Part shown: one piece after another, positions 1 to 36,616 of the stretch | Layout of the letters: each line of letters opens with the position of its first letter | Position numbering within the stretch: position 1 is the first letter of the stretch | DNA from: Sedimenticola sp. | GTDB taxonomy: Bacteria; Pseudomonadota; Gammaproteobacteria; Chromatiales; Chromatiaceae | Assembly: GCA_026983675.1 (NCBI GenBank) | Contig: JALSTP010000172.1 | Location: forward strand, 1 to 36,616 | Length of the DNA stretch: 36,616 nucleotides | Reading direction: 5' to 3' | Made by a program: the position numbers and the translations under genes | The notes under the pieces: generated by a model | Databases searched by the model: none | Told to the model about the DNA's origin: nothing | The model's input: the letters and a program-made list of their open reading frames with translations, nothing else

Positions 1-164
1 GCGCCTCCCGGTTCGACCGGCGTCGATCTTTCGGAACCGTCGGCGTGGTAGCCTGAGGCTCTGTGTGTTTTTCTGTACTGGAGATAGGGGGTAAGATGGC
101 CGCTCGCCGGATTTCCGTGTATTGCGGCAACCGGCGGGTTAATAACCTTGTTCGGAGGATGTCC

Positions 165-1292
165 ATGAAGCGAGTCACCGTCGTTGGCAGTGGTTTTGCT
201 GCGCTCACCGCGTTGCGCAAGTTGAGAAAGCTGGATCCGGATCTCGAGATTACGGTGGTGAGTCCGCGGGCCGAGTTTGTCTACCTCCCCGGTCTCATCT
301 GGGTTCCCTCGGGGATCCGAAGCGGGGATGACCTGCGTCTGCCGCTGGAGCATTATTTCTCCGTGAACAAGGCGATCCACCGTCAGGCGGAGGCCACCGG
401 CCTGAGTGAGGACGGGCGCACGCTCCAGACCACGGCAGGCGAGATCGAGAATGATGGCCTCATCATCGCCTCGGGTGGGCGGTTCCTGAAAAAGTTGCCG
501 GGCATCGAGCACGCCATTACCCCCTGTGAGGGGATCGAGGCGGCGAAGCGGATCCGCGACCGGCTGCATGAGCTCGAAGAGGGCACCATCGCCATCGGCT
601 TTGCCAGCAACCCCAAGGAGCCTTCCGCCATGCGCGGCGGGCCCATGTTCGAGTTCCTGTTCGGCATCGACAACCAGCTCCGCCAGGAGGGGCGGCGAGA
701 CCGCTTCACACTGATCTTTTTTACCCCGGCGCCCAAGCCCGGCGCGCGCTTGGGGGAGAAGGCGGTGGACGGCCTCCTGGCGGAGATGAGAAAACGGGAT
801 ATCGAAACCCATCTCGGCCACAAGATGAAGGGGTTCACCGAGAACAAGGTGATGACAGAGGGGGGTGAGTTCGATGCCGATCTGATTCTCTTCATGCCCG
901 GCATGACTGGCAACCAGTGGTTCGACAATACTCCCTTGCCGCGTTCCCCTGGCGGGCTTGTCCAGGCGGACGCTCTATGCCGCGTGGAGGGTATGGAGCG
1001 GGTCTATGTGGCCGGCGATTCGGGCAGTTTTCCCGGACCGGCCTGGATGCCCAAACAGGCCCACATGGCGGATCTTCAAGCCTTGGCGGCCGCGGAGAAT
1101 TTGCACGCGGAACTGAATGGCCGCACGCCGGAGAAGCGTTTTCGGGTGGAATTGGTCTGTATCGTGGACAGCAACAACAGCGGTATGCTGGTGGCGCGCA
1201 CCGAAAAACGCAACCTGGTGATGCCCTCCATGCGGGCGTTTCACTGGGCGAAGCGCTTCTTCGAATGGTGGTATTTGCGCAAGTTTCGTTGA
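165..1292 (+). CDS. Sulfide:quinone oxidoreductase-like FAD flavoprotein
   Basis: This is a 375-residue flavoprotein of the NAD(P)/FAD-dependent disulfide-reductase superfamily, closest in appearance to sulfide:quinone oxidoreductases, which pass electrons from sulfide to membrane quinone. The N-terminal dinucleotide-binding motif VVGSGFAALTAL is at about residues 6-17, and a second FAD-contact motif, YVAGDSGSF, lies near residues 282-290. The C-terminus is amphipathic and aromatic (KRFFEWWYLRKF), as expected for a monotopic membrane protein. Cysteines occur at residues 121, 272 and 332. Cys121 and Cys332 sit about where known SQRs have their first and third redox cysteines, but no cysteine is seen near residue 155, where the second one lies. 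The ATG at 165 is chosen because GGAGG at 154-158 is six bases away. An in-frame ATG at 159 directly abuts the Shine-Dalgarno, and longer upstream starts add a non-homologous leader. The exact substrate is uncertain. Confidence 0.75.
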   Translation: MKRVTVVGSGFAALTALRKLRKLDPDLEITVVSPRAEFVYLPGLIWVPSGIRSGDDLRLPLEHYFSVNKAIHRQAEATGLSEDGRTLQTTAGEIENDGLIIASGGRFLKKLPGIEHAITPCEGIEAAKRIRDRLHELEEGTIAIGFASNPKEPSAMRGGPMFEFLFGIDNQLRQEGRRDRFTLIFFTPAPKPGARLGEKAVDGLLAEMRKRDIETHLGHKMKGFTENKVMTEGGEFDADLILFMPGMTGNQWFDNTPLPRSPGGLVQADALCRVEGMERVYVAGDSGSFPGPAWMPKQAHMADLQALAAAENLHAELNGRTPEKRFRVELVCIVDSNNSGMLVARTEKRNLVMPSMRAFHWAKRFFEWWYLRKFR

Positions 1293-1313
1293 CTTTTCCG
1301 GGATCGCGCCGTT

Positions 1314-2246
1314 ATGCATGCGTTGAAGGTCACCGGCCTACACAAGACCTATCGGGGGGGGCATGTGGCACTGCGCGGCATCGACCTCGAAGTGGAAGAG
1401 GGGGATTTCTTCGCCCTCCTTGGATCGAACGGGGCGGGCAAGTCCACCGCTATTGGCATCGTCAGCTCACTGGTGACCAAGAGCGGCGGCCGGGTGCTCG
1501 TATTCGGTCACGACCTCGACCGTGAACCGGAAGAGGTTCGGCGCTGTATAGGTCTGGTGCCCCAGGAGTTCAATTTCAATCAATGGGAGCCGGTGGAGGA
1601 GATTGTCATCAATCAGGCCGGCTACTATGGCATCCCCCGGCGCGAGGCCAGGGCGCGGGCCGAACGTATGCTGCGTCAGCTCGAACTCTGGGACCGGCGA
1701 CGAACTCAGGCGCGGGAGCTCTCCGGCGGCCTCAAGCGGCGGCTGATGATTGCGCGGGCATTGGTGCACGAGCCACGTCTGCTGATATTGGACGAACCCA
1801 CCGCAGGGGTGGATATCGAGATCCGCCGCTCCATGTGGGCCTTTCTGCAGGAACTCAATCGCAATGGCGCCACCATCATCCTCACCACCCACTATCTGGA
1901 GGAAGCAGAGAGCCTCTGCCGCAATATCGCCATCATCAACCACGGCTGTATCGTGGAGCGTTCGCGCATGAGCGAATTGTTGAACCGGCTGCATGTGGAG
2001 ACCTTTGTTCTCAATCTGGCCGCCCGGTTGGCCGCCGCGCCAAACCTGCCGGGGTATGAGGCCCGCCTTCTCGACCCGGTCACCCTCGAGGTGCGGGTGA
2101 ACCGGGATCAGGGCCTCAATAGGCTGTTCGAATTGCTCACCGAACAGGATGTCGAGGTGGTCAGCCTGCGCAACAAGCAGAACCGTCTCGAACAGATCTT
2201 CATTGGCATGATCGATGACGCGCGTGAGGGCGCGCGGGCCCCATGA
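1314..2246 (+). CDS. yadG: ABC transporter ATP-binding protein, YadG-like
   Basis: This 310-residue ATPase subunit of an ABC-2 type exporter has all the nucleotide-binding motifs. Walker A GSNGAGKST is at residues 37-45, the Q-loop VPQEF at about 82-86, the signature LSGGL at 136-140, Walker B LLILDEP at 156-162 and the switch histidine at 193. Length and the following partner match E. coli YadG (about 308 residues), whose substrate is not established. The start lies 21 bases after the SQR-like gene with only a weak GGGA upstream, so translation may be coupled. The C-terminal 90 residues form the accessory domain typical of this subgroup. The stop overlaps the permease start by four bases (ATGA), which indicates one operon. 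Confidence 0.9.
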   Translation: MHALKVTGLHKTYRGGHVALRGIDLEVEEGDFFALLGSNGAGKSTAIGIVSSLVTKSGGRVLVFGHDLDREPEEVRRCIGLVPQEFNFNQWEPVEEIVINQAGYYGIPRREARARAERMLRQLELWDRRRTQARELSGGLKRRLMIARALVHEPRLLILDEPTAGVDIEIRRSMWAFLQELNRNGATIILTTHYLEEAESLCRNIAIINHGCIVERSRMSELLNRLHVETFVLNLAARLAAAPNLPGYEARLLDPVTLEVRVNRDQGLNRLFELLTEQDVEVVSLRNKQNRLEQIFIGMIDDAREGARAP

Positions 2247-3019
2247 GCCGCTGGAGACGCTACCGTATCGCCTTCGAGACCCTCTTGATCAAAGAGGTGC
2301 TGCGATTCGTGCGTATCTGGATCCAGACCGTGCTGCCGGCGGCGATCACCACGGCGCTCTATTTCATCATTTTCGGCACCCTGATCGGCGGACGCATCGG
2401 CGAGATGGATGGCTATCCCTATATCGACTTCATCGTACCGGGGCTGATTCTGATGGCGGTGATCACCAACTCCTACAGCAACGTGGTCTCTTCCTTCTTC
2501 AGCGCCAAGTACCAGCGCCACGTGGAGGAGCTGTTGATCTCGCCGGTGCCGAACTGGGTGATCTTGGCCGGCTACGTGGGTGGGGGGATGGCGCGTGGCG
2601 TGGTGGTGGGTGTAGCGGTGACGTTGGTGTCACTGCTGTTCACCGAGGTGAGGGTGCACAGCTATATGCTGACGCTGGTGGTGTTCGTGCTCACGTCGGT
2701 ATTGTTCGCCCTCGGCGGTTTCATCAATGCGGTCTATGCCAACAGCTTCGATGATATCTCCATCGTGCCCACCTTCGTGCTCACCCCGCTCACCTACCTG
2801 GGCGGTGTCTTCTATTCCATCGATATGTTGCCGACGCTGTGGCAGAACGTCTCCCTCGCCAACCCTGTACTCTACATGATCAACGCCTTCCGGTTCGGCA
2901 TCCTGGGGGTGTCGGATATCGACCCGCGCCTTGCCGTGCTGGTCATCCTGCTCTTCATCGCGGGCCTCACCGCCTTCGCCCTCAGTCTGCTCAGCCGGGG
3001 TGTGGGCATCAAGAACTGA
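2243..3019 (+). CDS. yadH: ABC-2 type permease, YadH-like
   Basis: This 258-residue integral membrane protein is the permease partner of the preceding ATPase. About six hydrophobic segments are visible, starting near residues 27-47 (LPAAITTALYFIIFG) and ending near 236-252 (AVLVILLFIAGLTAF). The stretch GGVFYSIDMLP followed by ANPVLYMINAFRFG is the conserved C-terminal motif of the ABC-2 permease family. Length fits E. coli YadH (about 256). It overlaps the ATPase gene by four bases, so the two are certainly co-translated. The cargo is unknown; family members export lipids, polysaccharides or drugs. The gene ends 27 bases before the TA that borders MITE-C copy 1, so the element lies just downstream of the operon and may act as its transcription end. 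Confidence 0.88.
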   Translation: MSRWRRYRIAFETLLIKEVLRFVRIWIQTVLPAAITTALYFIIFGTLIGGRIGEMDGYPYIDFIVPGLILMAVITNSYSNVVSSFFSAKYQRHVEELLISPVPNWVILAGYVGGGMARGVVVGVAVTLVSLLFTEVRVHSYMLTLVVFVLTSVLFALGGFINAVYANSFDDISIVPTFVLTPLTYLGGVFYSIDMLPTLWQNVSLANPVLYMINAFRFGILGVSDIDPRLAVLVILLFIAGLTAFALSLLSRGVGIKN

Positions 3020-3046
3020 CGCGGCATCCCCAAGGCGGTAGAATAT

Positions 3047-3381
3047 TATTAACCCGGCAACAATATATATCGCATTCAGGACTTCAGGCAGGCGCCGGAA
3101 CAAGGCGCAGTGCGCAGGCAAGGGTTATTCCCTTGCCAAGGTCGCTCCAGTGCATCCATGCACTCGCGACACTTGGACATCCTGTCCAGCGCGCTGGAAC
3201 GCAGGTCCGGCACCTGCCTGAAACCCCTAACCCTATGACATTCAATGACAGGCCGTGATGTGCCGGCCCGCAGACTGCGTTGCCCCATCTTGCTGTAGGG
3301 TGACTACAGCAGCGATGAGGCGCCTTGCTGCGAACCGGCGCATCACGGCTGAATACGATATATATTGTTGCCGGGTTGATA
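3047..3381 (+). mobile_element. MITE-C copy 1, 335-bp non-coding inverted-repeat element
   Basis: The element begins at TA-TTAACCCGGCAACAATAT and ends with the inverse complement followed by TA. The terminal repeats are 24 bp with one mismatch, and both ends sit on a TA, as expected for IS630/Tc1-like insertion. There is no transposase and no plausible gene. The interior carries a row of short perfect hairpins: 3117-3137 (8-bp stem), 3149-3164 (7-bp stem), 3175-3187 and 3186-3197. A full-length inverted copy is at 35804-36138 with exactly the same length, and a short copy is at 14407-14491. It fills the 392-base gap between the YadH-like gene and the amidotransferase. Confidence 0.88.
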
Positions 3382-3411
3382 AAACGACTTTTTTCATCGA
3401 CGGGTGTTCTG

Positions 3412-4137
3412 TTGAAACCGATACGCATCTTCCGTCACGTGGCCTGTGAGGGACCGGGCTACCTGGGCGAGTTTCTGGATCGCCAGGGCATACCCTGGCA
3501 GGTGGTGTGCATCGACGAAAAACATGCGGTGCCACCGCAGACCGACGACATCTCGGGTCTGGTCTTCATGGGCGGCAATATGAGCGTCAACGGGCCCTTC
3601 GAGTGGATCGATGCGGAGATCGAGCTTATCCGTCGGGCGCTGGAGGAGGCTGTGCCAGTGATGGGTATCTGTTTCGGTGGTCAGTTGGTGGCCCGCGCCT
3701 TTGGCGGCGTGGTGACCCGAGGACACGGCATGGAGATTGGCTGGCACTCCCTCCGCAGGACAGAAGGCTGCCGCTGTGACGGTTGGCTCGACGGTTTGCC
3801 GGAGCGCTTCGACAGCTTTCAATGGCACGGCGATACATTTTCGATTCCGCCCGGGTGCGAGCCCCTGTTGCAGAGCGATTGTTACTCCCGGCAGGCCTTT
3901 GTCCATGGCGATCACTTGGCGATGCAGTTCCACCTGGAGATGACGGAACGCATGGTGCGTGGATGGATCGACCATTACGCCACGGATCTCAAGGGCGATT
4001 CCCACTGCATCCAGCCCACGGAGGAAATGATCCGGGCATTGCCGGCGCGCATCGAGGCCCTGCATGCAGTGGCCGACCGGATATACGGCGCCTGGATCGC
4101 ACGTGTCGCGGCGCGGGAGGGGGTGGTGGATGCGTAG
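3412..4137 (+). CDS. Class I (type 1) glutamine amidotransferase domain protein
   Basis: This 241-residue stand-alone class I glutamine amidotransferase has the nucleophile elbow GICFGGQ with Cys87 and the His-x-Glu pair (FHLEM, His174 and Glu176). The three residues make the catalytic triad that releases ammonia from glutamine. No synthetase domain is fused, so the acceptor substrate cannot be told. Related free-standing proteins are often annotated as GMP-synthase-like amidotransferases, and some are gamma-glutamyl hydrolases. TTG at 3412 is chosen because family members begin with a sequence like MKPIRIFRHV. The open frame continues upstream into MITE-C, giving a leader (IYIVAGLI) made of element sequence that is unlikely to be genuine. 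The start is only 30 bases from the element, so the promoter may lie at or in the MITE end. It overlaps the next gene by eight bases. Confidence 0.8.
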   Translation: MKPIRIFRHVACEGPGYLGEFLDRQGIPWQVVCIDEKHAVPPQTDDISGLVFMGGNMSVNGPFEWIDAEIELIRRALEEAVPVMGICFGGQLVARAFGGVVTRGHGMEIGWHSLRRTEGCRCDGWLDGLPERFDSFQWHGDTFSIPPGCEPLLQSDCYSRQAFVHGDHLAMQFHLEMTERMVRGWIDHYATDLKGDSHCIQPTEEMIRALPARIEALHAVADRIYGAWIARVAAREGVVDA

Positions 4138-4861
4138 CGGGCTCATCCGCTGCCATTATTGGTCGCCGCTGTTGATGGCCCTGTTGGTGTTCCGGGTGGC
4201 CGGGGCGGATACCCTGTCCAAGCTGCGACACTACCGGTCATCCTTTACCGTCAAGGAGGCCCTGGCGTTCTATGGCGCCTATGCGGGCCATCGGCTGCGG
4301 GAACGGTTTGCGGATGCGGGCGTTGCCTATCCGCCAGACAAGGTGCGGTTGGTGGCGATCAAGCATCCCGGCGTGTTGGAGATGTGGGCGCGGAAGGGCG
4401 ATGACGCATGGCGCTTCATTCACGAGTACCCGGTGCTCGCGGCCAGCGGTACCCGCGGTCCCAAACTCCGGGAAGGGGACCTGCAGGTGCCGGAAGGGGT
4501 CTACCGGATCGTCGGCCTCAACCCCAACAGCGCATTCCACCTCTCCCTCAAACTGAACTATCCCAACCGTTTCGACCGGCGTCAGGCTCACCGTGAACGG
4601 CGCCTGCATCCGGGATCCAACATCTATATTCACGGCAAGCGAAAGTCGAAAGGCTGTCTCGCCATGGGTGATCGCGCCATCGAGGAATTGTTCGTGATGG
4701 CAGCGGACGTGGGGATCCGCAACGTGGAGGTGGTGATTGCGCCGTATGATTTTCGCCGCCGCGCCATCCGCCTCAGAGCAGTCGATCCGCCATGGGTGAA
4801 GGATCTCTACCAGAAGATCGCGAAGCGGCTTGCGCAATTGCCGCTGTCGAAAAAGCGGTGA
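4130..4861 (+). CDS. YafK/DpaA-like L,D-transpeptidase-fold (YkuD) protein
   Basis: This 243-residue exported protein of the YkuD fold has an N-terminal hydrophobic segment (about residues 10-26, WSPLLMALLVFRVAGA) that looks like a signal peptide. The catalytic motif HGKRKSKGC gives His168, Ser173, Gly175 and Cys176. The stretches GPKLREGD and LNPNSAFHLS are typical of E. coli YafK (DpaA/LdtF), which hydrolyses the link between Braun's lipoprotein and peptidoglycan rather than forming 3-3 crosslinks. A role in peptidoglycan-lipoprotein remodelling is therefore likely, though the activity could also be a transpeptidase. ATG 4130 follows GGAGG at 4117-4121 and overlaps the amidotransferase stop. 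The gene directly precedes mrcB, consistent with a cell-wall operon. Confidence 0.85.
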   Translation: MRSGLIRCHYWSPLLMALLVFRVAGADTLSKLRHYRSSFTVKEALAFYGAYAGHRLRERFADAGVAYPPDKVRLVAIKHPGVLEMWARKGDDAWRFIHEYPVLAASGTRGPKLREGDLQVPEGVYRIVGLNPNSAFHLSLKLNYPNRFDRRQAHRERRLHPGSNIYIHGKRKSKGCLAMGDRAIEELFVMAADVGIRNVEVVIAPYDFRRRAIRLRAVDPPWVKDLYQKIAKRLAQLPLSKKR

Positions 4862-4868
4862 ATCCTGC

Positions 4869-7238
4869 ATGACGAAACGCAGTTCCCAATCCGGCAGAAA
4901 GCGGCCACGCCGCCGGCCCACGCCGAGGCGTAACCTGTCCCGGCGGCGGCCTTCACGACAGCGTACCCACCACTGGGGTGGGTGGTTGATGCTGCTTGTA
5001 GTGGTGGCCTGCCTGGCTGGGGGCGCATACGTGTGGCATCTCGACCGTATCGTGCGGGTCAAGTTTGAAGGTAAACGCTGGGCCATTCCCGCGCGTGTGT
5101 TCGCGCGGCCTTTGGAACTCTATGTGGGAGCGCCCTTGACGGCGGCCCAGTTCAGCGCCGAACTGGGCCGTCTCGGCTACCGCCGGGAGAAGCATCCCGA
5201 CAAGCCGGGCGGCTACTCCCGCTATAAAGGGCGCTTCATCCTGCGCACGCGCCCCTTTCGATTCTGGGACAGCGACGCGCCCTCCCGACATCTGGAACTC
5301 AGGTTCGACGCCAGTGGCGTCACCGCGCTGCAGGATGCCGATACCGGCAAGGGGATGCCTGTGGTGCGCATGGAACCGCCACAGATTGGCAGCATCTATC
5401 CGGCTCACCATGAGGACCGCATTCTGGTAAAGCGCCAGGATCTGCCGCCGCTATTGGTGCAGACGCTTCTCACCGTGGAGGACCGGGAGTTCTACAACCA
5501 TCATGGCGTCTCTCCCAAGGCCATCCTGCGCGCGTTGTGGACCGATCTGCGGGCGGGAGAGGTGGTGCAGGGTGGCAGTACCCTGACCCAGCAACTGGTG
5601 AAGAATTTCTATCTCAGCGATGAGCGCACCTTCACTCGCAAGCTCCGTGAAGCCATCATGGCGCTGTTGCTGGAGAGCCACTACGGCAAGGACGCCATCC
5701 TCGAGGCCTATGCCAATGAGATCTATCTCGGACAGGATGGCGAGCGCGCCATTCACGGCTTTGGCCTCGCCAGTCTGTTCTACTTTTCGCGCCCGCTGCG
5801 TGAATTGGACCTCCCGCGCATCGCCCTGCTGGTGGGTATGATCCGCGGTCCGTCCTATTACGACCCCTTGCGTCACCCGGATCGCGCCCGCGAGCGGCGC
5901 AATCTGGTGTTGAAGTTGCTGGTCGAACAAGGGGTGGTCACCGCGCGGGAGGCACGCAGTGCGGCGGCCCGGCCGTTGGGCATCAGCAAGCGCCGCGGTC
6001 GCACCGCCGCCACCTACCGCGCCTTCCTGGATGTGGTGCGGCGCCAACTGCACCGTGACTATGATGAACAGGACCTCAACTCCGAAGGGCTGCGGATCTT
6101 CACCACCCTCGATCCTTGGGTGCAGGCGCAGGCCGAGAAGGCATTGGCGGAACGGCTCGATGCCTTGGAAAAAGGCCGCCGATTACCCACGGGAAAACTG
6201 GAGGGGGCGGTGGTGGTGGCGAGTGCCGACGGGGGGGAACTGCAAGCCGTGGTGGGAGGGCGTCACAGTCGCTATGCTGGATTCAACCGGGCCCTCGATA
6301 CCCAGCGCTCGGTGGGGTCGTTGATCAAACCGGTGGTCTATCTCACCGCCTTGAGCCGCCCTTCGCGTTATACCCTCCTGACGCCCATCGATGACAGCCC
6401 CATCGAGATCCGTGACCGCAGGGGCAATATCTGGGCGCCGGAGAATTTCGACAAACGGTCTCATGGCATGGTGCCACTGCACCAGGCATTGGCGCACTCT
6501 TATAACCAGGCCACCGTTCGGCTGGGTATGACGTTGGGCTTCGATGCGATCATCGATGCGCTGCACCGCCTGGGTTTGAAACAGGACGTGAAGCCGTATC
6601 CCTCACTCTTGTTGGGCGCGGTGCCACTGTCGCCATTGAGCGTGGCGCAGATCTATCAGACCTTGGCCACCGGGGGCTTCCAGGCGCCGTTGCGGGCGAT
6701 TCGCGAAGTGACCGACGCCTCGGGAGAGCCCCTGAGCCACTATCCACTGGAAGTAAAGGCGGCGGTCAATCCGGCGGCTACCTATCTGCTGGATACGGTG
6801 TTACAGGAGGTCGTGCGCTCGGGCACCGGGCGTTCGCTGTCACGCTGGCTGGCGCCGGAGCTGGCGCTGGCGGGCAAGACCGGCACTACCGATGATCTGC
6901 GGGACAGTTGGTTTGCCGGTTTTACCGGTGATCGCGTGGCGGTGGTCTGGGTGGGGCGTGACGACAATGAACCGGCGGGACTCACGGGCGGCGCGGGCGC
7001 ACTGCAGGTATGGGGTGATATGATGCAACGCATAGGCCATTTGGCGCCGCTGGTCCTGCCTGTGCCCGAGACCATTGAAACCGTCTGGATCGACCCGCAA
7101 AACGGAATGAAGGCGGACGACCAGTGCCCGGGTGCGGTACGGGTTCCCTTTATCCGTGGCAGCGCACCCGATACCTTGTCCCCTTGTGTGCGGCGCGAGG
7201 ATGGAGGATTCGACTTTTTCAGGAGTTTCGATGAATGA
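4869..7238 (+). CDS. mrcB: Penicillin-binding protein 1B (bifunctional murein synthase)
   Basis: This 789-residue class A penicillin-binding protein polymerises lipid II and crosslinks peptides on the outer face of the inner membrane. A very basic cytoplasmic tail (residues 1-36, Arg/Lys-rich) precedes one membrane span (about 38-58). A UB2H-like region at about 70-155 marks it as PBP1b rather than PBP1a. The glycosyltransferase motif TVEDREFYNHHG contains catalytic Glu204, with GGSTLTQQLVKN following. The transpeptidase motifs are SLIK (Ser484), SYN (544-546) and KTGT (Lys670). ATG 4869 is preferred over an earlier in-frame ATG at 4830 that lies inside the upstream gene. The stop overlaps the lipoprotein start by four bases (ATGA), so enzyme and putative activator are translationally coupled. 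Confidence 0.95.
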   Translation: MTKRSSQSGRKRPRRRPTPRRNLSRRRPSRQRTHHWGGWLMLLVVVACLAGGAYVWHLDRIVRVKFEGKRWAIPARVFARPLELYVGAPLTAAQFSAELGRLGYRREKHPDKPGGYSRYKGRFILRTRPFRFWDSDAPSRHLELRFDASGVTALQDADTGKGMPVVRMEPPQIGSIYPAHHEDRILVKRQDLPPLLVQTLLTVEDREFYNHHGVSPKAILRALWTDLRAGEVVQGGSTLTQQLVKNFYLSDERTFTRKLREAIMALLLESHYGKDAILEAYANEIYLGQDGERAIHGFGLASLFYFSRPLRELDLPRIALLVGMIRGPSYYDPLRHPDRARERRNLVLKLLVEQGVVTAREARSAAARPLGISKRRGRTAATYRAFLDVVRRQLHRDYDEQDLNSEGLRIFTTLDPWVQAQAEKALAERLDALEKGRRLPTGKLEGAVVVASADGGELQAVVGGRHSRYAGFNRALDTQRSVGSLIKPVVYLTALSRPSRYTLLTPIDDSPIEIRDRRGNIWAPENFDKRSHGMVPLHQALAHSYNQATVRLGMTLGFDAIIDALHRLGLKQDVKPYPSLLLGAVPLSPLSVAQIYQTLATGGFQAPLRAIREVTDASGEPLSHYPLEVKAAVNPAATYLLDTVLQEVVRSGTGRSLSRWLAPELALAGKTGTTDDLRDSWFAGFTGDRVAVVWVGRDDNEPAGLTGGAGALQVWGDMMQRIGHLAPLVLPVPETIETVWIDPQNGMKADDQCPGAVRVPFIRGSAPDTLSPCVRREDGGFDFFRSFDE

Positions 7239-7774
7239 GACATAGAATATTGACCGTAGCTGTCCTGTCGTTGCTGGGCGGTTGTTCCATGATGTCGGCG
7301 CGGACACCCGCCCCGGTGGAAGAGGCGAACGTGGGAAAACCGCTGCCCCCAGCCAAACCCGCACCAGCCGGCGCCGAAGAGGACACTGGTGTGGAGGTCT
7401 ATGCCTATGGCGCCCCCCCGGTCAGCGCCATTCCAGGGCCACCTCCCGTGGAGCAGGCGACGGCGCCCCGGCGCACGACGACCAACCGGGCCGTGGAGAC
7501 CCTGATGGAAGAGGCGGAGCACTATCGTTTATCGGCAGATTACGTCGCTGCGGCGGCGAGTCTGGAACGGGCGCTGCGTATCGAGCCGCGCAACCCCGTA
7601 CTTTGGAACCGGCTGGCGCGCATCCGCCTCGAACAGGGGCAGTATTCACGCGCATCCAGCCTGGCGGCCAAATCCAACGCCCTTGCCGGCAACGATCAGG
7701 AGTTGAAGCGCAACAATAGCGAGATCATCGCGCGCGCCCGCAATGCCGGCGCCGGATCCGGGCGTCTGCGGTAA
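7235..7774 (+). CDS. TPR-containing outer-membrane lipoprotein, LpoP-like PBP1b activator candidate
   Basis: This 179-residue lipoprotein has signal peptide MRHRILTVAVLSLLGGC with lipobox LGGC at residues 14-17. A Pro/Ala-rich linker (about 24-85) then reaches a small helical region (about 88-160) resembling tetratricopeptide repeats (YVAAAASLERALRIEPRNP). The architecture of lipid anchor, disordered linker and TPR domain, together with overlap with mrcB, matches LpoP of Pseudomonas, which activates PBP1b in species lacking LpoB. Activation of the neighbouring enzyme is inferred from this context and not from sequence identity. Residues after the cysteine are Ser-Met, not Asp, so outer-membrane sorting by the Lol system is expected. 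A generic TPR lipoprotein is the alternative. Confidence 0.8.
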   Translation: MRHRILTVAVLSLLGGCSMMSARTPAPVEEANVGKPLPPAKPAPAGAEEDTGVEVYAYGAPPVSAIPGPPPVEQATAPRRTTTNRAVETLMEEAEHYRLSADYVAAAASLERALRIEPRNPVLWNRLARIRLEQGQYSRASSLAAKSNALAGNDQELKRNNSEIIARARNAGAGSGRLR

Positions 7775-7808
7775 AGTGTTCTGAAAACGGGTTGAGAATG
7801 AGGACCGC

Positions 7809-8306
7809 GTGAATCCCTATGCCGCCGACAAGCTGATCGCCCAGGCCCGTCAACTCGCCGCCGAGTACCGGCGCACCATGGGTAAGCCATTGCCGGGTAT
7901 CAGCGCCGAGATCGCCGAACACGACGCGATTCGGTTGCTGGGCCTGGAACCCAAGCCGGAAGGCGAAGGGGGCTATGACGCCATCGACCCGGCGCGTGAC
8001 GGCAAGCGTATCCAGATCAAGAGCCGTACCATCTTCGACGAGTCCAGGAGCGGCCAGCGTATCGGCCAGATGAAGATGGACAAGGAATGGGACAGCGTGG
8101 TGCTGGTGCTCATGGACGAGGAGTACGAACCCTATGAGATGTACGAGGCGGAACGCGAGGAGATCGAAGAGTATATCGCCGCGTCGAGCAGCAGTCGCGC
8201 CAAACGTGGCGCCATGTCAGTGGCGCGGTTCAAGATCATTGGCCGGCTGGCCTGGACCCGGGAGGACGGCATCGAGCCGGAGATCTGGGACAACCAGGCG
8301 GATTGA
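7809..8306 (+). CDS. Small PD-(D/E)XK-like protein of unknown function (DUF6998-like)
   Basis: This 165-residue soluble protein starts at GTG 7809, behind GAGG at 7799. It shows a pattern like a PD-(D/E)XK nuclease core: Glu34 in a helix (SAEIAEHDAIRLLG), Asp57 in GGYDAID, then a beta strand KRIQIKSRTI carrying Gln69-x-Lys71. The fold reading is an inference from this spacing, and I recall similar proteins only as uncharacterised DUF6998 entries. The acidic stretch EYEPYEMYEAEREEIEEYIA (about 107-126) is likely helical. The stop overlaps the first possible start of the helicase gene (TTGA at 8303), so the two may be co-expressed. A nuclease-like protein coupled to a YoaA helicase would suit DNA repair, but this is not shown. 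Confidence 0.65.
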   Translation: MNPYAADKLIAQARQLAAEYRRTMGKPLPGISAEIAEHDAIRLLGLEPKPEGEGGYDAIDPARDGKRIQIKSRTIFDESRSGQRIGQMKMDKEWDSVVLVLMDEEYEPYEMYEAEREEIEEYIAASSSSRAKRGAMSVARFKIIGRLAWTREDGIEPEIWDNQAD

Positions 8307-8326
8307 ACCGCAGTACGGGGAGCGGC

Positions 8327-10249
8327 GTGGTGGAACTGGAAGAGGTGCTGGGGCCGGAAGGGCTGCTGGCCCGGCGCATCGAAGGTTTTCGCTACCGCCC
8401 TCAGCAGTTGCGGATGGCCGAGGCGGTGGCCGCCGCGCTGGACTCGGGTGAGGTGCTCATCAGCGAGGCGGGCACTGGCACCGGCAAGACCTTCGCCTAC
8501 CTGCTGCCGGCGCTGCTCTCCGACCTCAAGATCATCGTCTCCACCGGCACCCGCAACCTCCAGGACCAGCTCTATCACCGGGACCTGCCGCTGATGCGCG
8601 ACCTGCTCGCCAGCGGGCGCAAGGTGGCGCTGCTCAAGGGGCGCGCCAACTACCTTTGCCGCCACCGCCTCAATATGAGCGCGGAAGGGCATCATCCAAA
8701 GGAGGTGATTCACCAGCTTTCGCAGGTGCGGCGCTGGGCCTCCACTACCCGCCAGGGGGATATCGCGGGCTTTTCCGAGGTGCCGGAGGATGCCCCGGTG
8801 TGGCCGCTGGTCACCTCCACCAACGAGAACTGCCTGGGGCAGGAGTGCCCGGAGTGGAACGAGTGCCATCTGGTAGAGGCCCGCCGGCGTGCCCAGGAGG
8901 CGGATCTGGTGGTGATCAATCACCATCTCTTGTGCGCCGACTTGGCGCTGAAGGATGGGGGATTCGGCGAGATCCTGCCGGGGGCCGACGCCTTCATCGT
9001 GGACGAGGCCCACCAATTGCCGGAGACCGCAAGCAACTTCTTCGGCGCCACCGTGAGCGGCCGGCAGCTCATGGAACTGGCGCGTGACGCCACCACCGAA
9101 TACCACCGTGAGGCGGGCGACATGGCCGAACTGCCTCGCCGCGCCGATGCCCTCCAGAATGCCGTGCGCGAGATGCGTCTCAGCTTCGGTCTCGATCTGC
9201 GCCGGGGAAACTGGTCGGAGATCGTCCGCGATCCGGCAATTGCCGGGGCCCTTGGTAAATTGCGCCAGGCACTGGCCGACCTGCAAGAGGCGCTCGATGC
9301 CATGGAGGGCCGGGGCAAGGGGCTCGACAGTTGCCTCGCACGCTGCAATGACCTGGAACAGGGCCTGGACCTGCTGCTCGGCGAAGAGGCCACGGGGGAG
9401 ATCCGCTGGTTTGAGGTGCATCGCCAAAGCTTTCGCCTCAACCGCACGCCGCTGGACATCGCCGAGGTCTTTCAGGCCCACATGGCGCGCCATCCCGCCG
9501 CCTGGATCTTCACCTCCGCCACCCTGGCCGTCGGGGAGAGCTTCGCCCATTTCGAACGTCAGCTTGGTCTCGAAGGGACGCGAAGCCATCGCTGGGACAG
9601 CCCCTTCGACTACCCGAACCAGGCCCTCTGGTATGTACCCAAGGGGATCCACGATCCGCGCCGGGAAGGGTTCGGCCAAACCGTGGCGGATATCAGCATC
9701 GAGGTGCTCCAGGCCAGCGGTGGCCGCGCCTTCCTGCTCTACACCAGCCATCGGGCTCTGCGCTGGGCGGCGGAGTATCTGGAATCGCGTATCGACTTCC
9801 CCATGCTGGTGCAGGGCGAGGCCCCCCGCGCGGAGCTGCTCGACCGCTTCCGTGACCTGGGCAACGCCGTACTGCTCGGTACCTCCAGTTTCTGGGAAGG
9901 GGTGGACGTGCGCGGCGAGGCGCTCTCCTGCGTCATCATCGACAAGCTGCCCTTCGCCGCACCCGGCGACCCGGTGCTTCAGGCCCGCCTCGATGCGCTC
10001 CGTGCCCGCGGCGGCAATCCCTTCATGGAACATCAGGTGCCGCAGGCCGCCATCGCCCTCAAACAGGGGGCAGGCCGCCTTATTCGCGATGCCACCGATC
10101 GTGGCGTGCTGGTGCTGTGCGATATCCGCATCCTCACCAAACCCTATGGCCGCATATTCATCGACAGCATGCCGCCCATGGCCCGCACCCGCGATCTGGC
10201 CGATGTACGGCGGTTCTTTCGTACCCCCGGAACGCCGGGGGACGGCTGA
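8327..10249 (+). CDS. yoaA: ATP-dependent DNA helicase, DinG/XPD family (YoaA type)
   Basis: This superfamily 2 iron-sulfur helicase is about 640 residues from GTG 8327. The Walker A stretch AGTGTGKTF is near residue 47 and the DEAH box (VDEAHQL) near 225. Four cysteines at 111, 169, 174 and 180 (YLC, NCLGQEC, NEC) are the 4Fe-4S ligands of the XPD-like family. The C-terminal motor contains LGTSSFWEGVDV and QGAGRLIR (motif VI). Length is near E. coli YoaA (636), which works with a polymerase clamp-loader subunit in damage tolerance. GGGGAG at 8317-8322 supports GTG at 8327 or 8330. A TTG at 8303 overlapping the previous stop would add eight residues. A hairpin with a 7-bp stem at 10224-10241 sits in the last codons. 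Confidence 0.93.
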   Translation: MVELEEVLGPEGLLARRIEGFRYRPQQLRMAEAVAAALDSGEVLISEAGTGTGKTFAYLLPALLSDLKIIVSTGTRNLQDQLYHRDLPLMRDLLASGRKVALLKGRANYLCRHRLNMSAEGHHPKEVIHQLSQVRRWASTTRQGDIAGFSEVPEDAPVWPLVTSTNENCLGQECPEWNECHLVEARRRAQEADLVVINHHLLCADLALKDGGFGEILPGADAFIVDEAHQLPETASNFFGATVSGRQLMELARDATTEYHREAGDMAELPRRADALQNAVREMRLSFGLDLRRGNWSEIVRDPAIAGALGKLRQALADLQEALDAMEGRGKGLDSCLARCNDLEQGLDLLLGEEATGEIRWFEVHRQSFRLNRTPLDIAEVFQAHMARHPAAWIFTSATLAVGESFAHFERQLGLEGTRSHRWDSPFDYPNQALWYVPKGIHDPRREGFGQTVADISIEVLQASGGRAFLLYTSHRALRWAAEYLESRIDFPMLVQGEAPRAELLDRFRDLGNAVLLGTSSFWEGVDVRGEALSCVIIDKLPFAAPGDPVLQARLDALRARGGNPFMEHQVPQAAIALKQGAGRLIRDATDRGVLVLCDIRILTKPYGRIFIDSMPPMARTRDLADVRRFFRTPGTPGDG

Positions 10250-10256
10250 TCACGGT

Positions 10257-11528
10257 TCAGTCGATGGTGATGAGCCGCGGTGGTCGTGGCGAGGTGGAGG
10301 TGTGGTTTCGATCCGCGCCTGCTTTCCCGTCAAAGGGTGGCGCCATGGGGGCGCGCCTCGCAGCGCCGTGGCCGCCGATGCTGGTGGGGCCGTTGTCATC
10401 GACCACGTGCAGATGGCTGATGATCGTCCGGATGTCCCGCATCCATTGGCCTTGGGTATTGTTGGGCGGGGCATTCTTGTTGCCGTAGGCCTCCAATGAA
10501 TGGCCATATCTCTGCCGGAAGGCCGCGTCCGCTTCATAGGTGGCGGAAAAGCTATTGCGGACCCGCTCGCCAGTACCGCTTCCATCCGCGAGATAGGCGC
10601 CGAAATCCTGCAACACGTCGAAGAACTTCTTCCCGGCTGCCGTTGTGATCCCAAGGTCGGTGTAGGTGAGGTTGGGCGGCAATGCCAGGAGGGCGCCCTC
10701 CACCAATCCCCGGACATGGGAACTGGCGTAACCTTTATGATTTACGTGCTTCGACCAATGGTTGTCGCAGTTCTTCGCGGGCCAGCGTTTTTCACATTTC
10801 TTTTTTGTACGGTCCATATACATCTGATAGGGGCGCAGGTTGATCTTGAGTGCGTGGCGGATAGGCGCGTCGTTGGCGAAGTCCGTGGCCCGCAGCGTGC
10901 CGCCGATGGAGGAGAGACCCGAACCGCCGTGGCCACCAAAGCAGGTAATGCCGTCCCCCTTGAGGGACTCCGTGCACTGGCTAAAGGCTTGGTTCAGACC
11001 GTATACGGGGCCGCCTTTCTTGCATCGCCCCAGCGCGTTCAGTTGCCGTAATGTATCACCATCCGGCGCGATCACTGCGGTCGAATGGTTCCTTCCGTAA
11101 GGCGTCACTGGCGCGAGAAAATCGTGGGGAAAATGAATCTTCATCGGCCGACCCAAGGGGACCGTTCCCCGGCAGCGGTCCGGATTTTTCCCGTAGATAT
11201 ACCGGTTGGAGTTACCGGGGATACCCCCAGCCAGGTAAACCGGCACAAGGGGGTCACTATCGGATGTGGCGACGATAATGTCATGATCGATGTCCACGTC
11301 ATCCGGTGGCACGAGTTTCGCGTTCACATAGTGTGCATCACAACCGATGGGCATGTTCCATACGGACCGGGCGTCGAAGGGCCACTCCAGGGCATTGCGC
11401 GTCTTCGGCGTATCGGGGTAATCGCGGTGAGAACAATGGGATGCAGCATGAACGACCTTAAACGGGTTGAACGCTGACAGCATCAACAGTCCCAATAAAA
11501 TGGATGTTTTGCGTATTTTTTCTTGCAT
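10257..11528 (-). CDS. Secreted protein of unknown function
   Basis: I do not recognise this 423-residue protein. It begins with a clear Sec signal peptide (basic MQEKIRKT, hydrophobic ILLGLLMLSAF, probable cleavage after VVHA near residue 29). The mature part is rich in His, Asp, Gly and Cys. It contains SVWNMPIGCDAHY, GRNHSTAVIAPDG and FGGHGGSGLSSIGGTLR, and has at least eight cysteines, which suggests disulfides in the periplasm or outside the cell. The C-terminal 40 residues (Pro, Arg and Gly rich) look disordered. ATG 11528 follows AGAAGG on the minus strand; a TTG at 11546 is possible but has no ribosome site. It converges on yoaA with a seven-base gap and diverges from tsaB. The GC content resembles its neighbours, so there is no sign of recent transfer. 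Confidence 0.7.
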   Translation of the reverse strand: MQEKIRKTSILLGLLMLSAFNPFKVVHAASHCSHRDYPDTPKTRNALEWPFDARSVWNMPIGCDAHYVNAKLVPPDDVDIDHDIIVATSDSDPLVPVYLAGGIPGNSNRYIYGKNPDRCRGTVPLGRPMKIHFPHDFLAPVTPYGRNHSTAVIAPDGDTLRQLNALGRCKKGGPVYGLNQAFSQCTESLKGDGITCFGGHGGSGLSSIGGTLRATDFANDAPIRHALKINLRPYQMYMDRTKKKCEKRWPAKNCDNHWSKHVNHKGYASSHVRGLVEGALLALPPNLTYTDLGITTAAGKKFFDVLQDFGAYLADGSGTGERVRNSFSATYEADAAFRQRYGHSLEAYGNKNAPPNNTQGQWMRDIRTIISHLHVVDDNGPTSIGGHGAARRAPMAPPFDGKAGADRNHTSTSPRPPRLITID

Positions 11529-11614
11529 GCGCCTTCTCTTTTCCAAATCGAACCTCTATTTTAGCAAGATACCCGCTAAAATATACGACCTTCATTCCAA
11601 ATTCTTGAATAACC
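11529..11614. promoter_or_regulatory. Divergent promoter region with an 8-bp inverted repeat
   Basis: This 86-base AT-rich spacer separates the minus-strand secreted-protein gene from tsaB. It contains ATTTTAGC at 11558-11565 and its exact complement GCTAAAAT at 11575-11582, separated by nine bases. The repeat lies midway between the two starts and could be an operator or overlap both promoters. It is not a terminator, as both genes point away. No clean -35/-10 pair can be assigned. Confidence 0.4.
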
Positions 11615-12322
11615 ATGAAGATTCTGGCAATAGAAACCGCGACGGAGGGCTGTTCCGCAGCCCTCTACCTTGATGGTGAAGTGCGCGAGCGTTTCGCCGT
11701 GGCGCCACGTGAACACAGCAGGTTGATATTGGAGATGATGCAAGCTCTGCTGGCAGAGGCGGGGCTGCAAGTCACGGCGCTGGATGCGTTGGCGTTCGGC
11801 CGCGGCCCCGGGTCGTTCACCGGCGTGCGCATTGCCGCCGCAGTGGTGCAGGGCACGGCCTATGCGGCGGAATTGCCGGTGGCGCCGGTGTCGACGCTGG
11901 TGGCGCTGGCGCAGGGATGTGGGCACGAGACCGGCATGCATCGGGTGCTGGCGGCGATCGATGCGCGGATGCAGGAGGTCTACTGGGCGCCTTGTGAGGC
12001 GGATGAACATGGCCTGATGGCGCCGGTGGGAAAGGAAGAGGTGACACCGGCGGCAAGGGTGCAACTGCCCGACGGGGAGGGGTGGGGCGCAGCAGGAAGC
12101 GGCTGGGGCGCCTATGGTGAGGTGTTGACGTCGCGCCTGGGTGATCGGTTGACGGCGGCGCCGGAGCCCGACAGGCTGCCTCATGCCCGTGATGTGGCGG
12201 TGCTGGGTGCGGCCATGGCGGCGATTGGGGACCTGGCGCCGCCGGAGCGGGCGGTGCCGGTCTATCTGCGTGACCACGTGGCCAGAAAGATGACGCCCTT
12301 GGACACGCCGTTGTCCTGCTGA
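11615..12322 (+). CDS. tsaB: tRNA threonylcarbamoyladenosine biosynthesis protein TsaB
   Basis: This 235-residue protein of the ASKHA fold is the TsaB partner that holds TsaD in the complex making t6A37 on ANN-decoding tRNAs. The N-terminus MKILAIETATEGCSAAL and the motif FGRGPGSFTGVRI (about residues 55-67) are diagnostic, and the protein lacks the metal-binding histidines of TsaD. Length agrees with the family (about 231). The start follows the only long AT-rich spacer in this part of the window, suggesting its own promoter. It converges on the minus-strand coiled-coil gene, and the 78 bases between them show no obvious terminator. Confidence 0.93.
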   Translation: MKILAIETATEGCSAALYLDGEVRERFAVAPREHSRLILEMMQALLAEAGLQVTALDALAFGRGPGSFTGVRIAAAVVQGTAYAAELPVAPVSTLVALAQGCGHETGMHRVLAAIDARMQEVYWAPCEADEHGLMAPVGKEEVTPAARVQLPDGEGWGAAGSGWGAYGEVLTSRLGDRLTAAPEPDRLPHARDVAVLGAAMAAIGDLAPPERAVPVYLRDHVARKMTPLDTPLSC

Positions 12323-12400
12323 AGGCCGGCGGCGAGAGGAGAGTGCGTTGCCAGGCCCCCGGCGATGGGTGGCACGTACGGAACGAAGCCTGTTCTTGTT

Positions 12401-13384
12401 CTATTCGGGGTTCTCCGCCGCTTTTGTTTGGGACGCAGGGGCGGGTTCCTGGTAGTAGTAGTCGTACTTCTTGTGCAGGGTGCTGGTAAATGAGAAGGCC
12501 TCGTTGTAGGTGAGACCGCTCTTCTTGGGGATGATGACTTTCACATAAAGGTCGTTGGGGTATTGCTTCTTGAGGGCAGCAAGGCGGGCGTGCAGGGCGC
12601 TTCTGGTTACGGCCTTGTAGGCCGTTTTCCCCGGTTCTCTGATGGCGATGCGTTCTTTGCCATTGGTCTTTTCGTAACGTACCTCGACTACATATTTTCC
12701 ACTGGCGCTCCGCGCCGGGCGGATCAGTTTGTTATATTTGACTTCGAGGCTGGAATACTTGCTTCGCAGGTCGGCGAGGGTGGTATCCGATTTCTGCAGA
12801 CGCGCTTGGGCCTGTTCCAGTTGTTCTTCCTTTTCGCTGAAATTCTTTCGCAATGCCTCCAGTTCACCGACTGTGCTCTGGTGGCGTTTTCTCAGCTGTT
12901 CTATATCGGTGCGCATGGCCTGGGCGATACGTTGCGCGCTTGAGAGCCGGTCGCTCAGGTCCGCGTTTTTGTTCTTGAGTTGTTCGTTCTTCAGCGCAAG
13001 TTCATCACGTGCCTGAGTCAAGTGGCTGATTTGGCGCACCTGGCTGGCGATGGCAGCTTCCTGCTGCTCCCGCTGTTCTTCCATGTGCATCAGTTGCATG
13101 CGCAACTCGCTCAGTTCGCTTTCGGCATTGTGGAGGCGCAGGGCCAAGCTCTCCTTTTCCTCGCCCGTGGTGCGCGCCAGTTCGGCGGCGTGGCGCTCTG
13201 CTTCCATGGTGGCCCGCAGTTGCTTGACCAGTTCCATATTGCGGATCAGCAGCACCAGCATGGCCATCAGGAAAATCATGACGATGACCGTCATGACATC
13301 GGTGAACGACGGCCAGAAGCTCTCTTCGTTGAGGGTCTCCTGCCGGTTCAGGCGCAGGTCTATGAATCCTTGATTGCTGTCCAT
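12401..13384 (-). CDS. MotB/TolR-like protein: one membrane span, long coiled coil, TolR-like C-terminus
   Basis: This 327-residue protein pairs with the channel subunit encoded just upstream. The N-terminus is MotB/ExbD-like: WPSFTDVMTVIVMIFLMAM places Asp29 at the head of a single span (about 30-48), where MotB and TolR carry their proton-binding Asp. Residues of about 52-222 are almost uninterrupted coiled coil, rich in Glu, Gln, Leu, Lys and Arg, long enough to cross the periplasm. Residues of about 228-311 form a compact domain (VVEVRYEKTNG, LHARLAALKKQYPN, VKVIIPKKSGLTYNEAF) that resembles the periplasmic ExbD/TolR fold and not OmpA. The stop comes 16 residues later. It overlaps the channel gene by 25 bases. 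Its function is unknown. It differs from MotB and ZorB in lacking an OmpA peptidoglycan-binding domain. Confidence 0.75.
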   Translation of the reverse strand: MDSNQGFIDLRLNRQETLNEESFWPSFTDVMTVIVMIFLMAMLVLLIRNMELVKQLRATMEAERHAAELARTTGEEKESLALRLHNAESELSELRMQLMHMEEQREQQEAAIASQVRQISHLTQARDELALKNEQLKNKNADLSDRLSSAQRIAQAMRTDIEQLRKRHQSTVGELEALRKNFSEKEEQLEQAQARLQKSDTTLADLRSKYSSLEVKYNKLIRPARSASGKYVVEVRYEKTNGKERIAIREPGKTAYKAVTRSALHARLAALKKQYPNDLYVKVIIPKKSGLTYNEAFSFTSTLHKKYDYYYQEPAPASQTKAAENPE

Positions 13385-14364
13385 TCTGTCTCATCATCGG
13401 CCTGCTGCGTAGGGCTTTCGGCCGAAGGTGCCGCGCTGGCCTCTTCGGGCAGCCGGAATCCGCGCAGCAGCGTTGTCCGGATATCGGTCATCTGGCTGGA
13501 GACCTCGTCGATGCGGCTCTGATTGCTCTGCACGGTCTCCAACAGCCGCCGCTCGATGTTTTCAAAGGTATGCTGCGAGGTCTCCATCTGCCCCACCAGT
13601 CCTTGCAGCGAGCGGATGAGGCCAGAGAACTCGTAGAGTACATTGTCGGGCTGCACCTGGAAACGGGGCATCAGATAGCGGGTGGTGACTTGCTCGATCC
13701 CGCTGATCAGGTTGGTCTGAACATCGTTCAGTTTGAGAAAGAAATAGCCAAAATAAAGGTAGCAGAGAATGGCGGTGATGGTGGTGGAAAGGGCAGTGGA
13801 CATGCCATGGATCACCATCCCCATGCCGCTCACGTCGACCGACGATTCGAGCATGTTGGAGGCCCCCACCAAGGCGATGGAGAGGGAGACAATGGTGCCG
13901 AAGACGCCGGTCAGGATCAGGATGTTGTTGATGAACTTGGCAAGGCTGGTGCGGGTGCTCTCGGTGGCGACGAGCGTCGAGGCGAGGGCGCTGTGATTGA
14001 TGGGGGAGTTGGCCTTCCAGAGCCGTTCCATGGTGCGATGGCGCTGGGCAATGAGGGTGTTGGCCGGTACCCGTTGGAGGGGATCCCCTGTGTGACTCTC
14101 CACGTTGGCGATGTAGCGGTCCAGGGCCCATTCTTCCCGCACATAACGGACCAGGAGCACTATGACCTTCACGATGCCAAGGGCGAACAACGCAACGATG
14201 GCGCCGTTGATCAACAGGCCGGTGGAGGTCAGTTGGTTGTGGAAATAGAGGCCGTCGATGAACTTCCATTTCCACACGAACAGGGCCGCGGCGAGGAGGG
14301 CGAGGATGACCATCCGGATGAGGATGTCAACGGCAAAACGGCGATGGAGTTGAATGCTTTCCAA
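13360..14364 (-). CDS. MotA/TolQ/ExbB-family proton channel subunit
   Basis: This 334-residue membrane protein has four predicted spans at about 14-33, 48-75, 147-170 and 181-210. A cytoplasmic loop at 76-146 lies between spans two and three, and a cytoplasmic tail of about 120 residues ends the protein. The segment ILTGVFGTIVSLSIALVG and the later MGMVIHGMSTALSTTITAI are the two pore helices typical of the family, the second with the conserved Thr-Thr. The tail contains a probable coiled coil (FENIERRLLETVQSNQSRI, about 267-300). With the next gene it should form a proton-driven motor complex of five channel subunits and two plug subunits, by analogy with TolQR, ExbBD and MotAB. No TolA, TonB or flagellar gene is nearby, so the driven process is unknown. 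Confidence 0.85.
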   Translation of the reverse strand: MESIQLHRRFAVDILIRMVILALLAAALFVWKWKFIDGLYFHNQLTSTGLLINGAIVALFALGIVKVIVLLVRYVREEWALDRYIANVESHTGDPLQRVPANTLIAQRHRTMERLWKANSPINHSALASTLVATESTRTSLAKFINNILILTGVFGTIVSLSIALVGASNMLESSVDVSGMGMVIHGMSTALSTTITAILCYLYFGYFFLKLNDVQTNLISGIEQVTTRYLMPRFQVQPDNVLYEFSGLIRSLQGLVGQMETSQHTFENIERRLLETVQSNQSRIDEVSSQMTDIRTTLLRGFRLPEEASAAPSAESPTQQADDETEWTAIKDS

Positions 14365-14406
14365 AGGCGGCCTCCTGATCCGTGCGCAAAATCCCCAGGA
14401 TCACAA

Positions 14407-14491
14407 TATTGACCCGGCAACAAAATATATATCGTACTCAGCCATGGCGTTCCGGCGCCTGCCAGCGGCATATATCACTATCGGGTTGATA
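14407..14491 (+). mobile_element. Short MITE-C derivative (85 bp)
   Basis: The left end TA-TTGACCCGGCAACAA and the right end ATCGGGTTGA-TA match the termini of the 335-bp MITE-C element, with the right end partly decayed. The whole central section is missing; what follows the left end (TACTCAGCCATGGCGTTCCGG) matches the right-end interior of the full copies. It therefore looks like an internal deletion. It occupies the space between the divergent channel gene and glycerate kinase, where it could contribute to either promoter. Confidence 0.75.
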
Positions 14492-14580
14492 GTCACAAGA
14501 TTCCCAATTGGAAAAAGCTTACCACAAAATATCCGGTGACTTGGTATTCTCTATCCATGCGTTTAGAGGACGACATCACA

Positions 14581-15831
14581 ATGCGGCTGCAATCCCGGCC
14601 TCGCAGCGATCTTCTGCGCATGCTGCATGCCTCACTGGCGGCTGTGGACGGGCGCACTGCGGTGCGCAACCGGTTGGAGCGGCAGCCGCGTTCCAGCGAG
14701 TACGCAGTGGTGGCCATTGGCAAGGCGGCGCAAGCCATGGCGTTGGGGGCGGCCGATGCCGTGCCGGGGGGCATACGCCGGGCGCTGCTGGTGACCAAAG
14801 CGGGACATCTGGATGCGGCATCGTTGCAAGGCCGGGATTGGCAGACCGTGGTAGGTGGACATCCCGTGCCGGACGCGGGGAGTCTGGCGGCGGGCAGGGC
14901 GCTGCTGCAATTCATCGACGAGACGGAAGAGCCGTTGTTGTTTTTGATTTCCGGCGGGGCGTCAGCGCTGGTGGCGGCGCCGGTCGATGGAGTAGATCTG
15001 GTCGCGCTGCAACACGTCAATCGCTGGTTGCTGGGGAGCGGTCTGGACATCGCGGCCATGAATGCAGTGCGTGTGGCCCTGTCACGGATCAAGGGAGGCG
15101 GGCTGCTGCGTTGGCTGCGGCGGGGGAGGTGGGTGCGGGTGCTGGCCATCTCTGACGTGCCACACAATGATCCTGGCGTCATAGGTTCCGGTTTACTTGT
15201 ACCGCTGCCGGATCTCCGGGAGCGGATCGGTGAGTTGGATCTCCCTGACTGGATTGCCGGGGCGGTTGCTTCGGGCATGGCGCAGCGGGGGAGGTTGCCC
15301 ACAACAGGCCCGGAGGTGGAGATTGTGGCCGACAACGAGCAGGCGAAGCGGGCCGCGGCCCATGAGGCAGAGGCGCTCGGGTATGCTGTGGCCCTTCATT
15401 CGGGGTTCGTCGAGGGGCCGGCGGAAGGGGCAGGGCGACGCCTGGCAAGGGCACTCGTCGAGGGACCGGGTGGTGTCCACGTCTGGGGGGGCGAGACGGT
15501 GGTGGCTCTGCCCTCAGCCCCGGGGCGTGGCGGACGGAACCAGCATCTGGCGTTGGCCGCTGCGCGCGAACTGGCCGGCCGACGCGGTGGCTGGCTGCTC
15601 AGCGTGGGAACGGATGGCACGGATGGTCCCACGGAGGATGCCGGTGCCTTGGTGGACGGCGGGACGTTGGCGCGGGCCGAGGCATTGGGGTTGAATGTCG
15701 ACACTGCCCTGCGCCGGGCGGACGCGGGGTCCGTCCTCGCCGCCACCGGCGATTTGATCCACACCGGTCCCACCGATACCAACGTGATGGACCTGATGAT
15801 AGGTGTAAGGTTCGATGATGCCCCTGTTTGA
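14581..15831 (+). CDS. Glycerate 2-kinase, MOFRL (GckA/TtuD) family
   Basis: This 416-residue cytoplasmic kinase phosphorylates D-glycerate to 2-phosphoglycerate, feeding glyoxylate or glycolate carbon into lower glycolysis. Motifs include VVAIGKAAQAMA, GGHPVPD and the phosphate-binding LFLISGGASALVA in the N-terminal domain, then GGRNQHLALA and SVGTDGTDGPTEDAGA in the C-terminal MOFRL domain. Length fits the family (about 420). ATG 14581 is preferred because GAGG lies at 14566-14569. ATG 14557 is in frame but lacks a ribosome site. The gene overlaps the DUF455 gene by 17 bases, so the two are probably co-transcribed. A short MITE-C copy lies upstream. Confidence 0.9.
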   Translation: MRLQSRPRSDLLRMLHASLAAVDGRTAVRNRLERQPRSSEYAVVAIGKAAQAMALGAADAVPGGIRRALLVTKAGHLDAASLQGRDWQTVVGGHPVPDAGSLAAGRALLQFIDETEEPLLFLISGGASALVAAPVDGVDLVALQHVNRWLLGSGLDIAAMNAVRVALSRIKGGGLLRWLRRGRWVRVLAISDVPHNDPGVIGSGLLVPLPDLRERIGELDLPDWIAGAVASGMAQRGRLPTTGPEVEIVADNEQAKRAAAHEAEALGYAVALHSGFVEGPAEGAGRRLARALVEGPGGVHVWGGETVVALPSAPGRGGRNQHLALAAARELAGRRGGWLLSVGTDGTDGPTEDAGALVDGGTLARAEALGLNVDTALRRADAGSVLAATGDLIHTGPTDTNVMDLMIGVRFDDAPV

Positions 15832-16636
15832 GGCGGCGGCCCGTTGCATCGAAACGGGGGAGCCGGAGGAGAAGTGCCGTTTGACCCTGGACACAGCGGC
15901 CCGGTGGCGGAAAGGGGCGCTGTCTCTCGAACCTGGCGAGGCTCCTCGCCCTATTGGCGAACCGGGACGCCCGGCACGGCCGGCGTTGGTGCATCCCCGG
16001 GAGCTGCCGCGGCGTCGGCTGGGGTCGGCGGAGGGGCGGGCGGCGCTGTTGCATGCGGTGGTGCATATCGAGTTCAACGCCATCAACCTCGCCTGGGACG
16101 CGGTCTACCGTTTCCGTGGGATGCCGGCGGCCTTCTATGCAGACTGGTTGGGTGTGGCCGACGATGAGGCGCGCCATTTCCGGTTGCTGGAACGCCGTCT
16201 CCACGCGTTGGGGTACGTCTACGGCGATTTTCCCGCCCACAATGGTCTGTGGGACATGGCCGTGCGTACCGCCCATGATCCCTTGGCGCGCATGGCAATG
16301 GTGCCACGGGTGATGGAGGCGCGGGGATTGGACGTGACGCCGGGGATGCGCGAGCGTTTTCTCCGTATGGGGGATCGGGCCACGGCCGATGCGCTGGAGG
16401 TGATCCTGCGCGAAGAGGTAGGCCATGTGGCGACCGGCAGCCGCTGGTTCCGTTATCTCTGTGCGGTTCGGGGGCTGGAAGCGGAGGCCACCTATTTCGA
16501 GTTGCTCGACCACTATCTGCGGGGTGAGATCCGCTGTCCGTTGCAACGCGAGACCCGCCGTCAGGCCGGGTTCAGCGAGACCGAACTGAATCGATTGGAG
16601 GCTTTATGTCGCAAGTCCGGAAATTCTGTGTCGTGA
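15815..16636 (+). CDS. Ferritin-like DUF455 family protein
   Basis: This 273-residue soluble protein has a ferritin-like four-helix core. Metal-ligand patterns are visible in HAVVHIEFNAINLAWD (about residues 80-95), DDEARHF (about 115-121, ExxH) and LREEVGHVA (about 202-210, ExxH), as expected for a dinuclear iron or manganese site. The family is known as DUF455; its reaction is not established, though distant relatives include tRNA hydroxylase MiaE. The start overlaps glycerate kinase by 17 bases, and the end overlaps the next exported protein by 31 bases. The three genes thus form a tight unit, but no common pathway is evident. The start at 15815 (MMPLFEAA) lacks a strong ribosome site, as is common in coupled genes. 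Confidence 0.82.
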   Translation: MMPLFEAAARCIETGEPEEKCRLTLDTAARWRKGALSLEPGEAPRPIGEPGRPARPALVHPRELPRRRLGSAEGRAALLHAVVHIEFNAINLAWDAVYRFRGMPAAFYADWLGVADDEARHFRLLERRLHALGYVYGDFPAHNGLWDMAVRTAHDPLARMAMVPRVMEARGLDVTPGMRERFLRMGDRATADALEVILREEVGHVATGSRWFRYLCAVRGLEAEATYFELLDHYLRGEIRCPLQRETRRQAGFSETELNRLEALCRKSGNSVS

Positions 16637-17319
16637 TCTGCTGCCTGCTTTGGGCGGGGCCGGGTGTCGCGAACGCCTCTGGGGAGAAGGTGGCCGTCGA
16701 TCTGTTGATCTACCGGGTCACCGAGGCTGGGTCTGGGCCCTATATCAGCCGTATCCTGGTGAGTGACCGGTTTATGCGTCTCGATCAAGGGATGGAGTCC
16801 TCCGGTTTCATTCTTTTCGATCGGGAGATGGGCGCGATCTACAACATCTCCGACGATGATCGCACGGTGCTGGTGATCCATCCGGCAAAAAGAGCGGTGC
16901 GGAAACCTCCTTATCGCTGGCATGTCAGGCGGGTCCCGGCGGCGGATGCGCCGAAGGTTGGAGGTGTACAGCCTGAGCACTACCGCTTTCTCGCGGGTGA
17001 CGAGGTCTGTCGGGATGCCATTGTCTTGCCCGGTGTGATGGGGGCTGCGGTGGGCGCGCTGAGGGCCTATCGGCAAGTGCTGGCTGATCAGGAGGCCGTG
17101 ACCTTGCCGGGCATTCCAGATGACATGCGCAGTCCTTGTGGCGATGCCCTCAACCTGTATTCTCCAGAGGCGGAACTGGGAAGGGGGCTGCCGTTGAGGA
17201 CGTGGGACGCGGCGCGCAGGGAAGAACTGCTCGACTACCGTACCGGTTTTGAGGTCGCCTCTACCCTGTTCATCTTGCCGACGGGGTATGAACGCCTGAG
17301 GATGGGCAACGGGTTGTGA
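16606..17319 (+). CDS. Exported protein of unknown function
   Basis: This 237-residue protein is not recognised. An N-terminal signal peptide (VRKFCVVICCLLWAGPGVANA) predicts export with cleavage near residue 24. The mature region begins with a beta-rich stretch (VAVDLLIYRVTEAGSG, ISRILVSDRFMRLDQG) and a repeated strand-turn pattern (GFILFDREMGAIYNISDDDRT). This looks similar in style to periplasmic proteins annotated as DUF4412-like or LolA-like, but the similarity is weak. The C-terminal half has four cysteines, including a DEVC and an SPCGDALNLYSP stretch. The start overlaps the DUF455 gene by 31 bases in another frame. It converges on lpxH with a two-base gap. Confidence 0.7.
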   Translation: MSQVRKFCVVICCLLWAGPGVANASGEKVAVDLLIYRVTEAGSGPYISRILVSDRFMRLDQGMESSGFILFDREMGAIYNISDDDRTVLVIHPAKRAVRKPPYRWHVRRVPAADAPKVGGVQPEHYRFLAGDEVCRDAIVLPGVMGAAVGALRAYRQVLADQEAVTLPGIPDDMRSPCGDALNLYSPEAELGRGLPLRTWDAARREELLDYRTGFEVASTLFILPTGYERLRMGNGL

Positions 17320-17321
17320 GG

Positions 17322-18044
17322 TCAGAAGATCTGCAGGGAAAGCCCGTCTTTGTCCGCCCGGACAAAACCGTACTGGGATGCATTCCATTCGGGCAGCACC
17401 CATCTATCCGCTGGTTCACCCTCGATCACCATCGGGTGATGGTTGGGGCGGTGGGTGTGACCATGGATCATGCGCCGTACCCCATGGCGGCATAGATATG
17501 CCTGAACGGTGCCCTCGTTGACATCCATGATCGCCTCCGGCTTGGTGGAAGTGGCTTCTCCGCTCATGCGCCGATATTCAGCGGCGAGGGCGAGCCGCTC
17601 GGGGATGGGTTTGGCCAGGAAGTCGGCGATGAAGGCGGGGTCACGCACCTGATCCCGGAATCGTTGGTAGGCGGTGTCGCCAGTGCACAGGAGGTCACCG
17701 TGCATCAACAGGGTGGGAATACCGTAGAGATTGGTCACGGTCGGGTCGTCGAGCAGCGCGCAGCCGGCTTGATGGCAGAAATCCTCACCGATGAGGAAGT
17801 CGCGGTTGCCATGCATCAAGCCGATCCAGGTGCCACTGTCCGACAGCCGCTTGAGGTCGGCCACCACCCCGCTGATGGGCGGGGTGATGGCATCGTCGCC
17901 GATCCAGGCGTCGAACAGATCCCCGAGGATGAAGAGCCGCTCTGCCCCTTTCGCCGGTCCTGCGAGAAAACGCCGCAGCTGGTCCAGAATCGTGGGCTGC
18001 TGTGGCGACAGGTGCAGGTCTGAGATGAAGAGAGAGAAGGCCAC
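17322..18044 (-). CDS. lpxH: UDP-2,3-diacylglucosamine diphosphatase LpxH
   Basis: This 240-residue calcineurin-like phosphoesterase hydrolyses UDP-2,3-diacylglucosamine to lipid X in lipid A biosynthesis at the inner face of the cytoplasmic membrane. All metal-binding motifs are present: ISDLHLS (residues 7-13), GDLFDAWIGDD (about 41-51), GNRDFL (about 79-84), LLMHGD (about 111-116) and HGHTHRP (about 195-201). Length equals E. coli LpxH (240). It begins four bases after ppiB on the same strand, an arrangement also found in E. coli next to cysS. It is the last gene of the ppiA-ppiB-lpxH unit. Confidence 0.96.
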   Translation of the reverse strand: MAFSLFISDLHLSPQQPTILDQLRRFLAGPAKGAERLFILGDLFDAWIGDDAITPPISGVVADLKRLSDSGTWIGLMHGNRDFLIGEDFCHQAGCALLDDPTVTNLYGIPTLLMHGDLLCTGDTAYQRFRDQVRDPAFIADFLAKPIPERLALAAEYRRMSGEATSTKPEAIMDVNEGTVQAYLCRHGVRRMIHGHTHRPNHHPMVIEGEPADRWVLPEWNASQYGFVRADKDGLSLQIF

Positions 18045-18048
18045 GGCG

Positions 18049-18537
18049 CTATTCTGCGATCTCGGCCTTTTCGATCACCACCGGTTCGACGGGGACATCC
18101 TGGTGGCCAAGGCGGCTGGAGGTGGCCACGCCCTTGATCTTCTCCACCACATCCATTCCCTCCGTCACCCGGCCGAATACACAATAGCCCCAGCCGTCCT
18201 GCCCGGGGTGGTCGAGGAACTTGTTGTCGGCCACGTTGATAAAGAACTGGGCAGTGGCGGAATGGGGATCCATGGTGCGCGCCATGGCGATGGTGCCCTT
18301 CTCGTTGCTCAGGCCGTTCGCGGCCTCGTTCTCGATGGGGTCCCGCGTGGCTTTCTGCGTCATATCGGGCAGAAAACCCCCGCCCTGGATCATGAAGTTG
18401 TCGATCACCCGGTGGAAGATCGTGCCGTCGTAAAAGCCGTCTTTGACATACTGAATGAAGTTCTCACAGGTCTTAGGGGCCTTCTCCGGATCCAGTTCGA
18501 GGGTGATGTCGCCATGGGAGGTCTTGAGAGTGATCAT
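18049..18537 (-). CDS. ppiB: Peptidyl-prolyl cis-trans isomerase B (cytoplasmic cyclophilin)
   Basis: This 162-residue cyclophilin has no signal peptide and so acts in the cytoplasm, like E. coli PpiB (164 residues). Active-site motifs are [14 protein letters not shown] (about residues 41-54), [17 protein letters not shown] (about 85-101) and GYCVFGRV (about 117-124). The ATG overlaps the stop of the periplasmic paralogue by four bases. The two proteins are similar over their full length, consistent with a tandem duplication followed by a change of compartment. Confidence 0.95.
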
Positions 18538-19139
18538 TCCGTCTTTCCTCTTCCGGGTTGCTGATTGATGAGGGTGACTTTCTCGATGATGATGGCCTTG
18601 CGAGGCACATCGGCCATGCCGTTGGGCAGGCGTCCGGTGGGTTGGGCAGCGATATTGTCCACCACATCCATGCCCTTGGTCACCTTGCCGAAGACGGCGT
18701 AGCCCCAGCCCCTGGCGTCCTTGCTGCGAAAGTTGAGGAAATCATTGTCCTTGAGGTTGATGAAAAATTGGGCGGTGGCGGAGTGTGGATCACCGGTGCG
18801 CGCCATGGCGATGCTGCCCCGATCGTTCTTCAGCCCGTTGTCTGCCTCATTCGGGATGGGTGCGTGGGTCTCCTTGCGTTTCATATCAGGGGTATAGCCG
18901 CCCCCCTGGATCATGAAATCCGGGATCACCCGGTGGAAAATGGTGCCATCGTAATACCCTTCCTTTACATAGGTCACAAAGTTCTTCACCGTCTTGGGCG
19001 CCTTGTCGGGATCGAGTTCGAGGGTGATGGGGCCCATGCTCGTCTTCATCTCGACCTCGATGCGTCCGGCCAGGGCGGTGCCGGCCTGACCCAGTGTCAG
19101 TAAAAGAACGGTGATGAGGGCGGAAATCGGTTTTCGCAT
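18534..19139 (-). CDS. ppiA: Peptidyl-prolyl cis-trans isomerase A (periplasmic cyclophilin)
   Basis: This 201-residue cyclophilin carries an N-terminal signal peptide ([17 protein letters not shown], cleavage after ALA near residue 26), so it assists proline isomerisation in the periplasm. The catalytic stretch [14 protein letters not shown] and [15 protein letters not shown] match the family. ATG 19139 is chosen because GGAGG lies seven bases upstream on the minus strand and the signal peptide follows immediately; the open frame extends to 19388 without any supported start. It is the first gene of ppiA-ppiB-lpxH. The shared spacer 19140-19380 separates it from the divergent cysS and should hold both promoters. 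Confidence 0.93.
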
Positions 19140-19380
19140 CGTTTTGCCTCCGAATGCTGTTGCGGAGAGGCGCATCATAAAGGGTCGCTGGGCGATGAGA
19201 AAGCCCAAATTGGCATGATGCCGGCAGACTGTCCGCATTGCTTTCCCCTCTATGCCGCGATGGCCTCCCATGTCACGTCCCCTTGCCATGAGGCCTGTGA
19301 ATCGGGCTTTGACGAAACTTTGTCGCTCACGGGCCTTTACGCTACCATGCGCGCTACCTCCAGGATTGATCCCGTTCAAA

Positions 19381-20763
19381 ATGCTCAAGATCTACAACAC
19401 CCTTACGCGCCGTAAAGAGGAATTCAAGCCCATGGAACCGGGCAAGGTGCGCATGTATGTGTGCGGAATGACCGTATACGATTATTGCCACCTCGGGCAC
19501 GCTCGCGTGTTGGTGGTGTTCGATGTGGTCTACCGGTATCTGCGGGAGTTGGGGTATGAGGTGACCTACGTGCGTAATGTGACGGACGTGGACGACAAGA
19601 TCATCGCCCGCGCCGCAGAGCGTGGCGAAGGTATCGACCAACTGACGGAGCGGTTCATCGAGGCCATGCATCAAGACGCGGCTGCGTTGAATGTGCTGCC
19701 CCCCACCAAGGAGCCGCGCGCCACCCACCACATCGGTGAAATCGTCGATATGATCCAACGCCTTATCGATTCCGGTCATGCCTATGTGGCGGAGAATGGG
19801 GACGTCTATTATTCGGTCAGCAGCTTTCCCCGCTATGGTCGCCTCTCCGGTAAGGATCCCGAGGATCTGCGTGCAGGCGCGCGCGTGGAAGTGGAGGAGC
19901 AAAAGCGCGACCCGCTCGATTTTGCCCTCTGGAAGGCGGCCAAGCCCGGTGAACCGGCCTGGGATTCGCCCTGGGGAGAGGGCCGCCCGGGGTGGCATAT
20001 CGAGTGCTCCGCCATGTCCACCAGTTGTCTTGGCGCCCACTTCGACATCCACGGTGGGGGCATGGACCTCCAATTTCCTCACCATGAAAACGAGATCGCT
20101 CAATCCGAGGGGGCAACGGGTGAAAAGTTCGTCAACTACTGGATGCACAACGGTTTTGTGCGCATCAACGAAGAGAAGATGTCCAAATCCCTGGGCAACT
20201 TCTTCACCGTGCGGGAAATCCTTGAACGATACCGGCCGGAAGAGGTCCGATACTTCATCCTGACCAGTCACTACCGTAGCCCCTTGAACTACGATGAAGA
20301 ACACCTGGAAAATGCCCGGGCGGCCCTGACACGAATGTATACGGCCTTACGCAGCCTGCCAGATGCCGGACCCAGCGGCGGAGAAGAGTACGTCAAGCGA
20401 TTCCATGAGGCCATGGATGATGATTTCAATACCCCGGAAGCACTGGCCGTGTTGTTCGATATGGTTCGGGAAATCAATAAGATAAGGGAGGAAGACAAGG
20501 TCAGGGCGGCAGGCCTCGCCGCCGTGCTCCGGCATTTGGGCAGTGTGTTGGGTATTCTGCAGGACAATCCAGACGCCTACCTCCGCAGTGGGACAGTGAC
20601 CACCGGCCTCAGTGATCAGGCGATCGAGGACTTGATCAATCAGCGCAATGCGGCACGCAAGGCAAAGGATTTCGAAACCTCCGACAGGATACGCGACCAG
20701 TTGAAGGAGGCAGGTGTCGTACTGGAAGACACAGCCGCTGGTACCCAGTGGCGCCGCATCTAG
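19381..20763 (+). CDS. cysS: Cysteinyl-tRNA synthetase
   Basis: This 460-residue class I aminoacyl-tRNA synthetase charges tRNA-Cys and matches E. coli CysS (461). The HIGH-type signature HLGHAR follows zinc ligand Cys at about 28 (YVCGMTVYD). A second zinc ligand lies in HIECSAMS, the others in HHENEIAQ, and the KMSKS loop is intact ([10 protein letters not shown]). ATG 19381 begins the canonical MLKIYNTL; the longer open frame from 19252 is not supported. The TAG stop at 20761-20763 coincides with the TA that borders palindromic element A. Rejoining the outer flanks of the bracketed region would still read TAG, so insertion did not disturb the protein. Confidence 0.97.
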
Positions 20764-20926
20764 CCCGGATTATTCATGAATCGCCGCGATGATTGCGCAG
20801 AGAATTGTCCGCACATGGGATTTTCCGACCGAGCGGAATACGGGCTGTATTGCCGAGGAAGGAAAATTCCCTGTGTGGACAAGGATCAAGCAAGGGCGCG
20901 AGCGATTTCATGAATAATCCGGGCTA
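20761..20926 (+). mobile_element. Palindromic element A, copy 1 (166 bp)
   Basis: The ends are TAGCCCGGATTATTCATGAA (20761-20780) and its exact complement (20907-20926). The two halves continue to match imperfectly to the centre, so the whole element is one long inverted repeat able to form a hairpin. It has no coding capacity and is flanked by TA. Further copies are at 26258-26423 (same direction, about four differences) and 36490 onwards (inverted). It starts at the cysS stop codon and could serve as its transcription terminator. Confidence 0.88.
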
Positions 20927-21090
20927 GGAGTCTGTCGGATTTAGGATTAATCTACTGCGCGGGTGGGAAAGCGGTCCATTTTTCCTCGATTTTTCGTTGC
21001 GTAGATCCACTATGCGCCTCAAAATCGAGAAAAACTGACCTCGCTTTCCCACCATGCTCGCGACGATCACCTAAACCCGACAGACTCCTA
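20925..21090 (+). mobile_element. Palindromic element B, copy 1 (166 bp)
   Basis: The ends are TAGGAGTCTGTCGG and its complement CCGACAGACTCCTA; the halves pair imperfectly along the full length. The left TA is shared with element A. A second copy lies inverted at 26094-26259 with about five differences. There is no open frame of note. Like A it is TA-bordered, which suggests an IS630/Tc1-type transposase in trans. Confidence 0.87.
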
Positions 21091-21244
21091 ATGTATTTGT
21101 TTTCTCAGCTGAAGGCTTCACCTCAAGTCACCATGCGTATTGGTCGATACGGGTGTATGGCGTCATTGCTTTATGACGCAGAAAGTAGAGTATATACAAG
21201 AGTGTTAGATAGGTCTTCCTGAGAGGGAAGAATAAGGATGTATA
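21091..21244 (+). promoter_or_regulatory. AT-rich leader upstream of the polysaccharide genes
   Basis: This 154-base spacer precedes the first glycosyltransferase. It contains two inverted repeats, CGTAT/ATACG at 21136-21151 and GCGTCAT/ATGACGC at 21160-21179 (six-base loop). AAGGA at 21234-21238 is placed six bases before GTG 21245. It probably holds the cassette promoter, but no convincing -35/-10 pair can be named. Confidence 0.4.
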
Positions 21245-22537
21245 GTGCCGTATTCAGATAGCCAACAAATCCCTGGTTCCCCTCGTGATGCTTGTATCGC
21301 AACGGTTGATACCGATAAAGAGATGGTTATGGAGTGTGAAAAATCGCAGACAAGGAATGCCGGCGTGCTCAAAGGCGAGTGCCTGATCTATTTTGGCCCG
21401 GAGCCATGGGAGGGCCTGTGGCGAAATCGTCACCAACTGATGTCGCGCTTCGCAAAAACGAATACGGTCTTTTATGTTGAACCACGCACTTCCTTCAAAC
21501 AATTATGGCGCGGAATATCCAAAGGGAAGATCGGTTTTAGGGAGATCTTTGGACGCATGTTTTCCGTAACCAAAGAGGGGGTGTATATCTACCATTCCCC
21601 TAAATGGCTGCCTGCCAACGAAAAGCCATTGTTCCGGCAAACCGCGAATTTCTTCTGGAAATGGTTGCTTCTCAAGAAAACTAGAAAGCTTGGGGCAGCT
21701 AGACCGATTGTATGGCTGTCTCGTCCTGACATGGTAAAGCTTGTCGGTGAATTCAACGAGAAATTGCTTGTCTACCATGTTGTGGATGAGTACTTGGGAT
21801 ACTATGGACAGACAGCCGAAAGAAAAGAGGAAATAAAAAAACGCGAGCAATTGTTGTTGAAAAAAGCGGATGTCGTTATTGTTGTATCAAACAACCTAAA
21901 AGAAAAGAAATCCAAATTTAATGAGAATACCTTTCTTGTGCCAAATGCAGTAGATTATGACTCATACGCAAAACCTTCCAATATTGTCAGCAAATTGCCG
22001 GATATAAAAGGCAATATAATTGGTTATTCAGGATTGATCAGTAATCGTCTTGATGTTGAGATGTTAAACTTCCTTGCTGAAAAACACAAAGAGTGGTCTT
22101 TTGTACTCGTAGGAGAAGTCGTGCGCGATTATTGTGAAGATCAGATGGCCAGATTTGAAAAGAATGATAATGTGCATTTTATTGGGCGTGTGGATGTTGA
22201 TGAGTTGCCGTCGGTCATCCAATCTTTCGAAGTTGGTATAATTCCATACAAGGTGGACCTCCAAGCAAATAACGTGAGTCCATTGAAGATCTATGAATAT
22301 ATGGCTGCAGGCTTGCCTGTGGTTACAACAGATTTTAGCGTTGCAAGGGAATTCGATCGAATGGTCTATGTTTGCGGAAATGCTGATGAGTTTGAATCAG
22401 CTTTGATGGACTGTATAAAAAGGGGGATGGACGTGCAATCCCATATAATGGAAGGTAAGGTGCTTGCAAAAAATAATACTTGGGATCATAGGGTGTTGCA
22501 GATATCGTGTATAATCAGAAACGCAATCAGGGATTGA
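21245..22537 (+). CDS. Glycosyltransferase, GT4-like (TuaH-like)
   Basis: This glycosyltransferase of about 430 residues has the GT-B fold and is probably retaining. The N-terminal domain begins with LIYFGPEPWEGLWRNRHQL. The C-terminal nucleotide-sugar domain contains IIGYSGLISNRLDVEML and the donor-binding stretch SPLKIYEYMAAGLPVVTTD, where the Glu of KIYEYMA corresponds to the conserved GT4 glutamate. It should add a sugar to a surface polysaccharide on the cytoplasmic side. The GTG at 21245 has an AAGGA six bases upstream; an ATG at 21323 is an alternative and would trim 26 poorly conserved residues. It is the first gene of the AT-rich cassette and is followed after 12 bases by the sulfotransferase. 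Sugar and acceptor are unknown. Confidence 0.82.
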   Translation: MPYSDSQQIPGSPRDACIATVDTDKEMVMECEKSQTRNAGVLKGECLIYFGPEPWEGLWRNRHQLMSRFAKTNTVFYVEPRTSFKQLWRGISKGKIGFREIFGRMFSVTKEGVYIYHSPKWLPANEKPLFRQTANFFWKWLLLKKTRKLGAARPIVWLSRPDMVKLVGEFNEKLLVYHVVDEYLGYYGQTAERKEEIKKREQLLLKKADVVIVVSNNLKEKKSKFNENTFLVPNAVDYDSYAKPSNIVSKLPDIKGNIIGYSGLISNRLDVEMLNFLAEKHKEWSFVLVGEVVRDYCEDQMARFEKNDNVHFIGRVDVDELPSVIQSFEVGIIPYKVDLQANNVSPLKIYEYMAAGLPVVTTDFSVAREFDRMVYVCGNADEFESALMDCIKRGMDVQSHIMEGKVLAKNNTWDHRVLQISCIIRNAIRD

Positions 22538-22549
22538 TAAATATTCTGT

Positions 22550-23454
22550 ATGGCTGTTCCTGGTGAGTATCAACCTATGATATTGACAATTAGAAAGCGT
22601 GCCAAGAATCGCCTATTGACTAAATTGGCCATATCTAAAAAATGCATCATCCAGTCATTTCGGCATTCCGGAACAAAAAGAACGCTTTTTATTTTCGGGT
22701 GTCAGAGGTCTGGAACGACACATATGACTGAAATATTCATGTTGGACCCTGATGCTGAGGTGTTTTCTGAAAAATCAGTGTTGAACATTCCTCCGAGGAA
22801 TATTGGCGATACCCGACCTGATGTAGACTTCGGATTGAGAGGATGTGGCGAGGTACAACGGATCATGGACCGCTATCCCGCCGACCTGAGGATAGCCAAG
22901 CCCATTGTGGATAGTCAGCATGCGGGTCGGTTGCTGGAATCTTCCCCATCGTCAAAAGTGGTATGGATTTACCGTAGATATTCGGATGTGGTGGCTTCAA
23001 ATCTCAAAAAATTTGGGCTGTACAATGACATTAATGACCTTTGCCCCATCGTGGAAGGTCGTCGTGATGACTGGAGATATGAGCGGGTTGGGGGGGGGAA
23101 GACAGAGAGCTTATACGGTCGTTTTTTTCCAAAGATATGAACCCATACGACGCAGCCGCTTTGTTCTGGTACTCTCGGAATAAGCATTATTTTTGGCCTG
23201 AAATACAGGATAATGAAAGAGTGTTGCCCGTCAAATATGAAGACCTGGTGACAAAACCGTCATCCGTGATGAGAAGGATATATCAACATATAGGCGCGCC
23301 ATATCCTGGAGATTACCTGGTCGCACAAGTCAAGACCACTTCGGTTGGCGAGGGTGCCTCGGTAACGCATAAAATATCAAAGCCTGTTTCGCGTCTCTGC
23401 GATACTCTGCTGGATCAACTTGATAGCGCCTATAAAGGGCTTCGGGCCTTGTAA
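22550..23454 (+). pseudogene. Sulfotransferase, frameshifted at a G9 tract (possibly phase-variable)
   Basis: Two overlapping reading frames together encode one PAPS-dependent sulfotransferase of about 300 residues. The first frame (22550-23140) has the 5'-phosphosulfate loop GCQRSGTTHM and the 3'-phosphate motif YRRYSDVVASNLKK. The second (ATG at 23137, ending 23454) carries the C-terminal part (MNPYDAAALFWYSRNK, VKYEDLVTKP). The second frame is open upstream of its ATG back into the run of nine G at 23090-23098, reading GEDRELIRSFFSKDMNP, which is more protein-like than the end of frame one. Ten or seven G would restore a single protein. The product would sulfate a polysaccharide or glycolipid. 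It may be an ON/OFF switch, a pseudogene or a homopolymer error. ATG 22577 is an alternative start. Confidence 0.75.
23090..23098 (+). repeat. G9 homopolymer tract in the sulfotransferase gene
   Basis: This is a run of nine consecutive G inside the coding region, at the exact place where the protein changes reading frame. Tracts of eight or more G in surface-structure genes are typical sites of slipped-strand phase variation. A run of seven T follows at 23122-23128 but lies after the likely shift point. Confidence 0.85.
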
Positions 23455-23485
23455 AGGTGACTTTATTTAATAACATGATGAGAAT

Positions 23486-24718
23486 ATGACACACGATCGC
23501 CATCATGTTTATTGTTTCGTGGTTGGGCTAAGGTATAAGGACGATAATGCTCCACCAAGCCCTTCTGGCACATTGACTGTTGTTTCAGAAATAATTAAAA
23601 ACTGGGGTCGGGAAGAGACAATATTTGTGCTTTGTAATAACAACTATACCAAGCGTTCCTTCCTGGAGATAAATGGGCAGCGGGAAAATGTTACAGTAGA
23701 AGTGTATCAGCAAGAAACCGTCCAGGACAAGTTGGCCAGGTTGTATGGTTCTGGAAAACGAGGGATGGCATTGATAAAGGCTGGCTACATTATACTCACA
23801 GCGCCCGTAATCACTCTCCAGGCGATGCTGGGACTTAGAAGGTATTTTATAGATAGAGCTGTTTCAGTAGTATATTCTCATAACGGGGGTTATCCTGATC
23901 GAAGTCTCAATCTTCTCTCTATTCTAGCCGCAAGAACAGCGCGCATTGGGAAAGCCCATTTGATATTACACAACATGCCCACCCCGATTGGCTTCAGGAA
24001 CTATCCTTACGCATATTTTCTGGATCATGTCGTTGGTTTGGCGGCAACAAATATTGTCTCGGTCTCAAAGGCCTGCGCCTCTGTGCATGAAAAAACAAGG
24101 CATTTCGGTGTACAGATTAAACATATCTATAATGGATTGAGTATTAGGCAAAATATTGAGCGTGCAAGCGATTCGGAAAGACCAGAATGGTGGGGTGATA
24201 GGCCCGTAATAATGTTTCTCGGCTCCCTTCAGCCGCGAAAGGGTCTGCATATTCTTATTCGCGCAATGGCGCAAATGAAGATTGATGCAACCTTGGTTGT
24301 CTATGGTTCGGGGGATGAGGAATATACACGTTTTCTGAAAGAGCAAGCGGCTGATCTAAGTATAGGGGACCGGGTCAGGTTTCAGGGATATGATGAAAAT
24401 GCAGCGTTCAAGCTGCATTATGCAGATGTTCTCGTGCTGCCTTCAATCCAGTATGAAAGTTTCGGGATGGTTATCCTGGAGGCGATGCTGCGGCGAAAGC
24501 CAGTGGTATGCAGTGATTACGGCGGCATGAAAGAGGTGGTGCAGGATGGTGTTACGGGAATTGTTACGCCTGCAGGTCATCCGAAGTCCATTGCCGACGC
24601 CCTGGACAAAATTCTTGGAAATAAGGAACAAGCTCATAAGATGGGAGAGGCAGGCTATCATAGGCTTTTGGAAAAATTCGATATCGCGCAGACGGTGCGA
24701 GCCTATAAAGCATTATAA
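23486..24718 (+). CDS. Glycosyltransferase family 4 protein
   Basis: This 410-residue GT-B glycosyltransferase has clear GT4 signatures: MFLGSLQPRKGLHILIRAM at the start of the C-terminal domain (about residues 243-261), the donor motif YESFGMVILEAM with the E-x7-E pair, and GGMKEVVQDGVTGIV. It probably transfers a nucleotide-activated sugar to a growing cell-surface glycan in the cytoplasm. ATG 23486 follows a weak GATGAGA. It lies 31 bases after the sulfotransferase and 46 bases before the membrane protein gene, so all four cassette genes may be one operon. Codon usage is AT-rich like its cassette neighbours. Confidence 0.88.
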   Translation: MTHDRHHVYCFVVGLRYKDDNAPPSPSGTLTVVSEIIKNWGREETIFVLCNNNYTKRSFLEINGQRENVTVEVYQQETVQDKLARLYGSGKRGMALIKAGYIILTAPVITLQAMLGLRRYFIDRAVSVVYSHNGGYPDRSLNLLSILAARTARIGKAHLILHNMPTPIGFRNYPYAYFLDHVVGLAATNIVSVSKACASVHEKTRHFGVQIKHIYNGLSIRQNIERASDSERPEWWGDRPVIMFLGSLQPRKGLHILIRAMAQMKIDATLVVYGSGDEEYTRFLKEQAADLSIGDRVRFQGYDENAAFKLHYADVLVLPSIQYESFGMVILEAMLRRKPVVCSDYGGMKEVVQDGVTGIVTPAGHPKSIADALDKILGNKEQAHKMGEAGYHRLLEKFDIAQTVRAYKAL

Positions 24719-24764
24719 GCTATGAACAGGTCGGCCTGCTTGAAAAGAAAAAAGGTGTGCTGGA

Positions 24765-26081
24765 ATGGATAAAGACGTACTGTTTTTGCTTGGTGTGGCG
24801 GCAGTAGTAATTATTGGCCTAATAAATATCAGGCAATTATATGTAACGCTTTTTGTTGTAACGATGATTCTTGTCCCGTTTGGTAATGCCCGTTTTTTGC
24901 CGCGATCGGTGCTGGGCATTCAAGGGTTGAATGTAATAAACATCGTGTGGGTGTTGTTGTTCATCGTTACATTGGGCCTGTTGATTCTAAAGAGGGAAAA
25001 ACTATATTTGCGAGAGTATTTCTCTGGCCCAATATTGATAATATTATTAATATATTTTGTTGCCGCGTTACGAACGATAGTGGACCTGGATTCTTTGAAA
25101 GGGGCAACGTCCATAATGCCTGCGGGAAGGAATATGCCGCTCGGATTGGCGACACGCATATTAAACGATTTTATAAAACCTGTGCAGATTGTGCTCGTTG
25201 GCTGGATGGTTTTGGTTTCGTGCCATTTTAAGGGGCGGGAGCTCGTCGGGAAGGCGCTAATAGCCACGACGATTGTGTTAGGCGTTGTTGTGTTGTTTGT
25301 TTTCTTTAAAGGCGCTGTAGAGCTGGGCGATTTTGATGAAGCGCGCATGGAAATAAACCGCAAGCTTGGCATGCATGCCAATTTGTTGGGGAGGATAGCG
25401 CTAGCGCTTTTTTTAAGCATTCTCTTTTTTAAAGGTAAAATCCCCTCGCTATGGCGTATAGTGTCGGTCTTTATGGCGTTGATGATAGTTGGTGTGTCGA
25501 TGTCGAGAGCATGCTATGGGGTGATTTTGCTTTCATTGTTCCTCTACTATAAGGATATCCCAAAAAACGAGCGGCGATTATTGTTGGGTATGATAGGGCT
25601 TGTTGTAGTAATGCTTTCGGGGGTAATTGTTGGGAGAATAACATATGGGGTAGATGAGACGCATGGGAAGATAGATATCAATGCGGTTTCGGCGTCAAGA
25701 GTGGACAGGATATGGGCCCCACTCGTTCCAACGATTGAGAAAAATATACTTGTTGGATTAGGATTGCATGGAATCAGGAAGTCGGAAGCTGCAAAGAAAG
25801 GAACGGTTTTTAGTCTAAGTCCGCATTCGGCGTATTTTGAATTGATACTCGATTCGGGTGCTCTTGGTGTTATTTTGTTTCTAGCTGCGATGTATTTCAT
25901 TTATAGGAGGTCAAAAAGATATAAGGATGAGGTATATTATTTGGTTATTCCAATAGTGATTCTCGGATTAACAGATCCGACCTTTTATCCAAAATTTACG
26001 TTTTATTATTTCTTTGTCATGTACGCGCTGTATAGATATGACGTTGCAATGGATGCACGTGGAGAGGAAAGTGCAGAATAA
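24765..26081 (+). CDS. O-antigen ligase/Wzy polymerase-like membrane protein
   Basis: This 438-residue polytopic membrane protein has roughly ten to twelve hydrophobic segments, starting at VLFLLGVAAVVIIGLIN. A larger hydrophilic loop before the last spans contains LGLHGIRKSEAAKKGTVFSLSPHSAYFELILDSG. The layout and the PHSAYFELILDSGALGVILF motif are typical of the Wzy/WaaL (O-antigen ligase) superfamily. It should polymerise or ligate undecaprenyl-linked glycan in the periplasm. Polymerase and ligase cannot be separated by sequence alone, but no flippase is next to it, so it depends on other genes. ATG 24765 is preceded by AAAAGG about 10 bases upstream. The gene stops 13 bases before inverted element B. 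Confidence 0.85.
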   Translation: MDKDVLFLLGVAAVVIIGLINIRQLYVTLFVVTMILVPFGNARFLPRSVLGIQGLNVINIVWVLLFIVTLGLLILKREKLYLREYFSGPILIILLIYFVAALRTIVDLDSLKGATSIMPAGRNMPLGLATRILNDFIKPVQIVLVGWMVLVSCHFKGRELVGKALIATTIVLGVVVLFVFFKGAVELGDFDEARMEINRKLGMHANLLGRIALALFLSILFFKGKIPSLWRIVSVFMALMIVGVSMSRACYGVILLSLFLYYKDIPKNERRLLLGMIGLVVVMLSGVIVGRITYGVDETHGKIDINAVSASRVDRIWAPLVPTIEKNILVGLGLHGIRKSEAAKKGTVFSLSPHSAYFELILDSGALGVILFLAAMYFIYRRSKRYKDEVYYLVIPIVILGLTDPTFYPKFTFYYFFVMYALYRYDVAMDARGEESAE

Positions 26082-26093
26082 TTGTATCGGCAC

Positions 26094-26259
26094 TAGGAGT
26101 CTGTCGGGTTTAGGTGATCGTCGCGAGCATGGTGGGAAAGCGAGGCCGGTTTTTCTCGATTTTGAGGCGCATAGTGGGCCTACGCAACGAAAAATCGAGG
26201 AAAAATGGACCGCTTTCCCACCAGCGCAGTAGATTAATCCTAAATCCGACAGACTCCTA
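26094..26259 (-). mobile_element. Palindromic element B, copy 2 (166 bp, inverted)
   Basis: This is the same sequence as the copy at 20925-21090 read on the other strand, with about five mismatches. The ends TAGGAGTCTGTCGG and CCGACAGACTCCTA are intact. It shares its right TA with element A copy 2. It closes the AT-rich cargo on the right and, with copy 1, gives the cargo inverted-repeat ends. Confidence 0.87.
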
Positions 26260-26423
26260 GCCCGGATTATTCATGAATCGCCGCGATGATTGCGCAGAGA
26301 ATTGTCCGCACAGGGGATTTTCCGACCAAGTGGAATACGGGCTGTATTGCCGAGGAAGGAAAATTCCCTGTGTGGACAAGGATCAAGCAAGGGCGCGAGC
26401 GACTTCATGAATAATCCGGGCTA
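26258..26423 (+). mobile_element. Palindromic element A, copy 2 (166 bp)
   Basis: This is the same orientation as the copy at 20761-20926, with about four differences, and the terminal 20 bp are unchanged. It is bordered by TA on both sides. Joining its right flank (GATATAGCGG) to the left flank of copy 1 (GCCGCATC) through one TA would give an intact cysS stop, a plausible ancestral empty site. Confidence 0.87.
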
Positions 26424-26467
26424 GATATAGCGGAGAGAATACATTGGCTGGCGTTACGGGGTAGGAA

Positions 26468-27577
26468 ATGAAAATATGCTTTGTTGGCCGGGACAACTAT
26501 CCGGTCCTCAACCCTTTAAGGGGAGAAGAGTACTTTGGTGGTGAGTCCGTCCAGCAAACGCTGCTGGCCAAGGCGTTCCGGGATAAGGGGTTTGAAGTCA
26601 GCATGATTACCAAGGACCATGGTCAGCCAGATGGGGAGGTGATTGATGGGATCAGGGTCTGGAAGATGATGCGAGACGGCGCCGGGTGGCCAGTGGTGCG
26701 TTTTATACACCCGCGTATGACCTCGCTGTTCAGGGCATTTAAAAATGCCGATGCTGATGTCTATTTTCAGTCGTGTGCTGGCGTATTCACGGGAGCGACG
26801 GCGAGGTATTGCGGCAGGCATTCAAGAAAATTCATATTCCGCATAGCGCACGATACGGATTGTATCCCAGGGGAATACTTAATCGGCAGGCCGTACTGGC
26901 GGGACAGCAGAATTTATGAATATGGCTTGAAGAGAGCTGGCTTGATTTCTGCTCAGAGCACCATTCAGCAGGATCTGTTGAAAAAAAACTTCGGTCTGCC
27001 TAGTAGGCTAATCAATATGGCAGTGGAGGTGCCGAAGGAAGGGAGCAAGGCCGACCGCGATATCGATGTGTTGTGGGTCAACAATATCCGGCCTTTCAAA
27101 AGACCGGAACTTGCGGTGGAGCTTGCCCGAAGGATACCAGGTCGCCGTGTGGTCATGATCGGGGGGCCGATCGAGGGGCATCGGGATCTCTACCATTCCA
27201 TCAAGCAGGCATCGGCGAAGGTGGAAAACCTTGAGTATATCGGTCAGGTGCCTTATTCGGAGGTCAATGGTTATTTCCAGCGAGCAAAAGTGTTTGTGAA
27301 TACGTCGGATTCCGAGGGTTTTCCCAATTCTTTTCTGCAAGCTTGGATTCGTGGGGTGCCCGTGTTTTCTTTTTTTGACCCGGATGGGCTCATTGCGCGC
27401 AATGGGTTGGGTGAGGTCCCCGAGGATGTTGAAGATATGGCGGCCCGGTTGGAGTCCGTTCTGTCAGACTCCCAGAGGTTGAAGCAGCTTTCCTATGACG
27501 TCGAGCAGCACGCGTTGGCGCACTACTCTCCAGGTAGTGTCGCTGATCAATACATCGACTGGATCGAATCCGTCTGA
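26468..27577 (+). CDS. Glycosyltransferase family 4 protein (outside the cassette)
   Basis: This 369-residue GT-B glycosyltransferase starts MKICFVGRDNYPVLNP. The acceptor domain carries the glycine-rich EEYFGGESVQQTLLAKAF. The donor domain contains VNNIRPFKRPELAVELARR and SEGFPNSFLQAWIRGVPV, the donor motif of a GT4 subgroup in which Gln replaces the second Glu. It presumably acts in surface-polysaccharide assembly. GGGGTAGGAA lies directly upstream of ATG 26468. Its composition is intermediate between the AT-rich cassette and the core, so it may be an older part of the same locus. Only 44 bases separate it from element A, so its promoter could come from the element. It is followed by the divergent-looking but co-directional TetR unit. 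Confidence 0.87.
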   Translation: MKICFVGRDNYPVLNPLRGEEYFGGESVQQTLLAKAFRDKGFEVSMITKDHGQPDGEVIDGIRVWKMMRDGAGWPVVRFIHPRMTSLFRAFKNADADVYFQSCAGVFTGATARYCGRHSRKFIFRIAHDTDCIPGEYLIGRPYWRDSRIYEYGLKRAGLISAQSTIQQDLLKKNFGLPSRLINMAVEVPKEGSKADRDIDVLWVNNIRPFKRPELAVELARRIPGRRVVMIGGPIEGHRDLYHSIKQASAKVENLEYIGQVPYSEVNGYFQRAKVFVNTSDSEGFPNSFLQAWIRGVPVFSFFDPDGLIARNGLGEVPEDVEDMAARLESVLSDSQRLKQLSYDVEQHALAHYSPGSVADQYIDWIESV

Positions 27578-27640
27578 TATTTTCAGCGCTGATTGACTAC
27601 TTGATCGATAGGGGTGAGGAAGAATGCCCCTCGAAATCCA

Positions 27641-27678
27641 TTGACATTTCCTCTTTAACATTCATACTGGTCGGTATG
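27641..27678 (+). promoter_or_regulatory. Promoter and TetR-type operator overlapping the regulator start codon
   Basis: A perfect -35 box TTGACA (27641-27646) and a -10-like CATACT (27663-27668) are 16 bases apart. CATAC/GTATG (27663-27667 and 27674-27678) form a pseudo-palindrome with a six-base centre, typical of TetR operators. It covers the -10 box and the ATG at 27676. Transcription would begin at about 27675-27676, leaving no room for a ribosome site. Confidence 0.6.
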
Positions 27679-28293
27679 TATGGAAAGCGCAATCCCGATG
27701 AGACCCGTCGCCATTTATTGGAGGCGGCTTATGAGGAGATCCACCGGGTGGGTTTTCAGGCCGCCAGTCTGGGCCGTATTCTGGAGCGTACCGGGGTTAC
27801 GAAAGGCGCGCTTTATCATCATTTCCCGAACAAGAAGGCACTTGGCTACGCTGTCGTGGATGAAGTGATCCGTGCGCAGCTCCACGCAGGGTGGGTGGTT
27901 CCCCTCAGGAGTGCGGACGATCCGGTGGACGGGATCATCCGGGTTCTGTCGGAGCGCGCGGCGGAGATGGGGGATCATCTGGTGCAATTGGGATGCCCCC
28001 TCAATAATCTTGCTCAGGAGATGGCGCCCGTGGATGAGGGATTCCGGCGCCGGATCGAGGCGCTTTTTCATCTTTGGCGGGGTGGCATAGCGGAGGCGTT
28101 ACGTCGGGGGCAGAGGGAGGGCCGGGTGCGCGAGGATCGCGTAGCGGAGGACTGTGCCTTGTATATCGTTTCGTCCATCGAGGGCTGTGTCGGTGCGGCG
28201 AAAAGCGCGCAGGACCGTAGGGTGCTTATTGCGTGTTCAGGGGGTCTGCTGGACTATCTTGAGGGCTTGAGAAGAGGGGAGGGGCATGGTTGA
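27676..28293 (+). CDS. TetR/AcrR family transcriptional regulator
   Basis: This 205-residue repressor has the N-terminal DNA-binding domain at about residues 8-55. The helix-turn-helix is seen in GFQAASLGRILERTGVTKGALYHHFPNK, which breaks into the standard TetR pattern ending in YHHF. The C-terminal ligand domain is less conserved. The ATG at 27676 puts the domain at the usual distance from the N-terminus; upstream TTG 27601 would add 25 unrelated residues. There is no Shine-Dalgarno, and the promoter places the transcript start at or next to the ATG, so a leaderless mRNA is likely. The stop overlaps the exporter start by eight bases, so it should control itself and the transporter operon. 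The inducer is unknown. Confidence 0.88.
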   Translation: MYGKRNPDETRRHLLEAAYEEIHRVGFQAASLGRILERTGVTKGALYHHFPNKKALGYAVVDEVIRAQLHAGWVVPLRSADDPVDGIIRVLSERAAEMGDHLVQLGCPLNNLAQEMAPVDEGFRRRIEALFHLWRGGIAEALRRGQREGRVREDRVAEDCALYIVSSIEGCVGAAKSAQDRRVLIACSGGLLDYLEGLRRGEGHG

Positions 28294-30625
28294 GTCTTAT
28301 GCGCGCTGGGTGGTGCGCTGGCGCTGGCCGTTGATTGGGTTGTTGATCGCTCTTGTCTTGCTGGCAGGCAGCGGTGTGCGATTCCTGAAGTTTCACACCG
28401 ATTACCGGATGTTTTTCAGCAAGGAGAACCCGCAACTTCAGGCATTCGAGAATCTGCAAGACACCTACACGAAGAATGACAATGTGTTGATCGTGCTCGC
28501 GCCCAGGGACGGGAATGTCTTCACGCGCGGGACGTTGGCTGTGGTGGAACAGGTAACGAAGGAGGCCTGGCAGACGCCGTACTCGATTCGCGTCGATTCG
28601 CTCTCAAACTTCCAGTACACCCATGCGGAAGGGGATGATCTCGTGGTCGAAGATCTGGTGCGGGATGCGAAGGGTCTGAGCGATGATGACTTGATGCGTA
28701 TTCGCCGCGCGGCGCTTGCCGAACCCTTGTTGGCGAAACGGCTGGTTTCTCCGGAAGGAGATGTCACCGGCATCAATATAACCCTTCAACTGCCTGGAAT
28801 CGACCAAACCAAAGAGGTTCCTGAGGTTGCGGCCTTTGCGCGGAAGATGGCGGACGAGATCCGGGTGGCGCATCCGGATATCGATGTCTATCTCACCGGC
28901 ATGGTGATCATGAACAATGCCTTTCCCACCGCCTCGAAGCACGATATGAAGACGCTGGTGCCGCTGATGTTTCTGGTGGTGATTATAACGTTGGGCCTGT
29001 TGCTGCGTACCGTGACGGGGACCTTCGTCACCGTGTTGACCATTTTCCTGTCGATCATCGGCGCCATGGGGCTTGCGGGTTGGCTGCGCATTCCGTTGTC
29101 GCCACCCACCGCTTCCGCTCCCACCATTATTCTTACTCTGGCGGTGGCGGATTGCGTTCACTTGTTGAGCACCTTCTATCACGGCATGCGCCACGGCATG
29201 ACAAAGCAGGATGCCATGGTGGAGAGTCTGCGTATCAACTTCCATCCGGTGTTTCTCACCAGCCTTACGACGGCCGTGGGCTTTCTCACCATGAATTTCA
29301 GCGATGCGCCGCCGTTTCGTTACCTGGGCAATATAACAGCCATGGGGGTGGTGTGGGCATTCGTGCTCTCGGTGACCCTGTTTCCGGCCTTGATGCTGGT
29401 ACTGCCCGTGCGCGTTCGACCACGCAAAGAGGATGGGTCGCACCCGATGGACCGTTTTGCGGAGTTTGTTATCCGCTGGCGCAGGGCCTTGTTGTGGGGT
29501 GTCGGCGCCTTGATCGTGGCACTGGTGGCCTTTATTCCGCGCAATGAGCTGAACGATGAGTTTGTGAAATATTTCGACAAGTCCGTTCCTTTTCGTGCTG
29601 CCACGGATTTCACGGCGGCGAACCTCACCGGCATCTATTACGTGGATTTTTCCCTGGAATCGGGCGAGTCGGGTGGCGTGAGTGCTCCCCGATTCCTGGC
29701 GCGGGTGGAGTCATTCGCCAACTGGCTGCGCACACAGCCGGATGTGATGCACGTCTACAGTATCACCGATATCATGAAACGTCTGAACAAAAACCTGCAT
29801 GGCGACGATCCGAAGTGGTACAGGTTGCCCGAAAAGCGTGACATGGCCGCGCAGTACCTGCTGCTCTATGAGATGTCGCTGCCGTACGGGCTCGACCTCA
29901 ACGATCGCATCAATGTGGACAAGTCGGCGACCCGCCTTACGGCGACGTTGGACAACGTCTCCAGCCAACAGGTACTGGCCCTGGAAGCGCGGGCGCGGGA
30001 CTGGCTCAGGGCCAATACGCCCCCTTCTATGCACACCCTGGGCACCAGTCCGACAATTATGTTCGCCCATATCGGCAAGCGCAATATCGAGAGCATGCTG
30101 GGCGGCACCTTCGTGGCGCTGGTTGTGATCTCGCTGATTCTCATCTTTGCGCTGAGATCGTGGAAGATCGGCTTCGTCAGTCTGCTGCCCAACCTGGCGC
30201 CGGCGGCCATGGCCTTTGGTGTCTGGGGGTTGCTGGTGGGCCAGGTGGGTCTGGCGCTCTCCGTGGTGGCCGCCATGACGCTCGGCATCGTGGTGGACGA
30301 TACCATCCATTTTCTGAGTAAGTACCTGCGTGCACGACGGGAGATGGCGTTGGCGCCCACCGACGCAGTACGCTACGCGTTTTCCACTGTTGGCACCGCC
30401 TTGTGGGTGACGACACTGGTGCTGGTGGCGGGGTTTTCGGTGTTGATGTTCTCCACCTTCAAGCTCAATTCGGGGATGGGGCTGCTCACCGCCTTGGCCA
30501 TTGCGCTGGCGTTGTTTGCGGATTTCCTGTTCCTGCCGCCGTTGCTGATGAAAATCGAGGAGAAAGAGGATGAAAAAGATCATTCTGATCGGCCTGATCG
30601 CGCCGCTGGCCCTGCCGGCGCTTGA
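28286..30625 (+). CDS. RND/MMPL family exporter
   Basis: This 779-residue inner-membrane transporter has duplicated halves, each with one span, a large periplasmic loop and five spans. The first loop covers about residues 35-215 and the second about 420-600. Charged residues of the proton relay are seen in TM4 (LAVADCVHLLS) and TM10 (GIVVDDTIHFLS), the pattern of the MMPL/HpnN branch and not the drug-exporting AcrB branch. These transporters usually move lipids or other hydrophobic molecules into the periplasm. ATG 28286 overlaps the TetR stop. The end overlaps the next gene by 56 bases, so the last 18 residues are encoded twice in different frames. Together with the next two genes it suggests an envelope lipid-transfer system. 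Confidence 0.92.
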   Translation: MVESYARWVVRWRWPLIGLLIALVLLAGSGVRFLKFHTDYRMFFSKENPQLQAFENLQDTYTKNDNVLIVLAPRDGNVFTRGTLAVVEQVTKEAWQTPYSIRVDSLSNFQYTHAEGDDLVVEDLVRDAKGLSDDDLMRIRRAALAEPLLAKRLVSPEGDVTGINITLQLPGIDQTKEVPEVAAFARKMADEIRVAHPDIDVYLTGMVIMNNAFPTASKHDMKTLVPLMFLVVIITLGLLLRTVTGTFVTVLTIFLSIIGAMGLAGWLRIPLSPPTASAPTIILTLAVADCVHLLSTFYHGMRHGMTKQDAMVESLRINFHPVFLTSLTTAVGFLTMNFSDAPPFRYLGNITAMGVVWAFVLSVTLFPALMLVLPVRVRPRKEDGSHPMDRFAEFVIRWRRALLWGVGALIVALVAFIPRNELNDEFVKYFDKSVPFRAATDFTAANLTGIYYVDFSLESGESGGVSAPRFLARVESFANWLRTQPDVMHVYSITDIMKRLNKNLHGDDPKWYRLPEKRDMAAQYLLLYEMSLPYGLDLNDRINVDKSATRLTATLDNVSSQQVLALEARARDWLRANTPPSMHTLGTSPTIMFAHIGKRNIESMLGGTFVALVVISLILIFALRSWKIGFVSLLPNLAPAAMAFGVWGLLVGQVGLALSVVAAMTLGIVVDDTIHFLSKYLRARREMALAPTDAVRYAFSTVGTALWVTTLVLVAGFSVLMFSTFKLNSGMGLLTALAIALALFADFLFLPPLLMKIEEKEDEKDHSDRPDRAAGPAGA

Positions 30626-31358
30626 GACCGCCGCAGGAACCGCGGAGGAGAAGGGGCTGGCGATCGCAAAGGAGTTCGATCGCCGGGATACCGGCTTTGG
30701 TGACTACCGCGCCGATATGGTAATGACATTACGCAACAAGAAGGGTGACGAGAGTATGCGTCACCTGCGCATTCGCATCAAAGAGGTAAAGGGCGATGGC
30801 GACAAGAGCATGAGCGTCTTCGATCGGCCTCGTGATATCAAAGGCACCGCGATGCTGACGTGGTCCCATGCTCTGAAGCCGGACGACCAGTGGCTTTACC
30901 TGCCATCCCTGAAACGGGTGAAGCGTATCGCCTCGCGTAACAAATCCGGTCCCTTCATGGGCAGCGAATTTGCCTACGAAGACCTGGCCTCGCAGGAGGT
31001 GGAGAAATACACCTACAAGTATCTGCGCGACGGGACATTGGACGGGCAGGATTGCTTTGTGATCGAACGCGTCCCGGCCTACGAATACTCCGGGTACAAG
31101 CGCGAGGAGGTGTGGTTTGACAAAAAGGAGTATCGGCCCCTCAAGATCGTCTACTATGACCGCAAGGGCGCCCTGCTCAAAACCGAGACCTTCAGCGGCT
31201 ACCATCAGTACCTCGGTCGTTACTGGCGCGCCGATCGCATTGAGATGGTCAACCACCAAACAGGCAAGAGCACGACGCTGGACTGGAAGGACTACCGATT
31301 CCGCAACGGACTGACCGACCGTGACTTCGATAAGAATACGCTCAAGCGCGCCCATTAG
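30570..31358 (+). CDS. LolA-like outer membrane lipoprotein-sorting family protein
   Basis: This 262-residue periplasmic protein of the COG2834/LolA-like family has signal peptide MKKIILIGLIAPLALPALETAA. The mature protein is a half-barrel: DMVMTLRNKKGDESMRHLRI, KGTAMLTWSHALKPDDQWLYLPSLKRVKRI and SEFAYEDLASQEV are characteristic stretches. These proteins carry a hydrophobic cargo through the periplasm, and members next to RND exporters are distinct from the housekeeping LolA. GGAGAAAGAGG precedes the ATG, which lies inside the exporter gene. The final codons and the stop form part of a strong hairpin, so the message probably ends here or is attenuated before the barrel gene. Confidence 0.88.
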   Translation: MKKIILIGLIAPLALPALETAAGTAEEKGLAIAKEFDRRDTGFGDYRADMVMTLRNKKGDESMRHLRIRIKEVKGDGDKSMSVFDRPRDIKGTAMLTWSHALKPDDQWLYLPSLKRVKRIASRNKSGPFMGSEFAYEDLASQEVEKYTYKYLRDGTLDGQDCFVIERVPAYEYSGYKREEVWFDKKEYRPLKIVYYDRKGALLKTETFSGYHQYLGRYWRADRIEMVNHQTGKSTTLDWKDYRFRNGLTDRDFDKNTLKRAH

Positions 31359-31369
31359 GGCGCGTTTTT
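31347..31369 (+). terminator. Rho-independent terminator overlapping a stop codon
   Basis: CGCGCCC (31347-31353) pairs perfectly with GGGCGCG (31358-31364) across an ATTA loop, followed by five T (31365-31369). The TAG stop (31356-31358) of the LolA-like gene lies at the loop. A ribosome at the stop would cover the hairpin, which could make termination depend on translation. Confidence 0.82.
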
Positions 31370-31438
31370 CATCGGCATTCTCAACGGGACGGAGAAAGGA
31401 CATGGCGAAGGACCGTTACAGTAGAAGAGTGGAGACAA

Positions 31439-32644
31439 ATGTGGGCTAGGGCGCTATGGAATCCATCCGGGGGGTGCGCCGCCATCGTGGTTGCGTTGTT
31501 GACCGGCTGTATGTCCGCGCAGGGGAGCGAATGGTCGGGTTACGCGGCCGTCGAAGGACGACACTTCTTCGAGGATGCGGCCGACCCACGTCAGCACGGT
31601 GACAACCTTTCGTTTTCCTTCGAGCCGGAGTATGTCCACGAGTGGCAAGATGGTCGGCAGGTATTGACCTTTGTGCCGTTTGCGCGTCTTGATGGCCATG
31701 ACAGCGCGCGCACCCACTTCGATATCCGCGAACTGACCTGGGAGAAGGCGGCGCAGACCTGGGAATTGAGGCTGGGTATCCGCAAGCTGTTCTGGGGGGT
31801 CACCGAATCCCGGCATCTGGTGGACATTATCAACCAGACCGATCTGGTGGAGGACCCGGATGGCGAGGACAAACTGGGGCAGCCCATGATCAACCTCGCC
31901 TTGATCCGGGAGTGGGGCACAATGGATCTCTACCTCATGCCATGGTTTCGAGAACGCACCTTTCCAGGCGTGGAAGGGCGGCTGCGGCCGGCGCTTCCCG
32001 TGGCGGTGGACGAGGCACGGTATGAGTCAGGCGCGCGGGACCATCATCTCGACTGGGCCGTGCGTTGGTCACGTAGCGCGGGGGTATGGGACATGGGCCT
32101 CAGTTACTTCGACGGCACTGCACGCGCCCCGCGCCTCCTGCCCGAGCAGGTGGGGGGAGAGGTCAGGTTGGTGCCGTACTATGATCAGCTACAGCAGGTG
32201 GGCCTCGATATTCAGGCGACCCTCGATGCCTGGCTGTGGAAGCTGGAGGCGGTCTCGCGGCACGATAGCGCAGGCCGCTCCAGCGCCTTCACAGGCGGAT
32301 TCGAGTATACCTTCTACGGTGTCGTTGGCGACGGTGATCTCGGCGTGTTGATGGAGTATTCCTTTGATGACCGGGGCGACGCGTTCGCGGTGATGGACAA
32401 TGACGTTTTCGTTGGGGCGCGGTTCACCCTCAATGACGCGCAGAGCAGCGAGTTGCTGGCAGGCGTGATCATGGATATGGGCGGGGATGGCAGGTTGGTC
32501 AACATTGAGGCCAGCCGCCGCCTGGGCGATGCCTGGAAACTGAGTTTGGAGGCCCGTTTCTTCGTTGCCATTCCCGATGCGAAACCGCTGACCGGATTGC
32601 GGCATGACGACTATCTTCAGATCGAACTGGCGCGATATTTCTAA
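31439..32644 (+). CDS. Putative outer-membrane beta-barrel protein
   Basis: This 401-residue exported protein is not recognised by name. The mature sequence is made of alternating beta strands with aromatic ends (WEKAAQTWELRLGIRKLFWG, LDWAVRWSRSAGVWDMGLSY), and the last residue is Phe after LARY, the usual ending of BAM-assembled barrels. The signal region AIVVALLTGCMSAQGS contains LTGC, which fits a lipobox, so it could be lipid-anchored, or cleaved by signal peptidase I slightly later. A barrel next to an RND exporter and a LolA-like carrier resembles the known clusters of RND, DUF1329 and DUF1302 proteins. GTGGAGACAA is the ribosome site. The gene follows a terminator, so it may have its own promoter or depend on read-through. 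Confidence 0.72.
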   Translation: MWARALWNPSGGCAAIVVALLTGCMSAQGSEWSGYAAVEGRHFFEDAADPRQHGDNLSFSFEPEYVHEWQDGRQVLTFVPFARLDGHDSARTHFDIRELTWEKAAQTWELRLGIRKLFWGVTESRHLVDIINQTDLVEDPDGEDKLGQPMINLALIREWGTMDLYLMPWFRERTFPGVEGRLRPALPVAVDEARYESGARDHHLDWAVRWSRSAGVWDMGLSYFDGTARAPRLLPEQVGGEVRLVPYYDQLQQVGLDIQATLDAWLWKLEAVSRHDSAGRSSAFTGGFEYTFYGVVGDGDLGVLMEYSFDDRGDAFAVMDNDVFVGARFTLNDAQSSELLAGVIMDMGGDGRLVNIEASRRLGDAWKLSLEARFFVAIPDAKPLTGLRHDDYLQIELARYF

Positions 32645-32766
32645 TGACGCATTGAAAAACAGCGTTGTTGGATGGGCCGTAACACGATTGGAGAGTGCCG
32701 GCCCACCGCGACGACGTTATTCAATCCCGTGAATTTTCGCTTCAAACGGTTAAACCCGACGGGCGC

Positions 32767-33627
32767 TCAGGCTTGATTGCTATGCAATTCAGCCGCTTGC
32801 AGGGTGTTCTCCAATAGGCTGGCAATGGTCATGGGGCCAACCCCGCCGGGGACCGGGGTGATCCAACCTGCCTTGTCTTTCACGGTGTCGAAGTCCACGT
32901 CGCCCACGAGTTTTCCGTCCTCGTCGCGATTGATGCCGACGTCGATCACAATGGCCCCTTTCTTGATCCATTCCGCCTGGACGAAACGCGGGCGTCCCAC
33001 GGCGGCGACCAGGATGTCGGCGTTCCTGACCTTTTCCGGCAGGTATTGGGTTCGGCTGTGGCAAACGGTGATGGTGCAGCGCGCGGCCAGAAGCTCCAGC
33101 GCCATGGGGCGGCCGACGATGTTGGACTGACCGATGATGACCGCGTCCATGCCCTCGATCTGTTCGCCGGTGCGCTCGATCAGGGTCATCACCCCTTTCG
33201 GGGTGCAGGGGCGGAGCAATGGCATGCGCAGCACCAGCCGGCCCACGTTGTAGGGATGAAAACCGTCCACGTCCTTGGTGGGGAGGATGCGTTCGATCAC
33301 CGCTTCTTCGTCGATCTGCCTGGGCAGTGGCAGTTGCACCAGGATGCCGTCGATGTTCTCCTGAGCATTCAGGTGGTCGATCAGATCCAGCAACTCCTGC
33401 TGCGGGGTGTCGCCGGACAGCTGGTGAAGTTCTGAGTGAAAGCCCACCTCTTCGCAGGCGCGGCGCTTGTTGCGCACGTAGACCTGTGAAGCGGGATTGT
33501 CACCGACGAGGATCACGGCGAGCCCCGGTGGGCGTTTGCCGTTCTGGCCGCGCTTTTCCACCTGGTGCTTGATTTGTTGGCGAATGTCGAAAGCGATGGC
33601 CTTGCCATCCAGGATTTGTGCACTCAT
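32767..33627 (-). CDS. folD: Bifunctional methylenetetrahydrofolate dehydrogenase/cyclohydrolase
   Basis: This 286-residue FolD interconverts 5,10-methylene-THF and 10-formyl-THF with NADP(H), supplying one-carbon units. Family motifs are intact: [20 protein letters not shown] with the catalytic Lys (YVxxK), [28 protein letters not shown], and [15 protein letters not shown] with [18 protein letters not shown] at the end. Length matches E. coli FolD (288). The ATG overlaps the stop of the preceding TIGR03790-like gene by four bases, so the two are coupled. It converges on the barrel gene; the 122-base spacer between them holds only an imperfect GGGCCG/CGGCCC pairing and no clear terminator. 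Confidence 0.96.
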
Positions 33628-34976
33628 TTCGTCGACTCATGAAATATCGTTGCTTGTCGTAACATTATTAACCCGGCAGCCGGCGGCAGCGCATCCAGAG
33701 GGGTGCGTTTGTGCACCAGACGGACGCGGTACCAAGGGGCATCGAGTGTGTCGAGGATCACTTTCTCGCCACGGTAACGGATCTCCATTTCGGCATTGAG
33801 GCGTTTGTAGGGGCCCACCGGGTAAAGCGACGCCTCCCAACTGTATGTGCCGGGCATCAGGGTCCAGAGCCGAACCTCCGCATGATCCTCCTCGAGTTCT
33901 ACCCGGTCCTGGCCATAGGGGCGTGCGAGTGGTTCGCCGATGAACAGCCCCTCGCCAGGTTGCGCTACGCTCTTCCAGTAGGCTTCGATGAGGGTGCTGC
34001 CATTGAGATAGTTCTCCATCAGCACCAGCGGGTTGGGGAATTTCTGCAGAAAGTTGCAAGGCTCCTTGACCGTGCCATAGCTGCCGGTGGCGCCCGCTTG
34101 GAGCCACCGCAGGGCGCTCATCTGGCCCAGCGGTTTGTCATCGAGAGGAATCAGACCGCCCGCCGAGGTCAGGTGATCGGCCACGGCGCCGGGCAGAAAG
34201 TGCAGGGTGTCCAATCCTTCGATACGGGTAGCGCCGGTGAAATAGAACATGATGTCATCGCGGTCCCGCAGGGCGTCGGTCTTGATGATCTCGACCGGGA
34301 TGCGACGGCCCAGTTGCCGCTTGACGGCCGGGTAGAATACGCGCCGCACCGAACGGTTGCGGTCATGGGTCTCCACCAAGTACGCAGTACCCTTGGGATG
34401 GCTGTTGTCTGCCTGGACGCCGCGGTCGATCAGTGCCTTCGCCTCTTCGAAGTTGTTGGCGGGCAGCAACATCGTTGGCCGTAAATGCAGATCTTCGAAC
34501 GGGCGGATTGAATCGGTGGCATAGTAGGGGCTGGTCTTGGTGGGGCGGCAAGGTTCCTCATTGGTGGAAGCGGCGCAATACTGGGGGTCGAAGCCCGTGG
34601 CGAAGGCGGTGGTGATGGACTGGCATTCCACCCGGTAGGGCCAGGACCAGGTGAGAAGATAGGCCTCCACCGAAGGTGAGGTGCGGTCGATGATGGTATT
34701 GAACACCTTGCGGAAGCGTTCGCGGGTGAGAGTGCGGCTGGCCGTGGGCAGCTTGACGTGAATGATGTTGCGGTTCGGGATCTTGCGTTGCTTCTGGTAG
34801 TAGGCCCCGATCTGCTTGCTCAACTCGTCCCGGTCGTTGACGATCACTGCAATGTCGGCGGGCCTCAATGCCTGCCGTGGAAGCAACAGCGTGTGGTGGG
34901 CGGCCGACGCCGGGGCGGCCGCGCCGAAACACGCGATGGCCAGGAACCAGTAAAGGCTACGCCGTCGCATCGTCAT
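33624..34976 (-). CDS. TIGR03790-like secreted protein
   Basis: This 450-residue secreted protein has a signal peptide ([23 protein letters not shown]). The opening mature sequence ([31 protein letters not shown], broken here by a short gap in conservation, then [14 protein letters not shown]) and [16 protein letters not shown] are what I recall of the uncharacterised TIGR03790 family; its activity is unknown. Cysteines at DPQYC and NEEPC may be disulfide-bonded. ATG 34976 overlaps the gloC stop by four bases; ATG 34970 is an alternative. The stop overlaps the folD start. The last 17 residues (beginning AGLIML) are encoded by sequence matching the end of MITE-C, so the natural C-terminus may have been replaced by element sequence. 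Confidence 0.72.
33666..33680 (-). repeat. Possible solo terminus of MITE-C
   Basis: TATTAACCCGGCA at 33666-33678 equals the outer end of the 335-bp MITE-C element, and three further bases upstream (ATTATTAACC) match the flank of copy 1. No second end lies nearby. It lies within the coding end of the TIGR03790-like gene. It may be a remnant after deletion, or a chance match of about 15 bases. Confidence 0.4.
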
Positions 34977-35608
34977 GCAGCATTCAGGAAGGGATTGCTG
35001 CGCCGTTCCTGGCCGAAGGTGGAGGTGGGACCGTGACCAGGGATAAAGACCACGTCGTCGCCCAAGGGAAGCAGCTTGTTGCGGATGGAGTGAATGAGGA
35101 CGTCGTAGTCACCACGCGGGAAGTCAGTCCGGCCGATGGCACCTTTGAAAAGCACGTCGCCTACCTGCGCAAGCTGTGTTTCGGCCGAGAAGAAGACCAC
35201 ATGGCCCGGGGTGTGGCCAGGACAGTGGATGACATCGATCTGCTGGTTGCCAACGTCAATCCTGTCGCCTTCATTCAGCCAGCGATCCGGCGTGAAGCTG
35301 CGGGCGGGCGGCAGACCGAACATGCGACTCTGTTGCGGCAGGGCCTCGAGCAGAAACCGGTCATTCTCCTGAGGGCCCGCGATTGGAATGCCCAACCGCC
35401 CGGCAAGGTCAGGCGCACCGGCGGCATGGTCGATGTGCCCATGGGTCAGGAGGATCTGGGTGACTTCAAGCCCGGCCTCGCCGATGGCGTTCTCGATTTG
35501 ATCGAGGTCACCGCCAGGGTCCACCACCACCGCCGCGCGGGTCTCTCTACACCACAACAGTGTACAGTTTTGTTCAAAAGCGGTAACGGGAACAATCTGG
35601 TATTCCAT
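34973..35608 (-). CDS. gloC: GloC/YcbL-like hydroxyacylglutathione hydrolase (MBL fold)
   Basis: This 211-residue metallo-beta-lactamase-fold hydrolase is shaped like E. coli GloC (YcbL, 215 residues), which hydrolyses S-lactoylglutathione in methylglyoxal detoxification. The zinc motif THGHIDH (about residues 55-61) and the later ligands in [16 protein letters not shown] and IPGHGP are complete. The long C-terminal glutathione-binding domain of GloB is absent, which favours type II GloC. Start 35608 gives the canonical MEYQIVPV. The stop overlaps the TIGR03790-like start by four bases. It is the first intact gene of the gloC-TIGR03790-folD unit; upstream lies a remnant of another co-directional gene. 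Confidence 0.9.
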
Positions 35609-35658
35609 GGCCGGTCAGTCTATGAATCCGAGTGGGCGAAGGCGCCGGGGACGGACAG

Positions 35659-35805
35659 CTACTCCTCAATGGCATCTATAGCGGCCCGTATGATGGCGCT
35701 ATCCTTGCGGATCGGCAAGTCAGCTTCTTCAATAATGGTATCCAGCAGTTGTATGAAGGCACCCGCGGGGGTGGTATCGGGCAGGATCTCGAAACAATCG
35801 AAATA
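35659..35805 (-). pseudogene. C-terminal remnant of an unidentified gene, cut by MITE-C
   Basis: On the minus strand an open frame of 48 codons ends in TAG at 35659-35661 and reads FDCFEILPDTTPAGAF then IQLLDTIIEEADLPIRKDS and AIIRAAIDAIEE. This is typical helical protein sequence with good codon usage. The frame meets a TAA formed by the MITE-C end exactly at the insertion boundary (35804-35808), and no usable start codon follows it. The N-terminal part is not found on the other side of the element, so the gene has been truncated or deleted. I cannot identify the family. It is 50 bases upstream of gloC on the same strand. Confidence 0.55.
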
Positions 35806-36138
35806 TTAACCCGGCAACAATATATATCGTATTCAGCCGTGGCGTGCCGGTTCGCAGCAAGGCGGCCCATCGCCGCTGTAGTCACTCTACAGCAAGATGG
35901 GGCAACGCAGGCTGCGGGCCGGCCCGCCGCGGCCTGTCTTTGAATATCATAGGGTTAGGGGCTTCAGGCAGGCGCCGAACCTGCGTTCCAGCGCGCTGGA
36001 CAGGATGTCCAAGTGTCGCGAGTGCATGGATGCACTGGAGCGACCTTGGCAAGGGACTGACCCTTGCCTGCGCACTGCGCCTTGTTCCGGCGCCTGCCTG
36101 AAGCCCTGAATGCGATATATATTGTTGCCGGGTTAATA
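35804..36138 (-). mobile_element. MITE-C copy 2, 335 bp, inverted
   Basis: This copy is identical in length to copy 1 (3047-3381) and in the opposite direction. The 24-bp terminal repeats are perfect here, and TA stands at both borders. The internal hairpin series around AGTGCATGGATGCACT and CCAGCGCGCTGG is conserved. There is no transposase. It separates the zinc-ribbon gene from the remnant upstream of gloC and fills most of the gap 35662-36161. Confidence 0.88.
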
Positions 36139-36161
36139 ATGCAACTAAAGGGGTGGGCGAA

Positions 36162-36455
36162 CTATTTGAAGAGATCTTCCGCAGACCGGAGGGCATCCTG
36201 GGTGGATGTGGCTTTTTCACGAGCGGGGGTCTGCGTGGGTTGGAAATAATCGCAGAAGTTAGTCCGACGTTTGTCGGCGACATATTCCGCAACAGGTTCC
36301 ATGCAATCGTTCGAGCGGCCGGGCGAGTAGAAAACACAATTCAGGCAAACATGTGTATAGGCGCCACACCGGGGGCACAGCGACTCGCGGCCAAAATCTG
36401 CCGCCCATAGCGAAGCGCTACATTTCCAACATTTTCCGCTGCTATCAGAGGGCAT
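36162..36455 (-). CDS. Small zinc-ribbon protein
   Basis: This protein of about 97 residues has cysteines spaced like zinc ligands: CWKC near residue 9, CPRC near 28, HVCLNC near 37, then NDC and NFCDYF. The end ALRSAEDLFK resembles the conserved tail (aLddLFk) of a family of small double zinc-ribbon proteins of unknown function. ATG 36455 is chosen because GGAG lies four bases upstream on the minus strand; ATG 36485 has a ribosome-like AAAGG directly touching it, which is too close. The gene reads towards MITE-C copy 2 and away from element A copy 3. No function can be assigned. Confidence 0.72.
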   Translation of the reverse strand: MPSDSSGKCWKCSASLWAADFGRESLCPRCGAYTHVCLNCVFYSPGRSNDCMEPVAEYVADKRRTNFCDYFQPTQTPAREKATSTQDALRSAEDLFK

Positions 36456-36489
36456 AATGCTCCATTGGAAGGGGGCCGGAGGCATCCTT

Positions 36490-36616
36490 TAGCCCGGATT
36501 ATTCATGAAGTCGCTCGCGCCCTTGCTTGATCCTTGTCCGCACAGGGAATTTTCCTTCCTCGGCAATACAGCCCGTATTCCACTCGGTCGGAAAATCCCC
36601 TGTGCGGACAATTCTC
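36490..36616 (-). mobile_element. Palindromic element A, copy 3 (inverted, cut by window end)
   Basis: It begins TAGCCCGGATTATTCATGAA and then follows the reverse complement of copies 1 and 2 (CGCTCGCGCCC, CTTGATCCTTGTCC). 127 of the expected 166 bases lie in the window. It stands directly upstream of the zinc-ribbon gene on the same strand. Confidence 0.85.

Follow-up and report, generated by a model that had tools for sequence, protein, structure and literature searches.

Described ion-driven motors of the 5:2 kind include the flagellar stator MotAB, the Ton and Tol energisers ExbBD and TolQR, the Zorya motor ZorAB and GldLM. MotB carries a plug-helix Asp and an OmpA domain, and MotAB is linked to the flagellum. 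ExbD and TolR have a short linker instead of a long coiled coil, and are partnered with TonB or TolA. ZorB ends in an OmpA-like peptidoglycan-binding head, while ZorA has a long cytoplasmic tail that is needed for defence (PMC11890865). The model put forward for MotAB and ZorAB is that of a ring rotating around an anchored B-type subunit. In GldLM, the B subunit itself crosses the periplasm (PMC8986121, PMC9389320). A 2022 review of 5:2 motors asked whether any part of GldLM is a drive shaft through the cell wall, none having been seen, and offered the speculation that the torque limit of such motors lies in their anchoring coiled coils (PMC9389320). A 2025 survey reported diverse non-flagellar motors with compact heads (PMC12505986).

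The window analysed here, 36,616 nucleotides in length, belongs as contig C172 to a gammaproteobacterial genome of 3.08 Mb. Two of its genes, A and B, had been read in a first-pass annotation as an overlapping channel and plug pair that might form an undescribed ion-driven motor. Both frames were recovered (Table 1), with 25 bases common to the two. Many genomes carry the pair at about 40-60% identity, which marks A and B as real genes. No description of the pair was found in PMC9389320 or PMC12505986.

Table 1. Features of the A/B locus, with positions in the window.
Feature	Positions	Strand	Basis
Gene A, ExbB/TolQ/ZorA-fold channel subunit, 334 aa	13360-14364	minus	TTG start set by homologue alignment
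Thr156 of A, in GVFGT, equivalent to the conserved TM2 Thr of ExbB/TolQ	13894-13896	minus	Invariant in 65 diverse members
Thr194 of A, in ALSTT, equivalent to the conserved TM3 Thr of ExbB/TolQ	13780-13782	minus	Invariant in 65 diverse members
Cytoplasmic C-terminal helix of A, residues 238-301 (64 residues), then tip GFRL, 301-304	13450-13650	minus	AlphaFold model
Gene B, plug/rod subunit, 327 aa, ATG start	12401-13384	minus	25-base overlap with A
Conserved cytoplasmic N-terminus of B, GF-DLRLNR	13322-13384	minus	Alignments
Membrane helix of B, residues 24-48, WPSFTDVMTVIVMIFLMAMLVLLIR	13241-13315	minus	Conserved in 65 members
Asp29 of B, predicted ion-binding residue	13298-13300	minus	Asp in 135 of 136 B proteins
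Continuous coiled coil of B, residues 49-222	12719-13240	minus	Period 3.5, span fixed modulo 7, unbroken a/d register
TolR/ExbD-fold head of B, residues 223 to about 313, terminal DYYYQ	12446-12718	minus	Predicted structure, VIA-align
Intergenic region between A and the divergent DUF4147/MOFRL (glycerate-kinase-like) gene	14365-14535		Arrangement recurs in relatives

The AlphaFold model of A (pLDDT 82) was matched to ExbB by Foldseek with a probability of 1.00, and in VIA-align its best 23 PDB rows were all ExbB, TolQ or ZorA (Z 13.7 to 10.6), as expected from the MotA/TolQ/ExbB-type channel that the first-pass annotation had proposed. On the window's A, the Pfam family MotA_ExbB (PF01618) scored 14.8 bits (E 0.025), under the curated cut-off of 22.9; 47 of 65 diverse A members matched it at E<=0.01, the best at E 8.7e-6. 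Searches of PDB sequences with the A profile (44 rows) and with the profile of the B head returned no relative, and relatives of both surfaced only through folds and the wider profile. Judged from its predicted structure, which settles the question, A is a divergent member of the MotA/TolQ/ExbB channel superfamily. Thr156 and Thr194 (Thr156 is numbered without the initiator Met) line up with the GT and ALxxT motifs of TolQ/ExbB, the GVFGT of A aligning with GLFGT of TolQ. Long open frames upstream of A in three loci (L156, L162 and L101) were examined as possible fusions and rejected, as they look spurious and not like extra domains.

In the membrane helix of B, Trp24 and Pro25 of the motif WPSFTD29 are invariant across the 65 members, and Phe27, Thr28 and Asp29 nearly so. 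Asp29, likened beforehand to the Asp of MotB, is indeed retained, since the sole exception among 136 correctly called B proteins is a Gly in the MAG HyVt-446 (L027/L068). In that protein (L027, G012:C23, 9507-10592), Asp9 and Thr32 are changed as well, making it a candidate for a naturally uncoupled motor, or else a MAG sequencing error.

A coiled coil of some 170 residues had been noted, and the coil of the window's B is about 174 residues long, from Asn49 to Pro223, proline-free and with a 3.5-residue period; fully helical, it would measure about 26 nm. Proline is absent from 131 of 133 B coils in the family, whose hydrophobic residues recur every 3.5 residues (mean power 1.69, versus 0.2 averaged over periods). 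The distance from Trp24 to the start of the head, Pro223 in the window, is coiled coil, unlike the short linker of ExbD and TolR. Across 130 distinct B proteins it takes 27 distinct values between 171 and 577 residues. It equals 3 modulo 7 in 122 of these proteins and in 20 of the 27 values (p 2.8e-11 against chance classes). To allow for shared ancestry among relatives, changes were also counted on the tree of A, which requires at least 49 changes of span and just 8 of span modulo 7; the same count under moduli 5, 6, 8, 9, 10 and 11 gave 41-45 changes. Six of the seven exceptional values equal 0 modulo 7, the result expected from a stutter of four residues or an insert of eleven.

The register itself is unbroken. 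When all B proteins with spans of 3 modulo 7 were pooled and numbered from Trp24, heptad positions 0 and 4 (a/d) were hydrophobic in 65% and 61% of cases, versus 19-28% at the other positions, and this register was common to the first 60 and the last 60 residues of the coil. The conserved residues T28, M31, F38, N49, L52, L56 and A66 occupy the same two heptad positions (from alignments, counted by hand), so the register extends into the membrane helix. Being unbroken from membrane helix to head, the coil constitutes a continuous rod; by its residue pattern, the axle and the rod appear to form a single helix pair of fixed phase and free length. Compared by description, GldM consists of folded domains, whereas B is one continuous coiled coil; the two share a subunit that itself crosses the periplasm in a 5:2 motor.

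Rod length varies widely. Its quartiles are 25.7-29.8 nm and its extreme 82 nm, in a set of B proteins slightly different from that of the span count. The longest rods, of 404-551 residues, would be 60-82 nm if straight, which exceeds the usual periplasm; a straight rod from inner to outer membrane thus fails for some members, and rod length is not a simple ruler between the membranes. Within the genus g73, B proteins of 617 aa (L166) and 701 aa (L170) occur alongside one of 315 aa (L175), and judged by these lengths the rod evolves fast. Near-perfect tandem repeats of 14 residues, ESEQLAxIEQLKxx, occur in the coil of L018/L032 and suggest one way in which rods might grow by whole heptads.

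The modulo-7 rule is evidence of coil continuity and not of movement, and it would hold also for coils with a signalling or tethering role. The pair could accordingly be a passive or sensory device, either an envelope tether or a gated ion channel that senses envelope spacing, with no cyclic motor action. A heptad-locked length would suit a static tether or signalling coil equally well, and the wide differences in length within g73 fit such a device. We nevertheless regard it as improbable, because the pair retains Asp29 and the two channel threonines, as energised motors do, and because a tether or ruler would be expected to fix length and not phase.

The head of B was modelled from a 55-row alignment, with residue blocks 41-80 at a pLDDT of about 95 and the element order beta-beta-(beta)-alpha-beta-alpha. 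Its best match among 992 PDB chains in VIA-align was TolR 5by4 (Z 7.8, 86 residues, 2.8 A), followed by the ExbD chains 8vgd (Z 6.6) and 8p9r (Z 6.5), and the next, unrelated row had a Z of 5.8. In Foldseek, TolR was found at rank 29, and hhalign of the head against five ExbD/TolR proteins of the same genome came back empty. The predicted match is moderate, and a Z under 8 alone would be weak. A chance match is unlikely, however, as the top three rows all belong to the TolR/ExbD family and the B gene adjoins an ExbB-like channel gene. The TolR-like C-terminal domain surmised in the first-pass annotation is thus borne out by structure comparison, as is the lack of an OmpA domain, which was matched in none of the B members listed.

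By its sequence comparisons, the nearest relative of A/B, closer than MotB, TolR or ZorB themselves, is the PRK09039 pair, found mostly in Alphaproteobacteria, in which a peptidoglycan-binding protein (NCBIfam NF006543) is joined by a channel partner of the MotA/TolQ/ExbB type. The window's B scores 39.5 bits against NF006543, far under the cut-off of 305. The partner channel of PRK09039 is homologous to A along 198 columns that take in the N-terminal helices (hhalign 97.8%, E 1.3e-12), whereas the MotA/TolQ/ExbB set of the window's own genome reached just 33% (E 4.5e-4). Its membrane helix, WP-x-F-x-D, is homologous to that of B (E 6e-9), and its long coil obeys a modulo-7 rule of its own, with spans of 184, 226, 429 and 569 all equal to 2 modulo 7 and 15 of 18 members conforming. 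Like A/B, it is a two-gene module beside housekeeping genes (suhB in 12 of 19, efp in 6 of 19). The heads differ, that of PRK09039 being OmpA-like and that of B TolR-like. In a tree from which ZorA-like proteins were excluded, as they lack the N-terminal helices, A forms a single clade (SH-aLRT 98) and the PRK09039 partners a separate one; together they are split from TolQ, ExbB and MotA of the same genome (SH-aLRT 98, a value qualified by long branches). Since channel, helix and phase-fixed rod are common to both pairs, they form a group of rod-bearing motors with two kinds of head. A/B represents a second branch of these 5:2-type motors, whose heads are exchangeable, and one that appears to be uncharacterised. 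In the open-licence literature, no paper was found on the function of the A/B or PRK09039 pair, under those or other names. The motor proposed by the first-pass annotation may hence be called undescribed in its function and in its A/B branch, and not in its whole architecture, as the PRK09039 pair already has the channel, helix and rod.

The A/B pair is widespread in Gammaproteobacteria and has members in further classes. It was found at 305 loci in the genome contig collection, in 12 of 38 near relatives and in 55 of 370 sampled genomes of the class, spanning 40 genera. It is present in one copy per genome in all but one of the 55, where the second match is partial. The best named relatives carrying it are Sedimenticola, Candidatus Thiodiazotropha and other Chromatiales; the cultured S. 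selenatireducens DSM 17993 and S. hydrogenitrophicus both have it. Across the phylum sample, the pair was matched in 21 of 397 genomes, 19 of which belong to two families from outside the class. In all 52 loci studied in depth, A and B lie side by side on one strand. In two genomes of one genus outside the class (G423 and G429; L207, L209, L245, L247), a full-length B lies away from A, and in G423 a headless B remnant is still beside A. The relocated B proteins (L245, L247) have spans of 213 and 220, both 3 modulo 7. This persistence of A with B, even where the full-length B has moved off, supports a need of A for full-length B.

The flanks of the pair are housekeeping genes that differ by family: in that of the window they are glycerate-kinase-like DUF4147 and DUF455 genes, and in another they are his genes and dtd. 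No third partner recurred, as every neighbour family was present in at most 9 of the 52 loci; the commonest, the divergent DUF4147/MOFRL gene, is confined to two families, one of them the window's. Next to the pair there is no gene for TonB, TolA, flagella or defence, in agreement with the first-pass annotation, and TolA, TolB, Pal or TonB was seen beside it at none of the loci examined. Elsewhere in the window, two proteins (10257-11546, minus; 16606-17319, plus) have no Pfam match at E<=1e-4, the latter recurring by the pair in 4 of 52 loci. A downstream stretch (21245-27577) encodes glycosyltransferases, a sulfotransferase-like protein and an O-antigen-ligase-like protein, and is a probable surface polysaccharide cluster. 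It is followed at 27601-31358 by consecutive genes for a TetR regulator, an MMPL transporter and a LolA-like lipoprotein sorter.

These surroundings bear on whether A/B belongs to a system already named. A/B has in common with ExbBD/TolQR the channel fold (Z up to 13.7), the plug-helix Asp and the head fold, and with MotAB the 5:2-type superfamily and the plug-helix Asp. Such shared ancestry and the TolR-like head would be expected of a second Tol or Ton energiser, or of a flagellar stator. That identity is very improbable, however, given that neither TonB, TolA nor any fli gene lies beside the pair, and that the window's own genome has a separate tolQ-tolR-tolA locus (contig C10), other exbBD pairs and three motAB-like pairs. 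TolB is present in 54 of the 55 genomes with the pair, so A/B is not a replacement for Tol-Pal, and fliG in just 28 of them, so it is not a flagellar part. With ZorAB, A/B shares the channel fold with a cytoplasmic tail and a ZorB-like membrane helix. The best structural matches to A include ZorAB, and the closest of the defence models, ZorA2 (E 1.3e-5) and ZorB1 (E 6e-6), match weakly; on the window's B, NCBIfam ZorB1 scored 21.9 bits versus a cut-off of 400. A Zorya-like antiphage system is nonetheless hardly credible here. ZorAB is found with defence partners in a mobile context, whereas A/B is a single copy by housekeeping genes, at the same position in many relatives and outside any defence-island context; plasmids and phages yielded no pair at the limits used, the neighbour families of the 52 loci show no recurring candidate for a Zorya effector, and its head is TolR-like instead of OmpA-like. 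By the tests made, A/B is not Tol, Ton, a flagellar stator or Zorya.

G301, F302 and R303, at the cytoplasmic end of A, are invariant across the 65 diverse members, following a poorly conserved helix, and GFR was found in 140 of 140 A proteins, even where the adjoining B is a headless remnant. A heptad-phase lock of the A tail was considered and rejected, as tail spans (mostly 149 or 164) are not fixed modulo 7. So strong a conservation of the GFRL tip suggests that the motor does some of its work on its cytoplasmic face. The B head could thus be anchored in peptidoglycan with the A ring rotating around B, and the output would then be cytoplasmic, through the C-terminal helices and GFRL of A. 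A rotating ring would account for the invariant tip, and TolR-fold heads can bind peptidoglycan. ZorA likewise has a long cytoplasmic tail (PMC11890865). We consider this arrangement rather unlikely, since no cytoplasmic partner recurs in any of the 52 loci and the rod of about 26 nm far exceeds the reach needed. The dimensions of the envelope are such that a far shorter rod would reach the peptidoglycan. A separate observation is that the tip, GFRLPEE (13450-13461), resembles the conserved B N-terminus, GFIDLRLN (13322-13384). Both are presumably cytoplasmic, and from this likeness of motifs they might share one binding partner or bind each other.

We hypothesize instead, with slightly more confidence than doubt, that A/B is an ion-driven 5:2 motor that turns or pulls a TolR-headed coiled-coil rod, whose head acts on peptidoglycan or the outer membrane. 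By homology with MotAB, ExbBD, TolQR and ZorAB, it would be driven by protons or sodium, with five A subunits encircling the membrane helices of a B dimer and ions passing via Asp29 of B and Thr156/Thr194 of A. The membrane helix of B would pass hinge-free, its heptad register kept, into a dimeric coiled-coil rod, about 26 nm long in the window's protein, that bears the TolR-fold head. Turning or pulling of this rod would carry torque or tension to the head, which may act on either envelope layer, and no separate transducer such as TolA or TonB would be required. A turning or pulling rod accounts for the rod's length, its continuity and the missing transducer; continuity, however, is required of any stable rod, moving or not, which counts against a motor-specific reading.

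A/B appears to be an envelope machine that is common on chromosomes and has no function described in the literature found. What is new is that the span is free to vary while the heptad phase stays fixed; the coiled coil is the motor's own plug subunit, and its span varies more than threefold in nature with the phase preserved. Because span is variable and phase fixed, the drive shaft question is directly testable in B by adding or removing whole versus part heptads. It is possible, if on balance doubtful, that these pairs constitute a motor class with a built-in, torque-transmitting coiled-coil driveshaft of free length, fixed helix-to-head phase and an exchangeable tip, TolR-type here and OmpA-type in Alphaproteobacteria.
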